This document shows positions 1 through 64,000 of a stretch of DNA of 64,000 bases, piece by piece. Below the pieces are notes generated by a model. The model had not been told where the DNA came from. It saw only the letters and a program-made list of their open reading frames with translations, and searched no databases. The DNA is from an uncultured Sphingomonadaceae bacterium (lineage in GTDB: Bacteria; Pseudomonadota; Alphaproteobacteria; Sphingomonadales; Sphingomonadaceae), in the NCBI GenBank assembly GCA_947497315.1, contig CANMFX010000002.1, positions 558,001 to 622,000 of the forward strand. The letters are read 5' to 3'. Numbering within the stretch: position 1 is the stretch's first letter; each line of letters starts with the position of its first letter. Made by a program: the position numbers and the translations under genes.

Positions 1-167
1 ACGATCCGAAGCAACCAGTCGCGCACATCTGATCGAGACCATCTCGGATCGGGCCGGAGCAGAGCAGGCGGCCCATCCAGCCCAATAGTGGCGACCGCGA
101 TGCCATTTGGCCGCTCCGTCTTCGCGCCCGACCAGTCAACACAGGTAAAATGAGAGAAGCGCCGCAT
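1..167 (-). CDS. Partial hypothetical protein, N-terminal 55 residues
   Basis: An ATG at 167 opens a leftward frame that runs without a stop off the left edge. The visible N-terminus reads MRRFSHFTCVDWSGAK and continues with a Gly/Ala-rich strand (IAVATIGLDG). A beta strand ending in a conserved Asp (VDWSG) followed by a second strand resembles the start of RNase H-like fold proteins of the DUF429 type, but this is inferred from a short fragment. The upstream context (GAGATCATCC) holds only a weak ribosome binding site. No function is assigned. Confidence 0.6.
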   Translation of the reverse strand, partial: MRRFSHFTCVDWSGAKTERPNGIAVATIGLDGPPALLRPDPRWSRSDVRDWLLRI

Positions 168-194
168 GGATGATCTCTAGCCTATCAAACTGGC

Positions 195-238
195 AAAAGA
201 AAAGGGCCGGCCCGCCCGGACCCGCCCTTGTTCTTTTT
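195..238 (-). terminator. Intrinsic terminator of the mechanosensitive channel gene
   Basis: Read on the minus strand just after the stop at 253, a GC-rich hairpin with outer arms AAGGGC / GCCCTT is followed by TTCTTTT. The stem is imperfect in the middle. It lies between the channel gene and the partial gene at the left edge. Confidence 0.6.
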
Positions 239-252
239 CAAAGTCAGTTAGT

Positions 253-1464
253 TTATTTTTTGGCCGCTGGTTTCCGCGTGGCCGGCGCTTTGGGCTTGGC
301 AGAACGCATATCTTCCAGCGTTTTTGCTGCCGCATCGCGTCCGCCCAATCCGAAGGCCAGGGCTGCAGCGACTCCGCCACCGATAACCAGTGCACCAAAC
401 GCCATGTTGATGATGCTATCGGCAAGCCCCATATATTTCAGTCCCATGGCAACAAACAGGACGATGGTTGCATATTTGACGATCTGGCTGCCCATACTGC
501 CTTCAGATGCACCACCGACGATTCTTGCCAATATGTTGGCGATCATAAAGCCAAGGCCGATAATCACCCCGCCAAAAATAACCTTGCCACCGAGTGCCAA
601 TACTTCATTCAGGATATTGGTCAGTTCTGGAAATTGCAGCATACGGGTTGCTGCAATCGCTGCGAAAAGCATGATGGCAATGATCACGATTTTGGAAACG
701 ACGGATGAAACCGTTGTTTTCTCAGGCAGAATGCCAAGTGCATTGACCGAACGATCAACACCAAGGCCAGGCAGTACCTCTTCAATCAAACCGCCAACCC
801 AGCGTGCAATCATATAGGCGATGCCAAGCAATATTGCAGCACCGATGACCAGCGGGATAGAGGTAAAAATTGTGTTGAGTAGCGATGTTGCCGGTTCAGT
901 AATGGTCGACATGTTCAGCGCATCAAGAGCCAATATGGCAATGGGAATGATAATCAGAACATAGACTATCGTGCCAATGGTCTTGCTGATCGTGCTGTTA
1001 CCTGTGACTTCTTCGGCACCGGCTTTGTTGGCCCATTTGTCGAGATTTACAGTCATCATCGTGGTTTCGACAATCTGTTTCACAATGTTCGCAACGATCG
1101 AACCGACAAAGAAGATAATACCGGCACCGATGATGTTCGGAATAAAGCCCATTACATCGTCAAGTAGGGTTTGCAGAGGTTCGATGACACTGTTCAGTCC
1201 AAAAGTGGAAAGCACTGCAATCAGACCAAAGAGCCAAATGAGTAAAGAAACGATCTTGCCTAGCGACATTCCGATGGATTCACCTGAACCGGTGTCGCGT
1301 TGCAGTAAACTGATGTTGTCGACAAGCTTAGCAAAGGCCCATTTGGCGGCTTTCGCAACGATCCATGTGAGCAGGAGGATAATAAGCGCGACGCCGATCT
1401 TTTCCCCCCATTCCATCATGAGCTCTGTATCGAGCGCATAGTTTCCTATTCTCAATCCATCCAT
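253..1464 (-). CDS. Mechanosensitive ion channel family protein (CmpX-like, TM-helix repeats)
   Basis: This is an inner membrane protein of about 403 residues with many hydrophobic segments separated by short loops. Repeated Gly-rich helices (for example LVIGAAILLGIAYMIARWVGG and VIIGLGFMIANILARIVGG) match the conserved TM-helix repeat of the small-conductance mechanosensitive/CmpX family. The C-terminus is Lys/Ala-rich (KPKAPATRKPAAKK). The frame is open to an ATG at 1488, but AGGGGA lies seven bases before the ATG at 1464, so the shorter start is chosen. It probably gates a channel or senses envelope stress; the exact role is unknown. It appears to be transcribed alone. Confidence 0.82.
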   Translation of the reverse strand: MDGLRIGNYALDTELMMEWGEKIGVALIILLLTWIVAKAAKWAFAKLVDNISLLQRDTGSGESIGMSLGKIVSLLIWLFGLIAVLSTFGLNSVIEPLQTLLDDVMGFIPNIIGAGIIFFVGSIVANIVKQIVETTMMTVNLDKWANKAGAEEVTGNSTISKTIGTIVYVLIIIPIAILALDALNMSTITEPATSLLNTIFTSIPLVIGAAILLGIAYMIARWVGGLIEEVLPGLGVDRSVNALGILPEKTTVSSVVSKIVIIAIMLFAAIAATRMLQFPELTNILNEVLALGGKVIFGGVIIGLGFMIANILARIVGGASEGSMGSQIVKYATIVLFVAMGLKYMGLADSIINMAFGALVIGGGVAAALAFGLGGRDAAAKTLEDMRSAKPKAPATRKPAAKK

Positions 1465-1587
1465 TTGCATTCCCCTAATTTTGGACATTGTTAAGACTAC
1501 CCAAAGGTTAACACGTTCTCTAGGTGAGATATAGTGTGGAGTAGGCGCGGGATGGGCTTATGATGTAATCATATGTAACATCCTGAT

Positions 1588-2580
1588 TCAGGGCATGATA
1601 TTGATCACGGCCCGTCCAATGACGGCCCGCTGTTCCAGTACTTCTAACGCAGCAGCTGTATCACCCAAAGCAAAGCTATGTGAGATATGCGGGCGCATTA
1701 CTCCTTCTTCTGCCAGCTTGCGGAGCATCGTTTCGCTTCGTTTTGCCAATTCTGGATCGCGCCGTGCACTCTCTCCCGCGCGCAACCCGATAAGGCTGTA
1801 GCCTTTTATCAATGCGTGATTGGCAGGAAAGGACGGAATATCACCGCTTGCAAAACCCACGATAAGATAACGGCCACCCCAGGCAATGGATCGCGTCGCT
1901 TTTATCGCCAGATCACCGCCAACAGGATCAAACACCACATCAACCCCTTTGCCGTCAGTCAGTTCTTTAATTTTAGCGGCAAGGTCCGGATCGGCAGGAT
2001 CGAGGCTATGATCCGCGCCGGCTTGTTCAATTGCCTGACGCTTTTCATCGTTGGATCCGGTAGCAAAAACGACCGCGCCTTTATACTTGGCGAGCTTTAC
2101 CGCTGCCATACCGACACCCCCACTGGCGCCAAGTATCAGTATCGTTTCTTTACCTAGCAATTCGGCTTTATCATTTAGTGCATGCCAAGCGGTAATCGCC
2201 GCACCATGCCAGCAGGCCCCCTCGGCAAAGGATAAAGCAGTGGGTAGGGGGCGAACGGCGCTTTCAGGCAAGATAATCTGTTCTGCAAAACCGTTTCCCT
2301 TACTGCCGCCCATGACGCGATCTCCAGCCGAGAGAGCCGTCACGCCGGACGCCACCTCAATTATCTCTCCGGCGATTTCGAGACCGGGAACGAAAGGAGG
2401 ATCAGGGCGAAATTGATATTTGCCATAAGTCATCAATAGATCTGGAAAGTTGAGGCCCGCTGCTTTTACTGCAATCCGCACTTCTCCGTCTTTCAGTGGT
2501 TTTGCCTTCCTCTCTTTGACCTGAACGGAATCTGGCCCGGTCAAAGCCGTGCAGACGGCAGCGCGATAGGTATCGCTCAT
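1588..2580 (-). CDS. NADPH:quinone oxidoreductase family protein (zinc-free MDR)
   Basis: The 330-residue protein has the medium-chain dehydrogenase/reductase layout. An N-terminal GroES-like domain carries NFPDLLMTYGKY and PGLEIAGEI. A Rossmann domain follows with the nucleotide-binding LILGASGGVGMAAVKLAK. The catalytic and structural zinc ligands of alcohol dehydrogenases are absent, which points to the quinone reductase branch using NAD(P)H. Its ATG overlaps the stop of the upstream serine hydrolase by four bases (ATGA), so the two are translationally coupled at the end of the rarA operon. The true substrate cannot be read from the sequence. Confidence 0.88.
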   Translation of the reverse strand: MSDTYRAAVCTALTGPDSVQVKERKAKPLKDGEVRIAVKAAGLNFPDLLMTYGKYQFRPDPPFVPGLEIAGEIIEVASGVTALSAGDRVMGGSKGNGFAEQIILPESAVRPLPTALSFAEGACWHGAAITAWHALNDKAELLGKETILILGASGGVGMAAVKLAKYKGAVVFATGSNDEKRQAIEQAGADHSLDPADPDLAAKIKELTDGKGVDVVFDPVGGDLAIKATRSIAWGGRYLIVGFASGDIPSFPANHALIKGYSLIGLRAGESARRDPELAKRSETMLRKLAEEGVMRPHISHSFALGDTAAALEVLEQRAVIGRAVINIMP

Positions 2581-3941
2581 GATCCCACCGACTTCACCAC
2601 GTCGCGTGTAAAGGCGGCAATATCAAAACGATTATCGCGCGTATCGTAACCACGTCTGACGATCACCAGGTCTAGCGACGGTATGATTACCAGATATTGC
2701 CCGCGATTGCCGAATGCTGCGAATGCGTCTTCCGGTATGCCTTTTGACTTGTTCATGAGCCAGAATGTAGCGCCATAGCCAAATTCCCGGTCCGGCTGCG
2801 GGCCTGATGGCGTGCTGACATATTCCCGCCAGTTTTCGGGAAGCAAGCGCTCTGCTCCATCATTCCCGTAGCGCCAAACGCCGTTATTGAGATAGAGTAT
2901 TCCCAATCGACCTAAGTCGCGGGCTGTTGTCCATACCTGACTGGAGAGGATAGGATGCTCTTGCCAATCGGTCTCGGCATAGGTTCGCGTCATACCCATT
3001 TTCTGGAAAAATTCATAAGGCTCAAAACGACCAGATCTTGCTGCATAGACGGCCAGTAACGTGTCATTATTGGCATAGCGAAAACGGCTGCCTGGCGGAT
3101 AGAGCAGGGGCCAGTTCACCGCCCTTTGGGTGACCGTGGCACCGCCCATGTAAATAGGATCGGTGCGATTACCCGCCGTATCGCTGGTTAAACCGCTGGA
3201 CATACGCATCAAATGATCGAGTGTTATGTCGCGGCGTGGGTCGAAAGCACTCATCCATTCGATGATTTTTGCTGGTGCATTGACGTCTGAGAACCCCTCC
3301 TGAACACTGTGCCCGATTAATGTTCCGGCGATAGATTTGGCAACAGACCAGGTGCGCTGAGCGGTATGCCGGTCATGACCTTTCTTGTAGTGCTCGGTCA
3401 GGATCTTATCACCCTTGATAACCAGAACTGCACTGGTTTTTCCACCATATTTGCTGTTTTCAAAAGTTGCCAATGCACTTTGATGCAAAGACTTGGCGAC
3501 ATCATCTTGCTTAACGGTTGCGCCGGCATCACCCATTGGCCAAGGCAAATTATCATTGAAGGACCGCAGCGTTGGCGGCTTGTCCAGTTTTATCCCAGCA
3601 AAACCGATCGGCATGCCGGTGCAGCCTGTTCGCGGATTCCAGATGGCAATGCGCGGCGGCATGACGTCATTATAGCTGACACGGACTTGGCGCTTTTCCT
3701 GGTCGATATCTGCCGTGAGTGTGGGCACAATGTCTGCGATGTGACTATAAATGCCGGTCAGTTCATCAGCCTCGATATCCGCCAGCGTCTTGCCACTGTT
3801 CCACAGTCCGGAACAGATGAACTGTGCTTTATAACCTGCGGCCAGTGCTTTCTGATATTCATCGGGTTCGTTGTTAACCTGTCCGGCAACGGGCACGGAC
3901 AGCAGAGCACAGCTGATGATCAGTAATTTTCCAAAATTCAC
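2577..3941 (-). CDS. Serine hydrolase, beta-lactamase/class C-like family, exported
   Basis: This is a 454-residue protein of the beta-lactamase/penicillin-binding fold. It has a signal peptide (LLIISCALLSVPVAG), the SxxK motif in SVAKS, and a YxN-type motif in RYANN. A GTG at 3941 is taken as the start. It overlaps the upstream TAG by one base and sits about seven bases after GGAG, and the longer frame would swallow the upstream gene's C-terminus. The N-terminal 110 residues precede the hydrolase fold and match no domain I recognise. It probably acts in the periplasm as an esterase or peptidase. Its substrate is unknown. Confidence 0.82.
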   Translation of the reverse strand: MNFGKLLIISCALLSVPVAGQVNNEPDEYQKALAAGYKAQFICSGLWNSGKTLADIEADELTGIYSHIADIVPTLTADIDQEKRQVRVSYNDVMPPRIAIWNPRTGCTGMPIGFAGIKLDKPPTLRSFNDNLPWPMGDAGATVKQDDVAKSLHQSALATFENSKYGGKTSAVLVIKGDKILTEHYKKGHDRHTAQRTWSVAKSIAGTLIGHSVQEGFSDVNAPAKIIEWMSAFDPRRDITLDHLMRMSSGLTSDTAGNRTDPIYMGGATVTQRAVNWPLLYPPGSRFRYANNDTLLAVYAARSGRFEPYEFFQKMGMTRTYAETDWQEHPILSSQVWTTARDLGRLGILYLNNGVWRYGNDGAERLLPENWREYVSTPSGPQPDREFGYGATFWLMNKSKGIPEDAFAAFGNRGQYLVIIPSLDLVIVRRGYDTRDNRFDIAAFTRDVVKSVGS

Positions 3942-4471
3942 TATTTGCTCCAATCTGCAGTCAGGTAAGCCTTGAGCGATGTTAAAGGTTGAATATGGCC
4001 AGGAAATTTCTGGGAGCCAAATTGCTTGTCCGGTTCGCAGGCAAATCTGAAGATACTTACATATCCTGAGTTTGCATAAGGCAATACCCACTTTGCAGAG
4101 TCTTTGGGCCATGTTTCAGTTCGGACTAGTCTTTCATTTCCGTCAAATTCAGAAAGCTCCATCGCAGCATAGATATGTCTGTTGCAATCGACCAAAATTT
4201 TCGAGCGAATGTCTCTGATCTTGGAGATATCATCATCGCCTTTATTGGACTCCGCCATAACAATCTGGGAAATTGAAACTGAAACGAGGCCGTCGATCCT
4301 TTCAATGCTGGCTTTATCTGCAAAGAAAATATCAGAGCGATAGTCCGGTGGTTCATCGACAATAATTTCGTCCACGAGATACCAATCGGCCGGATTCTGT
4401 TTGTCTTTTGCTGCCACAGCAAAAGGCAGGAAAAGAACAATTAATGATATAAGCAACTGATATCTAAGCAT
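3941..4471 (-). CDS. Hypothetical exported protein
   Basis: This 176-residue protein starts with a clear signal peptide (LLISLIVLFLPFAVAA followed by KDK). The mature part is about 155 residues with two cysteines (DCNRH and FACEP) that could form a disulfide. I recognise no family. Its start overlaps the end of rarA by eight bases, and its stop shares a base with the serine hydrolase GTG, so it is cotranscribed with both. It may act with the following exported hydrolase. Confidence 0.72.
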   Translation of the reverse strand: MLRYQLLISLIVLFLPFAVAAKDKQNPADWYLVDEIIVDEPPDYRSDIFFADKASIERIDGLVSVSISQIVMAESNKGDDDISKIRDIRSKILVDCNRHIYAAMELSEFDGNERLVRTETWPKDSAKWVLPYANSGYVSIFRFACEPDKQFGSQKFPGHIQPLTSLKAYLTADWSK

Positions 4472-5783
4472 TTGCCTCGCGCCTCAAATTTTCCCAATAA
4501 TCCAGGCGTTCTCGGATTTTATGTTCAAAACCCCGATCCGCTGGTTGATAAAATGACTCTGGTTCCATCTCTTCCGGCCAGTAATTGTCACCCGAAAAAC
4601 CTTCGTCGCTTTCGTGATCATAGTTATAGCCTTGGCCATAACCTATATCCTTCATCAACTTAGTCGGCGCGTTGAGGATGTTTTGCGGTGGTACCAGAGA
4701 ACCGGTTTGCTTGGCTGATTTCCAGGCGGACTTTTGTGCCTTGTAAGCCGCATTGGATTTGGGAGCGGTGGCGCAATAGAGGCAGGCTTGCACTATTGCC
4801 AATTCTCCCTCCGGGCTCCCGAGGAAATCATAGGCATCTTTCGCGGCAAGGGCCTGAACCAATGCTTGTGGATCGGCCAGCCCGATGTCTTCGCTGGCAA
4901 AGCGGACGATACGCCGCAGTACATAAAGTGGCTCTTCTCCTGCCACGAGCATCCTAGCGAGATAATAGAGCGCTGCCTGCGGATCTGACCCGCGCAGGGA
5001 TTTATGCAACGCAGAGATCAAGTTGTAATGACCTTCCCGGTCCTTGTCATAAACTGCCATGCGCCGGTGGAGCAGCTTTGCAAGTGCGGCGGAATCGAGC
5101 GGCTCTGCAATATCCAGAGACAGCAAGGTTTCGACCTGATTGAGCAGGAAGCGGCCATCACCATCCGCGCTAGCAATTAGAGCCGCTCGTGCGCTGTCCG
5201 TCACAGGCAGGTTGTTCTTGGTCAACGCCTGCGCTTTGTGCAGCAGTTCATCCAATGCGGCGCTATCCAAACGATTGAGGATTAGCACCTGCGTCCTACT
5301 CAGAAGAGCGGCATTGAGTTCAAATGATGGGTTTTCAGTCGTCGCGCCCACCAGTGTGACAAGACCCTTCTCGACATAGGGCAAAAAACTGTCCTGTTGA
5401 GATCGATTAAAGCGATGTATTTCATCAACAAACAGCAAGGTCTGCTTGCCAGTCTGTTGGCGTTGCTCGGCTTCCGCAAAAACCTTCTTCAGTTCTGCAA
5501 CACCAGAAAAAACGGCAGATATAGCCTTAAAATGCAGGTCGGTTTCGTTGGCCAGTAGCCGCGCGAGGCTAGTTTTTCCCGTCCCCGGTGGCCCCCAGAA
5601 GATAATCGAAGACAGTTTTCCCGCCACGATCATCCGTTTAAGCGCTCCATCGCGGCCGACCAGATGATCCTGACCAACCACGTCATCGAGGTTTTTTGGT
5701 CTCAGTCTTTCCGCAAGTGGAGCACTGACAGGGATATCCTCCTGTCCTCGCGTCGCATCATCAGTGGCAAAGAAATCATCCAT
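4464..5783 (-). CDS. rarA: Replication-associated recombination protein A, AAA+ ATPase
   Basis: The 439-residue protein matches RarA/MgsA (Mgs1/WRNIP1 family) in length and motifs. It has a Walker A GPPGTGKTS at about 65-73, Walker B LLFVDEIHRF, sensor 1 GATTENPSF, and the C-terminal MgsA-type domain rich in YLARM and RFASEDIG. The family acts at stalled replication forks and interacts with SSB. It is the first gene of a four-gene leftward operon. The remaining genes encode envelope or redox proteins and are not obviously linked to replication. Confidence 0.95.
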   Translation of the reverse strand: MDDFFATDDATRGQEDIPVSAPLAERLRPKNLDDVVGQDHLVGRDGALKRMIVAGKLSSIIFWGPPGTGKTSLARLLANETDLHFKAISAVFSGVAELKKVFAEAEQRQQTGKQTLLFVDEIHRFNRSQQDSFLPYVEKGLVTLVGATTENPSFELNAALLSRTQVLILNRLDSAALDELLHKAQALTKNNLPVTDSARAALIASADGDGRFLLNQVETLLSLDIAEPLDSAALAKLLHRRMAVYDKDREGHYNLISALHKSLRGSDPQAALYYLARMLVAGEEPLYVLRRIVRFASEDIGLADPQALVQALAAKDAYDFLGSPEGELAIVQACLYCATAPKSNAAYKAQKSAWKSAKQTGSLVPPQNILNAPTKLMKDIGYGQGYNYDHESDEGFSGDNYWPEEMEPESFYQPADRGFEHKIRERLDYWENLRREANA

Positions 5784-5899
5784 TGCCGGTGATTATGGCA
5801 TTTTCTCTATCGAAAACCAGCTTGTTCATTGGTTTACGCGCAAATTTTGTGCTGATCTGCGCCCGTGGTATAATGTCTGGGAAAATAGGGAGGAAAATC

Positions 5900-6361
5900 A
5901 TGTCTACAACAACGGATCCTTTGGTCGAGAACGAAGGCAAGCCAGCCACGCCGTGGCATTTATGGGTAGTCGGTGTAATCGCGACACTCTGGAATTCTGG
6001 CGGCGCACTGGACTATACAATGACCCAAACGCGCAATGAATCCTATATGAGTGGTTTTACGCCCGAACAGCTTGAATATTTCTACTCGTTTCCGGCATGG
6101 GCTGATGGAGTTTGGGCATTGGGTGTTTGGGGGGCGTTTATTGGGTCATTGCTTATATTGCTGCGCAGTCGTTATGCAATCATTGCATTCGGAATATCCC
6201 TGGTCGGACTAGTCGGTTCGTTTCTGTATCAAATGACAGCGGATATGCCGCCCAGTCTAAGCACACCTGGAATTTGGATCTTCACTGCAGTGATCGCATT
6301 GTCGATCATTCTGCTGCTTTGGTATACGCGGGCAATGGCCGCAAAGGGTATATTGCGCTGA
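5900..6361 (+). CDS. Small membrane protein with four predicted helices
   Basis: The 153-residue protein is mostly membrane. Helices lie around HLWVVGVIATLWN, GVWALGVWGAFIGSLLILL, IAFGISLVGLVGSFLYQM and FTAVIALSIILLLWY. The start is an ATG at 5900 behind AGGGAGGA. An in-frame codon further upstream lacks a ribosome binding site. I recall similar short proteins in sphingomonads annotated loosely as sugar transporters, but nothing seen here supports transport. It is divergent from rarA and convergent with the glycosyltransferase. Confidence 0.78.
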   Translation: MSTTTDPLVENEGKPATPWHLWVVGVIATLWNSGGALDYTMTQTRNESYMSGFTPEQLEYFYSFPAWADGVWALGVWGAFIGSLLILLRSRYAIIAFGISLVGLVGSFLYQMTADMPPSLSTPGIWIFTAVIALSIILLLWYTRAMAAKGILR

Positions 6362-6367
6362 GCAAAT

Positions 6368-7549
6368 TCAACGGATGGCGGCTTGTTTGATAGGGCTCTG
6401 GCCCGACTGCCGTTGGCGGATAAGGCGTATATAGGTCTCGGCGACAGTTTGATTGATCTGGTCCCAGCTGAATTCGTCGGCCCGCTTTTCACCGGCAGTG
6501 CCATGGGCACTTCGTAAAGCCTCGTCTTGGCAGTAAAGCTGAAGAACGTCGGCAAAATCGCGAATGGCGCCTGGCGTGACCAGTCTTCCCGATTGCTTGT
6601 CTTTGACCAGACTCTGGCTACCTGTCGCCTTGGCTGCCACAACCGGAAGGCCGCAAGCCATTGCTTCCAGTGTCACATTGCCGAATGTTTCGGTGACCGA
6701 GGGGTTGAAAAGCATATCCATGCTAGCCACTGCCCGGCCAAGATCATGACCTTGCTGAAATCCGGCAAAAATCGCGTCATCTATGCGTTCTTGAAACCAT
6801 TGTTGCGCAGGGCCTTCGCCGATGATTAAAACGCGATGCTTGATCCGGCGCCGCTTCAATTCATCAATCGTATCCGAAAAGACATCCAGACCCTTTTCCA
6901 TCACAAGTCGTCCAAGGAAACCGATGACCGGTTCTTCATCTGTGATGCCGAAAGATTGACGCCATGCCATATCGCGTTTTGAGGGATTAAACACATCCTT
7001 GTCGACACCGCGGGACCATATTCCGACATCATAGTTCATACGCTGTTGACGCAGGACCTGTGCCATCGACTCGGAAGGGGCGACCAGTGCATCACATCGG
7101 CGGTAAAGACGGCGCAAAATCGCTTCGATAACCGGTTCCAAGAAGGCTAGATTGTAATAGCGTGGATAGGTTTCGAATCTTGTATGCACGGATGCGAGTA
7201 CGGGAATATCATTGCGCCGTGCCCAGCTTACCATCCGGTGTCCGACCCGGTCGGGGCTGGAAATCTGCATGACATTTGGGTTGAAAGCAGCAAGATCACG
7301 TTTCGCACTGCCGGACAAATGCGTTGGAAACCGATATTCTCCACGCCCCGGAAACGCAACGGAAGGAACACTAATCAAGTCCCCGGTGGGTTCAAAAGCA
7401 GGGGTGTCCGTGGTCGGAGAATAGACACGTACTGCCGCTCCCTGACGCAAAAGATATTCGGCAAGCCTGTTCAGGGCTTGGTTGGCGCCATCACGCACGA
7501 AGTTATAATTGCCGCTATATAAGGCAATGCGCAGATCACTGATATTCAT
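6368..7549 (-). CDS. Glycosyltransferase family 4-type (GT-B fold)
   Basis: The 393-residue protein has an N-terminal acceptor domain opening with RIALYSGNYNFVRDGANQA and a C-terminal donor-binding domain. The latter holds GFLGRLVMEKGLD, IIGEGP, and the EX7E-type region PSVTETFGNVTLEAMACGLPVV. This arrangement is typical of GT4 enzymes such as GDP-mannose-dependent mannosyltransferases and sulfoquinovosyl/glucuronosyl lipid transferases. It lacks a signal peptide and probably works at the cytoplasmic face of the inner membrane on a lipid or exopolysaccharide acceptor. Neither donor nor acceptor can be read from the sequence. Confidence 0.88.
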   Translation of the reverse strand: MNISDLRIALYSGNYNFVRDGANQALNRLAEYLLRQGAAVRVYSPTTDTPAFEPTGDLISVPSVAFPGRGEYRFPTHLSGSAKRDLAAFNPNVMQISSPDRVGHRMVSWARRNDIPVLASVHTRFETYPRYYNLAFLEPVIEAILRRLYRRCDALVAPSESMAQVLRQQRMNYDVGIWSRGVDKDVFNPSKRDMAWRQSFGITDEEPVIGFLGRLVMEKGLDVFSDTIDELKRRRIKHRVLIIGEGPAQQWFQERIDDAIFAGFQQGHDLGRAVASMDMLFNPSVTETFGNVTLEAMACGLPVVAAKATGSQSLVKDKQSGRLVTPGAIRDFADVLQLYCQDEALRSAHGTAGEKRADEFSWDQINQTVAETYIRLIRQRQSGQSPIKQAAIR

Positions 7550-7604
7550 TGTCAGCTTGAAGCATAATCTAAGGCAAATTGCTAATATGATCTTTGCCGG
7601 TTAA

Positions 7605-8276
7605 ATGGTGCGAATGATTGAAACAATTCTGGATAACTTACTGATCGGCACACCAAAACCATTTCGCGAAGATGGCGAGATGAGTGCAATAGCCAAACAA
7701 ACGGTTGCATACCCCGTTCAGCTTGGACTGCTTGGTTTAGAGGGCAATCAGGTGGCTGATCCGCTTCACCATGGCGGGCTGGACAAGGCGGTACATCTCT
7801 ATCCAGTGGAACACTACGCTTTCTGGGCAGACAAATATCCCGGGTTAGAAATCTTGAATCGCCCAGGTGCTTTTGGAGAAAATTTGAGTTGCACAGGGAT
7901 GACGGAAGACAAGTTATGTCTTGGAGACATTTTTCGTATCGGAGATGCTTTGATTGAATGCAGTCATGCTCGCCAACCCTGTTGGAAACTCAATCATCAT
8001 TTTGGGCATGCGGACGTTTTGAAAACGGTGATAAAGACAACAAAGTCCGGCAGCTATTTTCGGGTGCTTGAACCCGGTAAGATAAGGGCAGGCGATACGA
8101 TGGTTCAACAAGAGCGAATACACCCTGACTGGCCGTTACAGCGTCTGTTCGGACTTATTATAGGTGGTAAGCACAAAGGGCAGGGGGCTGAATTGCGTAA
8201 ATTGTCCGATATGCCAGTATTGGCAGAAACTTGGCGGAAACGGGCCGCGCAGTTGGCAGAATCTCAGCCGATATGA
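7605..8276 (+). CDS. MOSC domain-containing protein, YiiM-like
   Basis: The 223-residue protein shows MOSC features: LGLEGNQVADPLHHGGLDKAV, a GAFGENL segment, and the conserved Cys in SHARQPCWKL, the expected sulfur/molybdenum-cofactor ligand. A C-terminal 3-alpha region (about residues 165-223) matches the YiiM subgroup, which in E. coli reduces N-hydroxylated compounds. The start may be the ATG at 7605 or the one at 7614. The 3' end overlaps corC by 13 bases in convergent orientation. moaD and moaE about 17 kb away supply part of molybdopterin synthesis. Confidence 0.85.
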   Translation: MVRMIETILDNLLIGTPKPFREDGEMSAIAKQTVAYPVQLGLLGLEGNQVADPLHHGGLDKAVHLYPVEHYAFWADKYPGLEILNRPGAFGENLSCTGMTEDKLCLGDIFRIGDALIECSHARQPCWKLNHHFGHADVLKTVIKTTKSGSYFRVLEPGKIRAGDTMVQQERIHPDWPLQRLFGLIIGGKHKGQGAELRKLSDMPVLAETWRKRAAQLAESQPI

Positions 8277-9238
8277 TGGGGCGCAGCGGCGTCGGGACCG
8301 GGCGGTAACAGGCGCAATTTGGTAACGCGGCGGTCATCAGCATCCAATATTTCAAGTTGCCAGCCGCTGGGATGTTGCAGCATTTCGCCGGTTTTTGGAA
8401 TGTGGCCAGCCAGCACGAACGATAGTCCGCCAATCGTATCGACGTCTTCATCAATCTCGGCCAGTGCCGGGTCGATTTCTTCGCCGATATCATCCAATTC
8501 TGCCCGGGCGTCTGCTTCCCAAATGCCGTTGTCCAGCGATTTTAACATGGGAACCGGTTCATCGTCATGCTCGTCTTCGATTTCGCCAACAATTTCTTCA
8601 ACAATGTCTTCAATCGTGACAAGGCCCTCTGTGCCATTATATTCATCGAAAATAATGGCAAGGTGAATGCGCGTTGCCCTCATTTCGGCGAGCAGATCTA
8701 ATACACCCATCGATTCCGGAACAAATCGGGGCTGACGAAGATAGGGCGTAATGTCCGTCGGCGGCGTTCCACCTTTGGCAACTAGCGCGAAGATATCCTT
8801 GATATGTATCATGCCGATAATCGTATCTAGATTATCGCGATATACCGGGATTCGGCTGTGGCCATGTTCGGAGAATATCTCGACATATTCTTCAAATGGT
8901 GCGCTTTCTTCAATTGCGACCATATCGGCACGAGGAACCGCAATGTCATCAACCCGGTGATCACTGAAATGAAGCAAATTGCGAAGCATTTCGAGCTCAA
9001 CCGGTGAAATGTCCGGCTCGCCCTTTTTGTCGATGTCGCCATCGCTTTCATGTTCATCAATCACTTCTTCGAGTTGCGCACGCAGCGAGTTATCTTCCGC
9101 TTCCCCGAAAACCAAAGCTTTCAGGCTGCGCCATAATCGCCCCGGTTCATCATCCTCATTGCGAGCGGCAGAGGAAGGTCGACCGTTCGCCCCATTATTG
9201 TTGTTACTATCGTCTGGCATCTTTTTGTCTTTGGACAC
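8264..9238 (-). CDS. CBS and transporter-associated domain protein (CorC/hemolysin C family)
   Basis: The 324-residue protein has a low-complexity acidic N-terminus (DDSNNNNGANG), a pair of CBS domains at about 90-215 (VPRADMVAIEE, GHSRIPVYRDN, DEYNGTEGLVTIEDIVEEIVGEI), and a CorC_HlyC domain at about 235-315. It has no membrane helices, so it is the cytosolic CorC/YbeX type rather than the DUF21-bearing one. It is last in the miaB-phoH-ybeY-corC run, as in many proteobacteria. The GTG at 9238 lies three bases after the ybeY stop. An ATG at 9220 is an alternative. Confidence 0.9.
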   Translation of the reverse strand: MSKDKKMPDDSNNNNGANGRPSSAARNEDDEPGRLWRSLKALVFGEAEDNSLRAQLEEVIDEHESDGDIDKKGEPDISPVELEMLRNLLHFSDHRVDDIAVPRADMVAIEESAPFEEYVEIFSEHGHSRIPVYRDNLDTIIGMIHIKDIFALVAKGGTPPTDITPYLRQPRFVPESMGVLDLLAEMRATRIHLAIIFDEYNGTEGLVTIEDIVEEIVGEIEDEHDDEPVPMLKSLDNGIWEADARAELDDIGEEIDPALAEIDEDVDTIGGLSFVLAGHIPKTGEMLQHPSGWQLEILDADDRRVTKLRLLPPGPDAAAPHHIG

Positions 9239-9241
9239 TCA

Positions 9242-9751
9242 TCATATATGTTGATCGTTATAGGGATTGGCAATGCCCAATTTTTGCAACGCTTTGACTT
9301 CTAAAGCCTCCATGATCAAGGCATCCGATTCTGTTTCATGATCATAACCCAATAGATGCAAAACGCCATGAATTAGCAGATGCGTTGCATGGTCTGCCAT
9401 GGGAACGGATTTTCCCTTTGCTTCATCGGCGCAAACGTCATGCGCCATGATTACGTCGCCTAGCAGAACTTCGCCATCGTCACTGTTGGACAATGATTCC
9501 AGCAAGTCATGAGGAACCAAAGGGAAAGATAGCACATTGGTGGGTTTATCTTTGCCGCGATACGCCGAGTTTAGCTCTTGGACCTCATCGTTGTTTGAGA
9601 GTTTTATGCTGATTTCCAATGCAAAATTCCTCTCCGCTAAGTCTCCATAGGACGAAACGGAAAGCGCAGCGCGCGCAGCCTGTTCACTGCGTTTTTGCCA
9701 GTCATTTGAATCTCGCCACTGAGGACCCGCATTGAGTTCAATCTGTAGCAT
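9242..9751 (-). CDS. ybeY: Endoribonuclease YbeY, rRNA maturation factor
   Basis: The 169-residue protein carries the zinc-binding HGVLHLLGYDHETESDA (H3xH5xH type) that defines YbeY, plus the TNVLSFPL strand. The family processes 16S rRNA 3' ends and takes part in ribosome quality control. The ATG at 9751 is chosen because it gives the usual length and overlaps the phoH stop by 14 bases; the longer frame would run deep inside phoH. Its position between phoH and corC is the classical one. Confidence 0.95.
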   Translation of the reverse strand: MLQIELNAGPQWRDSNDWQKRSEQAARAALSVSSYGDLAERNFALEISIKLSNNDEVQELNSAYRGKDKPTNVLSFPLVPHDLLESLSNSDDGEVLLGDVIMAHDVCADEAKGKSVPMADHATHLLIHGVLHLLGYDHETESDALIMEALEVKALQKLGIANPYNDQHI

Positions 9752-10766
9752 CTTTGCCTTCATAGGCTTCAACGATTTTGCCGACCAATGGATGGCGGAC
9801 GACATCGGCTGCGCCGAATTTGACGGTACTGACACTGTCAACGCCATCTAGTTTTTGTACGGCATCGGCAAGGCCGGATGTGGCGCCGTGCGGTAAATCT
9901 ACCTGTTTCGGATCACCACAAATGACCATACGGCTGTTCATGCCGAAACGGGTAAGGAACATTTTCATCTGGGCGGTAGTGGTATTCTGAGCTTCATCCA
10001 GTATCACAAAGGCGTCGGCCAATGTTCGGCCACGCATGAATGCGATTGGTGCGATCTCAATCTCGCCGCTTTCAATGCGTCGTTCCACTTGTTCTGCGGG
10101 CAGAGTGTCATATAGGGCATCGTAAAGCGGGCGTAGGAAGGGGTCGACTTTTTCCTTCATATCACCGGGAAGAAAACCGATTTTCTCGCCCGCTTCTACA
10201 GCAGGTCTAGACAGGATAAGACGATCTACCGATCCGGTTATAAGCTGCGATACGGCCTGCGCCACCGCGAGATAGGTCTTTCCTGTGCCTGCAGGACCAA
10301 GCGAGAAGATCAAGTCATCACGGGCCAGCTTTTCCATATAGTCAGCCTGGCGAACAGAGCGCGGAAAAATCGTTTTCTTGCGCGTCTTGATCATTACTTT
10401 CGGAGGTGCCGAGATGTCGCTTTTAGCTGCCTTTTTTGTGTGGGCCGGTTTTGTGGTTTTTGAAACTCGTGGATCGGCAACCATACCAATGATCGCCTCA
10501 ACGAGTGCAGCGTCAATTTCCTGCCCCTCTTCCAGGCGGTTATATATCCCGGTCAAGACATCACGCGCTTGGGCTGCTGCTTCCTCTTCACCTTCAATCT
10601 TTAACTTGGTACCACGAGCGGCGATATAGACACCGAGCCTGTTTTCAATCGCTACAATATTGCGATCATATTCGCCAAAAAGGTCGCCCAATATTTGAGG
10701 ATCGTCAAATTCGACGTCCAGCGTCACCAGATTGAGTTTATCTTCGGCAATGTTTTTTTTGGCCAT
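9738..10766 (-). CDS. PhoH-like ATPase (YbeZ)
   Basis: The 342-residue protein has an N-terminal KH-like region, a Lys-rich linker around 110-130, and a PhoH ATPase domain. The latter shows Walker A GPAGTGKTY, Walker B AFVILDEAQN, and RFGMNSRMVICGDPKQVDLP. YbeZ proteins work with YbeY in RNA metabolism; the phosphate-starvation name is historical. Its ATG and the miaB stop share one base (TAATG), and its own end overlaps ybeY. No Pho box was seen near it. Confidence 0.93.
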   Translation of the reverse strand: MAKKNIAEDKLNLVTLDVEFDDPQILGDLFGEYDRNIVAIENRLGVYIAARGTKLKIEGEEEAAAQARDVLTGIYNRLEEGQEIDAALVEAIIGMVADPRVSKTTKPAHTKKAAKSDISAPPKVMIKTRKKTIFPRSVRQADYMEKLARDDLIFSLGPAGTGKTYLAVAQAVSQLITGSVDRLILSRPAVEAGEKIGFLPGDMKEKVDPFLRPLYDALYDTLPAEQVERRIESGEIEIAPIAFMRGRTLADAFVILDEAQNTTTAQMKMFLTRFGMNSRMVICGDPKQVDLPHGATSGLADAVQKLDGVDSVSTVKFGAADVVRHPLVGKIVEAYEGKDATD

Positions 10767-12103
10767 TAGGCAGCTTCTCTCCGTGTCACTTCACCCTGCA
10801 GACTGTTGGGTCCCGCGCTTTCAATTGTAACATCTACCATATCGCCAATCGCCAGTTCGGGGGCAATGATGTGGACTGATTGTAACCAGGGTGTTTTGCC
10901 AACAAGCTGCCCGTCCAGTTTGCCATTACGTTCTAAAAGGATATCGGTCTGTCGACCAAGAGCTGCTCTATTGAAATCATGCTGCTGTTCGTTCAGCAGC
11001 GCTTGCAATCGTTGGAGTCGTTCATCCATAACTTCCGGAGCAATTTGATCTTCCATTGTAGCCGCAGGTGTGCCGGGTCGCGGGGAATATTTAAAAGAAT
11101 AAGCCTGCGCGTAATTGGCCTCGCGGACAATCGCCAAAGTTTCTTCAAAATCAGCGTCGGTTTCACCCGGAAAGCCAACAATAAAGTCGCCAGAAATAGC
11201 AATATCCGGCCTGACTTTTCTCATCCGTGACAATATGTTGAGATAGCTTTCAGTCGTATGTGAACGATTCATCGCTTTCAATATACGGTCACTTCCCGAC
11301 TGAACTGGAAGATGGAGGTAAGGCATAAGCGCCGGTATCTCGCCATGGGCTGCGATCAGTGCTTCGGTCATGTCATTCGGATGGCTGGTTGTGTAACGAA
11401 TACGCTCCAAGCCATCGATATCGTCCAGCGCGCGAATGAGGCCGTCAAGCCCTTGCATCTGCCCCTTGTCGTCTTCGCTTGTCCAAGCGTTTACATTCTG
11501 ACCGAGTAGCGTGATTTCCTTCACGCCGCCATCAACCAATGCCTTTGCTTCGTTTACCAGGTCACCCCAAGGGCGCGAAATCTCCGCTCCGCGCGTATAA
11601 GGCACAACGCAATAAGTGCAGAATTTGTCGCACCCTTCCTGCACAGTCAAAAAGGCGGTCGGGCGTGCCTGTTTCTTGCGGGTTGGCAAGACGTCGAACT
11701 TCGATGCCGCTGGCATATCTGTGTCCAGTGCCTTTTTACCGGTCTTGGCTCGATCGATAAGTCCCGGCAGCCGGTGATAGGCCTGTGGGCCAACCACGAT
11801 ATCAACACTTGGCGCGCGCCGCGAAATTTCTTTGCCCTCTGCTTGTGCGACACAACCAGCGACGGCAATCATCGGGCTATTACCATCTTTGTCACGCAGT
11901 CGTCCGATGTCGGAATAGACTTTTTCGGCCGCTTTTTCACGGATATGACAGGTGTTGAGGACAACTAGGTCAGCGTCTTCACCATCGCCAGCGCTCGACA
12001 TGCCCTGATCGACAAGCATTTCGGACATGCGCTCACCATCATAGACATTCATCTGACAGCCAAAGGATTTGATGCGGAATTTTTTCGGATCGGATCGATT
12101 CAT
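10766..12103 (-). CDS. miaB: tRNA-2-methylthio-N6-dimethylallyladenosine synthase
   Basis: The 445-residue protein has all MiaB parts. The N-terminal UPF0004 domain has three cluster cysteines (SFGCQMN, NTCHIRE, VAGCVAQ), the radical SAM motif is CDKFCTYC, and a C-terminal TRAM domain covers about 380-440. It adds the methylthio group to i6A37 of tRNAs reading UNN codons and uses two [4Fe-4S] clusters and SAM. It is joined to plsC upstream by a nine-base gap and to phoH by a one-base overlap. Confidence 0.96.
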
Positions 12104-12112
12104 AACCGCGGC

Positions 12113-12913
12113 CTATACAACGGGCTCTCCGGACAGGGAAGCGGAAAGCGCGCTGGCAATCCGTCGTTCAGCCTCTGCGCAAATGGCTTTGCGGTCAGCA
12201 AAATCGGCAGGATCGAAAGGTTCCAGAAAATGCAAAGTGGTCGAGATTGTACCCAATCGCGCAAATAGTCGCTTGGCATTGTCAATAGCCGGTTCTTCAC
12301 CGACCCATGCGATATCTTTGCTGGCCGCACCATAATCGAGCAACATGGGTTGGATCATGATTGGTTTGGGTGGTGGTGCCATTGCTTGGAAAAGTGAGGG
12401 CTTGAATGGCAGTAGGCTATGTCCGTCCGTCGTTGTTCCCTCGGGAAAAACCGTGATCGGGTATTTTTCCTCAATGGCCTCCCGAATAATATCAATTTGG
12501 TTGCCAACTTGCATGCGGTCTGTTCTGGAGACAAAAATGGTCTTGTTGATGCGACATAGCCATCCGATAATCGGCCAACTTGCGATACCGTCCTGGGCCA
12601 CAAAGGTACAACCAGTTAACCCTGCAATAACTGGGATGTCGAACCAGCTTATGTGGTTTGAAACATAGAAAACATTTTGCTTGAGACGATGTCCCTCGGT
12701 TTTGATAATAGCACCACAACTGGTGGCGACTGACCAAAGGAAAAAGCGGGGCCACGGGGAGGGGATACGGAACAGTCGCCAGAGATAATGCATTGGCAGA
12801 CAGAGAACCAAGCTTAGCAGGATCGCCGCTATACGTAGCGCTATAAACAGCATTCCAACCACTGAAATCGAAAAACGCTCTGCTTCAGCTCTTTCGGTCA
12901 GAGGATACGCCAT
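12113..12913 (-). CDS. 1-acyl-sn-glycerol-3-phosphate acyltransferase (PlsC/LPLAT family)
   Basis: The protein has an N-terminal membrane helix (LFIALRIAAILLSLVLCL), the acyltransferase motif NHISWFD (HX4D), and the substrate motif VFPEGTTTDG. It transfers an acyl chain to lysophosphatidic acid or a related lysolipid, such as ornithine lipid, at the inner membrane. The ATG at 12913 (266 residues) follows GGAAC and overlaps the fur end by 29 bases. Two other starts are possible: a TTG at 12961 and an ATG at 12853. The place between fur and miaB is common in sphingomonads. Confidence 0.88.
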   Translation of the reverse strand: MAYPLTERAEAERFSISVVGMLFIALRIAAILLSLVLCLPMHYLWRLFRIPSPWPRFFLWSVATSCGAIIKTEGHRLKQNVFYVSNHISWFDIPVIAGLTGCTFVAQDGIASWPIIGWLCRINKTIFVSRTDRMQVGNQIDIIREAIEEKYPITVFPEGTTTDGHSLLPFKPSLFQAMAPPPKPIMIQPMLLDYGAASKDIAWVGEEPAIDNAKRLFARLGTISTTLHFLEPFDPADFADRKAICAEAERRIASALSASLSGEPVV

Positions 12914-13307
12914 ATAGTTCCATACGATGGTCGACCAATCGATATCCAAGCTTCTCCGCAATTACCTTTTGTAACGCTTCGAGTTCGGGGTCGACAAATT
13001 CTATCACCTTACCAGTTTCTACATCGATAAGATGGTCGTGATGTGCTTCTGGAACAGCCTCGTAGCGTGCCCGACCATCGCCAAAGTCATGACGATCGAG
13101 AATACCAGCTTCCTCAAATAGGCGAACAGTTCGATAAACAGTGGCTATCGAAATGCGGGAATCCACCGCAGAAGCACGTTCATGCAATGTTTCGACATCG
13201 GGATGGTCGTCTGCGTCAGAAATGACTCTGGCAATAACCCGGCGCTGGTCGGTTATTCGCAAACCTTTTTCTGCACATAGCTTCTCAAGATCAATTTTGT
13301 CCGGCAT
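12885..13307 (-). CDS. fur: Fur family transcriptional regulator
   Basis: The 140-residue protein has the Fur winged-helix domain (GLRITDQRRVIARVI, SISIATVYRTVRLFEEAGIL-like) and a dimerisation domain with the metal-binding HHDHLID. The C-terminal CxxC pairs of some Fur proteins are absent, as in many alphaproteobacterial members. The ATG at 13307 follows GGAG by four bases and is preferred over the ATG at 13316. Fur, Mur and Irr-like functions cannot be separated by reading alone, but the position ahead of miaB is typical of the Fur/Mur orthologue. Confidence 0.88.
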   Translation of the reverse strand: MPDKIDLEKLCAEKGLRITDQRRVIARVISDADDHPDVETLHERASAVDSRISIATVYRTVRLFEEAGILDRHDFGDGRARYEAVPEAHHDHLIDVETGKVIEFVDPELEALQKVIAEKLGYRLVDHRMELYGVSSDRKS

Positions 13308-13421
13308 TCGCTCCATCCTGATAATTGTTTATACTCTATTCGCGGAGGACAATAAAGCAAAGGGAAAATTGCGAAACACATCCGCAACTTCCCATAGATA
13401 AAATCTAACGAAAAGGAGAAG

Positions 13422-13835
13422 TTAGCCCTTCTTCTTTTTCTTTCCTAGACCGATTGCTTTGGCCAGTTCTCGGCGTTGCTGAGCATAGTTCGGTGCGACC
13501 ATCGGGTAGTCACTGGGCAGACCCCATTTTACCCGATATTCATCAGGTGTCATACCGTAGTGGGTCATTAAATGTCGTTTCAACATTTTCAGTTTCTTGC
13601 CGTCTTCCAGGCAAACCACGTAATCTGGCTTTATGGATGATTTGATTGGCACAGCTGGCTCTGGTTTAGCTTGTTCTGCGGCTTTTCCCGCAAGCCCGGA
13701 CAACGCGTCGTGAACGTTGCTAATAATGAGCGGCAAGTCTGAAACAGCTACGCTGTTGTTACTGACATGCGCTGCAACAATATCTGAAGTGAGCGTAATC
13801 AACGTCTCGTTCAGAGCAACATCTTCCTCTGTCAT
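13422..13835 (-). CDS. MucR/Ros family zinc-finger transcriptional regulator
   Basis: The 137-residue protein ends with a Ros/MucR DNA-binding domain at about 70-130. The zinc-finger region reads CLEDGKKLKMLKRHLMTHYGMTP, here named by its residues C75, D78, H88 and H92, so the second cysteine of classical Ros is replaced by Asp. This variant occurs in other MucR proteins. The tail is Lys-rich (GLGKKKKKG). MucR proteins act like H-NS on AT-rich promoters and control polysaccharide, motility and cell-cycle genes. The gene stands alone, with an AT-rich upstream region of about 125 bases that could be autoregulated. Confidence 0.92.
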   Translation of the reverse strand: MTEEDVALNETLITLTSDIVAAHVSNNSVAVSDLPLIISNVHDALSGLAGKAAEQAKPEPAVPIKSSIKPDYVVCLEDGKKLKMLKRHLMTHYGMTPDEYRVKWGLPSDYPMVAPNYAQQRRELAKAIGLGKKKKKG

Positions 13836-13961
13836 ATATACCTCTTAGTGCGACCATTTTATGGTTTTGAGCAATTTTTTGCTGTGTGTTTAGTCGCATG
13901 GGTCCGGTGGATTATCAATCATCAACCTATATACTGTGTTGATTTTGCGTTGCTTTAAGCA

Positions 13962-14474
13962 TCACAAAGATTTTTTGTAGGTGATGGCATCATACTTTTC
14001 TTTGTTATCGCCCGAATAATAAGCACGCCGTAGTCCAATTTTTTGGAAACCAAGTCTTTCATATAGATGTTGGGCCGGATTGTTGGAGCGCACTTCCAAA
14101 AAAACTGCTGTAACAGCGTTTTTAATTGCGTTCGCGATAAGCCGGTCAAGAAGAGCGATCCCAATACCTTTGTTCTGATATTGCGGATCTACCGCTATCA
14201 TCAGCAATTCTTCCTCATCGGCCGCGCGCCTGCTGATGGCAAAGCCGCAAGGTTGAAGGTCATAGGTTGCCATCAATAGTTGTGTGCCCGGCAAAGACAG
14301 CATTGAGCGGCATTGGTACTCGTTCCATGACTCACCATAGAGGCTGGAAAAGGAAGCCTGCATAATCCGCATAACGACTTTCAGTTCATCAAAACTGCCA
14401 TATTCAAGCTTTATTGCTGTTGTAGGATCTAAGGGCGCTTCATTGCTTTCAGGATGGGGATTAACATCTGACAT
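13962..14474 (-). CDS. rimI: Ribosomal protein S18 alanine N-acetyltransferase (RimI-like GNAT)
   Basis: The 170-residue protein has the GNAT fold with the acetyl-CoA loop QNKGIGIALLDRLI and the C-terminal EVRSNNPAQHLYERLGFQKIGLRRAYY, which is typical of RimI. It starts three bases after tsaB, the usual pairing in bacteria. An N-terminal stretch of about 20 Pro/Glu/Asp-rich residues precedes the domain. S18 acetylation is inferred from family and position. Confidence 0.9.
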   Translation of the reverse strand: MSDVNPHPESNEAPLDPTTAIKLEYGSFDELKVVMRIMQASFSSLYGESWNEYQCRSMLSLPGTQLLMATYDLQPCGFAISRRAADEEELLMIAVDPQYQNKGIGIALLDRLIANAIKNAVTAVFLEVRSNNPAQHLYERLGFQKIGLRRAYYSGDNKEKYDAITYKKSL

Positions 14475-14477
14475 ACT

Positions 14478-15104
14478 CTAATCCCGATGAGCTGGCTGCG
14501 CATCTGGCGCGCGGCCATAAATAGGTGTTGGGTCTATATATTCGTAGACTTGGGACAATAGGCTGTATTTGGCGGCGTTCGGCAATATGGACGAATATGA
14601 AAGCCCATCGATCAGGTTCGCTAAAGCCTTTGCTGCCGAGCCCGCCAAATGGTCTGCTTTTCTGTAGCGTAAAGCCGATTCAGGTGACAGGGACAGGAGA
14701 TCATCTATAGGGCCGCCGTCTTCAGTAAAATTCTGAACAAAATATTCCCCGTGGCCTCCAAGCATCACTACAAAAACAGGAGCGGGGGATTCCATTTCAT
14801 TCAAAGCCTGCGCAGCGACAAGATGTAAACATTGATATCCAGAAATTCCGGCTTGCCAAGCTAGAGCCAGAGCTTTTGCGGCAGAAAGACCGATTCTGAC
14901 GCCGGTAAAACTTCCTGGTCCGCAATTGATCATGATGCGATCCGCGCGCCCTTTGTCCGGCAGTTCCGCGATCATCGGCACCAACTTCTCAGCATGGCCG
15001 CGACCAATTTCTTCATAGGTGTTAGCTATTATTTTCTCGTTTTCGAACAGAGCAACCGAGCAAGCTGTTGTGGCAGTGTCTATAACAAGAATACGGTTGT
15101 CCAT
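14478..15104 (-). CDS. tsaB: tRNA threonylcarbamoyladenosine biosynthesis protein TsaB
   Basis: The 208-residue protein opens with the ASKHA signature ILVIDTATTACSVALFE and has the conserved GPGSFTGVRIGLSAAKALA, which defines TsaB (YeaZ). It supports TsaD in forming t6A37 on ANN-decoding tRNAs. It sits between the RutE-like reductase (17-base gap) and rimI (three-base gap). Confidence 0.95.
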   Translation of the reverse strand: MDNRILVIDTATTACSVALFENEKIIANTYEEIGRGHAEKLVPMIAELPDKGRADRIMINCGPGSFTGVRIGLSAAKALALAWQAGISGYQCLHLVAAQALNEMESPAPVFVVMLGGHGEYFVQNFTEDGGPIDDLLSLSPESALRYRKADHLAGSAAKALANLIDGLSYSSILPNAAKYSLLSQVYEYIDPTPIYGRAPDAQPAHRD

Positions 15105-15121
15105 GGCTCTGACGCTCGCCG

Positions 15122-15715
15122 TCAGATGATCGTATTGAATTTATCGAAATCAGGACGCGGGCTACGGTCAAAAATCGTTGAAGGATCACCGTATCCTAAG
15201 GTTGAAATGAAATTTGATTTCACACTTGGTTGATCACCAAAAAAAGCGTCATCCACTGCCGTATTGTCAAATCCTGACATTGGGCCGGTATCCAAGCCCA
15301 GAGCGCGCGCCGCCAGAATGAAATATGCACCTTGCAACGAACTATTTCGCATAGCACCTTCGATACGACCCTCTGGATCGCCATCAAACCAGCTTTTCGC
15401 GTCGGTATGCGGAAAAAGCTCGGGAAGATATTCGTGGAAATTCTGATCCATGCCGATGATAACCGCGGCTGGGGCATTCACAATTTTTTCTTTGTTACCT
15501 TCGCCAGCGCAGTCTGCAAGACGTTGCTTGGAATCCTGACTGTGGCACCAAACCATCCTGGCGGGAAGCATGTTTGCGCTGGTCGGCCCCATCTTCATGA
15601 GATCCCAGATCGCGTGTAGCTGTTCGGTAGTTACCGGTTTGTCATGATAGCCGTTAAAAGTTCGCGCCGTCCGAAAAAGTTGATCCAGTGCAGCGTCATC
15701 AAGTGGCTGATTCAT
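15122..15715 (-). CDS. Nitroreductase family protein, RutE/malonic semialdehyde reductase-like
   Basis: The 197-residue flavoprotein closely follows RutE in order of motifs: ARTFNGYHDKPV, LMKMGPTSANMLPARMVW, RNSSLQGAYFILAARALGLDTGPMSGFD, and SNFISTLGYGD. RutE reduces malonic semialdehyde to 3-hydroxypropionate in pyrimidine breakdown. No other rut gene is present, so the enzyme may serve a broader aldehyde or quinone reductase role. The ATG at 15715 is preferred because it aligns with the family N-terminus; an ATG at 15733 is possible. Confidence 0.88.
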   Translation of the reverse strand: MNQPLDDAALDQLFRTARTFNGYHDKPVTTEQLHAIWDLMKMGPTSANMLPARMVWCHSQDSKQRLADCAGEGNKEKIVNAPAAVIIGMDQNFHEYLPELFPHTDAKSWFDGDPEGRIEGAMRNSSLQGAYFILAARALGLDTGPMSGFDNTAVDDAFFGDQPSVKSNFISTLGYGDPSTIFDRSPRPDFDKFNTII

Positions 15716-15748
15716 AAGTTTCTCATTACCCATTTTGTACCGGTTCGA

Positions 15749-16321
15749 TTAAGCGGCTCTAACTTCAATCACTTCTGGCACATAGTGTTTGAGCAGAGAT
15801 TCAATCCCGTGCTTCAATGTTGCGGTTGATGACGGACACCCTGCGCAAGCGCCTTGCATTTTTAGGAAAACGATGCCGCGGTTGAAGCCACGGTAGATGA
15901 TATCTCCGCCATCATTGGCAACCGCCGGGCGCACTCGGGTTTCGATCAATTCCTTTATCTGCGATACAATCTCCGCATCTTCCGGGTCATCATGGACCTC
16001 TTCCTCCGGTGGGATTTGTATTTCGCCTGCTGACCCAGGTTTGAACAAAGGCAGTCCTGCAGAAAAGTGATCGAGTAAAATACTAAGCACCTGCGGTTTT
16101 ACATCTGACCATTCTGATCCAGGGCCAGCCGTTACCGAAACGAAATCTGAGCCGAAGAAGACCCCGGTCACGTCTCCAAGAGTAAACAAGGCTTCTGCAA
16201 GTGGGGAAATATCTGCATCTTCCGGTGATGCGAAATCCCTTGTCCCGTCGGCCATAACTGTCTGGCCCATCAGGAATTTGAGTGTGGATGGGTTGGGCGT
16301 TTTTTCGGTTTCTATCAACAT
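15749..16321 (-). CDS. NifU family Fe-S scaffold/carrier (NfuA-like)
   Basis: The 190-residue protein has an N-terminal Nfu domain (TEKTPNPSTLKFLMG) and a C-terminal NifU domain with the cluster-binding GACAGCPSST (CxxC). It would carry [4Fe-4S] clusters to client enzymes. Likely clients in this window include MiaB, LipA downstream of LipB, and QueE. It begins the leftward run leading to tsaB, rimI and miaB and is divergent from the M16 protease gene. Confidence 0.93.
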   Translation of the reverse strand: MLIETEKTPNPSTLKFLMGQTVMADGTRDFASPEDADISPLAEALFTLGDVTGVFFGSDFVSVTAGPGSEWSDVKPQVLSILLDHFSAGLPLFKPGSAGEIQIPPEEEVHDDPEDAEIVSQIKELIETRVRPAVANDGGDIIYRGFNRGIVFLKMQGACAGCPSSTATLKHGIESLLKHYVPEVIEVRAA

Positions 16322-16470
16322 GGTTGATATGTGGGATCATTTGGCTGGGCTATCAAGGTTAAACTGCCTTTTTGCAGCGGAAAAGTTGACCGATTGTCAT
16401 CTATATTTTGCATGGCAATCAATATCTTTATTCACTGGCCAGTAAGATTGGGCCTGCTTATAACTGCGCC

Positions 16471-19395
16471 ATGAACTATTTTCGAAGCGCGGTCGGCCGC
16501 CTTTTCACTACCTTTGCCGTTTTTGCCGGCCTGTCGCTGACGGCGCTGACAGCGCCTGTCCATGCACAGCCTGAAGTTACACAGGGTGAGACGAGGACAG
16601 AACAGCCCTGGCTTTATGAAGGCAGTGACGTTCCTGTCGACAAGAGCTGGACTTTCGGATCGTTGGACAATGGGCTGCGCTATGCGGTCAAGAATAACGG
16701 CGTTCCTCCCGGGCAAGTATCAATCCGGGTCCGTCTTGATGTTGGTTCATTGATGGAACAGGATCATGAACAGGGTTTCGCACATTTTATGGAGCACCTG
16801 TCGTTCCGGGGCTCCGAATATGTTCCTGACGGTGAAGCTAAACGCATTTGGCAGCGGTTAGGTGCGACGTTCGGCAGCGACAGCAATGCAGAAACCACGC
16901 CAACTCAGACGGTGTATAAACTTGATCTGCCCAATGCCAATCCGACAAGCCTAGATGAGAGTATCAAGATTATTTCCGGTATGATCAGTGCGCCGGGTTT
17001 GACGGCGCAGGCGATCAACGCCGAGCGCCCTGTCGTCATGGCAGAATTGCAGGAACGTCAGGGGCCACAGACAAAAGTCCAAAACGCCACGCGAAAATTG
17101 TTCTTCGCGGGCCAGCGGCTGGCCAGCAGGGCGCCTATCGGGACACCCGAAACGCTGGGAGCAGCAACACCCACGATGTTGCAACTTTTCCATCGCCGAT
17201 GGTACCGGCCAGAGAATACCGTGATCGTCATAGCCGGAGATGGTGATCCAGCGGAGTTTGAGGCGCTGTTGAAAAAACACTTTTCTGATTGGAAGGGCAA
17301 GGGTGAACCCGGCGTAGCACCAAATTTCGGCGACCCTGGTTCCGATGCCGATATCAGCCGAGTGTTGATCGAACCAACCTTGCCACGTTTCATATCAATG
17401 GCGACCGTCCGGCCATGGCGTAAGGTGGACGACACCATCGCTTATAATCAACAATTGTTGATCGATCTTTTGGCGCTCCAGATGATCAATCGTCGCCTTG
17501 AGGCGCGTGCGAGGGCAGGGGGCAGTTATCTTCAAGCGAATGTGAACCAAGAGGATGTTAGTCGGTCGGTCGACGGCACCTTTGTGAATATCGTACCCTT
17601 AGGTGATGACTGGGCTGCTGCTTTGAAAGATGTGCGTGCTGTGATCGCTGACGCAACCACTCAAGCACCTTCCGAACAGGACATCGCAAGGGAAATAGCG
17701 GAGTTTGACGCGGCGCTTTCCATTGGTGCCGAAGGTTATGCAACAGAGGCTGCTCGCAAGCAGGCGGATGATATCGTCAATGCCGTTGATATTCGAGAAA
17801 CCGTGGCCACTCCGCAAACCGCGCTTGATGTATTTCGCGAGATGCGGGATCTTTATACGCCTCAGCGCTTGCTTGAATCAACACAAAACTTGTTTGACGG
17901 TGTTGCAACGCGAGCTTTGCTGACCTCTCCCACGGTTGTCGACGACGGTAATTCCAAACTTGCCGCTTCGTTGTTGGAAGAAGTCCAGGCGGCAACGAAC
18001 GTGCGGGTGGAGCAAGCGAACCTTGGTTTTGACGCGCTGCCACGGATCGGGCGCAAGGGGAAGGTTGTCTCATCAGAGATGAACAAGCGTTTCGAGATCG
18101 AACAGCTGATATTGTCGAACGGTGTTCGGGTGCTGCTTTTCCCAAACAAAGCCGAACGCAATAAGATCATGGTCAACACCCGTTTTGGTACGGGATATAG
18201 CGGTCTAAGCACCGATGATGAAGGATTAGCCTGGACTGGAGCAATGGCTTTGATGGCGAGCGGTGTCGGTGATCTGGGGCAAGAGGAGTTGGACAAAATC
18301 ACTACCGGTCGGAGGATCGGGCTCGGGTTTGAAATCGATGATGACGCCTATGAAATCAAGGCCGATACGAGAGCAGCCGACCTTGAAGATCAATTGCATT
18401 TAATAGCTGCCAAGTTGCAACATCCGCGATGGGATGCAGCACCAGTTATTCGCGGGCGTGCAGCCTCTTTGATAGGCTATGACAGTTTTGCCGCTTCGCC
18501 GCAGGCGGTGTTACAACGAGATTTGGAATGGTTGATACGCGGCAAAGATCCGCGCTGGAAAACACCGGACAAACAGGATTTTGAAGCGCTGACGCCCAAG
18601 GATTTCAAGAAATTCTGGAAACCTATTTTGTCGAGCGGCCCTATCGAATTGATGTTATTTGGTGATTTCGAACGGGACGAAGCGGTTGAAGCGGTGCTGA
18701 AAACCTTCGGCGCACTGCGCAAACGAAAAGTCTCTGTCATTCCGGACGGTAGTCGTTCGCCTATGTTCCCGGCTTCCAAAGCGGGGCCGGAAATTCTTGT
18801 CCATAAAGGGGATGCAGAGCGCGCAGCCGCTTTAATTGCCTGGCCAACCGGCGGCGGACTGCAGAATATCAAAGAAAGCCGTCAGTTGGAGGTTCTGGTC
18901 TCAATCTTCAATGATCGCATGTTTGAAATTTTACGCTCCAAAGAAGGGGCGAGCTATAGCCCGCAAGTGATAAATAGCTGGCCGGTCGCTTTTCAAAAGG
19001 GCGGATATATAAGCGCCTCAAGTCAGTTGACGCCAAATAATATCGACCGTTTTTACGGCGTGGCCGAATTAATCGCGAAAGACCTGAGAGAAAAACCGGT
19101 TAGCCTTGATGAGTTGAACAGGGTGGTAGAACCGCTGCGCCAACTCATATCTAGGGCGAGCAGTGGTAACAGCTTCTGGATGAGTCAGTTGGAGGGTGCG
19201 AGTTTTAACCCCAAGAAGTTCATGGTTTTAAGAACGTTACTGAGAGATTACACGGTGATCACACCTGAAGAAGTTCAGCAGCTGGCTCAAAAATATCTCA
19301 AGGATTCAACCAAGTGGAAACTGGTAGTGTTACCGGAAGGAAATGAAAAAGCCGAAGTCGGAGCTGACGCGGCTTCTTCCTCGGCTTCCCGATAG
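16471..19395 (+). CDS. M16 family zinc metallopeptidase, exported
   Basis: The 974-residue protein has a signal peptide (FAVFAGLSLTALTAPVHAQ) and two M16 halves. The first half carries the inverted zinc motif HFMEH at 105-109, with a third ligand expected at Glu185 (NAERPVVMAE). The second half (about 540-960) is the inactive partner domain. This is the pitrilysin/PqqL-like layout of periplasmic peptidases. The ATG at 16471 is chosen because the signal peptide follows it directly; no strong ribosome binding site is seen. It is a single gene, divergent from the NfuA-like gene and convergent with the redoxin gene. Confidence 0.93.
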   Translation: MNYFRSAVGRLFTTFAVFAGLSLTALTAPVHAQPEVTQGETRTEQPWLYEGSDVPVDKSWTFGSLDNGLRYAVKNNGVPPGQVSIRVRLDVGSLMEQDHEQGFAHFMEHLSFRGSEYVPDGEAKRIWQRLGATFGSDSNAETTPTQTVYKLDLPNANPTSLDESIKIISGMISAPGLTAQAINAERPVVMAELQERQGPQTKVQNATRKLFFAGQRLASRAPIGTPETLGAATPTMLQLFHRRWYRPENTVIVIAGDGDPAEFEALLKKHFSDWKGKGEPGVAPNFGDPGSDADISRVLIEPTLPRFISMATVRPWRKVDDTIAYNQQLLIDLLALQMINRRLEARARAGGSYLQANVNQEDVSRSVDGTFVNIVPLGDDWAAALKDVRAVIADATTQAPSEQDIAREIAEFDAALSIGAEGYATEAARKQADDIVNAVDIRETVATPQTALDVFREMRDLYTPQRLLESTQNLFDGVATRALLTSPTVVDDGNSKLAASLLEEVQAATNVRVEQANLGFDALPRIGRKGKVVSSEMNKRFEIEQLILSNGVRVLLFPNKAERNKIMVNTRFGTGYSGLSTDDEGLAWTGAMALMASGVGDLGQEELDKITTGRRIGLGFEIDDDAYEIKADTRAADLEDQLHLIAAKLQHPRWDAAPVIRGRAASLIGYDSFAASPQAVLQRDLEWLIRGKDPRWKTPDKQDFEALTPKDFKKFWKPILSSGPIELMLFGDFERDEAVEAVLKTFGALRKRKVSVIPDGSRSPMFPASKAGPEILVHKGDAERAAALIAWPTGGGLQNIKESRQLEVLVSIFNDRMFEILRSKEGASYSPQVINSWPVAFQKGGYISASSQLTPNNIDRFYGVAELIAKDLREKPVSLDELNRVVEPLRQLISRASSGNSFWMSQLEGASFNPKKFMVLRTLLRDYTVITPEEVQQLAQKYLKDSTKWKLVVLPEGNEKAEVGADAASSSASR

Positions 19396-19410
19396 GCGGT
19401 TAAAAAGGCG

Positions 19411-20040
19411 TTATATCGCGTCGACTATCGCCAGCAGTTGATCATTTGTTGGGCGTTTCTTGAAGTCACCCGACACAGATTTGGCAATGATCTTACCATC
19501 CTTGTCGACAACGATGACTGAAGCATAGGGAACGCCAACGGCTTTTCCTTCAGTATATTGCGGATCACGCAATTCAAACGCATCGATCACTGCAGAGCTC
19601 TCGTCAGACAGCATTGTGTATTCCAGCATCTGGTTTTTGGAGAAGCGGTCCTGGCTTTCGACACTGTCATAGCTGACGCCGTATAGTTTATAGCCCCTCT
19701 GATCGAGGTCGCTGACAATTGCGTTAATGCCTTTCAACTGAGTCTGACAGAATGGACACCACTCTACCGAGCGTGTGAATACTAGAATTGCTGGACCATC
19801 CTCCAGGATACTGGCCAGTGTCTTGCTACCGTCGCCGGTATTAAATTCTGCTTTAATAGGAGCCGAAGAACCAACAGCAGGGCCGGCGTCGATGGTCGGA
19901 ACTTCCTCGACTGTTCCAGCCACTGCGGGTTCAGCTGCTTCTGATGTTTCTTCGCCGTCATCCACTGGATTTTCAGACTGTGAACATGATGCGAGGGCCA
20001 ATGCAGAGGTCAAAGCCAAAAGAGATACACTCTTTTTCAA
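19411..20040 (-). CDS. Redoxin-domain lipoprotein (AhpC/TSA type)
   Basis: A TTG at 20040, seven bases after AGGAGA, gives a 209-residue protein. It has a lipoprotein signal (LALTSALALASC) and an acidic Ala/Glu linker, then a thioredoxin-like domain from about residue 60. The active site is VEWCPFCQTQL, a CxxC in a peroxiredoxin-like fold (LVFTRSVEWCPFC). It probably serves as a periplasmic thiol oxidoreductase or peroxidase anchored to a membrane. The longer frame from 20070 lacks support. Family detail beyond redoxin is uncertain. Confidence 0.85.
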   Translation of the reverse strand: MKKSVSLLALTSALALASCSQSENPVDDGEETSEAAEPAVAGTVEEVPTIDAGPAVGSSAPIKAEFNTGDGSKTLASILEDGPAILVFTRSVEWCPFCQTQLKGINAIVSDLDQRGYKLYGVSYDSVESQDRFSKNQMLEYTMLSDESSAVIDAFELRDPQYTEGKAVGVPYASVIVVDKDGKIIAKSVSGDFKKRPTNDQLLAIVDAI

Positions 20041-20110
20041 AATAATTCTCCTGTGGTTTCTCAGCGGCAATTCGCCGCAGGACGGTATACGGTTACGGAT
20101 TCAAGACAGA

Positions 20111-20512
20111 TTATTCCTGCGGTGGAAAGCGATCAAAGGCCGGTAACTCGTGTGCGACCTTTTCCCAAGAGATTTGTTCCGCAAGCTGGATGTTCATTTC
20201 AGGAATATAGGCTTCTGGCTCATCAAGTGTAGCCGTTTGCACGTCGATCATACCAGGCAAGATATTGGCATTTTTATAAGCGATTCCGGTGCCGCAATTG
20301 TTACAAAAAAGCCGTTCTGCACCGTTTTTGCCCTCGACTGTTTTAAGTTCACCGCCAATCAGGGAAAACTCATCATTTTCTAGCATAATCCAAGCCACGG
20401 AAGCCGAGCCGCTGCTTTTCTGGCAGTCACGACAATGGCATATGGACTGGTTGATCGGTTCGCCAGATATTTCATAACGTACTGCCCCACAATAGCACCC
20501 ACCCTCAGCCAT
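20111..20512 (-). CDS. GFA family protein (DUF636/CENP-V fold)
   Basis: The 133-residue protein shows the zinc-binding pattern of the glutathione-dependent formaldehyde-activating (GFA) family: GGCYCGAVRYE, CHCRDCQKSSG and FCNNCGTGI. Many members have no proven formaldehyde role, so the reaction is not assigned. A second, divergent member lies at 45858-46226. It follows the hslU stop in the same direction after a gap of about 30 bases upstream of hslU's end, but there is no sign of functional linkage. Confidence 0.9.
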   Translation of the reverse strand: MAEGGCYCGAVRYEISGEPINQSICHCRDCQKSSGSASVAWIMLENDEFSLIGGELKTVEGKNGAERLFCNNCGTGIAYKNANILPGMIDVQTATLDEPEAYIPEMNIQLAEQISWEKVAHELPAFDRFPPQE

Positions 20513-20545
20513 ATTCTGCTCCCGTCAGATCAAGTTTGGAAAATC

Positions 20546-21847
20546 CTATAACACATATTTAGACAAGTCAGTGTCCTTCGCAACATCAGATAGCTGGTTA
20601 TCGACATAGGCGGCGTCCACCGCGATTGTTTCCCCTTTGTGATTCTCTGCATCGAAACTTATCTCTTCCAGCAGTTTCTCCATCACGGTCTGCAATCGGC
20701 GAGCACCGATATTCTCTACCGTTTCGTTCACATTGGCCGCAATCTGAGCAAGTTTTTCAATAGCATCTTGTGTGATGTCGATGGTGACTTCTTCGGTGCC
20801 CAGGAGAGCGACATATTGCTCAGGCAGATTGGCTTTCGTTTCCGTAAGAATGCGAACAAAGTCCTCTTCAGTTAACGCGCGGAGTTCAACTCGAATGGGG
20901 AGTCGGCCTTGCAGCTCAGGTAACATGTCACTGGGTTTGGAGATAGAAAAAGCGCCGGATGCTATGAACAGGATATGATCCGTTTTCATCGGACCGTATT
21001 TTGTCGCGACTGTCGTGCCTTCAATTAAGGGGAGGAGATCGCGTTGGACCCCCTCTCGGCTGACTGAACCACCGCGCACATCGCTGACAGCGATTTTGTC
21101 AATTTCGTCAAGAAATACGATACCGTTGGATTCCGCGTCGGTAATCGCTGCTCGTGCAATATCATCATCGTCGAGACGCTTGTCTGACTCTTCCTCGATC
21201 AACTTGTCCCAGGCGTCGGCAACCCGCATTTTCCGTCGTTTCATCGCATTCTGGCCAAACGCCTTACCCATCATGTCAGACAGATTGATCATTCCGACCT
21301 GGCCGGACATCCCCGGGATATCCATCGGTGCACTGGGGGTATCCTCTACCTCAATCTCGATTTCGGTGTCGTTCATATGGTTATCGACCACTCGTTGGCG
21401 GAAGCTTTCCCGCGTCGCTTCGCTAGCATTTTCGCCGCATAATACATCTAGCAAACGTTTCATGGCTGCATCGCTAGCTACGTCACTGACCGCCGAGCGG
21501 CGGCGTTCGCGTTCCAGCCTCACCGCCTCTTCAGCAAGATCGCGAGCAATTTGCTCCACGTCGCGACCCACATAGCCGACTTCAGTAAATTTGGTGGCTT
21601 CAATCTTGATAAATGGCGCATCCGCCAGTTTGGCGAGACGTCTCGATATCTCAGTCTTGCCGCAACCCGTGGGGCCAATCATCAGAATGTTTTTCGGTGT
21701 CACCTCTTCGCGGAGATCCGCAGGAAGTTTCTGGCGCCGCCAGCGGTTGCGCAATGCGACTGCGACTGCGCGTTTTGCGTCTTTCTGTCCGACAATATGT
21801 TCGTCCAGAGCCTTAACGATGGCTTTTGGGGTAAGATTATCTAGCAT
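20546..21847 (-). CDS. hslU: ATP-dependent protease ATPase subunit HslU
   Basis: The 433-residue AAA+ unfoldase has [17 protein letters not shown], Walker [10 protein letters not shown], Walker [12 protein letters not shown], the I-domain at about 110-230, and a C-terminal tail ending DLSKYVL that docks into HslV. The ATG at 21847 gives the usual N-terminus; the frame from 21898 adds an unsupported extension. It follows hslV by 56 bases in one operon, as expected for the heat-shock HslVU protease. No RpoH promoter could be assigned with confidence. Confidence 0.97.
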
Positions 21848-21903
21848 GTGAAACCTGTATTGGAATAAAAATGGACAATTCGTGGCTGAATGGCTCAAGT
21901 AAC

Positions 21904-22470
21904 CTAAGTTGCGCTTTCCAGTGCTTCGATCGTAAGCTGATCATTGGTATAAACACAGACTTCCGCAGCAATAGCCATGGCTTTGCGCGCAAGCTTCTCG
22001 GCGTCCTTTTCATAGTCAACCAAAGCTCGCGCCGCGGCAAGAGCGAAGTTTCCACCAGACCCTATCGCAGCAATGCCCTGGGTGGGCTCAAGAACATCAC
22101 CATTACCGGTGAGGATCAGCGTGACCTCTTTATCTGCAACGATCATCATGGCTTCAAGGTTGCGCAGATACTTATCGGTGCGCCAGTCCTTTGCGAGTTC
22201 CACTGCCGCACGCATTAACTGACCATTGTGGCGTTCCAGTTTCGCTTCCAGGCGCTCGAATAATGTAAAGGCATCTGCGGTAGCTCCGGCAAAACCACCT
22301 ATGACTGATCCGTCATGCAGTTGCCGAACTTTTTTGGCATTGGGTTTCATTACGGTTTGACCCATGGAAACTTGACCATCACCAGCGACGATCACTTTGC
22401 CATTTTTGCGGACGGAGAGGATGGTGGTGCCATGCCATTGTTGCATGCCATGGTGCTGATTTTCTGTCAT
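21904..22470 (-). CDS. hslV: ATP-dependent protease proteolytic subunit HslV
   Basis: The protein has the N-terminal nucleophile signature [17 protein letters not shown]-like and [13 protein letters not shown], so Thr15 is the predicted catalytic residue. The 14 residues before it must be removed, or an internal ATG at 22446 gives a six-residue propeptide. Extended HslV N-termini are common in alphaproteobacteria. [18 protein letters not shown] and a C-terminal [12 protein letters not shown] complete the fold. It forms a dodecamer capped by HslU. Confidence 0.96.
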
Positions 22471-22558
22471 AAACCGGATATGGGAAATCTGTCGGTCAAG
22501 TGCAACCGTTTGTGCCTCAATAGCTATTTTTCATACTTACTGATACCTATTGCGCAAA

Positions 22559-22590
22559 AAAAAATGGCGACCAAAAGGCCGCCATTTCAA
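22559..22590 (-). terminator. Strong intrinsic terminator of the small membrane peptide gene
   Basis: On the minus strand the stem AAATGGCGGCC / GGTCGCCATTT with a TTTT loop is followed by a run of T. It has one wobble pair. It lies about 20 bases after the stop at 22610 and ahead of hslV. Confidence 0.88.
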
Positions 22591-22609
22591 ATTCATTTAG
22601 CGCCTGAGT

Positions 22610-22858
22610 TCAGGGGCTTGTTGGATCGTCGTCGCTTCCATCAGCAGCGATAATGATGCCGCCAATAACTGCAGCGGCAGCAAGAACGGCGATAATGATG
22701 CCTGATCCGCCTTCAAGTTTGCTTTCTTCATCTGCAGATGCACCAGCACGAACAGGTTGAGAAACTTTAGCCACTGGCTGTGCAGCCTGTGCGAACACAG
22801 GTGTAGCAACCAGAGATGCAGCTGCAACTGCAGCCATACCAATTTTACCGAAACGCAT
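22610..22858 (-). CDS. Small exported/membrane protein with acidic C-terminal tail
   Basis: The 82-residue protein has a signal peptide (AAVAAASLVATPVFAQA), a Gly/Ala/Ile-rich second helix (SGIIIAVLAAAAVIGGIIIAA) and an Asp-rich tail ending DGSDDDPTSP. I recall this layout from several short sphingomonad proteins of unknown role. The ATG at 22858 follows AAGGAG by six bases, and a near-perfect terminator follows the gene, so it is probably well expressed as a monocistronic message. No function is known. Confidence 0.78.
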   Translation of the reverse strand: MRFGKIGMAAVAAASLVATPVFAQAAQPVAKVSQPVRAGASADEESKLEGGSGIIIAVLAAAAVIGGIIIAADGSDDDPTSP

Positions 22859-23095
22859 AATTTGCTCCTTCAGGGTTTCGCATTTCACTCAATACGAAGG
22901 TTGCATTGCCATAACAATTGTTTGAAATCAACAAGGTTTATGGTTTTAGTCCTTAATGTTAGTCATTGTTGCAAAGATCACACATTCTTCGTTTTTGATC
23001 CATTCTGGACTGACCTTTGGTTTCAAAAACGTTAAAAAACTGTGCCATCTTAACACAAAAGGGTGGGATAGAAATTTTCTGATGGATTCTATGGC

Positions 23096-23108
23096 TAACA
23101 AATTGTTA
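23096..23108. promoter_or_regulatory. 13-bp perfect palindrome upstream of a small gene
   Basis: TAACAAATTGTTA is a perfect dyad with six-base arms around a central A. It ends ten bases before the ATG at 23119. It could be an operator or may overlap the ribosome binding region. The regulator is unknown. Confidence 0.35.
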
Positions 23109-23118
23109 ACAAAAGGGT

Positions 23119-23337
23119 ATGAAAAAACATCTGAACCGTTCACTCGTATTGCATCATGAAGGCGTGAGGCATCCTTTCCGACTTAGTTTGCCGCTTGAAG
23201 CTCTGGCGTTGAACGAAGAGCAGGTCGATATAGAAAATACTGCTATTAAGGCAAAAAGACAGTGGAGTGAAGACGCGAGCCTCTTTCTTTTGAGTTTCTC
23301 GGCGTTCTTTACTGCTTTTTATCTGTTCATATTTTGA
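23119..23337 (+). CDS. Small hypothetical protein with a C-terminal membrane helix
   Basis: The 72-residue frame starts with ATG after AAAGGG. It has a basic N-terminus (KKHLNRS), a soluble acidic middle (LNEEQVDIENTAIKAKRQW) and a C-terminal helix (LFLLSFSAFFTAFYLFIF) that would anchor it in the membrane. It stops 19 bases before the convergent MFS gene end. No family is recognised. The codon pattern and layout favour a real gene over chance. Confidence 0.5.
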   Translation: MKKHLNRSLVLHHEGVRHPFRLSLPLEALALNEEQVDIENTAIKAKRQWSEDASLFLLSFSAFFTAFYLFIF

Positions 23338-23356
23338 ACGCCTTTTCACTGGAGTT

Positions 23357-24643
23357 CTAGTCGCAGGCGAGATGCAATTGCTGGCCCAGCCATGCCGCGA
23401 CGACACACATTCCCGTCACCAACAGCAGTTGTTCGGTGGTTGAAACACCCAACAGGCTCAGTCCCAACGCGGCCAATGCGCCCAGCACCATACACCCTGA
23501 ATTGACAACGTTATTGGCTGCGATTGTCCTTGCGGTTTCGCTGATATCGACGGTTGTAGTCAAGAAAGCGTAAAGCGGGACAACAAACATTCCACCAAAA
23601 ACCGCTACACCAGCCAAAGTACCAAGCAGAGCCCATGCACCATCATGCATCATGAAGGTACTGAAAGTATAGAGCTGGCCATTCGGCAAGCCTTCCCAAC
23701 CGCGAGCTATGAAATATAGTATCAATACGAATATGCCCATCGCGATAACGCTATACGGCGCGTATCGCGCAGAAACTTCGCTTTTTAGCAGTCGATTTAT
23801 CAATATCGACCCCACTGCAATACCAACCGAAAAGACTCCCAGAAAAAGGCTGGCGACTGCAGGTGTCGATGTCAGAACATTTTCCACCAATGGTGGAAAC
23901 TGAATTATCAGGACCGACCCTATTGTCCAAAAGAAACTGATGGCCACAATTGCGAGATATAGCCGCCGGACGTGCAAGGTCGCGGAGATTAGCTTGATCG
24001 ACGAACGGATAAAGTTGAAATCGATCTTTTCGACTTCTTTTTGTGGCGGCGCGCTTGGCATAAATTGTGCGCCTATCCGCCCCACCAGTGCCACCAGAAA
24101 TACAGAAACAACCGCCAGCTCAACGCCATTGCCATTGCGATCGATAATGATTCCGCCCAATATTGTGCCTGCTAATATCGCAATATAGGTGCCGGCCTCT
24201 ACCAAACCTGTTCCTGCCAATACTTCATCCTTTTCAAGATGTTGGGGCAAAATCGCATATTTAATAGGCCCAAAAAACGTCGATTGTAAGCCAAGCAGGA
24301 ACAGAGCAGTCAGCATGATCGGGATTGATGGTATCAACAGACCAATGCCACCGATGACAGCGATCGCAATTTCAAGCGTTTTGACGAGCCTTGTGATCCG
24401 TGCTTTGTCATAATTGTCCGCCAGTTGCCCGGCGAGCGACGAGAACAGAAAAAAGGGCAGGATAAAAATTCCAGAAGCCAATGCATTAAACTGAAAGTCC
24501 TGTGCTGGATCCTTATAAATGCCATATGTTACCAAGATAACCATTGAGAATTTGAACAAGTTATCGTTAAATGCCCCAAGCATTTGCGTGATGAAAAGCG
24601 GCCAAAAGCGGCGCTTTGCCAAAAGTCGAACAGCTGATTTCAT
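23357..24643 (-). CDS. MFS transporter, LplT-like lysophospholipid transporter branch
   Basis: The 428-residue protein has about 12 membrane helices. The N-terminus FWPLFITQMLGAFNDNLFKF is characteristic of the LplT/Aas-linked MFS group, followed by LASGIFILPFFLFSSLAGQLADNYDKA. LplT flips lysophospholipids inward for re-acylation, so a link to the PlsC-type enzyme elsewhere is possible but not shown. The ATG at 24643 fits the family; the frame extends to 24862 without support. It is divergent from pgsA. Confidence 0.85.
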   Translation of the reverse strand: MKSAVRLLAKRRFWPLFITQMLGAFNDNLFKFSMVILVTYGIYKDPAQDFQFNALASGIFILPFFLFSSLAGQLADNYDKARITRLVKTLEIAIAVIGGIGLLIPSIPIMLTALFLLGLQSTFFGPIKYAILPQHLEKDEVLAGTGLVEAGTYIAILAGTILGGIIIDRNGNGVELAVVSVFLVALVGRIGAQFMPSAPPQKEVEKIDFNFIRSSIKLISATLHVRRLYLAIVAISFFWTIGSVLIIQFPPLVENVLTSTPAVASLFLGVFSVGIAVGSILINRLLKSEVSARYAPYSVIAMGIFVLILYFIARGWEGLPNGQLYTFSTFMMHDGAWALLGTLAGVAVFGGMFVVPLYAFLTTTVDISETARTIAANNVVNSGCMVLGALAALGLSLLGVSTTEQLLLVTGMCVVAAWLGQQLHLACD

Positions 24644-24818
24644 TCTTGGAGTTTTCCTGTTGTTGAGCATTGTCAGACAGGGGGATGGATTGGGCGTTAC
24701 CCTAACGATGTTGCCCGATAGCGCAAGGCGTTGGATGCGAGAAAATTTGCGTATCAATGTCGGGATCGCAACGATAGGATTTAACTTTTGGCCAAACCTC
24801 GTTATGGCAGCGGGCAAT

Positions 24819-25370
24819 ATGTTGAATCTACCGAATATTTTGACCCTTTCCCGTATATTCACGGTGCCGTTTCTGGTTGGTTTGCTATGGTGGCCAGACT
24901 GGAAACTGGGTTACTTGCTGGCAACGGTACTTTATGGGTTGATGGCGATAACGGATTATTTTGATGGCTATCTTGCACGATCCCAGGGCACAGTGTCCAA
25001 GCTGGGCATCTTTCTCGACCCGATTGCCGATAAGATCATGGTCGCTTCGGTCATTCTTATCCTCTGCGCTACCGGCGATATAGAAGGCTATAACGTCATA
25101 GCAGCTCTGATTATTTTGCTTCGCGAAATTGCAGTGTCGGGATTGCGTGAGTTTCTGGCGGGACTGCAAGTTAGCGTTCCTGTTTCGCAGTTGGCTAAAT
25201 GGAAGACTACATTTCAGCTTATTTCGCTCGGTGCTTTGATACTATCTGGGGGACTACCGCAGTTTGGGTTCATTCTTACCGTCGGTATATGGACACTTTG
25301 GGCTGCGGCGATATTGACGCTTATTACAGGCTGGGACTATCTACGGGTTGGTCTGAAGCATATGGATTAG
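24819..25370 (+). CDS. pgsA: CDP-diacylglycerol-glycerol-3-phosphate 3-phosphatidyltransferase
   Basis: The 183-residue membrane enzyme has the CDP-alcohol phosphotransferase motif seen as DYFDGYLARSQGTVSKLGIFLDPIADK (DG..AR..G..D..D pattern). It makes phosphatidylglycerol phosphate. The ATG at 24819 gives MLNLPNILTLSRI, the common N-terminus; ATG 24804 is an alternative. It is directly followed by moaD with no gap, a pairing I recall from other sphingomonads. Confidence 0.94.
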   Translation: MLNLPNILTLSRIFTVPFLVGLLWWPDWKLGYLLATVLYGLMAITDYFDGYLARSQGTVSKLGIFLDPIADKIMVASVILILCATGDIEGYNVIAALIILLREIAVSGLREFLAGLQVSVPVSQLAKWKTTFQLISLGALILSGGLPQFGFILTVGIWTLWAAAILTLITGWDYLRVGLKHMD

Positions 25371-25646
25371 ATGACCAAAGAAATGCCGAACCAGATCAAC
25401 ATTGTCTATTTTGCCTGGGTAAAAGAGCGGCTTGGCCGTGATCAGGAAGTGATAGAATTTCCTGAGCTGGTAGAGAATATCGGCCAACTTGTCGAACATC
25501 TGCAAAATTGTGATCCAGCCTATCGAAATGTGTTTACCGATCTTAAAAAGCTGCGTTTCGCTTTGGATCAGGATTTTGTCGGTCTGGATGCGGCACTGCG
25601 TGATGCTGAGGAGCTTGCGATATTTCCACCGGTAACGGGCGGATGA
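25371..25646 (+). CDS. moaD: Molybdopterin synthase sulfur carrier subunit
   Basis: The 91-residue protein has a ubiquitin-like fold and ends in FPPVTGG, the terminal Gly-Gly that is thiocarboxylated. It starts on the base after the pgsA stop and overlaps moaE by four bases (ATGA). It donates sulfur in molybdopterin formation together with MoaE. Confidence 0.94.
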   Translation: MTKEMPNQINIVYFAWVKERLGRDQEVIEFPELVENIGQLVEHLQNCDPAYRNVFTDLKKLRFALDQDFVGLDAALRDAEELAIFPPVTGG

Positions 25647-26086
25647 TTAAGGTATCTGTCATGGAAAGTGATTTTGATGCCGGTGCGGAAATCAAAAACC
25701 TGTCGGCGCTCGGTGGTGGCGCCGTCACCAGCTTTGTCGGACAAGTGCGAGGCGATGGCGCGCTTGATGCGCTGGAACTTGAACATTATCCTGCCATGAC
25801 CGAGAAAGCGCTACGCAAAATTGCTGATGAAGCGCTAGAAAAGTGGGATCTTCACGGGATTACGATCATTCACAGGGTAGGGCGTTTACGCGTTGGTGAG
25901 CAGATTGTTTTGGCATGCACCTGTTCCGACCACCGTCAGGCTTCGATCGAAGCCTGTTCCTACATCATGGATCAGCTCAAGACAGTTGCGCCGTTCTGGA
26001 AAAAAGAAATAAAACAAGATGGCAGCGAGAGCTGGGTCGAAGAACGTCAGTCAGACCTTGATGCCGCCAAAGGTTGGGAAAACTAG
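25643..26086 (+). CDS. moaE: Molybdopterin synthase catalytic subunit
   Basis: The 147-residue protein has GAVTSFVGQVRGD, ALELEHYPAMTEKAL, the HRVGRLRVGEQIV strand, the HRQASIEACSYIMDQLK region, and the catalytic Lys-rich APFWKKEI. It converts cyclic pyranopterin monophosphate to molybdopterin with MoaD. Its stop is shared with the convergent oxyR stop through a CTAG palindrome. Confidence 0.95.
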   Translation: MIKVSVMESDFDAGAEIKNLSALGGGAVTSFVGQVRGDGALDALELEHYPAMTEKALRKIADEALEKWDLHGITIIHRVGRLRVGEQIVLACTCSDHRQASIEACSYIMDQLKTVAPFWKKEIKQDGSESWVEERQSDLDAAKGWEN

Positions 26087-27006
26087 GCAGCTTTTTCTGT
26101 AACCCAGCTTTGACTCTGGCGCATGATCTCCGCCAGAAGCTTGAATTCCTCTTTGCGTGGACTGTTTTTGCGCCATACCAAAGCGATATCACGAAATGCA
26201 CGATCCGACTTGATCGGGCGTGCCAAAATGTCGGTATGGGTTAGAATTCCGCTATCAATGGCCATTTTCGGAAGTAGGGTCAGGCCCAGCCCGTTGTCCA
26301 CCATTTGAACCAGAGTGTGGAGTGACGTACCCATCATACGCGCGGATGCCCTCAACTCCGGGCGGTCACAGGCGGCAAGAGCATGGTCTTTCAGGCAATG
26401 GCCGTCCTCCAGCAACAAGAGTCTATTCTCATCTATAATTGCTGGATCAATCACTTTGGGCGGGTCGCGAGGATCATCCTTTGGAAAAGCAACAAAAATT
26501 TCATCATCAAACAGAGTTTCCGATTCCACATCACCACATGAAAAGGGCAGGGCTAGCAGAACACAATCCACTTGCCCGTGATTGAGTGAATCACAGGCCG
26601 AATGACTGGTTTCTTCCTTCAGATAGAGTTTGAGTTCCGGCCGTTCTTTTCGCAATCTCGGGAGTAGCTTGGGCAACAGAAATGGCGCAATCGTTGGAAT
26701 TACGCTCATGCGGACATCACCAACCAGTGGCTGACCAGCGGAGCGCGCCATGTCGGAAAGCTCTTCCGCTTCCCGCAAAATACGGTGTGATTTTTCCACC
26801 ATTTGCTTTCCAAGTTCAGTAAAGCGAACCACGCGACGTGTCCGTTCTACCAGCATTACATCAAGCAATGTCTCGAGTTCTTTAATGCCGGCTGAAAGGG
26901 TCGACTGGGTAACATAACAAGCTTCCGCCGCCCGTCCAAAATGACCATGTTCTTCCAGCGCCACCAGATATTGCAGCTGCTTCAGTGTCGGCAGGTAGTT
27001 TGACAT
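26083..27006 (-). CDS. oxyR: Hydrogen peroxide-sensing LysR regulator OxyR
   Basis: The 307-residue protein has the LysR helix-turn-helix (LPTLKQLQYLVALEEHGHFGRAAEACYVTQSTLS region) and an effector domain. The peroxide-sensing pair is present as C204 and C213 (GHCLKDHALAAC), with the same spacing as E. coli C199/C208. The likely target in this window is katG, although katG is 20 kb away. The ATG at 27006 is chosen for the usual length. It is divergent from the serine acetyltransferase gene. Confidence 0.92.
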   Translation of the reverse strand: MSNYLPTLKQLQYLVALEEHGHFGRAAEACYVTQSTLSAGIKELETLLDVMLVERTRRVVRFTELGKQMVEKSHRILREAEELSDMARSAGQPLVGDVRMSVIPTIAPFLLPKLLPRLRKERPELKLYLKEETSHSACDSLNHGQVDCVLLALPFSCGDVESETLFDDEIFVAFPKDDPRDPPKVIDPAIIDENRLLLLEDGHCLKDHALAACDRPELRASARMMGTSLHTLVQMVDNGLGLTLLPKMAIDSGILTHTDILARPIKSDRAFRDIALVWRKNSPRKEEFKLLAEIMRQSQSWVTEKAA

Positions 27007-27158
27007 GATTTGACCCTTCGATGAATGGCTGCCCAATAATTCAAGATGATCATAAATACGAGTGCAAAAAGACCCGTTTTAAATGAGTTGCAAGAAAGGA
27101 CTGGAAATATCCGGTCGGGGTCCTTAGCTTATCTACTTGTAAATTGTCGGAGGAAGAC

Positions 27159-27863
27159 ATGTTTCGGGACCTTGGTGAGTATCTGGACTCCATAAAAGCG
27201 AGAGACCCCGCTCCTCGCTCCCGCTGGGAGGTATTGCTTTATCCGGGTGTACTGGCTTTGGGCTTGCACCGGATTGCGCATTGGTTCTTCAAAGGTGAAC
27301 TCTTCTTTTTCGCACGCTTTGTGAACCATTTTTCTCGCCTTTTTACTGCTATTGATATTCATCCAGGTGCCAAGATTGGCCGACATCTGTTTATTGATCA
27401 CGGTTTTTCGGTAATTGGTGAAACCGCTGAAATCGGGGACAATGTTACTATTTATCAATGCGTGACGCTTGGCGGGACGAATCCCGCAAACGGCGTCGGT
27501 GGCAAGCGGCATCCAACCATTGAGGATGATGCCATCTTAGGGTCTGGCGCACAGATACTAGGGCCCATTACGGTCGGTAAAAGATCACGGATCGGGGCCA
27601 ATGCCGTGGTGACGCAGGACGTACCAGAGGGTGCAACGATGGTGGGTGTTAGGGCTCGTCCAACGCTTGTTCAAGTGGAACAATATCAGGAAGAATTCAC
27701 GCCCTATGGAACCCCATGCAGTGAGGTTTTTGACCCTTCGACGCAGAAACTCGAAATCTTGCAATGTGAAATGGAGCAACTGCAAAAACGGATCGCCGCT
27801 TATGCAGAGGGGCGTGACAAGCCTCAGGACGATAAATCGGAAAGCAAAAGAGATAGCGCCTGA
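27159..27863 (+). CDS. Serine O-acetyltransferase (CysE/EpsC family)
   Basis: The 234-residue protein has an alpha-helical N-terminus and left-handed beta-helix repeats (IHPGAKIGRHLFIDHG, VIGETAEIGDNVTIYQCVTLGG, HPTIEDDAILGSGAQILGP). The catalytic His is expected in IDHG. It makes O-acetylserine for cysteine synthesis. GGAGGA lies five bases before the ATG at 27159, which settles the start; a TTG at 27144 is rejected. The last 40 residues are Lys/Asp-rich and beyond the usual end of the fold. A short inverted repeat (AAGGAC 27096-27101, GTCCTT 27120-27125) lies upstream. Confidence 0.92.
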   Translation: MFRDLGEYLDSIKARDPAPRSRWEVLLYPGVLALGLHRIAHWFFKGELFFFARFVNHFSRLFTAIDIHPGAKIGRHLFIDHGFSVIGETAEIGDNVTIYQCVTLGGTNPANGVGGKRHPTIEDDAILGSGAQILGPITVGKRSRIGANAVVTQDVPEGATMVGVRARPTLVQVEQYQEEFTPYGTPCSEVFDPSTQKLEILQCEMEQLQKRIAAYAEGRDKPQDDKSESKRDSA

Positions 27864-28219
27864 TGCGCTCTGAAAATTCCAACGTTTCATCTTTTCCCAA
27901 CAGGAAAATGTCCTCCGTTCAGGTAGGATTTGAAAGAAAAGAGATGGAACGGATTCTCAATCTTTACGGGCGAATGGTCGCGGCAGGCCATTGGCGCGAT
28001 TATGCTATGGATATGGGCAAGGACGCAGCCGTTTTTGCTGCATTTCGACGGACATCGGAACGACCACAGATGCGAATCGAGAAGCGCCCGGCGGATCGCA
28101 ATAAACAAGGTATGTGGACGTTGCATGGCGAGCATGGGCAGATACTAAAGCGCGGCCATGAGCTTGCTGGGGTACTTGCTCCAATGGAACGTCGCCTGAT
28201 GAAACTCGTCTCGGAATAA
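27863..28219 (+). CDS. DUF2794 family protein
   Basis: The 118-residue protein has VGFERKEMERILNLYGRMVAAGHWRDYAMDM and FRRTSERPQMRIEKRP, which I recognise as DUF2794, an alphaproteobacterial family of unknown function. Its ATG overlaps the upstream stop by one base (TGATG). An internal ATG at 27908 behind AGGAAA is an alternative start and would fit the domain better. No catalytic motif is evident. Confidence 0.85.
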   Translation: MRSENSNVSSFPNRKMSSVQVGFERKEMERILNLYGRMVAAGHWRDYAMDMGKDAAVFAAFRRTSERPQMRIEKRPADRNKQGMWTLHGEHGQILKRGHELAGVLAPMERRLMKLVSE

Positions 28220-28265
28220 GGTGCCTTCATCACGTATATCGAGGAACAGTAAGCTCGTAAAAAAA

Positions 28266-28283
28266 CTGCAATAAAAATGACGT
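28266..28283 (+). promoter_or_regulatory. Candidate degenerate Pho box upstream of the porin gene
   Basis: CTGCAATAAAAATGACGT matches 13 of 18 positions of the E. coli-style Pho box CTGTCATAAAACTGTCAT by my count. It lies about 70 bases before the porin ATG, and a TAATCA sequence sits at a plausible -10 distance. The match is weak but the neighbouring Pst/Pho operon supports it. Confidence 0.35.
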
Positions 28284-28352
28284 TTTTCCGAAACCTAATC
28301 ATCATAGAGCCGTCAACAATCAATCAAGACATTGTTTGGGGATTCTGTGAAC

Positions 28353-29708
28353 ATGAATTTGAAATCTACTCTCGTAACAAGTGCCGCGATCTTGGCACTC
28401 TTGCCGAACCAGGCTCTTGCGGCCCAAATTTCCAGCGAAGAAGCAGCAGCGCTTTTGGAGCGGCTCAACCAGCTGGAGCAGGAAGTTGTAAGTCTACGCG
28501 CGCAGCTTAGTAGTGTCGAAACTGTGCAACAGCAGCAAAGCGAGCAGGTTGCCGAGGTCGAAAAAGTGGCGCAGGCCAAAGAAAAAACCAGCATCAAGTT
28601 TAAAGGGGCACCTGAAATCAAAACCGACGACGGTTGGAGCTTCAAGCCCCGTGGTCGTATTCTCTACGATTTCAATAATCTTTCATCTATACCGTCGACA
28701 ATTGATATTCCTGGTGAAGGTTTCTCGAACGAAGCACGGCGCGTTCGCTTGGGCGTTCAGGGCAAGATTCCTGGCGGTTTCGGCTATAAGCTTGAGGCCG
28801 ATCTTTTGGACGGTGTTGAACTAACTGACGCCTATCTGGATTATAAAAGCGGTGGTCTAACGGTGACGGTTGGCCAGCATAATAACTTCCAGTCACTGGA
28901 AGAAATATCGAGCAGCAACGATACCAGCTTTATTGAACGTTCTGCCTTTACCGATGCATTTGGTTTTCAGCGTAAGGTCGGTGTTTCCGCAGCTTACAAG
29001 ACCGGTGATTTGTTGCTGCAAGGCGGTGTATTTACCGACAATATTGATGACCTGAGTGACGGCAATGACAGCATCAACCTAGATGGCAGGCTGGTGTTTG
29101 CGCCAAAACTTGGCGATGCCCAACTTCATCTGGGCGGCTCCGTTCACTGGACGGATCTTGGAGATACCATTGATTCAGTCCGTTATCGTCAGCGACCATT
29201 GATTCACAGTGTTGATACGCGTTTCATCAACACTGGGAACATCTCTGCGGAAGAGCAGCTGACTTATGGTTTAGAAGCAGCAGTTATTTCTGGCCGTTTC
29301 CACGCTGCTGCCGAAACCCACTGGGCTAGGGTCAGTCGGCCGGGCCTGGCTAATCCCACCTTTTTTGGTGGTTCGGTGGAAGCCGGGCTGTTTTTGACTG
29401 ATGACAAGCGTGAATATAAGGGCGGTGTTTTCAAAGGCGTGAAAGTTAACAATCCCGTTGGTTCGGGTGGTTCTGGTGCCTGGCAAGTAAATGTGCGTTA
29501 TGACCGGCTTGATCTTACCGACGCTGGAATCATTGGCGGCACGCAAGACGGCTATATGGCATCACTAATTTGGACTCCGGTCGATTATGTTCGTTTTCTG
29601 GTGAACTACGGCCATCTATCTTATGGCAATGCTCTTGGTATTGTGACTGGAGCACCGGATGACTATTCGGTTGATGTTATCGGCGCGCGAGCACAGATTT
29701 CTTTCTAG
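28353..29708 (+). CDS. Phosphate-selective porin (OprO/OprP family)
   Basis: The 451-residue protein has a signal peptide (TLVTSAAILALLPNQALAA), a coiled-coil segment (ALLERLNQLEQEVVSLRAQL) and a beta-barrel ending with aromatic/hydrophobic GARAQISF, the outer-membrane C-terminal signature. FKPRGRILYDFNNL and VTVGQHNNFQSLEEISSSNDTSFIER are typical of OprO/P porins. It would take up phosphate or polyphosphate across the outer membrane. The ATG at 28353 is preferred; in-frame TTG and GTG codons lie just upstream. It is adjacent and convergent to phoB. Confidence 0.92.
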   Translation: MNLKSTLVTSAAILALLPNQALAAQISSEEAAALLERLNQLEQEVVSLRAQLSSVETVQQQQSEQVAEVEKVAQAKEKTSIKFKGAPEIKTDDGWSFKPRGRILYDFNNLSSIPSTIDIPGEGFSNEARRVRLGVQGKIPGGFGYKLEADLLDGVELTDAYLDYKSGGLTVTVGQHNNFQSLEEISSSNDTSFIERSAFTDAFGFQRKVGVSAAYKTGDLLLQGGVFTDNIDDLSDGNDSINLDGRLVFAPKLGDAQLHLGGSVHWTDLGDTIDSVRYRQRPLIHSVDTRFINTGNISAEEQLTYGLEAAVISGRFHAAAETHWARVSRPGLANPTFFGGSVEAGLFLTDDKREYKGGVFKGVKVNNPVGSGGSGAWQVNVRYDRLDLTDAGIIGGTQDGYMASLIWTPVDYVRFLVNYGHLSYGNALGIVTGAPDDYSVDVIGARAQISF

Positions 29709-29734
29709 AAACCTCATGCAGAGCAAATGAAAAA

Positions 29735-29760
29735 GGCCGGTAAAAGCCGGTCTTTTTTGT
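29735..29760. terminator. Bidirectional intrinsic terminator between porin and phoB
   Basis: The stem AAGGCCGGT / GCCGGTCTT with an AAA loop (two wobble pairs) is flanked by A-rich and T-rich runs, so it can act on the plus strand for the porin and on the minus strand for the pst-pho operon. Confidence 0.85.
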
Positions 29761-29784
29761 ACGCTCATTGCAGAATATCCTGGG

Positions 29785-30480
29785 CTAAGCGGCTTCCGTA
29801 TCAAGAGCATAGCCGGCAGACCGGACTGTTCGGATAATATCCGGACGCTGATTTGCGTTCAATGCCTTGCGCAGGCGCCGAATATGAACATCGACGGTCC
29901 TTAGCTCTATGTCGCTGTCTTGCCCCCAGACACTGTCCAGCAAGCGTTCACGCGAGAACACCCAATTGGGATGCTCCAGAAAATGGCGCAACAGCCGAAA
30001 TTCAGTTGGGCCGAGAGGAATGATGTCGCCATCACGTTTCACCTTGTGGCCCACAGTGTCCATCTCCAGGTCTCCAAAAGCGAGTTTCTCGCCAGCCAGT
30101 GCAGGACGGACCCGCCGCAGTACAGCTTTTACCCGGGCTATTAGCTCGCGTGGGCTGAACGGTTTTGTAATATAATCATCGGCACCGGTTTCCAGACCGC
30201 GGATTTTATCTTCTTCCTCGCCACGAGCGGTTAGCATTATGATCGGAATATTGGCAGTTTCCGGGGAACGACGGAGACGGCGGCAAACTTCGATACCCGA
30301 GAGGTTCTCGATCATCCAATCCAGCAAGATAACATCGGGACGGTTCTCTTTTACCAGCAGCAATGCTTCCTCACCATCGGCGGTATGAATGACGTCATAT
30401 TCTTCTTTTTTGAAGTTCCATGACAAAAGCTCGGCCAGTGCGGCATCATCTTCTACCAGTAACAATCTCGCGTTGGACAT
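29785..30480 (-). CDS. phoB: Phosphate regulon response regulator PhoB
   Basis: The 231-residue protein has a receiver domain with the phosphoacceptor in ILLDWM (Asp54) and the TKPFSPREL lysine, and an OmpR-type winged helix (LGPTEFRLLRHFLEHPNWVFSRERLLDSVWG). It binds Pho boxes, including the one seen ahead of pstS. The ATG at 30480 follows GGGAGA; the frame to 30570 runs into phoU. It is last in the phoR-pst operon, four bases after phoU. Confidence 0.96.
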   Translation of the reverse strand: MSNARLLLVEDDAALAELLSWNFKKEEYDVIHTADGEEALLLVKENRPDVILLDWMIENLSGIEVCRRLRRSPETANIPIIMLTARGEEEDKIRGLETGADDYITKPFSPRELIARVKAVLRRVRPALAGEKLAFGDLEMDTVGHKVKRDGDIIPLGPTEFRLLRHFLEHPNWVFSRERLLDSVWGQDSDIELRTVDVHIRRLRKALNANQRPDIIRTVRSAGYALDTEAA

Positions 30481-30484
30481 ATTG

Positions 30485-31210
30485 CTATCTCCCGTTCGTG
30501 GGTTCTTCCATAAAATCGGTGGGGTTCTCACCGCGATCACGTTCCGGCATCGGTTCACCTTTGGCGGCAAAATAGACCATTTCCGCTACGTTGGTTGCGT
30601 GATCGCCGATACGTTCGAGATTTTTCGCGATGAAAAGCAGATGCGCGGCTTCCCCAATGTCCTTTGGATTTTCGATCATGTAAGTGATAACCGAGCGAAA
30701 TATGCTGGTATAAAAATCGTCAACGATCTGGTCACGCTCGCTAACATCAAGAGCGAGATCGGCATCTCGCCGAGCAAATGCCTCCAGAGAGTCCCTAACA
30801 AGTTCTGATGCCACATTTGACATGGAGGGTAACAACGAAGCTGGGCCCAATTTATGGGTACTGGCTATAACCGGAACGCGTTTCGCAATGTTCTTGGCGT
30901 AATCGCCAATGCGTTCGACAACCCCTGATATTTTGAATGTAGCGATCAGCTCGCGCAAATCGTCTGCCATCGGCGCACGCAATGCAATTGTCTGGAAAGT
31001 GAGGTCATCTATTCGCTTTTCCAAGTCATCGATCAACTTGTCTTCTGCAACAACTTCTTCAGCCAGTTTCAAATCATGCTTTTCAAGGGCACGCATTGCC
31101 TTCGAAATCGCCTGTTCGCTGCGACCACCAATTTCTGCAACCATGCCGCGCAGCTCATTAATATCGGTGTCAAAAGCTTTAACGGTATGTTCTGTGCCGC
31201 TATTTGGCAT
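30485..31210 (-). CDS. phoU: Phosphate signalling protein PhoU
   Basis: The 241-residue helical protein carries two PhoU repeats (AEIGGRSEQAISKAMRALE, SGVVERIGDYAKNIAKRV, AKNLERIGDHATNVAEMVYF). It couples PstB and PhoR to keep the Pho response off when phosphate is plentiful. It lies between pstB and phoB. Confidence 0.96.
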   Translation of the reverse strand: MPNSGTEHTVKAFDTDINELRGMVAEIGGRSEQAISKAMRALEKHDLKLAEEVVAEDKLIDDLEKRIDDLTFQTIALRAPMADDLRELIATFKISGVVERIGDYAKNIAKRVPVIASTHKLGPASLLPSMSNVASELVRDSLEAFARRDADLALDVSERDQIVDDFYTSIFRSVITYMIENPKDIGEAAHLLFIAKNLERIGDHATNVAEMVYFAAKGEPMPERDRGENPTDFMEEPTNGR

Positions 31211-31239
31211 TTTTGGGGTTCCTTCCCTTTCCAGTTCGC

Positions 31240-32082
31240 TTAGCCGTAGCGTCCGGTAATATAGTCCCGCGTTTTCTCTTCCGTAGGATTAGTGAATATG
31301 TCGGACGTTACGCCATATTCCACCAAAGTCCCCAAATGGAAGAAGGCGGTACGTTGCGACACCCGGGCAGCTTGCTGCATGTTATGCGTAACAATTACGA
31401 TAGCATATTTACCACGCAGTTCGTGGATCAGTTCTTCAATCTTTGCCGTTGCGATGGGGTCAAGCGCAGAACAAGGCTCGTCCATCAAGATTACTTCGGG
31501 GTCAACCGCGATGGCGCGGGCGATACACAGTCTTTGCTGTTGACCACCGGACAGAGCAGTTCCACTGTCCTGTAATCGATCTTGCACCTCGCCCCACAAA
31601 CCGGCCCGCTGCAGCGACGTTTCGACAATATTATCGAGCTCATCCTTGCTGCTGGCAAGCCCGTGAATACGGGGGCCATAGGCGATATTGTCATAAATTG
31701 ATTTAGGGAATGGATTGGGTTTTTGAAAAACCATGCCAACCCGTGCTCGCAGTTGCACGACATCCATTTTTGGCGCGTAAATATCCTCGCCCTCCAATGT
31801 AATGTCACCGGTAACCCTCGCGATCGGAATAGTGTCATTCATCCGGTTCAGGCAGCGCAGAAAGGTAGATTTCCCGCAACCAGATGGGCCAATGAACGCG
31901 GTGACGTTGTCCATAGTAACATCAATGGAGACATCTTTGATCGCCTGTTTCTCACCATAGAAAACATCCACATTGCGGGTTGTCATTTTCAATGGTCCAT
32001 CGCCAGCAGAAATGGCGGAAGCTGTAGTCTCTGTCATGATTGGGCTTTCACTGGGACTGGTACTGTCTAATAATTCTGTCAT
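31240..32082 (-). CDS. pstB: Phosphate ABC transporter ATP-binding protein
   Basis: The 280-residue ABC ATPase has Walker [10 protein letters not shown], signature [14 protein letters not shown], Walker [14 protein letters not shown] and the H-loop [32 protein letters not shown] is the PstB hallmark. The N-terminus has about 30 Ser/Thr-rich residues more than E. coli PstB; an internal ATG could be used. It starts nine bases after pstA. Confidence 0.97.
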
Positions 32083-32090
32083 ATCATGAT

Positions 32091-33359
32091 CTACCAGCGG
32101 GTTTCAAAACGATTGCGTAGATATATCGCAAGAGCGTTCATTGTGAGAAGGAACAGTAGCAGCACAATAATTGCCGCCGAGGTTTTTTCGACAAAGCCGC
32201 GATTTACCTCATCCGACCAAAGGAAAATCTGCACCGGTAGAACGGTGGCAGGTTCTACAATACCGCCAGGTGGTGTGGCGATAAAGGCGCGCATGCCAAT
32301 CATCAGCAAAGGTGCGGTTTCGCCCAGGGCTCGGGCCATGCCAATAATCGTACCTGTTAGGATGCCTGGCAGGGCAAGTGGCAGAACATGGTGAAAGACA
32401 ACCTGCATTTGGCTGGCACCTATGCCCAAAGCCGCCTCACGAATAGATGGAGGTACGGCTTTGACGGCATTGCGCCCGGATATCACGATTACCGGCATGG
32501 TCATAAGGGCTAGCGTTAGGCCCCCTACCAGTGCGGCGGATCGCGGCAGACCAAAGAGGTTGAGGAATACAGCCAAACCAAGCAGACCAAAGATAATCGA
32601 TGGAACCGCAGCCAAATTGTTGATGGAAACTTCAATCAAGTCGGTAAAACGGTTTTTGGGTGCGTATTCCTCGAGATAAAGGGCAGAAAGTACACCTATC
32701 GGGAAAGCGATAAGCAATGTGATAAACATTGTTATCAATGAGCCTTTCAACGCACCCCATATCCCGACTTGCATCGGGTCAGTCGCGTCAGAATTGGTCA
32801 AGAAATTCCAGTTAAATCCAGTACTCAGCCGATCTTTCAACTCGGCAACTTTGTTTTCCGCAGTCTCGCTGCCACTTCCTTTAAACGCGACATCGATTTC
32901 TGATTCGACCGGCAGGTAGAGCGTCGTTTTTGTTTCTACAATCTGGGGATTTTTCAATATCTCTTGATTGACGGCTTGCCACCCGCCAGCTGAGAACAAT
33001 TCGCTGCCTTCTTCACCATATTGAATTTGAACACTCGTGTTTACAATATCTTGAACACCCAATGTCCGAAGATTAGCCGGGCCATTGGCTCCTCTAAACT
33101 GATCTGCAGTCGCACCTCCCGTCATGGCAGGAAAGTCAATTTCGACCGGCAGTTCAGTTTGGGTAAAGCCGCGCAGACCGTTTCCGACCATCACGATCAT
33201 CAAAAATGCCAGAAAGCCCGCTGACAATATTATCGCGCTGATACCCAGTGCCTTGAATCGTCGTTCGGCGGCATAGCGCTTGCGAATGCGCTGTTGCATT
33301 GCATCGCTCTGCCAATCTGTCGGATTGCGTTCTTCCACAAAGGCCGCGCTGCTATTCAT
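32091..33359 (-). CDS. pstA: Phosphate ABC transporter permease PstA, with DUF3333-type extension
   Basis: The 422-residue permease is over 100 residues longer than E. coli PstA. After the first helix ([19 protein letters not shown]), a periplasmic insert of about 140 residues (about 70-205) precedes the usual permease core with [32 protein letters not shown] and the EAA-like loop [25 protein letters not shown]. The insert matches the DUF3333 extension known in alphaproteobacteria. The ATG overlaps the pstC end by eight bases. Confidence 0.95.
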
Positions 33360-34734
33360 AAGCTTCCCGATATTTTTTGACGACTCTAAGTGCGATAAGG
33401 TTGAGAAGAAGGGTTACTATGAACAGCACGAGCCCAAGCGCAAAGGCGGCAAGAGTTTTGGGACTGTCAAATTCCTGATCACCGGTCAGCAGTTTAACGA
33501 TCTGGGTCGTGACAGTTGTTACACTGGAAAACGGATTGGCGGTCATATTTGCCGCGAGGCCCGCTGCCATGACAACGATCATCGTTTCGCCAATGGCACG
33601 ACTTACGGCCAGCAAAACGCCGCCGACCACACCCGGTAAAGCAGCCGGAATGAGAACCTTTTTTATGGTTTCACTCTTTGTCGCGCCCATGGCGAGCGAT
33701 CCATCACGCATCGCACTGGGAACCGCGGCAATGCTATCATCAGCCATAGAGGATACAAAGGGGATGATCATGATGCCCATAACGACACCAGCAGCCAGCG
33801 CGGATTCTGAAGAGGCTCCGCTAATTCCGATGGAAACCGCAAAATCTCTCAGGGCTGGTGCAACAGTCAGAGCTGCAAAATAGCCATAGACAACCGTTGG
33901 AACGCCAGCGAGTACCTCCAAAATTGGTTTCATCCATGCGCGAAAATTAGGCGGTGCATATTGGGTGAGATAGATAGCGCTCATCAATCCCAGTGGGATG
34001 GCAACTATCATCGCAATGATAGCGCCGATAAACACAGTGCCCCAAAATAGAGGAATTGCACCAAATCCAGTCTCGCCCCGTGGCCCTGCGACGGCCTTGG
34101 GATTCCATTCGGTTCCGAATAAAAAGTCGATGGGAGATACCATCGAAAAGAATCGCGCCGATTCAAAGATCAATGATACAAATATACCGATGGTGGTAAT
34201 TGTGGCGATGAGCGATGCAAAAAGCAGCAGCAGCATTGTCACGCGTTCAATCTTTGTGCGTGCTCTGAGTTCTGGCTTTAGTTTGAGCCATCCGAACGCA
34301 CCGCAAGCAAACACCAACAAGAGAGCGGCAACCATCCCGAGTGTCCGATAATAGGATATTGCTGTCCGATAAGGTTCAACCATGGACTGAGAGAGAGGGT
34401 TAAATGCTTGAACTTGTTGCCCCGATGCGATGGAGCGCGCTTCCGCTAATATGGCGCCTCGCGCGAATGGATCTTGTGGGAGTTGCTCCGCTGCAGGGCT
34501 GGTCAACGCCGCATCGGTAATGAGCGCCGGGCTAGCCATGTTCCAGATCATTAGGAATAGAAGTGCAGGGCCAATAGCCCAAAGGGCGACATACCAGCCA
34601 TGATAATTGGGGAGTGAGTGTACAGCTCCCCTTTTTTTGTTGTCAGCTGAAAAACGGCTTGCTTTGACGCGGCCAAAAAACCACGCAATGCCACCAAGGA
34701 CAATGATCAGCATGAAGAGAATGGAGCCTGTCAC
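33352..34734 (-). CDS. pstC: Phosphate ABC transporter permease PstC, extended
   Basis: The 460-residue permease has an N-terminal extension of about 190 residues with two extra helices and a periplasmic stretch (SPAAEQLPQDPFARGAILAEA) before the core. The core holds LFGTEWNP, GLMSAIYLTQYAPP, VLAGVPTVVYGYFAAL and SLAMGATKSETIKKVLIPAALPG. It pairs with PstA. The GTG at 34734 lacks a strong ribosome binding site; an ATG at 34713 is possible. An inverted repeat lies between it and pstS. Confidence 0.94.
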   Translation of the reverse strand: MTGSILFMLIIVLGGIAWFFGRVKASRFSADNKKRGAVHSLPNYHGWYVALWAIGPALLFLMIWNMASPALITDAALTSPAAEQLPQDPFARGAILAEARSIASGQQVQAFNPLSQSMVEPYRTAISYYRTLGMVAALLLVFACGAFGWLKLKPELRARTKIERVTMLLLLFASLIATITTIGIFVSLIFESARFFSMVSPIDFLFGTEWNPKAVAGPRGETGFGAIPLFWGTVFIGAIIAMIVAIPLGLMSAIYLTQYAPPNFRAWMKPILEVLAGVPTVVYGYFAALTVAPALRDFAVSIGISGASSESALAAGVVMGIMIIPFVSSMADDSIAAVPSAMRDGSLAMGATKSETIKKVLIPAALPGVVGGVLLAVSRAIGETMIVVMAAGLAANMTANPFSSVTTVTTQIVKLLTGDQEFDSPKTLAAFALGLVLFIVTLLLNLIALRVVKKYREAYE

Positions 34735-34768
34735 GGTAGAATAACTGATCCTTGGTTAGGAATAGGTA

Positions 34769-34812
34769 TAGCGGAATGCGGACCCTTTAAGAAAGCGGCC
34801 CGCATTCCGCTA
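34769..34812. repeat. 13-bp perfect inverted repeat between pstS and pstC
   Basis: TAGCGGAATGCGG at 34769-34781 pairs with CCGCATTCCGCTA at 34800-34812, leaving an 18-base loop. It follows the pstS stop on the minus strand and has no T-run, so it is more likely an mRNA-stabilising or partial-stop hairpin than a full terminator. Confidence 0.8.
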
Positions 34813-34817
34813 GCAAA

Positions 34818-35861
34818 TTATTTCAGTTCATCACCCGTCAAGACTGGCAGACTTTTTACAGTGTCGGCCATTTGTGTTCGAACATCATCAGGTGATGCTA
34901 TCAAGCCAGCTTTAATAAGATAGCCATCAGACCCGCCAGCACTGACGAATTCTGTCAAATACTCCTGAAGACCAGGGATAACACCTACATGCTGCTTTTT
35001 AGCATAGATATAAAGTGGCCGCGCTCCCGGATATTCACCAGATGCAATGGCATCATAAGCAGGTTCTACATCGGAAACAGCAACGCCGCGGACCGAGTCG
35101 GTATTCTCCTCCAGGAAGCTGTAGCCAAAAATTCCAAGACTGTTTGGATTGGCCTTCAACTTCTGGACGATCAGGTTATCATTCTCACCGGCATCAATGT
35201 AAGCACCATCAGCGCGCACATCATGACAGATGGCATCATATTCATCTTCATTTGTGTCTTTCAACGCTTTGGTTGTGGCGTCGGTTTTACAGCCGACTTC
35301 CATGATCAACTCGGTAAGTGCATCGCGTGTTCCAGACGTTGATGGCGGACCATAAACACTGATTGCGATATTGGGGAGTGAAGGATCAATATCGGACCAG
35401 TTTTTCGTCTCATTCTTTTTACCAAATGGTCGTTCTGCGATGGCTTCATATATTTGCGTCGGCGTCAATTTGATCGATGGGCCTTCATTGGCTTGTGCAA
35501 TCGCGATGCCGTCAATTCCGATTTGCACTTCGACCACATCAGTGACGCCGTTTTCTTTGCACATTTCAAACTCGGTTGCCTTCATCCGCCGCGATGCGTT
35601 GGCAATATCAGGCGTATTGGCTCCAACGCCTGCGCAGAACAGCTTCATTCCACCGCCGGTGCCCGTTGATTCCAGAATGGGTGACGTGTTTGCGCCACCA
35701 GCGCTAAATTGCTCTGCTACTGCTTTAGCAAAAGGAAAGACGGTTGAAGAACCGACGATGCGCACTTCACTGCGTGTACCGCCTTGTCCGCCAGAAGCCT
35801 GATCCTGACATGCTGCCAAGGCGAGTGTTGATACCGCCAAAAGAGCGATTTTCTTAAACAT
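34818..35861 (-). CDS. pstS: Periplasmic phosphate-binding lipoprotein PstS
   Basis: The 347-residue protein has a lipobox (STLALAAC, Cys18) and the phosphate-binding loops VRIVGSSTVFPFAKAVAEQF, ESTGTGGGMKLF and STSGTRDALTELI. It delivers phosphate to PstCA. The ATG at 35861 is set by the signal peptide and a GGGGAC ribosome binding site. A Pho box lies about 100 bases upstream. The ligand motifs are intact. Confidence 0.96.
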   Translation of the reverse strand: MFKKIALLAVSTLALAACQDQASGGQGGTRSEVRIVGSSTVFPFAKAVAEQFSAGGANTSPILESTGTGGGMKLFCAGVGANTPDIANASRRMKATEFEMCKENGVTDVVEVQIGIDGIAIAQANEGPSIKLTPTQIYEAIAERPFGKKNETKNWSDIDPSLPNIAISVYGPPSTSGTRDALTELIMEVGCKTDATTKALKDTNEDEYDAICHDVRADGAYIDAGENDNLIVQKLKANPNSLGIFGYSFLEENTDSVRGVAVSDVEPAYDAIASGEYPGARPLYIYAKKQHVGVIPGLQEYLTEFVSAGGSDGYLIKAGLIASPDDVRTQMADTVKSLPVLTGDELK

Positions 35862-35961
35862 GTTGCTGTCCCCGTTTTCTATGGAGTGTTGAAAAATTAG
35901 CCAAGAATCGGTTCCGATTTCTGGCCGGTTGCACAGCATTTAAAAGTCCGCAGTGTCCTAA

Positions 35962-35981
35962 TGATTACATATTTATGACAG
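35962..35981 (-). promoter_or_regulatory. Pho box of pstS
   Basis: On the minus strand CTGTCATAAATATGTAATCA is a strong match to the PhoB repeat pair (CTGTCAT, four-base AT spacer, ATGTAAT). It lies between the phoR stop and pstS, and gives pstSCAB-phoU-phoB its own phosphate-controlled promoter. Confidence 0.82.
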
Positions 35982-35991
35982 TTATATTACA

Positions 35992-37248
35992 TCAGATGTG
36001 TTGATGCTGTTGCTCTGGCTTGATGACCGGCAGGAATATTGCGACAGTTGTGCCGATGCCCTGTTCACTGGAAACCTCCATCCGGCCACCATGGCGTTCA
36101 GTGATATGCTTTACAATGGCCAGCCCTAACCCGGTTCCACCAATCGATTTGCTTCGTCCTTTGTCGACGCGGTAGAAACGTTCCGTTAGCCGCGGGATAT
36201 GTTCTGCGGCTATTCCATCGCCTTGATCCGTCACGGACAGGCGAAGCATCGAACCATTACGATTGGGTTTGACTGCAACTGATACAGGCGTACCCCGTCG
36301 TCCATATTTAATGGCATTGCTGACCAGATTATGAAGCAATTGGGATATCTGTGCGTGGTCGCCCTGGATCATCGGCAAGTTGTCCGGCAGAGAGAGAACA
36401 AAATTATCTTCATTTTTGCTACGACCGTTCAGAAAAACCGTTCTCACTTCTGCGACAAGCTTGGCCAGATCAACCGGCTCTGCGGGTAATTGGTATTTTT
36501 CCGCTTCTATGCGGGACAGCGACATCAGATCTTCGACCAATCGCTGCATGCGGTCGGCTTCTTGATACATGATTGTCAAAAAACGTGCACGTGTGTCTTC
36601 ATCTTTGCCTGCTTCAGGGTTCTCCAGTGTTTCGATAAAACCTTTTATGGCAGCCAATGGCGTACGTAGTTCGTGACTGGCATTGGCCACGAAATCAGTA
36701 CGCATACGTTCTGCGGCGTAGCGGCTGCTTTGGTCTGACAACTGAACCAGCTTTAGTCCGTCATCCAGTGCATGAATCCGTAATTCCCAACGCTGATCAG
36801 CACTGCCGACTCCGACTAATAAAATCGGTTCTCCGGTATGTTCGGCATTGGGATTAGCCAGGCGGTCGGCCGCTGCCGGATGACGAATCGCGACCCGCAC
36901 GTCCTCTCCGATAATATGATTACCTAGAAAGTTTTTCGCAGCCGGATTAGCCATCGCTACTTTGGCATTGCGGATAAGTAGAATCGGGTCGGTAATGGGA
37001 TCAACCACATCCTGGTAAGCTTCCGCCCTACCTTGGTATAGTAGCCGTTTTTTCTGTCGTTCCAGCGCGTTGAAATCTGGTGGCGGCGGTGCACGATCTT
37101 CCAAGGCAACAATGGCAAGGGCGACAATTCCAAATGCCGACATAATTATAATTTTCATCAGTGCCGCGGAAGTCTGAGCTGCCAGAACTGATCCCCCGAT
37201 TATCAAGAGAATCGCAAAAATCAGCCGAAATGGAGAAATTGTGTTCAT
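35992..37248 (-). CDS. phoR: Phosphate regulon sensor histidine kinase PhoR
   Basis: The 418-residue protein has two N-terminal helices (LIFAILLIIGGSVLA, IIIMSAFGIVALAIVAL), a PAS-like domain at about 80-175, the HisKA motif VANASHELRTPLAAIKG with His192, and an HATPase domain (NLVSNAIKYG, GDGIAAEHIPRLTERFYRVD, GGTGLGLAIVKHI). It phosphorylates PhoB when Pst flux is low. It heads the leftward phoR-pstSCAB-phoU-phoB set; no clear Pho box was found ahead of it. Confidence 0.96.
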   Translation of the reverse strand: MNTISPFRLIFAILLIIGGSVLAAQTSAALMKIIIMSAFGIVALAIVALEDRAPPPPDFNALERQKKRLLYQGRAEAYQDVVDPITDPILLIRNAKVAMANPAAKNFLGNHIIGEDVRVAIRHPAAADRLANPNAEHTGEPILLVGVGSADQRWELRIHALDDGLKLVQLSDQSSRYAAERMRTDFVANASHELRTPLAAIKGFIETLENPEAGKDEDTRARFLTIMYQEADRMQRLVEDLMSLSRIEAEKYQLPAEPVDLAKLVAEVRTVFLNGRSKNEDNFVLSLPDNLPMIQGDHAQISQLLHNLVSNAIKYGRRGTPVSVAVKPNRNGSMLRLSVTDQGDGIAAEHIPRLTERFYRVDKGRSKSIGGTGLGLAIVKHITERHGGRMEVSSEQGIGTTVAIFLPVIKPEQQHQHI

Positions 37249-37485
37249 ATTTGCCGTTGCGCTGGAATTCGGTCCGTCATGTTTAGGCGGGTTTGCGCAG
37301 AAACAGCAACGGCTATATCAAAATTGTGGTCAGCGATGTTAGACCGGAGACTACAACCAGATTTAAGGCGTTAAGTGTTTTCGCCAATTTGTCCCGTTTA
37401 TGGACGACGACTTGTCGGTGTGACTGTTCACTCGCATTTAATCGTTTTTCTCTTTAAGGGCTAAGTTCAGAGGAAAATTTACGCG

Positions 37486-37914
37486 ATGACCGACAATCCA
37501 AACCAGAATTTGGAAGCTGGAGAGCCCGAGGGCGCTTCTCAGGATGCTGCGATCGTAACACGCCGCCGCGCGCTGATGATGGGTGCTGTGACAGCTTCTG
37601 CAGTCGTCAGCATCAAGCCGGCTTTGGCGCAGACCGCTGGTTCCGTGCTAAACTGTGAAATTCCGGTTCCGGGCAATCACGCCGCTGGCGGTTATATTGG
37701 TCCGGACGGAAAAATTGTATCACCCGACACGCCGGGCGCATTTCCGCCCGCAGGCCGGAATTTTACTGGGGAAGAAGTGAAGCGGGCAATGAATGGCCGG
37801 TCTCTTCCAGGTACATCTTATGATCAGTCCAAAGCCTATGTGAACTATATCAGGCGGCTCCAGTCCGGGCAAAGCGGCTTTACCTGCTACGCATCTCTGC
37901 AAATGCCGCGATAG
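37486..37914 (+). CDS. Tat-signal protein of unknown function, candidate HPr-rel-A substrate
   Basis: The 142-residue protein has about 24 mostly acidic/polar residues (NLEAGEPEGASQDAAI) before a twin-arginine signal (TRRRALMMGAVTASAVVSI, cleavage expected near ALAQ at 46-49). The mature part has two cysteines, C57 and C134, Gly/Pro-rich loops and an Arg/Tyr helix (YVNYIRRLQSG), and ends CYASLQMPR. No enzyme motif is seen. The ATG is preceded by AGAGGAAAA at a long spacing. It lies 101 bases before the PqqD-like gene in the same direction. I infer, but cannot show, that it is the protein handled by the downstream kinase and nucleotidyltransferase. Confidence 0.75.
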   Translation: MTDNPNQNLEAGEPEGASQDAAIVTRRRALMMGAVTASAVVSIKPALAQTAGSVLNCEIPVPGNHAAGGYIGPDGKIVSPDTPGAFPPAGRNFTGEEVKRAMNGRSLPGTSYDQSKAYVNYIRRLQSGQSGFTCYASLQMPR

Positions 37915-38015
37915 CTTTGCACTGAATTTTGGCTTCAAAGCCAATGCTTATTAACATATTCATGCTATTGGCTTTTTCGAATGATTTGCCGTGATCAGGG
38001 ATAGTGTAACCGCCA

Positions 38016-38294
38016 ATGAGCCAGCTTTATCGTGCCGCAGCCTCTGAAGGGCTGATCCAGCATCCGCTGGACAGTATGACGCTGATTTTCCAGAAATCAT
38101 CGGGGATTACTCATGTGGTTGCCGACCTAGTACCCGCAATACTGACGGTTATGGGGGCAGACGCTCTGACGGCCGAGGATATCACAGGCAGACTATCCGA
38201 CAGCTATGATCTGGAGGACAGCGGAGACGCCGCCGATATTGTGCTGGCGAGGCTGGTCGAGCTGTCTTCGCTTGGCCTTGTTGAACAGGTCTAG
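38016..38294 (+). CDS. PqqD-like protein of the HPr-rel-A system
   Basis: The 92-residue protein has the winged-helix-like PqqD/RRE arrangement: a beta hairpin (LDSMTLIFQKSSGITHVV) and helices (ITGRLSDSYDL, IVLARLVELSSLGLVEQV). I recall NCBI models naming this group as the PqqD family peptide chaperone of the HPr-rel-A system. PqqD-type domains bind leader peptides for modification enzymes. It ends five bases before the kinase gene. Confidence 0.85.
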   Translation: MSQLYRAAASEGLIQHPLDSMTLIFQKSSGITHVVADLVPAILTVMGADALTAEDITGRLSDSYDLEDSGDAADIVLARLVELSSLGLVEQV

Positions 38295-38299
38295 GACCG

Positions 38300-39169
38300 G
38301 TGGCGCGCATGCATCAGCTCTATCTGACGGTTGGGCCGACGCGATTTCGGTTGGCGTCGACCTGGCGGCAGCCTCTCGATCAACTGGCAGCCCTCTACAA
38401 GGACTATCCAACGTCACAGGATGGCTACGCTGACTTCACTGTCCGGTTGGAGCCTGAAAAACCTTGGCGGCGCTATATTCGGCCTTCTGTTCATATTTCT
38501 GGTGATTTTTGGCTTCCTGATGCAGCTCCGCTGCCACTTGATCAAAGCCTGTTAGCTGCGGAAATGGGCATGAACTTGCAAATGGCACTGGGTTGGCGGC
38601 GGCATCTTTTGCTGCATGCCAGCAGTGTCGAAAAGGATGGCAAGGCACTGCTGATGACCGGCTTGTCTGGCTCGGGAAAGTCGACGTTATCCGCGATGCT
38701 CGCGGAAAAAGGCTGGCGATTCATGGGCGATGAATTTGCCTTGCTCAACCCGGATACTGGCATGGTTCATAGCTTCCCGCGACTGATCAGCCTCAAAAAC
38801 GAGGCCATTGCCGCGATGCGCGCGATTGTGCCGGAAAATCGGTTCGGTCCCCTGATGAAGGGGACACCCAAGGGGGATATCCGACACGTGATGCCGCCGC
38901 TGGATGCGGTCAACAAAATGAAGGATGTGGCCAAGCCCGCTTTGCTTCTGTTTCCGCGCTTTGGTCATGATCCTGCTCTGCGCGACATGGGCAAGAGCGA
39001 GATTTTTGTCCGGCTGACCCAGGCATCGACAAACTATGTGGCTCTTGGTGAGACCGGCTTTCGGGCCCTGACCCGATTTGTTGATACAGTCCCCACCAAA
39101 GCGATGGACTATCAGTCAGGTGATCAAGCCGAAGAGTTGATTGATAGCTTGTGGAGCAAGCTCCCATGA
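38300..39169 (+). CDS. HprK-related kinase A
   Basis: The 289-residue protein has an HPr kinase-like core: LLLHASSVEKDGKALLMTG, P-loop GLSGSGKST (121-129), FMGDEFALL with Asp144, and the PRLISLKNEA segment that I associate with the HPr-rel-A family. It lacks the long N-terminal domain of true HprK, and no HPr gene is adjacent. It probably phosphorylates a small protein or peptide. The GTG at 38300 lies after AGGACC; an ATG at 38309 is an alternative. Confidence 0.88.
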   Translation: MARMHQLYLTVGPTRFRLASTWRQPLDQLAALYKDYPTSQDGYADFTVRLEPEKPWRRYIRPSVHISGDFWLPDAAPLPLDQSLLAAEMGMNLQMALGWRRHLLLHASSVEKDGKALLMTGLSGSGKSTLSAMLAEKGWRFMGDEFALLNPDTGMVHSFPRLISLKNEAIAAMRAIVPENRFGPLMKGTPKGDIRHVMPPLDAVNKMKDVAKPALLLFPRFGHDPALRDMGKSEIFVRLTQASTNYVALGETGFRALTRFVDTVPTKAMDYQSGDQAEELIDSLWSKLP

Positions 39170-40185
39170 TGCGCGATGCTCGACCTTTGGTCGATGCCTT
39201 GCGCGACCCGGAGACGGTTCTGTCGCTTGATGGAGCCGGATGGACCAACCTGATCAGCATTGCCCGAGCAGAGTCGCTAATCGGCAGTTTGGCCCATCGA
39301 TTGACCGGCATGGCCGTGCCGGAGCAAGTCAGGCCCATTCTGAAAGATGCGATTCAAGCTACTGATCTTGCAAGACAACAAGCGCTTTGGGAGGCGGATT
39401 GCGCGCGCCGGGCTCTTGCGCCGCTAAATAGCAAGGTCGTGCTGATGAAAGGCACCGCCTATGTCGCGGCAGATCTTGATGCGGGGGTTGGTCGAAGCAT
39501 TGGTGATCTTGATATCATGGTCGCACAAGACTCGCTATCGGCTGTCGAAGAGGCGTTGCTGGATGCGGGTTGGGAATGGGTAAAGCCAGACCCTTATGAT
39601 GACCAATATTACCGCGAACATATGCATGAATTGCCGCCGCTCATCCATCGGGAGCGTGATCGAATGATCGATGTGCATCATACGACATTGCCGCAGACCG
39701 CACGACCAACTCCCGATCCGCAAGCAATGCTCGATGCGGCGGTCAAGCTGGATTCAGGTCTCTACGTAATGTCGCCTGCTGATATGTTGCTCCACTCCGT
39801 CGCTCATCTCTCTGCCGATGGCGATCTGACCGGAGGTTTGCGCAACCTATGGGATATCGACCGTTTGGTTCGGCAGTTTTCGGAAGCAGACGAGCAGTTT
39901 TGGATCGTATTAGGCGTCCGGGCTAGGCTGCATCATCTGGAGCCGCATCTAGCACGGGCATTGCGCCTAGCTTTCCGCCTCTATGATACTCCGGTCTATA
40001 AATATCGCGCGGGCCAAACCAAGTTCACGGATTATCTCTATATTAGAAGGCTATTGGCCCGTGATGGCTGGGGAAGGAAAACTCGAAAGTTCACACGCCA
40101 GGCCTTCTATATTCGCTCTCATTGGCTCAGGATGCCGCCGTTGATGCTGGCTCGTCATTTGTGGGCCAAGTGGCGCAAGGGCTGA
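39166..40185 (+). CDS. Nucleotidyltransferase family protein (NTP_transf_5-like)
   Basis: The 339-residue protein has the nucleotidyltransferase signature LMKGTAY (93-99) and GDLDIMV (113-119, Asp114 and Asp116), then DVHHTTLP and a helical C-terminal half. It belongs to the family found next to HprK-like kinases in peptide-tailoring clusters. The ATG at 39166 overlaps the kinase stop by four bases (ATGA) and follows GGAG. A GTG at 39151 is less likely. It would transfer a nucleotide to a protein, peptide or small molecule; the acceptor is unknown. It is the last gene of the cassette. Confidence 0.85.
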   Translation: MMRDARPLVDALRDPETVLSLDGAGWTNLISIARAESLIGSLAHRLTGMAVPEQVRPILKDAIQATDLARQQALWEADCARRALAPLNSKVVLMKGTAYVAADLDAGVGRSIGDLDIMVAQDSLSAVEEALLDAGWEWVKPDPYDDQYYREHMHELPPLIHRERDRMIDVHHTTLPQTARPTPDPQAMLDAAVKLDSGLYVMSPADMLLHSVAHLSADGDLTGGLRNLWDIDRLVRQFSEADEQFWIVLGVRARLHHLEPHLARALRLAFRLYDTPVYKYRAGQTKFTDYLYIRRLLARDGWGRKTRKFTRQAFYIRSHWLRMPPLMLARHLWAKWRKG

Positions 40186-40188
40186 CGG

Positions 40189-40875
40189 TTAGCGGCTCAA
40201 TGTGGCCAAGGTCGGCACAAGCTCGTCATAATGATCGATAATCGCATCGGCGCCCAGTTCTTCAACGGGCTGATGTAAAAAGCCGAAACTGACCGCGACA
40301 TTGGCGATACCGGCATTTTGGGCCGCTTTAATGTCGAATATACTGTCACCAATGAACGCGGCCGGTGTTTGATCTACCACCCCGTCACAACGCCGGATCA
40401 TTTCGTCAATCGGATCGCGCTCGGGCTTGCTGCGCCCTTTGCCCATCGTATCACCGCCGATGACGGTGACAAACCGGTCAATCATTCCGACATTGGTCAG
40501 CAGTTTAACCGCGAGGCTTTCAAATTTGTTGGTCACTACCGCCAGTTTGATGCCTTGATCTTGCATTGCATCCATGGCATCGGTCAGTCCCGCAAAAGCC
40601 GGCGCATTATTACCCAGATTGGCTTCATAATGATCGATCAGGATGGGCAGCAGGCTTTTGACCAGATCCTTGTCGCTGCCACCGGACTGTTCTAGTGCCA
40701 TTTCCAGCATATGCCTTGCGCCCATGCCGACCAAAGATCGGATGGATTGTTCGTCCACTTGCGGCCGATCTGCGCTAGCCAGCGCGTGATTGAGCGAAGC
40801 GGCGAGTTCCATGCTGGTGTCGAGCAAGGTGCCGTCCAGATCAAAGCCAATGATATCGAAAGAAATTTCTGTCAT
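40189..40875 (-). CDS. gph: Phosphoglycolate phosphatase-like HAD hydrolase
   Basis: The 228-residue HAD protein has GFDLDGTLLDTS, a helical cap domain, VVTNKFESLAVKLL and the acidic AAFIGDSIFDIKAAQNAG. The length and place next to glmU are typical of sphingomonad Gph, which removes 2-phosphoglycolate made during DNA repair. It is convergent with the HPr-rel-A cassette (three-base gap) and divergent from glmU. Specificity is inferred from family. Confidence 0.85.
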   Translation of the reverse strand: MTEISFDIIGFDLDGTLLDTSMELAASLNHALASADRPQVDEQSIRSLVGMGARHMLEMALEQSGGSDKDLVKSLLPILIDHYEANLGNNAPAFAGLTDAMDAMQDQGIKLAVVTNKFESLAVKLLTNVGMIDRFVTVIGGDTMGKGRSKPERDPIDEMIRRCDGVVDQTPAAFIGDSIFDIKAAQNAGIANVAVSFGFLHQPVEELGADAIIDHYDELVPTLATLSR

Positions 40876-40972
40876 AAGCTCTGCATAGAACCGATCTTGC
40901 TGGCATAAGCAACCGCATCATGGCATGGGGCGCGAATTCAGCGTTTGGAACAGGATATTCGGAGTTTTTGGC

Positions 40973-42322
40973 ATGAGTGACCGTCCTTTAGCAGCCATTA
41001 TATTAGCCGCCGGACAAGGTACGCGGATGAAATCGGAGACGCACAAGGTCCTGCATCCGATTGCCGGGAAGCCAATGCTCCATCATCTGCTCGATACGGT
41101 TGATTCTATCGGTGTAGAACGCACGGTCGTGGTCGTCGGTGCGCGGCGCGAGCAGATCGAGGCGAGCGTTGAAGATCGTAATGTCGCGATAGCCGTGCAG
41201 GAAGATCAGTTGGGTACCGGCCACGCGGTCGCGCAGGCGCATGAGGCACTGAAAGGTTTCGCTGGCGATGTGCTCATCCTTTACGGCGATGTGCCCATGG
41301 TAAGTGCTGAGACCATGCACGCGATGATTGCGCGGCTGAATGACGGCACGGATCCGCGCGCAGTCGTGCTCGGTTTTCGTCCCGAAGATGCAGGCGCCTA
41401 TGGCCGGATCATTGCCAGCGATCAGGGCGAGATCGAAAAAATGGTCGAATATAAGGATGCCGACGACGCCGAACGTGCGGTCAACCTGTGCAACAGCGGG
41501 TTGATGGCGGCGCGAGCGACCGATTTGTTCATCCTGCTCGATCAAATCGGCAATGATAATGCGGCGGGCGAATATTATCTGCCGGATATCGTGATGCTGC
41601 CGGGCCAGGCCAGTGCGGTCATTGAGGTGGATGATCCTGCCGAGGTTGCGGGCGTTAACAGCCGCGCCGAACTGGCCGCCGTCGAGGGAGAGTGGCAGCA
41701 ACGTCGGCGGGCGCAGGCGATGGCAGACGGTGTCAGCCTAATTGCACCAGAAACCGTTTGGTTTTCGCATGATACAATACTCTCTTCAGATATTGTAATA
41801 GAACCGAATGTCTTTTTTGGACCCGGCGTCACGGTAGCCAGCGGTGCACGAATCTATGGCCATAGTCATATCGAAGGCGCGTCCATTGGTGCGAATACTA
41901 ATGTCGGTCCGTTCGCAAGACTGCGGCCAGGCGCGGTGCTTGAGGAAGGTTCAAAAATCGGCAATTTTGTCGAGATGAAAAAAGCGGTGCTGGGCAAAGG
42001 TGCCAAGGCTAATCATCTGACCTATCTGGGCGATGCCGAAGTGGGCGAGGGCGCCAATATCGGCGCGGGCACGATTACCTGCAATTATGACGGCTATTTC
42101 AAATATAAAACGAAGATCGGCAAAGGCGCCTTCATCGGCAGCAACAGCGCATTGGTGGCGCCGGTGACAATTGGCGACGGGGCGATTGTCGGCGCTGGCG
42201 CGGTGCTGACCAAGGATGTCGATGCCGGCGATCTGGCGCTAGTGCGGGCCGAACAGACCGCGAAAAAGGGCTGGGCGGACCGGTTTAACGCGGTGAACGC
42301 GAAGAAGAAGGCGGGGAAGTGA
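40973..42322 (+). CDS. glmU: Bifunctional UDP-GlcNAc pyrophosphorylase/GlcN-1-P acetyltransferase
   Basis: The 449-residue protein has the N-terminal uridyltransferase (ILAAGQGTRMKSETHKVLHPIAGKPM, ILYGDVPMV) and C-terminal left-handed beta helix (IEGASIGANTNVGPFARLRPGAVL, LTYLGDAEVGEGANIGAGTITCNYDG). It makes UDP-GlcNAc for peptidoglycan and lipopolysaccharide. GGAG eight bases before the ATG at 40973 fixes the start. Its partner glmS lies 1.3 kb downstream, separated by three accessory genes. Confidence 0.97.
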   Translation: MSDRPLAAIILAAGQGTRMKSETHKVLHPIAGKPMLHHLLDTVDSIGVERTVVVVGARREQIEASVEDRNVAIAVQEDQLGTGHAVAQAHEALKGFAGDVLILYGDVPMVSAETMHAMIARLNDGTDPRAVVLGFRPEDAGAYGRIIASDQGEIEKMVEYKDADDAERAVNLCNSGLMAARATDLFILLDQIGNDNAAGEYYLPDIVMLPGQASAVIEVDDPAEVAGVNSRAELAAVEGEWQQRRRAQAMADGVSLIAPETVWFSHDTILSSDIVIEPNVFFGPGVTVASGARIYGHSHIEGASIGANTNVGPFARLRPGAVLEEGSKIGNFVEMKKAVLGKGAKANHLTYLGDAEVGEGANIGAGTITCNYDGYFKYKTKIGKGAFIGSNSALVAPVTIGDGAIVGAGAVLTKDVDAGDLALVRAEQTAKKGWADRFNAVNAKKKAGK

Positions 42323-42332
42323 CAATCAAACG

Positions 42333-42848
42333 GTGAGTATTCCCGAAATCGAAACGGAAAGACTGTTTCTTCGCGCACCGGCGCAAGATGATTTTGACGT
42401 CTACCGTAGATTTTATGCCGATGAAGTTGGATCAGCGGCCTATGGAGGCCCACTAAGCGCAGAACAGGCCTGGCGGAAATTGGCATATGATATCGGCCAC
42501 TGGACACTCCGCGGCTTCGGAATGTGGTCCGCCTATCAAAAGGATTCCGGAAACATGGTGGGCGGAGCCGGTTTGGTCTATCCGCAAGGATGGCCTTGTC
42601 CGGAATTAACTTGGTGGATCATGCCCGATTTCCGGCGGCAGGGTCTGGCAATAGAGCTTTCCAAGGCCGTTATCAGATTCGGCTACGACCATCTGGAATG
42701 GGACGCAGTGCGAACGTACATGAATGATGACAATATTCCAGCTCTGCGGCTTGTAGAGAAACTTGGCGGTGTCGTTGAGAAGCGAAGTTGCTTTCCGGAC
42801 GGGCTGGACAGAAATATCTATATCTTGCCCCAACCCAGATCGACTTGA
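42333..42848 (+). CDS. GNAT family N-acetyltransferase (RimJ/RimL type)
   Basis: The 171-residue protein has IETERLFLRAPAQDDF, ELTWWIMPDFRRQGLAIELSKAVI and NIPALRLVEKLGG, a RimJ/RimL-like acetyltransferase. It begins with GTG ten bases after glmU with no strong ribosome binding site. Its stop codon (42846-42848) lies inside the TTGACA of the following promoter. The substrate is unknown. Confidence 0.88.
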   Translation: MSIPEIETERLFLRAPAQDDFDVYRRFYADEVGSAAYGGPLSAEQAWRKLAYDIGHWTLRGFGMWSAYQKDSGNMVGGAGLVYPQGWPCPELTWWIMPDFRRQGLAIELSKAVIRFGYDHLEWDAVRTYMNDDNIPALRLVEKLGGVVEKRSCFPDGLDRNIYILPQPRST

Positions 42849-42880
42849 CATGATATCATGATATGATATCAATATATCAT
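42845..42880 (+). promoter_or_regulatory. Promoter and operator of the toxin-antitoxin pair
   Basis: A perfect -35 TTGACA at 42845-42850 is followed at 16 bases by TATCAA (42867-42872). Two copies of the palindrome TGATATCA (42851-42858 and 42864-42871), five bases apart, cover the spacer, as expected for a ribbon-helix-helix repressor site. The predicted transcription start falls at or near the antitoxin ATG. Confidence 0.7.
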
Positions 42881-43211
42881 GACTCGTATACTTGCCGACC
42901 TATCAGAAGAAGATGTTCAGTGGCTCGACGCACAGGCGGCGGCGCAGGGGACATCGCGGGCGCAGTTGCTGCGTGACGCGGTAGCGGCGTTTCGGGCGGA
43001 TGCGTCGAAGCAGGGGATTGAGAAATATTTCGGTATGTGGCGTGAACGCCGGGAAGTGGGTGACCCGGTAGCATGGCAGCGGCGCGAGCGCGCGTCTTGG
43101 ACACGGCCCTGGGATCCTGATTACTGGGACGTGCGCAAGGAATTCCCTGATCTTTTCGACGCTGATGATGACCGTGAGGCCGAACGCTATCGCAAGAAGG
43201 ATGCCTCGTGA
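42879..43211 (+). CDS. Ribbon-helix-helix antitoxin of a VapBC-type pair
   Basis: The 110-residue protein has an N-terminal RHH domain (RILADLSEEDVQWLDAQAAAQ, SRAQLLRDAVAAFRAD) and a Trp/Arg/Asp-rich C-terminus (ERASWTRPWDPDYWD, DADDDREAERYRKK) that would wrap and inhibit the toxin. No ribosome binding site precedes the ATG, consistent with leaderless translation. The stop overlaps the toxin GTG by four bases. It should repress its own promoter through the TGATATCA repeats. Confidence 0.88.
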   Translation: MTRILADLSEEDVQWLDAQAAAQGTSRAQLLRDAVAAFRADASKQGIEKYFGMWRERREVGDPVAWQRRERASWTRPWDPDYWDVRKEFPDLFDADDDREAERYRKKDAS

Positions 43212-43576
43212 ACGAAGCGGTGTTCGACAGTAACATCCTATTCGATGCGCTTAACGACGTTGGCCGCGCCAATGTTGAACTGCAACGCTATGACCGCCGT
43301 TATATCAGCCGGCTGACCTGGGTTGAAGTGCTGACCCGGGCGCTGCCGGACGATGGCGACCGGGCGGAAGCCTTTCTCTCCTTTTTCAATGTCATTGAGG
43401 TGAATGAAGAAATCGGTCGGCGGGCAGCCTTGCTACGTAGTGACCGGCGGCGGCTGAAAGCCATGGACGCCGTCATTCTCGCCTCGGCCCAACTCACCGG
43501 GCGAATCTTGATCACCCGAAACACGCGCGATTTTCCGGCGGAAATGCCAGGCATTCGCGTTCCATATACTCTCTAA
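43208..43576 (+). CDS. PIN domain toxin (VapC-like ribonuclease)
   Basis: The 122-residue PIN protein has the acidic residues D7 (FDSNI), E40 (TWVEV), D87 (AMDAV) and D108 (TRDF), all expected for a metal-dependent VapC RNase. GTG start overlaps the antitoxin stop (GTGA). It is probably translated by coupling. The pair lies between glmU and glmS, two genes that are often adjacent, so it looks like an accessory insertion. The RNA target is unknown. Confidence 0.9.
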   Translation: MNEAVFDSNILFDALNDVGRANVELQRYDRRYISRLTWVEVLTRALPDDGDRAEAFLSFFNVIEVNEEIGRRAALLRSDRRRLKAMDAVILASAQLTGRILITRNTRDFPAEMPGIRVPYTL

Positions 43577-43593
43577 GAAGAAAGCCTCAGACT

Positions 43594-45417
43594 ATGTGCG
43601 GAATTATCGGAATTGTTGGCAAGGATGCGGTCTCGGATCGCCTGGTCGATGGTCTCAAGCGGATGGAATATCGCGGTTATGACAGCGCCGGCGTCTGCAC
43701 GGTTCATGATGGCCAACTGATCCGCCGCCGCGCCGAGGGCAAGCTGATCAATCTTGTCGAGGTGCTGAAAAAGGACGATGCACCGGGAATGATCGGCATT
43801 GCCCATACCCGCTGGGCCACCCACGGTGCACCAACGACGAGCAACGCCCACCCGCACGCGACCAGCGAAGTGGCACTGGTCCACAATGGGATTATCGAGA
43901 ATTTCAAGCCGCTGCGCGAAGAATTATCTGCACGGGGACGCAGTTTTGAAAGCGAAACTGATACTGAAGTCGTGGCGCATCTGGTCAGCGAGCAGGTCGA
44001 GGCGGGCAAATCTCCGCAAGATGCCGTGCAGTCCGTATTGCCGCAGTTGCGCGGTGCCTTTGCACTGGCGATTGCTTTCAAGTCGAATCCTGATCTGCTG
44101 ATCGGCGCGCGGCTTGGATCGCCGTTGGTGGTCGGTTATGGCGAAGGTGAAACCTATCTCGGGTCAGATGCGCTGGCATTGGCCCCGCTGACGCAGAAAA
44201 TTGCCTATCTGGAAGAAGGCGACTGGGTGGTGATTAACGGTGACGGCGCCCAGGTTTTCGATAGCGCCAACAATCCGGTGCAGCGCGAAGTGACAACCTC
44301 TGGTGTATCGGCGGCAACCATCGAGAAGGGGCAATATCGCCACTATATGCAGAAAGAGATTTTCGAGCAACCGACGGTGGTGGCGCAGACGCTGCAAAGC
44401 TACATCCGGCCACTCGAACAGCAAGTCGCGCTGCCGCAGATGGATTTTGATCTCAAGGACATAAAGCGGATTACCATCGTTGCATGTGGCACGAGCTACT
44501 ATGCCGGGATGGTGGCCAAATATTGGTTCGAAACCTTTGCACGGGTGCCGGTGGATCTGGATGTGGCATCGGAATTCCGCTACCGCGATCCCGTGCTGGA
44601 GCCGGGCGGGCTGGCGCTGTTCATCTCACAGTCTGGCGAGACGGCAGACACGCTGGCCGCGCTGCGCCACAGCAAGGAGCAGGGCCAGAAGATTGCGGTG
44701 GTGGTCAATGTCCCGACCAGTTCCATGGCACGTGAAGCAGATCTTTTACTTCCAACCCATGCTGGACCCGAAATCGGCGTAGCTTCAACTAAGGCCTTTT
44801 CCTGTCAGCTGGCGGTGCTGGCAGCGCTGGCTGCGCATCTCGCCGTGGTCAAAGGCAAGATGACGCGTGACGAAGAGCATGAAGTCGTCGAGCATCTGAC
44901 CGAAGCACCAGCTGCACTAAACGCAGCGCTCGCTCATGACGAGGACATAGCCGATATGGCCCATCTGATCGCGCCGGCACGGGATGTGCTTTATCTGGGC
45001 CGCGGTCCGGATTATCCGTTGGCATTGGAGGGTGCGCTGAAGCTGAAAGAGATAAGCTATATCCATGCCGAGGGCTATGCATCAGGTGAAATGAAGCACG
45101 GGCCCATTGCGCTGATTGATGAAGCGGTGCCAGTGATCGTGCTGGCGCCGTCCGGGCCACTATTCGAAAAAACGGTCAGCAATATGCAGGAAGTGATGGC
45201 CCGTGGCGGCAAGGTCGTGCTGATATCCGATGCCGCCGGTTTGGCGGAAGCCGGTGAAGGGTGTATGGCGACTATCGAGATGCCAAAGGTTCATCCGCTT
45301 ATCGCGCCTCTCGTTTATGCCGTGCCCGTACAGTTGCTTGCTTATCATGTGGCAGTGGCCAAGGGTACGGATGTCGATCAACCGCGCAATCTCGCGAAAT
45401 CAGTAACTGTGGAGTAG
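43594..45417 (+). CDS. glmS: Glutamine-fructose-6-phosphate aminotransferase (isomerizing)
   Basis: The 607-residue protein begins MCGIIGIVG with the nucleophilic Cys2 and has the glutaminase HTRWATHGAPTTSNAHPH and two SIS domains (VACGTSYYAGMVAKYWFE, ISQSGETADTLAALR, LGRGPDYPLALEGALKLKEISYIHAEGY). It ends with LAKSVTVE. It makes glucosamine-6-phosphate, the first step before GlmM and GlmU. No glmS ribozyme-like sequence was seen in the 17 bases before it. Confidence 0.97.
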   Translation: MCGIIGIVGKDAVSDRLVDGLKRMEYRGYDSAGVCTVHDGQLIRRRAEGKLINLVEVLKKDDAPGMIGIAHTRWATHGAPTTSNAHPHATSEVALVHNGIIENFKPLREELSARGRSFESETDTEVVAHLVSEQVEAGKSPQDAVQSVLPQLRGAFALAIAFKSNPDLLIGARLGSPLVVGYGEGETYLGSDALALAPLTQKIAYLEEGDWVVINGDGAQVFDSANNPVQREVTTSGVSAATIEKGQYRHYMQKEIFEQPTVVAQTLQSYIRPLEQQVALPQMDFDLKDIKRITIVACGTSYYAGMVAKYWFETFARVPVDLDVASEFRYRDPVLEPGGLALFISQSGETADTLAALRHSKEQGQKIAVVVNVPTSSMAREADLLLPTHAGPEIGVASTKAFSCQLAVLAALAAHLAVVKGKMTRDEEHEVVEHLTEAPAALNAALAHDEDIADMAHLIAPARDVLYLGRGPDYPLALEGALKLKEISYIHAEGYASGEMKHGPIALIDEAVPVIVLAPSGPLFEKTVSNMQEVMARGGKVVLISDAAGLAEAGEGCMATIEMPKVHPLIAPLVYAVPVQLLAYHVAVAKGTDVDQPRNLAKSVTVE

Positions 45418-45420
45418 AAT

Positions 45421-45861
45421 ATGGCCACCAATCCTTCCATTGTCTCTGTAGAAAGCGCCCAGGGTAAGTTTCAGCAGACGGTTCGGGTTGGGAAACATGT
45501 TTTTCTTGCCGATGAGCCCGAGTCATTTGGCGGAGACGATACAGGTCCGTCGCCTTATGATCTGTTGCTCGCGGCTTTGGGTACCTGCACGTCGATGACG
45601 ATGAAAATGTACGCTGACCGTAAAAATATACCTCTGGAAGGCGTGCATATCGAACTGGAGCATAGCCGCGATCATGTGGAAGATTGTGCGACCTGCAACA
45701 ATGATGACAATCGCATTGATGTGATTGATAGATCCATCACATTGCACGGAGATCTGACCGATGAGCAACGGCAAAAGCTGATGGAAATTGCGGGAAAATG
45801 CCCCGTGCATCGAACGCTGGAAAATCGCATCGACATTCATGAAATATTGGTTGGGGCATGA
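45421..45861 (+). CDS. OsmC/Ohr family peroxide-detoxifying protein
   Basis: The 146-residue protein has the OsmC fold with two redox cysteines ([16 protein letters not shown] and [10 protein letters not shown]). These proteins reduce organic hydroperoxides using lipoylated partners. It starts three bases after glmS and overlaps the GFA gene by four bases (ATGA). An adjacent Cys pair (DCATCNND) is unusual for OsmC but occurs in the YhfA-like subgroup. Confidence 0.88.
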
Positions 45862-46226
45862 TTGACGTCGCTGGCGGTTGCCATTGTGGTGCCGTGCGGT
45901 TCGCTGCGCAAACCGAGGTGCAGCCAGAAATGCTGGATTGCAATTGCTCGATCTGCGCGCGGACCGGCTTTCTGCACCTCTTCATTCCGCATGATCAGTT
46001 TGATCTGCTGCAAGGCGAGAGTGACCTGACCAGCTATAAATTTGGCAGCGGGCAAGCGGATCATCTGTTTTGCCGCCATTGCGGAATCAAAAGCTTCTAT
46101 CAGCCGCGGTCACATCCTGATTGCTGGAGCGTCAATTATAACTGTCTGGATGCGGGGCATGATTTGCAGCCGAAGATCACCAAGTTTGACGGACAGAATT
46201 GGGAAGCATCCAAAGCCAAGCTATAA
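45858..46226 (+). CDS. GFA family protein (DUF636/CENP-V fold), second copy
   Basis: The 122-residue protein has [22 protein letters not shown] and [19 protein letters not shown], a full set of GFA zinc ligands. It is well diverged from the member at 20111-20512. It is translationally coupled to the OsmC gene, which suggests a shared detoxification role, but no substrate can be inferred. Confidence 0.9.
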
Positions 46227-46233
46227 AAAGAAA

Positions 46234-46261
46234 ACGGCTCGCCAGTTTCCTAGCGAGCCGT
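46234..46261 (-). terminator. Intrinsic terminator of katG
   Basis: Arms ACGGCTCGC and GCGAGCCGT form a perfect nine-base stem. On the minus strand it is followed by TTTCTTTT, so it ends katG transcription. It may also slow rightward transcripts from the GFA gene. Confidence 0.82.
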
Positions 46262-46288
46262 CTATAAGTCTGCTGCCCTAAGGCCTGT

Positions 46289-48514
<2,226 letters not shown>

Positions 48515-48570
48515 TCATGCATAACTTCTGATGTTGACCGTTATAATACAGAATCGTCGGTCAGCTAAAT

Positions 48571-48594
48571 CAATTAAAACACTCTGTTTAATTG
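48571..48594. repeat. 8-bp inverted repeat in the katG upstream region
   Basis: CAATTAAA (48571-48578) and TTTAATTG (48587-48594) form a perfect dyad with eight bases between. It lies 84-107 bases upstream of katG, a position suited to an activator such as OxyR. Confidence 0.5.
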
Positions 48595-48649
48595 CCTCAA
48601 TCGATTAAGCGAAGGTTGCCTGATGACATGTCCCATCATTCTGCAATGA

Positions 48650-48678
48650 TTGACCGTTATCGAGTTCATGCATATAAG
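48650..48678 (+). promoter_or_regulatory. Strong sigma-70 type promoter of argD-argF-hslO
   Basis: TTGACC (48650-48655), a 17-base spacer and TATAAG (48673-48678) make a near-consensus promoter. Transcription should begin near 48686, giving a 5' leader of about 60 bases with a hairpin before argD. Confidence 0.8.
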
Positions 48679-48694
48679 CAGCACTGCTTGAAAG

Positions 48695-48725
48695 AGGCGG
48701 CCAATCGGGTCGCCTTTTCTGTTTT
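48695..48725 (+). other. Terminator-like hairpin in the argD leader
   Basis: Arms AGGCGGCC (48695-48702) and GGTCGCCT (48708-48715) with one wobble are followed by TTTTCTGTTTT. It resembles an intrinsic terminator but lies only about ten bases after the predicted transcription start. It may be a protective leader hairpin or the stop of a longer upstream RNA. Confidence 0.55.
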
Positions 48726-48745
48726 ATCATAAAAGGATTCTAGCC

Positions 48746-49930
48746 ATGACTATTACACCGCTTATGCCCGTTTATCCCCGGTGTGGTTTTCGTCCTGTCC
48801 GAGGTGAGGGCGCTTGGCTGATTTCCGAAGATGGTAGTCGTGCACTTGATTTTGCCACCGGTATTGCTGTGAATCTTTTGGGCCACGGTCATCCACATCT
48901 GACAAAGGCGATTCAGGAGCAAGCTGCGACGCTTATGCATGTGTCGAATCTCTACGGCAGTCCACAAGGTGAAAAACTGGCAAAACGGCTGGTCGATACA
49001 ACTTTTGCCGACACAGTTTTCTTTACCAATAGCGGCGCTGAGGCAGTGGAATGTGCGATTAAAACCGCCCGGGTATATCATCAGTCACAGGACAGTGATC
49101 GGTTTGAAATCATCACATTCAAAAATGCTTTCCATGGCCGGACAATGGCAACCATATCCGCATCCAACCAAGAAAAGATGCACCATGGTTTCTCGCCGCT
49201 TCTCGCTGGCTTCAAATATGTGGACTTTGATGATCTTGAGGGGGCAGAGGCCGCGATTGGTCCAAAAACCGCTGCATTTCTGGTGGAGCCAATCCAAGGT
49301 GAAGGCGGTATCCGTCCAGCCTCCGAAGCCTTTATGAAGGGTCTCCGTGCATTGGCAGACAAGCATGGTATATTGTTGATCCTTGACGAAGTTCAATGCG
49401 GTGTCGCTCGGACCGGAGCGCTCTATGCGCACGAACTTTACGATATAAAGCCCGACATTATGGCAAGCGCGAAAGGGATCGGTGGCGGTTTTCCTTTTGG
49501 CGCCTGCTTGGCAACCGAAGAAGCGGCACGAGGCATGGTTCCTGGTACGCATGGCTCAACCTATGGTGGTAATCCATTGGCTATGGCGGCGGGCAATGCG
49601 GTTTGGGATGTTGTCGCCAACGATGAATTTCTGGAACATGTTCGTGATATCGGCGGGAAACTCCGCGCTGCAATTGAACAGTTTATCGGCAATTATCCGG
49701 GGCTATTCTCCGGAGTACGGGGACATGGTCTGATGCTTGGTATTACAATGACGCAGGAAACCAGATCCTTTGTGGCTCATTTGCGCGACAACCACGGTTT
49801 GCTGACTGTGGCAGCAGGCGACAATACCTTGCGGATTTTACCGCCGCTCAACATTGATGAAAGCCATATCGCAACGTTCATCGAGAAACTGTCCGCCGGC
49901 GCTGCTGACTATAAGGCGCCGGAATCATGA
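48746..49930 (+). CDS. argD: Acetylornithine/aspartate aminotransferase family
   Basis: The 394-residue class III aminotransferase has [42 protein letters not shown] and the PLP lysine in [10 protein letters not shown]. Together with argF directly downstream it makes citrulline from acetylornithine-derived ornithine. AAGGAT precedes the ATG. The first gene of an argD-argF-hslO operon, a known arrangement in sphingomonads. It may also accept succinyldiaminopimelate. Confidence 0.93.
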
Positions 49931-50853
49931 CCCGCCATTTCCTGAACCTCGGCGATGCTGGCGGTGATGCACTCGCCGCGATGATTAACGACGCGATCGA
50001 CCGCAAAGATGCTCGGAAAACCTGGCCGAAGGGGAAAGCCGATACCGACGCGCCGCTTGCGGATCATGTTTTGGCAATGATTTTTGAAAAGAGCAGCACC
50101 AGAACACGTGTGTCGTTTGATATTGCGATCCGCCAATTGGGCGGGACCAGCATCGTGATGGACAGCGGATCGATGCAGCTCGGACGCGGTGAGACAGTGG
50201 CTGACACCGCCAGAGTGTTGTCACGCATGTGCGACGCCATCATGATCCGGACTGACGATCATGCCAAGATCGAGGAACTGGCGGCCAATGCGAGTGTGCC
50301 CGTTATTAATGGCCTGACCGATCTTTCGCATCCCTGTCAGATTGTTGCTGATCTGTTGACTCTCATCGAACATGGCAAGGCTCTGCCAGGGTTGGAAGTG
50401 ACTTGGTTGGGTGATGGCAATAATGTCCTCAACAGCATTGTTGAGGCAGCTGGCCTTATGAAGTTCAACGTGCGGATTGGTTGCCCGGATGGTTATGATC
50501 CTGATCAAAGCTTTGTTGCCGCAGCACAAGCAGCTGGAGCCAAGATCAGTGTGCACCGCGATGCATTGGAAGCGGCGTCCAACGCTGATGCAATCGTCGC
50601 GGATACTTGGGTGTCGATGGGACAGGCCCATGCTGATGCAAAGATGGAAGCCATGATGCCATTTCAAGTCAATGATGTGATCATGGAACAGGCCAAGACG
50701 GATGCCGTTTTCTTGCATTGCCTCCCCGCTCATCGCGGCGAAGAGGTGATGCCTTCTGTGATCGATGGACCACAATCCCTGGTATGGGACGAAGCAGAAA
50801 ACCGTATTCATGCTCAAAAATCGATCTTGCGCTGGGCCTTTGGGCAAATCTGA
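49927..50853 (+). CDS. argF: Ornithine carbamoyltransferase
   Basis: The 308-residue protein has the carbamoyl phosphate motif [26 protein letters not shown], and the ornithine motif [13 protein letters not shown]. It converts ornithine to citrulline. ATGA overlap with argD and a one-base overlap with hslO (TGATG) indicate tight coupling. Confidence 0.96.
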
Positions 50854-51767
50854 TGACTGAAAACTCCGCCATCCCGACGTTGATTGACAGGAACCTGTCA
50901 TTCTCGATCCCGGCAAAGCATTGTCGAGGACGAGCGGTGCGACTAGGGCCGGTGCTCGACGATATCTTATCCGCGCATAACTATCCGCTTCAGATCAGAT
51001 CTCTGTTGGCAGAAGCGATGTGTCTCACATCTTTACTGGGTGCCCTTCTGAAAGAGGAGAGTGCGCAGTTAACTCTCCAAGCTCAAACTGAAAGCGGCGT
51101 TATCAGTCTGCTGGCCTGTGACTATAAAGATGGCGATGTTCGAGGTTATATTCAGTTTGATTCCGAACGTCTTGCGAGCCAACCTTTGGAGCCAAGTCTT
51201 ATGGCACTGTTTGGCAAAGGCTATCTGGCGATCACTTTTGACCATCCTGAACCACGGGGACGCTCCCAGGGAATTGTGCCTTTGGAGGGTGCTAGTCTGG
51301 CGGAAGCCGTGCAAAATTACTTCATGCAGTCCGAACAGATTCCGACCGTGATTCGTGTTTCAATTGATATAGAGGGTAATCAGACAGTGGCAGGCGGATT
51401 GCTGGTGCAGCACCTTCCTGATGGCGAGGAAGGGAAAGAAAGGCTCCACGTGCGCATGAATCATCCGGAATGGGAGCATGTTGCAATCATGGGCGGCAGT
51501 GTTCAGGAGGAAGAACTAGTAAATTCAGCATTGCCGCTGGAAGATTTGCTTTGGCGCCTGTTTAGTGAGAGCGACGAAGTGAGGGTTTTGAGCGGTAAAC
51601 CGCTCGTTAAGGGATGCCGTTGTAGTGAAGAGCATATCAGGGATGTGATTGCGCGATTCCCTAAAGAAGATAAGGAGGATATGGTCGACGCGGATGGAAA
51701 AATCTCCATTGATTGCGCATTTTGCAATAGGAAATTCACGATTTCGAGCGCGAGCTTAAATAACTGA
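50853..51767 (+). CDS. hslO: Redox-regulated chaperone Hsp33
   Basis: The 304-residue protein has the Hsp33 fold and the zinc-binding C-terminus with CRCS (CxC) and CAFC (CxxC) separated by about 30 residues. On oxidation the zinc is released and the chaperone unfolds to hold clients. The ATG at 50853 shares a base with the argF stop; the longer frame from 50718 lies in argF. It ends the arginine operon. Confidence 0.94.
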   Translation: MTENSAIPTLIDRNLSFSIPAKHCRGRAVRLGPVLDDILSAHNYPLQIRSLLAEAMCLTSLLGALLKEESAQLTLQAQTESGVISLLACDYKDGDVRGYIQFDSERLASQPLEPSLMALFGKGYLAITFDHPEPRGRSQGIVPLEGASLAEAVQNYFMQSEQIPTVIRVSIDIEGNQTVAGGLLVQHLPDGEEGKERLHVRMNHPEWEHVAIMGGSVQEEELVNSALPLEDLLWRLFSESDEVRVLSGKPLVKGCRCSEEHIRDVIARFPKEDKEDMVDADGKISIDCAFCNRKFTISSASLNN

Positions 51768-51917
51768 TATTTCTAAACAAACAGGCAAATTTCTTGCATT
51801 TGGCGAAACCATACAATCAATTGCCGCAATTGGGCACAATATTGGCCATAATCATCGAGTAGTGAAACCATTGGACGGGATTACCGTTGTTGGTGGTAGT
51901 AAAGAAGGAACCAGGGA

Positions 51918-52325
51918 ATGAAGGGCGTAACACTGATAAAGGCTATCAGCGCATCAGCCGCTGCATTTATGGCGTTTTCTGTATCTGCACCGGCACAGGC
52001 CCCTGAACTTGCACTGTTGAACAACTTACAGAAAGGGGAGTGGACACTGAAAGCCCGAGGCTCCGACAATGATGGTCAGAAAGTTTGTCTCGGTGATCCT
52101 GGAGTTTTACTGCAAATCAAGCACAGCGGAGTGGTTTGTTCGCGATACGTGATTCAAGATACGCCCAACAGCATTAGGGTTAGCTATAAATGTGGTAGTT
52201 CTGATCATGGCGTGACCACGATCAAGCGTGAATCCAGCGGCTTGGTGCAAATCCAGTCGCAAGGTATCGAGGGCAATGCACCATTTTCCTTTAGTGTCGA
52301 AGGCCGTAGAACCGGCACTTGCTAA
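51918..52325 (+). CDS. Small exported protein, DUF3617-like
   Basis: The 135-residue protein has a signal peptide (AISASAAAFMAFSVSAPAQA) and a cysteine-containing mature part (KVCLGDP, GVVCSRYVI, SYKCGSSDHG, ending TGTC). The pattern LQKGEWTLKARG followed by a conserved Cys resembles sphingomonad DUF3617 proteins. The role is unknown. It stands alone with about 150 bases upstream. Confidence 0.72.
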   Translation: MKGVTLIKAISASAAAFMAFSVSAPAQAPELALLNNLQKGEWTLKARGSDNDGQKVCLGDPGVLLQIKHSGVVCSRYVIQDTPNSIRVSYKCGSSDHGVTTIKRESSGLVQIQSQGIEGNAPFSFSVEGRRTGTC

Positions 52326-52379
52326 CTGGCATTGGGCCTGCACAGCTTTTACCAAATATTAACCATATTCTTGTAAACC

Positions 52380-52472
52380 GAAATCATCATGTTTCGACAT
52401 GACTTTCTCCCTTCGGGTTTGACTAGAACCCCTACTGGGCCGCATTCCAAAGGAATGGCGGCCTATTTTTTT
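52380..52472 (+). ncRNA. Candidate structured RNA ending in a terminator, upstream of queC
   Basis: The region from about 52400 can form short stems (CCC-TTCG-GGG type and GGGTT/AACCC) followed by the terminator hairpin at 52438-52463. It could be a small RNA, the 3' UTR of the exported protein gene, or a queC leader attenuator. The 5' end is not defined by any clear promoter. Confidence 0.35.
52438..52472 (+). terminator. Strong intrinsic terminator ahead of queC
   Basis: GGCCGCATTCC and GGAATGGCGGCC pair around AAA with one bulged base, followed by a run of seven T (52466-52472). It separates the DUF3617-like gene from queC. Confidence 0.88.
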
Positions 52473-52551
52473 ATGACCTACGGTTGGAAGCTTACCTTAA
52501 TACTTGTTTGAGCACTTGATTGTGTCAGCGAAGGGCAGTAGCGGGGCGACC

Positions 52552-53238
52552 ATGTCTCAAGATCGAAAAAAAGCCATCGTGCTGCTTTCAGGCGGCCTCG
52601 ACTCCATGGTATCCGCCGCGATAGCACGTGAGCAAGGTTTTGATATTGTGGCGTTGACCATCGATTATAATCAGCGGCACAAAATTGAGCTTCAGTCTGC
52701 GGTTCAAATTGCGGCAAAGCTGGATGTTCGCGAGCATATAGTCCTTCCGTTGGACCTTAGCCGCTTTGGTGGGTCAGCTTTGACTGATGATATTGACGTA
52801 CCCAAATCGGGTGTCACCAATGATATACCGGTGACCTATGTCCCCGCTCGGAACTTGATTTTTCTGTCGCTGACTCTTGGGTTGGCAGAAGCGAGAGGTG
52901 CTCGCGATATATTTATCGGTGTCAACGCATTGGATTATTCCGGTTATCCGGACTGTCGCCCCGAATTTATTGAAGGATTTGAGAGGTTAGCCGACCTTGC
53001 TACGAAGGCAGGCGATCAAGGCAGTGGTTTTACGATAAAAACGCCGTTGCAATATATGACCAAAGCCGACATCGCCAAGGAAGCGCGGCGGCTGGATATA
53101 GACCCGGCGTTAAGCTGGTCCTGTTACGATCCGGCAGAAGGAAATCTGCATTGCGGTTTTTGCGATAGCTGCCGCTTGCGTCAAAAAGGCTTTGAGGAGG
53201 CGGGAATTGCAGACCCCACCCGCTACGCGCCGACATAA
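52552..53238 (+). CDS. queC: 7-cyano-7-deazaguanine synthase
   Basis: The 228-residue protein has the PP-loop LLSGGLDSMVSA and the zinc motif CGFCDSCRLRQKGF. It turns 7-carboxy-7-deazaguanine to preQ0 using ATP and ammonia in queuosine synthesis. GGGGCG precedes the ATG at 52552; the longer frame starts inside the leader. It overlaps queE by one base (TAATG). Confidence 0.95.
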   Translation: MSQDRKKAIVLLSGGLDSMVSAAIAREQGFDIVALTIDYNQRHKIELQSAVQIAAKLDVREHIVLPLDLSRFGGSALTDDIDVPKSGVTNDIPVTYVPARNLIFLSLTLGLAEARGARDIFIGVNALDYSGYPDCRPEFIEGFERLADLATKAGDQGSGFTIKTPLQYMTKADIAKEARRLDIDPALSWSCYDPAEGNLHCGFCDSCRLRQKGFEEAGIADPTRYAPT

Positions 53239-53882
53239 TGAGTTATGCGGTCAAAGAGATATTTCTGACCTTGCAAGGGGAAGGTGTACAAGCTGGGCGC
53301 CGAGCTGTGTTCGCGCGCTTTACCGGCTGTAACTTATGGTCGGGTCTTGAAAAAGATCGCACGACTGCTGTTTGCAAATTTTGCGACACCGATTTTGTCG
53401 GAATGGATGGCGAGGGCGGTGGACGATTTCCAGATGCCGCTGCTTTTGCAGATGCGATCGCCACTAAATGGGGCGATGGAAGGGAGGACCGTTTTGTCGT
53501 GCTCACGGGTGGTGAGCCGATGCTACAAGTCGACACCGCTCTGATTGACGCACTCCACGCCGCCAGATTTGAAATTGCGATTGAATCCAACGGCACACTG
53601 GCAGTGCCTCGCTCGATTGACTGGATATGCATAAGTCCGAAAGCAGGGAGCGAGACTGTGCAGCGTTCCGGTGACGAACTGAAACTGGTGTGGCCGCAGT
53701 CCGGAAGCGACTGGAAAGCGATGCAGGAGTGGGATTTCGCCAATCACTTGCTGCAGCCCATGGATGCCCGCCTGGACGAAACTGCCAACAAGCAGAATTT
53801 GGCGGAAGCGATCGCCTTTGTTCAGGATAACCCCAAATGGCGGCTATCGCTACAAACTCACAAAATTCTGGGTTTAGCTTAG
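53238..53882 (+). CDS. queE: 7-carboxy-7-deazaguanine synthase (radical SAM)
   Basis: The 214-residue protein has the QueE variant of the radical SAM motif, C-x14-C-x2-C (GCNLWSGLEKD...CKFCDTDF), and the LTGGEPMLQ SAM region. It forms CDG from carboxy-tetrahydropterin. It is coupled to queC. queD and queF are not in the window. Confidence 0.95.
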   Translation: MSYAVKEIFLTLQGEGVQAGRRAVFARFTGCNLWSGLEKDRTTAVCKFCDTDFVGMDGEGGGRFPDAAAFADAIATKWGDGREDRFVVLTGGEPMLQVDTALIDALHAARFEIAIESNGTLAVPRSIDWICISPKAGSETVQRSGDELKLVWPQSGSDWKAMQEWDFANHLLQPMDARLDETANKQNLAEAIAFVQDNPKWRLSLQTHKILGLA

Positions 53883-53900
53883 GTCAGACTTTCTGGATGT

Positions 53901-54143
53901 TTACTCTTCGGCTTGGTTATCGCTATCGCTTGCATCAGCGCTCTCATCTCCGGCCAACTCATCGCCAGTTTTCTCAGCATCGACATCGACCATATCATCG
54001 CTGATTGTCCCATCGATAACATCTACCTCGTCCATGCGGGTTTCGGTAACTGTGTCAGCTTCAGGGGCATCTGCTTCACCGGAACAAGAAACAATTGCGA
54101 TTGTGAGGATGGAAACAGCACAGGCTTTGATCAATTTTTTCAT
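53901..54143 (-). CDS. Small acidic lipoprotein
   Basis: The 80-residue protein has a lipoprotein signal with the lipobox IAIVSC, followed by about 60 residues very rich in Asp, Glu, Ala and Ser (DDMVDVDAEKTGDELAGDES). AGGAAA precedes the ATG. It has no known domain and might bind cations or be disordered. It is convergent with queE and lies 43 bases downstream of lipB in the same direction. Confidence 0.7.
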   Translation of the reverse strand: MKKLIKACAVSILTIAIVSCSGEADAPEADTVTETRMDEVDVIDGTISDDMVDVDAEKTGDELAGDESADASDSDNQAEE

Positions 54144-54186
54144 GTTTTTCCTAAACCAGAGTCAGCGGTAACATATCGTGCTCTCG

Positions 54187-54834
54187 CTATTTATCAATTG
54201 CTGCAAGAAAACCAGGTGCCGTTTTCTTCAGGGCCGCGTCGAAATCGTTCAATGTTGCGGTGACGCCTAATTGCTTCAGGCTGGTTACAGGATATTCGCT
54301 AATCCCGCAGGGAATGATGCCACCAAAGTGGCTGAGATCAGGATCAATATTCACCGAGAACCCGTGCATCGTCACCCATTTGCGGATTCGGATGCCGATC
54401 GCGCCAATTTTTGCTTCTTCCCCCTGAGGTGTGTTGCACCAGATTCCGACTCTTCCTTCAACCGCGCGTGCATCGATCTCAAATTCTGCCAAGGCGCTGA
54501 TGACCCAATCTTCCAGCGCATGAACGAAATTGCGTACATCTGTTTGCCGCTTTTTCAGGTTGAGCATGATGTAACCAACCCGTTGGCCTGGTCCGTGATA
54601 AGTGTGTCGACCTCCGCGGCCTGTCTGAAAAACTGGAAATTCCTGACTTAGCAATTCAGCAGGATCAGCACTCGTTCCTGCGGTATATAGGGGAGGGTGT
54701 TCCAAAAGCCAGATCAGTTCCGGCGCCTCACCTCGATGGATTGCCGAATTGCGTCGTTCCATTTGCTCCAGAGCATCTGGATAGGCAATTTTGGCTTCGC
54801 TTATGCGCCATTCAATATCAGACAGCAGGGTCAT
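54187..54834 (-). CDS. lipB: Lipoyl(octanoyl) transferase
   Basis: The 215-residue protein has [21 protein letters not shown], the catalytic Lys region [17 protein letters not shown] and the nucleophile Cys in GIIPCGIS. It moves octanoate from ACP to lipoyl domains. The ATG at 54834 follows GGAAA; the longer frame starts with TTG and has no ribosome binding site. It is divergent from the next membrane protein gene. Confidence 0.94.
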
Positions 54835-54908
54835 AGAATTTCCGTGCACAATTGACGCGTCGGTGGCAAGAGTGCGGGGAATGAATTTCAAACCCGAGGG
54901 TCAAGTCA

Positions 54909-55661
54909 ATGAAGCTCAATTATATGGAATGCTGGAGCGGCGCGATGGCGATTTTGCGTGATCATAAGGAAGCGATATTGGCAATAGCGGGAGTTTTTCT
55001 TTTCCTGCCGACTTTGTTGATGGCCCAATTTATTGGACAGCCCAATCTGGAAGGCACTGAAGATTTGAATGCAATAACGGCAGCCTATTCAACTTTTTTT
55101 GGTGAAAATGCGTTCGCGATCATTGCGTCCAATCTGTTGATCAGTTTTGGCGGCTTCGTTATTTATTTCACTATAGCTCCCTCACATAGCGGTACGGTTG
55201 CTGATGATCTGGGCAAGGCGCTTCGTCTTTTTCTTATCTTTTTGATCGCGAACATTCTGACTGGTTTAGCCACATTTGCAGGTATCCTGTTGTTTATCAT
55301 TCCCGGCCTCTATGTCGCCTGCCGCTTAATTCTGGTGCCGATGATCATCGCTGATCATGGTGAAAGAAACCCTCTTGAAGCGCTTAAGAAGAGCTGGGAC
55401 AGCACAAAGGATAATGGTTTCTCAATTCTGCTACTTGTTCTGATGATAGCAATTATCGGAGCGATTACCGTTGGCGTCATTCAGATGATCATTGGTGTCA
55501 TTATTGGACTTGCGACCGGAGGGGCAGGTTGGCCGCTCATTGAAAACCTTGTTTCTGCGTTAGGTGGTTCAGCATTGCAGATACTTTTCACCGTCCTTAT
55601 CGGATCGATCTACTATCAGTTAACTGGCAAAGGTTCAGATGTTGGAGAGGTCTTTACCTGA
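54909..55661 (+). CDS. Polytopic membrane protein, GDPD membrane-domain/YciC-like
   Basis: The 250-residue protein has about six hydrophobic helices (AILAIAGVFLFLPTLLMA, LRLFLIFLIANILTGLATFAGILLFIIPGLYVACRLILVPMII region, ILLLVLMIAIIGAITVG). The IIPGLYVACRL-P-EALKKSW pattern matches the glycerophosphodiesterase membrane-domain/YciC-like group, whose function is unclear. Its end overlaps the convergent GNAT gene by 27 bases. Confidence 0.8.
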   Translation: MKLNYMECWSGAMAILRDHKEAILAIAGVFLFLPTLLMAQFIGQPNLEGTEDLNAITAAYSTFFGENAFAIIASNLLISFGGFVIYFTIAPSHSGTVADDLGKALRLFLIFLIANILTGLATFAGILLFIIPGLYVACRLILVPMIIADHGERNPLEALKKSWDSTKDNGFSILLLVLMIAIIGAITVGVIQMIIGVIIGLATGGAGWPLIENLVSALGGSALQILFTVLIGSIYYQLTGKGSDVGEVFT

Positions 55662-56234
55662 GATGATGGGTACATGCGGACCTGCGTCCATTGGCAGGTG
55701 ACCGGTGAGGCGGGGATCTGCATGCATGTCGACCTCGCGTTTGTAGGCGATGAATCCTGAGCGCTGATAAAAGTTGGATGCGCGCTGAGAGTCATTGGTG
55801 CAAGTGTGCAACCAAACGCGCTTTACATCATCTTTCCAGGCGCGTTTCAGGGTCTCTGTCATCATAGCGGGACCATAGCCTCTGCCATTCATTTCCGGTA
55901 TCAGTCCAAAATAATATATCTCGCATTGCTCGGGTTTACTGAAATCCAGTTCCACGAAGCCAATGTCATGTCCATCATGCTGAACCTTGAAAATCTCGAT
56001 CTCGGGGGCGTGGATTGCTGATCGAAGTTCGTCATCGTTCAGCAAAAGTCTACCGAACCATAACCAGTCCTCCCCCACTTTTCTGAATAGTGTCTGATAT
56101 TCCAGCAAGTCAGGTTCGTCCCAAGTCGTTAGAATCAACGATGAACTACTGTTCTCAAATACTGGCTTTCGACACATTTCAAAATAGGTCGTAATGACAG
56201 CAAGGTTTTCGTTGGGAACATCAATCTTGGTCAC
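55635..56234 (-). CDS. GNAT family N-acetyltransferase
   Basis: The 199-residue protein has the GNAT core EIYYFGLIPEMNGRGYGPAMMTETLKRAW and the downstream TNDSQRASNFYQRSGFIAYKREV. The N-terminal 90 residues are a variable domain. It starts eight bases after hemF and is likely cotranscribed with trmL and hemF. The substrate is unknown. Confidence 0.88.
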   Translation of the reverse strand: MTKIDVPNENLAVITTYFEMCRKPVFENSSSSLILTTWDEPDLLEYQTLFRKVGEDWLWFGRLLLNDDELRSAIHAPEIEIFKVQHDGHDIGFVELDFSKPEQCEIYYFGLIPEMNGRGYGPAMMTETLKRAWKDDVKRVWLHTCTNDSQRASNFYQRSGFIAYKREVDMHADPRLTGHLPMDAGPHVPIISGKDLSNI

Positions 56235-56241
56235 TTGAACG

Positions 56242-57126
56242 TCAGCTCCATTTGGCTTCTGGCGGCAGGCTCATCAGTATGGCATCGACATTACCACCGG
56301 TTTTCAATCCAAATGTGGTGCCGCGATCATATACCAGGTTAAATTCTGCGTAACGGCCGCGCCAGACGAGTTGCTGTTCTTTTTCATCTGCCGTCCACGG
56401 CAACCCCATCCGCCGCCGCACCAGTTTTGGGAAAATATCAAGGAATGCAAGGCCGACATCCTGAGTAAAAGCAAAGTGCCGGTCAAAATCATCGTCTGAT
56501 TCGAGTTCAAGATGATCATAAAATATACCGCCGACACCGCGATGTACCTGCCGGTGCGGGATATAGAAATAGTCGTCCGCCCATTTTTTGTATTTTGCAT
56601 GATAGTCGGGATGATGCGGATCACAGGCCTGTTTCATCCGAGCATGAAAATCGTTTGTATCTTCGGTGTAAGGGATTGGCGGGTTAAGATCAGCGCCGCC
56701 TCCAAACCAGCGTTTGGTGGTACAGAGGAACCTTGTATTCATATGCACGGCAGGCACATGCGGGTTGGCCATATGAGCGACAAGACTGATGCCAGTTGCA
56801 AAGAAATGTGGATTTTCCCCGGCACCGTGAATGGATTTTGCAAATTCTTCACTGAATGTGCCGTCGACCGTGGAAATATTAACGCCGGCTTTTTCAAAAA
56901 CCTTGCCCTTGATGCTTCCGCGCACACCGCCGCCGCCCGGACTTTTATCTGGGTTTTCGCGATCCCAAGGCAGGTAGTCAAAGCGTGCGTCACTGCCTGC
57001 TTCCGCTTCGATCGCTTCAAATTCAGCGCAGATTTTGTCCCGCAGCTTTGCGAACCATGTCTGCGCCTGCAACTGCTGGTCATCCAAAGGATTGTCATTT
57101 TTGGGAATTGGTGGCTGTGCCGTCAT
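56242..57126 (-). CDS. hemF: Oxygen-dependent coproporphyrinogen III oxidase
   Basis: The 294-residue protein has family landmarks: GGGGVRGSIKGKVFEKAGVN, HAANPHVPAVHMNTRFL-like, WFGGGADLNPPIPY, and RGTTFGLKTGGNVDAILMSLPP. It decarboxylates coproporphyrinogen III to protoporphyrinogen IX using oxygen. Its ATG overlaps the trmL stop by four bases (ATGA). It supplies haem for the cytochromes encoded nearby and for KatG. Confidence 0.96.
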   Translation of the reverse strand: MTAQPPIPKNDNPLDDQQLQAQTWFAKLRDKICAEFEAIEAEAGSDARFDYLPWDRENPDKSPGGGGVRGSIKGKVFEKAGVNISTVDGTFSEEFAKSIHGAGENPHFFATGISLVAHMANPHVPAVHMNTRFLCTTKRWFGGGADLNPPIPYTEDTNDFHARMKQACDPHHPDYHAKYKKWADDYFYIPHRQVHRGVGGIFYDHLELESDDDFDRHFAFTQDVGLAFLDIFPKLVRRRMGLPWTADEKEQQLVWRGRYAEFNLVYDRGTTFGLKTGGNVDAILMSLPPEAKWS

Positions 57127-57581
57127 TTGGAAAATTGTCCCGTTTGTTTGAGCGCTTCGCCAAGCGCCATGCCTGCAGAAACGGCAAGGTTCAATGACCG
57201 CATGCCATTTTTCATCTTTATGGTGATTCGCTCGTCGGCGCGTTGATTGACATCAAGGGGCACGCCAGCACTTTCTGACCCGAACAATAATATGTCGTCC
57301 GGTCGGAATGTGAATTTATGATAAGCGATTTTGGCCTTGCTGGTAAGTAGAACGACCCGCGTCGATCGTGAATCGACAAAAGCAAGAAAGGCATCCCAAT
57401 CCGCATACCGAGTAAAATCAACATGGTCAAAATAGTCCATTCCAGCCCGCTTCAAACTGCGATCACTAAACGGAAAACCACACGGTTCAATGATATCTAC
57501 AGGAACGTCAAGACATGCGCATGTCCTTAAAATCGTTCCTAAATTTCCCGCAATGTCGGGTTGGTAAAGGGCTACTCTCAT
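57123..57581 (-). CDS. trmL: tRNA (cytidine(34)-2'-O)-methyltransferase (SPOUT)
   Basis: The 152-residue protein has MRVALYQPDIAGNLGTILRTCA, FGSESAGVP and the C-terminal knot MKNGMRSLNLAVSAGMALGEA of TrmL/SPOUT. It methylates the wobble base of tRNA-Leu. The ATG at 57581 matches the family start; the longer frame begins with TTG. It is first in the trmL-hemF-GNAT set. Confidence 0.93.
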   Translation of the reverse strand: MRVALYQPDIAGNLGTILRTCACLDVPVDIIEPCGFPFSDRSLKRAGMDYFDHVDFTRYADWDAFLAFVDSRSTRVVLLTSKAKIAYHKFTFRPDDILLFGSESAGVPLDVNQRADERITIKMKNGMRSLNLAVSAGMALGEALKQTGQFSK

Positions 57582-57753
57582 GGTTCGTCGAGCATGGGGT
57601 TGTTCATTATGTTTGGTCAATCAAAAATTCACTGTTGGCAAACCATGGTCTTCGCGGCTATCAGGCGCGCCAATAGCTGCCAAATGAAACATATTGAGGG
57701 TTCGCCTTCGATCTGGCAGACAGGGATTATAACAAACGTAAGGGCGTGTTTGC

Positions 57754-58335
57754 ATGGCTAGTGTTGATACCGCGGTTGAACCCAGTGATTCGGCTGTCTC
57801 GGAACCTGAAATCGGTGGTGTTCGGCGCCGCGACTTCATCAATATCGCAGCGGTGAGCTTTGGCGGCGTTGGCGTTGTCGCAACCGTGTTCCCCCTGGTG
57901 AATCAGATGAACCCCAGCGCAGACGTTTTGGCGCTTTCGTCGATCGAAGTTGATATCTCCGCGATTGAAGAGGGGCAGGCGATCAAGACAAGTTGGCGCA
58001 AACAACCCATCTTTATTCGCAACCTGACAGCTTCAGAAATTGAAGCCGCTAACGACGTTGATTTGTCAGGCCTGCGCGATCCGGAATCACTCGCTGATCG
58101 TACGCAACCCGGCAAAGAAAACTGGCTGATCACGCTTGGCGTTTGCACCCATTTGGGTTGCGTTCCACTCGGTGCGGCGCAAGGCGAAGTAAAAGGCGAA
58201 TATGACGGCTATTTCTGTCCGTGCCATGGCTCGCACTATGACACCGCAGGCCGGACCCGCAAAGGGCCAGCGCCAACCAATTTGGAAGTACCGGAATATA
58301 GTTTCCTATCAGATACCGTCGTGAAAATCGGCTAG
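57754..58335 (+). CDS. petA: Ubiquinol-cytochrome c reductase Rieske iron-sulfur subunit
   Basis: The 193-residue protein has a Tat-type signal/anchor ([27 protein letters not shown]) and the [2Fe-2S] ligands CTHLGC and CPCHGS. It is the first gene of the bc1 complex operon petA-petB-petC. AAGGGCG precedes the ATG. It accepts electrons from ubiquinol and passes them to cytochrome c1. Confidence 0.97.
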
Positions 58336-58346
58336 GGGCAAGAAAA

Positions 58347-59618
58347 ATGAGTTTTCCTTGGGCACAACAATATAAACCAACCACCGAATTCGGACAGTGG
58401 ATGGATGAGAAACTGCCAATAGGCCGTCTAATCTACAACTCAGTAGGCGCTGGTTATCCGACGCCGCGTAATCTGAACTACATGTGGAATTTCGGTTCGC
58501 TTGCTGGATTTTTCCTGGTGGTGCAGATTGTTACGGGTATCATTTTGGCGATGCACTACGCCGCCAATGCGGCGATTGCCTTTGACTCGGTCGAACATAT
58601 TATGCGCGACGTGAATAGTGGTTGGATGATCCGGTATGCGCATGCCAATGGCGCTAGCTTCTTCTTTATAGCCATATATCTTCATATCGGTCGGGGCCTT
58701 TATTATGGCTCTTACAAAGCGCCTCGTGAGATGATCTGGCTGCTCGGCGTGGTCATTTATTTGCTCGCCATGGCCACCGCGTTTATGGGCTATGTGCTTC
58801 CTTGGGGGCAGATGAGCTTCTGGGGTGCGAAAGTGATTACCGGTCTATTCGAGGCAATACCGCTGGTCGGCAAACCGATTCAGGAGTTGCTGTTAGGCGG
58901 TTTTGCACCGGATAACGCTGCATTGAACCGGTTCTTCTCCTTGCACTATTTGCTACCCTTCGTGATGGCTGGTGTTATCATCCTACACATCTGGTCACTG
59001 CATATCCCGGGATCGAACAATCCAACTGGCGTTAATGTAAAAGGGCCGCAGGATACAGTTCCTTTCCATCCCTTCTATACGGCGAAAGACGGGTGGTTTC
59101 TGGGCCTTGCGTTGATCTTCTTCACCGGTATGATGTTCTTCATGCCAAACGCTTTGGGGCATGCGGACAACTATATTCCTGCCAATCCGCTTTCGACGCC
59201 AGCGCATATCGTTCCTGAATGGTATTTCTGGCCTTGGTACGCGATTTTGCGCGCCTTCACCTTCGACTTTCTATTTGTTCCTGCGAAATTGCTCGGCGTG
59301 TTGGCGATGTTCTCTGCCATATTGGTTTGGTTCTTCCTGCCATGGCTGGACAAGTCACCTGTGCGGTCCGGAGACTATCGTCCGCGGTTCAAAAAGTTCT
59401 TTTGGTTCGGTCTTATCCCATGCATCGTTATACTCGGTATTTGTGGCGGTGCGCCAGCCGAGGAACCTTATGTGATGCTGAGCCAGCTCGCGAGTGCCTA
59501 TTATTTTGCGCACTTCCTGATCATATTGCCGCTGCTTTCTCGCATCGAGAAGCCGGAGCCGCTGCCAAATTCGATAACCGAAGCAGTGACCGGTAAGCCA
59601 CTAGAACAAGCCAGCTAA
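58347..59618 (+). CDS. petB: Cytochrome b of the bc1 complex
   Basis: The 423-residue protein has eight membrane helices and haem-ligating His pairs in the second and fourth helices ([64 protein letters not shown]). The quinol-site motif appears as [14 protein letters not shown]. It lies 11 bases after petA. Confidence 0.97.
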
Positions 59619-59637
59619 GAAACAGGGATCTGAAGTA

Positions 59638-60492
59638 ATGGTAAGATTTTTCGGGATATTGATCGGTTTGTTCTTTGCTGGAATGCTGATCTATTCATTT
59701 GGGCGCGGCGCGGTCGAGTATGTTAGCAACCCGCCGGTTAAAGCTGTCGAATATCAGTTTCATGAAAAACCCAAGGACGTATCATTCGCAAGTGACGGCC
59801 CATTTGGGAAATTTGACAATCAACAGCTTCAACGTGGTTTTCAGGTCTACAAGGAGGTTTGTGCAGCTTGCCACGGTCTTCGTCTGGTTGCCTTCCGTAA
59901 CCTTGCAGAACTAGGTTACAACGAAGATGAGGTGAAGGCGATTGCAGCAAACTGGATAATCGAGACTCCGAGTGTCAATCCGGATACGGGTGAGGCATCA
60001 ACCCGTCCATCGGTTCCTGCTGATAAGTTTCCGAAGCCTTTTGCAAATGACGTGGCAGCCGCCGCAGCAAATAACAACGCAATTCCGCCTGATCTTTCAC
60101 TGATCACCAAAGCGCGTAACGGCGGTGCACCTTATGTGTATTCATTGCTCACAGGTTACTCCGATCCGCCATCAGAATTGCCGGAAGCTAATCGCCCAGG
60201 CGCTGGTCTGCATTATAATCCATATTTTGCGAACCTGAACATAGCTATGGCACCGCCGATAACTGGAGACGATCAAGTTACCTATTCAGATGGTACCAAG
60301 GCGACCGTTTCCCAGATGTCTCAGGATGTTTCGGCCTTCTTGATCTGGACAGCAGAACCGTCACTCGTCAAGCAGAAGCAAACCGGTTGGGCGGTAATTG
60401 CCTTCTTGTTGATCGCTACAATCCTTGCTTTCCTGTCTTACAAGACAATCTGGGCAGATGTGAAAGCAGAGAAAAAGAAGAAAGACGCTTAG
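59638..60492 (+). CDS. petC: Cytochrome c1
   Basis: The 284-residue protein has a signal/anchor, the haem c motif CAACH (EVCAACHGLRLVAFRNL), the axial Met region (LNIAMAPPI) and a C-terminal membrane helix (WAVIAFLLIATILAFLSYKTIW). The tail is Lys-rich. It completes the petABC operon and is followed by a clear terminator. Confidence 0.96.
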   Translation: MVRFFGILIGLFFAGMLIYSFGRGAVEYVSNPPVKAVEYQFHEKPKDVSFASDGPFGKFDNQQLQRGFQVYKEVCAACHGLRLVAFRNLAELGYNEDEVKAIAANWIIETPSVNPDTGEASTRPSVPADKFPKPFANDVAAAAANNNAIPPDLSLITKARNGGAPYVYSLLTGYSDPPSELPEANRPGAGLHYNPYFANLNIAMAPPITGDDQVTYSDGTKATVSQMSQDVSAFLIWTAEPSLVKQKQTGWAVIAFLLIATILAFLSYKTIWADVKAEKKKKDA

Positions 60493-60516
60493 ATCATCAT
60501 AGATATGCTATTAGAG

Positions 60517-60543
60517 GGCCCGCCAATTGGCGGGCCTTTTTTT
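60517..60543 (+). terminator. Intrinsic terminator of petABC
   Basis: GGCCCGCC-AATT-GGCGGGCC forms a perfect eight-base stem followed by seven T, 25 bases after petC. Confidence 0.93.
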
Positions 60544-60674
60544 GGCAGATGACCTGATACCAGGCGAGTTACATCAATTAAACTAGAGCTAGTACCTATC
60601 TCTCTATCGTCGCCCTTAAAGTTTCAGCCTAATATTCGTTAATAGATTCCGAAACGGAACTATGGATCATTAGG

Positions 60675-61088
60675 ATGGCAAAGCCATTTAAAAATACAAA
60701 AGCGGAGCAGAAGCAGGAAGCGGTTCGCGAGCCACGCGTACGAAAGCTCGTAAAGATAGAGCTGTTTACAGATAATTCTGGACCACATAATGCTATGGTC
60801 CGTAATCTTTCCACTTTTGGAATTCGCGCCACAGCACCGATAGATTTGCTACCTGAACAATCAATAGTGATCAAAAAAGCTGGTTTCGGTTCCGTCTCAG
60901 GAACGGTTCGCTGGGTCGAGGGGAGGGAATTCGGTATGCAGTTTGATCAATCGATTGATGTTGACCTGTTCAATTTCGGACTAGGCAACGAGCAGGGGCA
61001 TTTTGTTCAGAAAATTGACAATGGTCATGTCTGGCTTGGTTTCCAAGATGCCGTATCGAGCAAAAGACCCGGGTTTCACAAACGATAA
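60675..61088 (+). CDS. PilZ domain protein
   Basis: The 137-residue protein has a Lys/Glu-rich N-terminus and a PilZ-like barrel at about 20-110: REPRVRKLVKIEL (RxxxR-type), VRNLSTFGIRAT (D/NxSxxG-type) and GTVRWVEGREFGMQFD. Such proteins bind cyclic di-GMP and affect motility or polysaccharide output. It lies not far from flagellin, which may be relevant. It is convergent with glpK. Confidence 0.82.
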   Translation: MAKPFKNTKAEQKQEAVREPRVRKLVKIELFTDNSGPHNAMVRNLSTFGIRATAPIDLLPEQSIVIKKAGFGSVSGTVRWVEGREFGMQFDQSIDVDLFNFGLGNEQGHFVQKIDNGHVWLGFQDAVSSKRPGFHKR

Positions 61089-61099
61089 AGCGATTGATA

Positions 61100-62572
61100 T
61101 CAGTCCTGTAAAACGGTTTGCATCGCCTTGTTCCATCCGTCTATCCGCAAATTGCGACCCGAAGCAGTGATGTCGGGGTGATAGGTTTCCAGCCCGGTTA
61201 TCATTACTGATGCGTCATCCAAGGATTCATATATCCCGGAACCAACCGCGGCCAGCATTGCTGCGCCCAGCGCTGTTGTTTCAAAAAACTCGGGTCGTTC
61301 AACCGGAATGTCCAATATGTCGGCTAGGTCTTGCACCATCCAGTCATTGGCGACCATGCCGCCATCTATACGTAAACTCTGCCAGTCGGTGCCATCGGCG
61401 GAAAAGGCGGTTTTCAAATCGTGGCACTGATAAGCCATCGCTTCGAGAGCCGCGCGGACAATATGGGCTTTTGTCGTCGAAAAACTAAGGCCGGAAATTG
61501 TTGCCGTCGCATCAGCTTTCCAATGCGGCGCGCCAAGACCGGACAAGGCAGGAACCAAATAAACTCCGCCATTATCGTCGACTGATCGTGCCAGTTCCTC
61601 GCTTTCGCCAGCGTAGCTTATCAGACGGACTTCATCGCGGAGCCATTGCATCAAACTGCCAGCGACAAAGACAGAGCCTTCCAACGCGTATGTGCGTTTG
61701 CCATTCCATTGATAAAGCACCGTCGAAAGTAGACGATTCTCAGACCGGGGTGCCGTTTCGCCGCTGTTTGTCAGAATGAATGCACCGGTGCCAAATGTTG
61801 CTTTGGTTTGACCGACTTCGAGACAGGCTTGCCCGATTGTCGCTGCCTGCTGATCTCCGGCAGACCCACATATCGCTATCGGTGCTCCAAACAGATCGGG
61901 CGACGTTTTGCCAAGATCTCCCGCACAATCGACAATGTCCGGCAAGGCCTTTCGGGGAACATCAAATAATCGGAGCAGTTCGTTATCCCAGTCATTTCCA
62001 TCCAAAGCCATCAACATAGTGCGACTGGCATTGCTGGCATCAGTGATATGAGACCCGCCGGTGAGACGGAAGATGAGGTAGGATTCAATCGTCCCAAAAG
62101 CCAGATTGTCGCCTGCCGCTCCGACTTCCGGCCAGTTTTTCAGCATCCATCCAATTTTGCTGCCAGAAAAATAAGGGTCAAGCAGCAATCCTGTTTTTGC
62201 CTGAACCATGGGTTCCAACCCCTTGACTTTCAACTCCTCGCAAATGTCAGCAGTGCGGCGATCCTGCCAGACGATCGCCTTACAAAGCGGTTCACCACTA
62301 CGTTTGTCCCAGGCGACTACAGTTTCGCGTTGATTGGTAATCCCGATAGCCGCTATCTTTTCCGCGCCGCCTGCCTGCTCGATCATTTTTTGACAGCAGC
62401 GCAACGTCTTGTCCCATATCTCAGCTGCATCATGCTCTACAAGGCCGGCAGAAGGATAATATTGCTGCAATTCCTCCTGCTGTGATCCGTGGAGTTTGCC
62501 ATCGACGCCAAAAAGCATCGCACGGGTTGATGTTGTACCTTCGTCAATCACCAAAATCTGTTGCGTTGCCAT
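61100..62572 (-). CDS. glpK: Glycerol kinase
   Basis: The 490-residue FGGY kinase has VIDEGTTSTRAMLFG, ITNQRETVVAWDKRSGEPL, IVWQDRRTAD, FGTGAFILTNSGE and RAALEAMAYQ. It makes glycerol 3-phosphate from glycerol. No glpF, glpD or glpR is present on either side, so it stands alone here. Confidence 0.95.
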   Translation of the reverse strand: MATQQILVIDEGTTSTRAMLFGVDGKLHGSQQEELQQYYPSAGLVEHDAAEIWDKTLRCCQKMIEQAGGAEKIAAIGITNQRETVVAWDKRSGEPLCKAIVWQDRRTADICEELKVKGLEPMVQAKTGLLLDPYFSGSKIGWMLKNWPEVGAAGDNLAFGTIESYLIFRLTGGSHITDASNASRTMLMALDGNDWDNELLRLFDVPRKALPDIVDCAGDLGKTSPDLFGAPIAICGSAGDQQAATIGQACLEVGQTKATFGTGAFILTNSGETAPRSENRLLSTVLYQWNGKRTYALEGSVFVAGSLMQWLRDEVRLISYAGESEELARSVDDNGGVYLVPALSGLGAPHWKADATATISGLSFSTTKAHIVRAALEAMAYQCHDLKTAFSADGTDWQSLRIDGGMVANDWMVQDLADILDIPVERPEFFETTALGAAMLAAVGSGIYESLDDASVMITGLETYHPDITASGRNLRIDGWNKAMQTVLQD

Positions 62573-62663
62573 ATGATCCCGTTCCCTTGTTTACGGGTCA
62601 CGCTAATTTATCGTCTTCAAAAGGCAAGCGAAAGCAGGACAGGAGAGATTGCGCTGACAAAAT

Positions 62664-62705
62664 AACCCCCGGCGCCATTTGTGGGGTGATTACGCGCCGG
62701 GGGTT
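62664..62705 (-). terminator. Terminator of the flagellin gene
   Basis: AACCCCCGGCGC (62664-62675) and GCGCCGGGGGTT (62694-62705) form a perfect 12-base stem with an 18-base loop. On the minus strand it is followed by ATTTT. It lies 26 bases after the flagellin stop. Confidence 0.85.
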
Positions 62706-62731
62706 CTGACCCATTAAGCAGGACCAGATGC

Positions 62732-63547
62732 TTAACGGATCAAGCTAAGAACGCCTTGCTGTGACTGATTGGCTTGAGCCAGCATTGCGGTTGAGGCCTG
62801 GCTCAGTATTTGTGCCTTGGCCAGCGCGGTCGTTTCTCCGGTAAAGTCGACATCTTCAATGCGGGAACGAGATTCCGTGATGTTGGTTACGCGGCTCGTC
62901 AGATTGGATACTGTCGCGATCAAACGGTTCTGCGATGCACCCAAAGACGCTTGTGCAGTGGTAACCGTGTCCATAGCTGTATCAAGTACTGCTAGAGCTG
63001 CGGTGGCACCGGGTTCTGTACTAATGTCGAGTACATCGACAGCCAGAGTCGCGGCGGTCACGTCAGTCAGGTTAATAACAACGGTTTCGGCTGCTGCAGA
63101 ACCTGTTTGGATGTTGATGGTCGCGGCACTGCCGTCGAGCAATGCAACATTGTTAAATTCCGTCCGTGTTGCAACATCATCAATTTGGAGAATAAGGGCA
63201 GCGACTTCGGTCTGCAGATTGGTTCGGTCACCGGCTGACAATGTACCGTTTGCTGATTGAACGGACAACTCACGCATGCGCTGCAGCATGTTATTGATCT
63301 CACTCATGCCACTTTCAGCGGTTTGGGCCAGAGAGATACCATCATTGGCATTGCGGGTTGCCATGTTGAGGCCGCGAATCTCGGATGTCATGCGGGTTGC
63401 GATGGCAAGGCCGGCGGCATCATCGCTTGCACTGTTAATTCGGCGTCCAGTAGATAGCCGTTCAATCGATTTGGCGAGGCTCATTTCGGCATCATTGGCT
63501 GCCTGATTGGTGCGCATGGCCGCAACATTGGTTCCGATAATTGTCAT
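62732..63547 (-). CDS. Flagellin
   Basis: The 271-residue protein has the D0/D1 ends of flagellin: [20 protein letters not shown] with [22 protein letters not shown] at the N-terminus and [29 protein letters not shown]-type coiled-coil at the C-terminus (read in segments). The central domain (about 140-190) is very short, as in alphaproteobacterial flagellins. AAAGGAAAG precedes the ATG. No sigma-54 or sigma-28 promoter was found on its own strand in the 220 bases upstream. Confidence 0.95.
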
Positions 63548-63767
63548 GTAACTTTCCTTTCAAACTGATGGATCACCGCAAAGAGCGTCAGCGGCAACCT
63601 CAAGCACGAAAACGGAATTGGTTCGGGATGGTTTAGCGGATAATGGCCTGCGCCATAAAAATGGCGATGCGTCATCGATTTGGCGCAAGGCAGTCAGGAA
63701 ATTGGCTCGGTACTCGTCGGTGTTCAGTAACTATCTAAAAAATATACTAAAATATCTTTCATGGAAT
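63548..63767. other. Flagellin upstream region without a gene
   Basis: These 220 bases hold the flagellin leader (AAAGGAAAG and a 5' region) and an AT-rich stretch at 63730-63765 (AAAAAATATACTAAAATAT) that may be promoter DNA. I see no coding frame with support and no clear operator. Confidence 0.4.
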
Positions 63768-63785
63768 TTGGCATAGCGTTTGCGA
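63768..63785 (+). promoter_or_regulatory. Sigma-54-type promoter element facing right
   Basis: TTGGCATAGCGTTTGCGA has the -24 GG and -12 GC ten bases apart and matches the TGGCAC-N5-TTGC consensus well. It points away from flagellin toward the frame at 63851. Confidence 0.55.
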
Positions 63786-63850
63786 ACCAATGGGGCAGGC
63801 CACTTTGATTTGTTTCAAGAGCGGTTTTTGAGGGCCAGGAATCGGGAAAG

Positions 63851-64000
63851 ATGATGACTCAAATGATAACTAGCGATGCTCGGTTGATGCAACTGAAGCC
63901 AATCGAAGTTTGGTTGGACCTTCTCCGTTTAGCCGCGTTTCAAATGACAAGGTCCGTGTGCAAGCTTTGGTCTTGTATGAGCAGATATCTCAATCTTCGG
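63851..64000 (+). CDS. Possible partial gene running off the right edge
   Basis: An ATG at 63851 (or 63854) after GGGAAAG opens a frame of at least 50 codons with no stop before the window end. The peptide (MTQMITSDARLM..., then LDLLRLAAFQMTRSV) matches no family I know. Support comes from the ribosome binding site and the sigma-54-like element about 65 bases upstream. It may be chance. Confidence 0.3.
   Translation, partial: MMTQMITSDARLMQLKPIEVWLDLLRLAAFQMTRSVCKLWSCMSRYLNLR

Follow-up and report, generated by a model that had tools for sequence, protein, structure and literature searches.

The window analysed here is a 64,000-nucleotide stretch of a contig from an uncultured Sphingomonadaceae bacterium, and it contains four genes in the order Tat-signal protein, PqqD_rel_X, HprK_rel_A and PF14907 nucleotidyltransferase (NT) (Table 1). 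A preliminary description of this DNA had proposed a four-gene cassette, with a 5 nt gap between the PqqD and kinase genes and a 4 nt overlap between the kinase and NT genes. All four ORFs were found at the positions claimed and on the same strand, and both spacing values were confirmed. For the NT gene, the start codon was taken to be an ATG at 39166; the mechanical ORF begins further upstream, with a GTG at 39151. The Tat and PqqD genes are separated by 101 nt, in which a stem-loop folds; an attenuator was considered at this site but rejected, as relatives do not conserve this spacer and a terminator scan returned 2 sites versus 3.3 in shuffles. Apart from the cassette itself, the ORF list shows only a HAD phosphatase gene in the interval between phoR and glmU. 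The phoR-like gene is a conserved neighbour outside the proposed cassette.

Table 1. Features of the cassette and its flanks, in window positions.
Feature	Position	Strand	Remarks
Tat-signal protein, proposed substrate	37486..37914	+	142 aa; conserved partner of the kinase
Tat protein codons 1-48: n-region, TRRRALMMG, hydrophobic stretch, ALA cleavage-like site	37486..37629	+	by eye
Cys57 codon, first Cys of the mature Tat protein	37654..37656	+	invariant in 68 family sequences
T133-C134-Y135-A136-S137 codons, C-terminal [ST]CxxS motif	37882..37896	+	C134 and S137 invariant
PqqD_rel_X, RRE-like peptide chaperone	38016..38294	+	92 aa; TIGR04353
HprK-related kinase A	38300..39169	+	289 aa; TIGR04352
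PF14907 nucleotidyltransferase (NT)	39166..40185	+	339 aa; intact metal-site Asp pattern (D114xD116, D169), conserved
phoR-like histidine kinase, divergent flank	35992..37248	-	phoR_proteo 299.7 bits, below cut-off 334.2
HAD phosphatase, phosphoglycolate-phosphatase-like, flank	40189..40875	-	159.4 bits, below cut-off 225
glmU, flank	40925..42322	+	named by place and annotated homologue

The identities first suggested for the three downstream products held in profile searches: the PqqD-like protein scored 47.8 bits against TIGR04353 (NCBIfam, cut-off 35), the kinase 246.5 bits against TIGR04352, i.e., HprK_rel_A (NCBIfam, cut-off 200), and the NT 163 bits against PF14907 (Pfam, cut-off 31.2). 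The P-loop of the kinase, described earlier as intact, reads GLSGSGKST, and the GDLD reported for the NT is present. The features of an HprK-like Ser kinase are in place (a Walker A motif, the catalytic His and an acidic residue), and H106, the GxGKST residue K127, D144, E145 and K191 are invariant in an alignment of 38 kinases. By sequence, the kinase shares a P-loop region and fold family with HPr kinase/phosphorylase (HprK), scoring 19.7 bits against TIGR00679 and matching 1jb1 with an E value of 0.45 in a PDB sequence search; the TIGR00679 score is nevertheless far below the cut-off of 240, and there is no HPr partner in the cassette. The PDB search gave no close relative for the kinase, the NT or the Tat protein; for the PqqD-like protein it returned an ATP-synthase chain (E 0.0044), a match regarded as spurious. 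An AF2 model of the NT (pLDDT 90.7) has a pol-beta-type NTase fold, with Foldseek matches to MenT1 (E 2.4e-4, TM 0.67 by target length) and ANT(2'')-Ia (E 1.7e-3). Fold and DxD...D pattern are common to all three, but identity is at most 17% and the cassette NT is larger, with extra helices. A role in anti-phage defence was also considered and set aside, as the best PADLOC match (E 0.0067) covered the P-loop only and carried little weight.

Both curated models of the HPr-rel-A system (TIGR04352 and TIGR04353) thus pass here, and the PqqD, kinase and NT genes are adjacent. A PF14907 NT beside the kinase, which we take to be typical of that system, is found in the window; the Tat protein has no model there. 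To our knowledge, no function of HPr-rel-A has been tested, and a search of the openly licensed PMC literature found no study of HPr-rel-A, of HprK-related kinase A or of its pairing with PqqD.

The gene order was compared across Sphingomonadales, where the loci opened were the best-scoring 60 of 104 listed for the order, with 10 genomes added later. Of 98 kinase loci examined in the order, 97 have a Tat gene upstream of the kinase, 94 by script and three by inspection (L119, where it is cut by a contig edge; L120, where the filter missed it; and L021, where it is truncated by a stop), and the NT is present in all 98. Among the named loci, the Tat gene precedes the kinase in 79 of 80; the 80th begins at a contig end, and the gene is present in all 79 that have upstream sequence. 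Two loci (L034 and L130) carry two tandem Tat genes with a single enzyme set, and one genome of the order (G083) has a kinase without a Tat neighbour and has Tat and PqqD genes elsewhere. Within the order, a profile of the Tat protein matched 83 of the 120 genomes that have the kinase and none of the 177 that lack it; in the window's family it matched 74 of 74 kinase-positive genomes. These counts ignore the kinship of genomes and rest on at most 13 candidates scored per genome. The opposite pattern, a Tat family found mostly without the kinase, was therefore not what the genomes hold. In 14 genomes the Tat gene is unlinked from the kinase and both are still retained, the unlinking having arisen at two different breakpoints among ten opened genomes. 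The gene set is more than chance, since its arrangement is repeated across all the Sphingomonadales sampled and also outside them.

The surroundings of the cassette are also partly conserved. A divergent phoR adjoins it in 91 of the 98 order loci, with pst genes beyond phoR, and glmU is reached in 73 of the 98. The nearness of phoR and pst would suit a phosphate-regulon signalling module, in which an HPr-kinase-like enzyme is placed under adjacent phoR/pst control. We consider such a module very improbable, since the interval from phoR to the Tat gene contains no Pho-box-like match (the ground on which the Pho regulon was rejected as the main explanation), PqqD-kinase-NT has moved off phoR in 9 opened genomes, and no phoR was seen at the cassette in the loci of other classes. 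With 3 mismatches allowed at most, the Pho-box pattern occurs 21 times in the window versus 12.8 expected, and the two 2-mismatch matches both precede pstS.

The Tat protein matched no Pfam or NCBIfam family in profile searches, and its AF2 model (mean pLDDT 63.5) gave no Foldseek match below E 3.2. The features of a Tat substrate, i.e., twin-arginine motif, hydrophobic stretch and AxA site, were recognised by eye and by regular expression. R27, L30 and G33 are invariant in 11 sequences of the order and, together with P45, A46 and A48, in 68 family sequences; the first Cys follows 29-37 residues downstream of RR in 21 of 22 printed sequences. The n-region is weakly conserved in the 68 sequences, leaving no obvious leader motif for the RRE. 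Outside the window's family the mature region is 18-35% identical to the window protein, with Cys and Ser still invariant; across families the mature part has diverged past recognition, save the post-signal Cys and the C-terminal [ST]-C-x-x-S. C134 and S137 are invariant both in the 11-sequence alignment, whose ORFs were selected for a C..[ST] close to the C-terminus so that the invariant Cys, but not the Ser, is partly by construction, and at the required spacing in the 68 family sequences, which were picked without use of the motif. The motif Ser lies 5 residues from the C-terminus in the window and up to 49 in other loci. When the 255 ORFs of 90-420 aa in 20 order loci were screened for a Tat-like signal combined with [ST]C..S within the last 60 residues, 18 were positive, and all 18 were the cassette's own Tat ORF. 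On the comparative evidence, the Tat protein is probably the substrate of the cassette enzymes, and Ser137 may be the phosphorylation site; the CxxS could instead be structural.

Outside Sphingomonadales, 20 of 33 over-cut-off genomes were opened. The Tat protein precedes the kinase in 19 of these 20 loci, one locus (L173) has a kinase without a Tat neighbour and with neither PqqD nor NT seen nearby, and the same gene order also occurs on Vibrio plasmids. The C-terminal motif is present in 9 of the 19 Tat proteins and absent in 10, and thus cannot be a universal site; in five of these ten (L165, L166, L172, L179 and L180), the start of the mature protein instead has a nearby CxxS-like C[ST]xSG. 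On whether the kinase clusters elsewhere with a different conserved substrate, the answer is divided: Tat proteins still adjoin the kinase outside the class, but their sequences differ and fewer than half share the motif. These proteins bear on a variant that keeps the Tat protein as substrate but gives the CxxS and first Cys a structural role, as a disulfide unit, the kinase acting elsewhere, e.g., on the signal region or another Ser. The two conserved Cys in each protein would suit this variant, as would the other-class proteins that lack the motif or bear C[ST]xSG. We regard it as unlikely, given that the Ser, not the Cys alone, is invariant in the 68 sequences at the required spacing, and that Ser is the reported target of the HprK-like kinases of lasso sets (PMC9266682, PMC10368454).

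A further reading is that the kinase and NT serve to make or alter some other molecule, such as a surface polysaccharide, lipid or cofactor, with the Tat protein as its exported carrier or downstream partner and not the direct substrate of the enzymes. Neighbouring genes were tested in three other-class loci, and in all three XrtA/PEP-CTERM polysaccharide genes surround the set; in the window glmU is beside the cassette, and pol-beta-fold enzymes, e.g., ANT(2'')-Ia, can use small molecules. However, the client of an RRE-like protein should be a peptide or protein, the comparable lasso kinases are reported to modify peptides, and the Tat gene persists while neighbourhoods vary by lineage, so that we hold this reading to be quite improbable.

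The lasso-peptide sets PsmK/PsmN, PadeK/ThcoK/SyanK and BsfB1/BsfK/BsfN likewise combine an RRE, an HprK-like kinase reported to act on Ser and a 'nucleotidyltransferase' (PMC9266682, PMC8498205, PMC7533575, PMC10368454). PsmN, the nearest worked precedent, is reported to place a hexose on phosphoserine (PMC9266682, PMC8498205), and BsfK to phosphorylate an internal Ser, boosted by the RRE BsfB1 (PMC10368454). The cassette NT is likened to PsmN and BsfN by the shared annotation, a lead only. As judged from the ORF list, and unlike the lasso sets, the cassette has no B2 protease (leader peptidase) or Asn-synthetase-like macrolactam cyclase. Whereas a lasso client is a short precursor of leader and core, the client here would be a Tat protein of 140-270 aa; no short precursor peptide was seen, the sole conserved candidate client being the 142-aa Tat protein. 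The genus also has lasso-type loci of its own, separate from the cassette and equipped with their own kinases: three of these HprK-like kinases had TIGR04352 as best NCBIfam model at 38-47 bits, far below the cut-off, and no PF14907 relative stood out in the ORF list of these loci. Lanthionine-type chemistry (phospho-Ser and Cys addition), an idea prompted by the CxxS, is at most a remote possibility, as the cassette encodes neither a lyase nor a cyclase.

Taken together, we favour, with somewhat better than even confidence, a self-contained protein-modification and export cassette combining RRE delivery, Ser phosphorylation, NT elaboration and Tat export. Computed support comes from the gene set, its conservation, the joint retention of the Tat protein and the enzymes even where their genes are unlinked, the Cys and CxxS that are invariant within the order, the intact catalytic motifs and the NTase fold. 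The Tat preprotein would be synthesised in the cytoplasm, where the PqqD-like RRE would bind its signal/leader region and hand it to HprK_rel_A; the kinase would then use ATP to phosphorylate the invariant Ser of [ST]CxxS (Ser137 in the window). The PF14907 NT would take the Ser phosphate as acceptor, adding a nucleotide or a sugar(-phosphate), and the Tat machinery would export the modified, possibly folded protein, whose two conserved Cys could pair outside. The dedicated modification system of the preliminary description thus stands in that co-occurrence places the Tat protein with PqqD, kinase and NT, while the nucleotidylation it specified becomes one option only.

Beyond this locus, we tentatively suggest a widespread protein-scale form of RiPP tailoring in Proteobacteria, in which an RRE-guided HprK-like kinase and a PF14907 transferase may put a phosphoserine-linked nucleotide or sugar on Tat-exported proteins with hypervariable mature parts, the modification being carried through the Tat pore to the surface. 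There would be at least two client classes, one with [ST]CxxS at the C-terminus and one with C[ST]xSG at the N-terminus, at Pho-adjacent loci in sphingomonads and exosortase/PEP-CTERM loci elsewhere. The HPr-rel-A enzymes have so far had curated names and no substrate, and the Tat protein is now the best candidate. Should it prove to be the client, their function could be tested directly, with one small protein, one candidate Ser, three enzymes and mass shifts that are easy to follow. RRE-guided Ser phosphorylation would then extend from lasso peptides to exported proteins, PF14907 enzymes would gain a protein acceptor, and cytoplasmic modification passed through Tat would be an unusual way of decorating surface proteins.

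All four open reading frames of the cassette proposed in the preliminary description were found in the window sequence at the places and with the spacing claimed for them, and their PqqD-like, HprK-like and nucleotidyltransferase (NT) identities were borne out by the curated models PqqD_rel_X (TIGR04353) and HprK_rel_A (TIGR04352) and by PF14907. The Tat protein had no family match in Pfam or NCBIfam, and its gene is present as a single copy in the window genome. Among the flanking features, the Pho-box-like matches lie ahead of a pstS-like gene, and a toxin-antitoxin-like pair sits between a GNAT acetyltransferase gene and a glmS-like gene.

Positions of the cassette genes, flanking features and other loci
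Sequence	Position	Strand	Feature
Window	37486..37914	+	Tat protein
Window	38016..38294	+	PqqD-like protein (PqqD_rel_X)
Window	38300..39169	+	Kinase (HprK_rel_A)
Window	39166..40185	+	NT (PF14907)
Window	35964-35992	-	A pair of overlapping Pho-box-like matches, each with 2 mismatches
Window	42879-43576	+	Ribbon-helix-helix protein (PF01402, slightly under cut-off) and PIN-domain protein (PF01850, 50.3 bits)
L044	8827-9546		Mature Tat protein in which long low-complexity stretches rich in Asp, His or Ser separate the two conserved Cys
L076	3975-4562		As for L044
L040			As for L044 (Tat ORF)
L297	4991-13441		Lasso-peptide-like locus
L298	9281-14673		Lasso-peptide-like locus
L164			XrtA/PEP-CTERM neighbours: two glycosyltransferases, amidotransferase
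L180			XrtA/PEP-CTERM neighbour: PrsK
L166			XrtA/PEP-CTERM neighbour: PrsT

Of 60 relatives, 45 have HprK_rel_A above cut-off, among them every one of the 31 other genomes in the genus; in the order Sphingomonadales, 120 of 297 genomes matched at E <= 1e-15 (118 above cut-off). The four-gene order, whose conservation in sphingomonads the preliminary description proposed to check, was seen across the families sampled, in the arrangement phoR / Tat, PqqD, kinase, NT / HAD, glmU. By script, a Tat ORF with the C-terminal motif [ST]C..S was located 5' of the kinase in 94/98 distinct genomes; the motif is also present at L119, which is cut by a contig edge, and at L120, which the filter missed, though these fall outside the scripted count, while at L021 a stop codon precedes the motif and at L074 (genome G083) the Tat gene is absent from the kinase locus. 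The NT is present in all 98 order loci and a divergent phoR-like gene in 91; glmU was reached in 73, some stretches ending before it. The Tat gene lies 5' of the kinase in 79 of 80 named genome records, which are the query's closest relatives out of >580 and not a spread sample; the remaining record, L230, starts at a contig end. A Sphingomonas parapaucimobilis plasmid carries the complete sphingomonad arrangement. A record titled Bacillus sp. 2B10 (L296, RPSH01000014.1) holds a sphingomonad cassette with the usual neighbours (kinase identity 61%), and is probably a mislabelled or mixed assembly.

Co-occurrence of the Tat family with the kinase, proposed as a test in the preliminary description, was also found. 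A profile from A2, an alignment of family-level Tat proteins, was searched against the same 297 genomes, with <=13 candidates scored per genome. Matches occurred in 83 genomes, all kinase-positive, versus 0/177 kinase-negative order genomes (Fisher p about 9e-45, genomes treated as independent of descent), and in 74/74 kinase-positive genomes of the window's family. A further 37 genomes have the kinase but gave no match; all come from other families, in which the Tat protein has diverged too far for the A2 profile; the Tat gene was present in every one of these that was opened. In genus g35, three genomes have both genes and one (G112) has neither. Nine matches were weak (E above 1e-10); those in G064 and G085 lie far from the kinase, and the cassette Tat gene is there as well. 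Leaving out these two, G187 (4.4 kb) and G274 (split by a contig end), the Tat match and the kinase were 88-685 kb apart or on different contigs in 14 genomes, ten of which were opened. Nine of these ten, all members of genus g31, have Tat beside phoR and PqqD-kinase-NT beside HAD-glmU. In G083 the break falls after PqqD, with Tat and PqqD beside phoR and kinase-NT elsewhere, and the Tat C-terminus still reads GLSCLNSFF. Two distinct breaks with all four genes retained argue that Tat protein, PqqD, kinase and NT work together; the nine g31 genomes may stem from one event.

The P-loop, H106, D144, E145, K166, K191 and G192 are invariant in 38 kinases, as are D114, D116 and D169 in 43 NTs, and the NT structure model (pLDDT 90.7) matched pol-beta-type NTases, MenT1 (E 2.4e-4) and ANT(2'')-Ia. 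Judged from these residues and the fold match, both enzymes look active. For the Tat protein, only R27, L30, G33, C134 and S137 are common to the 11 order sequences of alignment A1, which were chosen for a C..[ST] close to their end (the invariant Cys is therefore partly by construction); C57, C134 and S137 are invariant in 68 family sequences picked by similarity alone. The first Cys lies 29-37 residues past the twin Arg in 21/22 printed sequences, and the inter-Cys region is highly variable in length and sequence, with Asp-, Ser- and Asn/Gly-rich inserts. Two Tat genes accompany a single enzyme set at L034 and L130. A Tat-like signal plus the motif was found in 18/255 ORFs from 20 order loci and in 4/224 ORFs from 20 loci of other classes, all of them cassette ORFs, in counts from which greedy ORF choice dropped some cassette ORFs. 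The Tat structure model was poor (pLDDT 63.5) and matched nothing in a fold search.

In a phylum sample, 59/348 genomes matched the kinase model, 47 above cut-off, none of these being class members outside Sphingomonadales. Twenty of the 33 above-cut-off genomes from outside the order were opened; 19 had a Tat-like ORF 5' of the kinase, L173 having none. The C-terminal motif, mostly SCWxS, occurs in nine of the 19 proteins and is missing in ten, in five of which C[ST]xSG can be read close to the N-terminus of the mature protein. By eye, [SHT][PH]G[WYFN] follows the first Cys in the Tat proteins of L165, L166, L176, L179, L180, L181 and L182 (instances SPGWWGQ, SPGYWHN, SPGNWKN, SHGYWKN, TPGFFKN). 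PqqD_rel_X was recognised in 9/11 PqqD-position ORFs tested outside the order and in 10/10 within it (seven above cut-off). Cassette neighbours in three tested outside-order loci are XrtA/PEP-CTERM genes. A Vibrio alfacsensis plasmid carries a Tat protein, an 84-aa ORF at the PqqD position that TIGR04353 did not recognise, a kinase (323.9 bits) and an NT, adjoining phosphonate-uptake genes, not XrtA genes.

The cassette resembles the tailoring part of lasso-peptide clusters, but is without cyclase and B2 protease and has a Tat protein as its putative client. Excerpts of the published accounts describe that in pseudomycoidin biosynthesis PsmK phosphorylates the C-terminal Ser and that hexose on the Ser phosphate requires the 'nucleotidyltransferase' PsmN (PMC9266682; PMC8498205); that in the bsf cluster an internal Ser is phosphorylated by the HPr-like kinase BsfK, whose activity is strongly raised by the RRE BsfB1 (PMC10368454); and that HPr kinase, PqqD and NT are frequent extras of ruminal lasso clusters (PMC7533575). 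The window's genus has separate lasso-type loci, whose kinases have TIGR04352 as best NCBIfam family, at 38-47 bits, far under cut-off. L297 and L298, from one same-genus genome, encode cyclase-like proteins (under cut-off) and HprK-like kinases; L298 has a lasso PqqD above cut-off, and an 80-aa ORF of L297 has a terminal Ser, as in phosphorylated lasso precursors. By analogy, the PqqD-like protein (RRE) would bind the signal region of the Tat preprotein, Ser137 would be the modification site and the NT would act on the phosphate. The gene set of the preliminary description is confirmed, and its interpretation as a dedicated modification system is supported in part. In the CC-licensed PMC literature, searches turned up no study that names HPr-rel-A or HprK-related kinase A. 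On sequence evidence, an enzyme set named yet uncharacterised now has a strong client candidate, the Tat protein.
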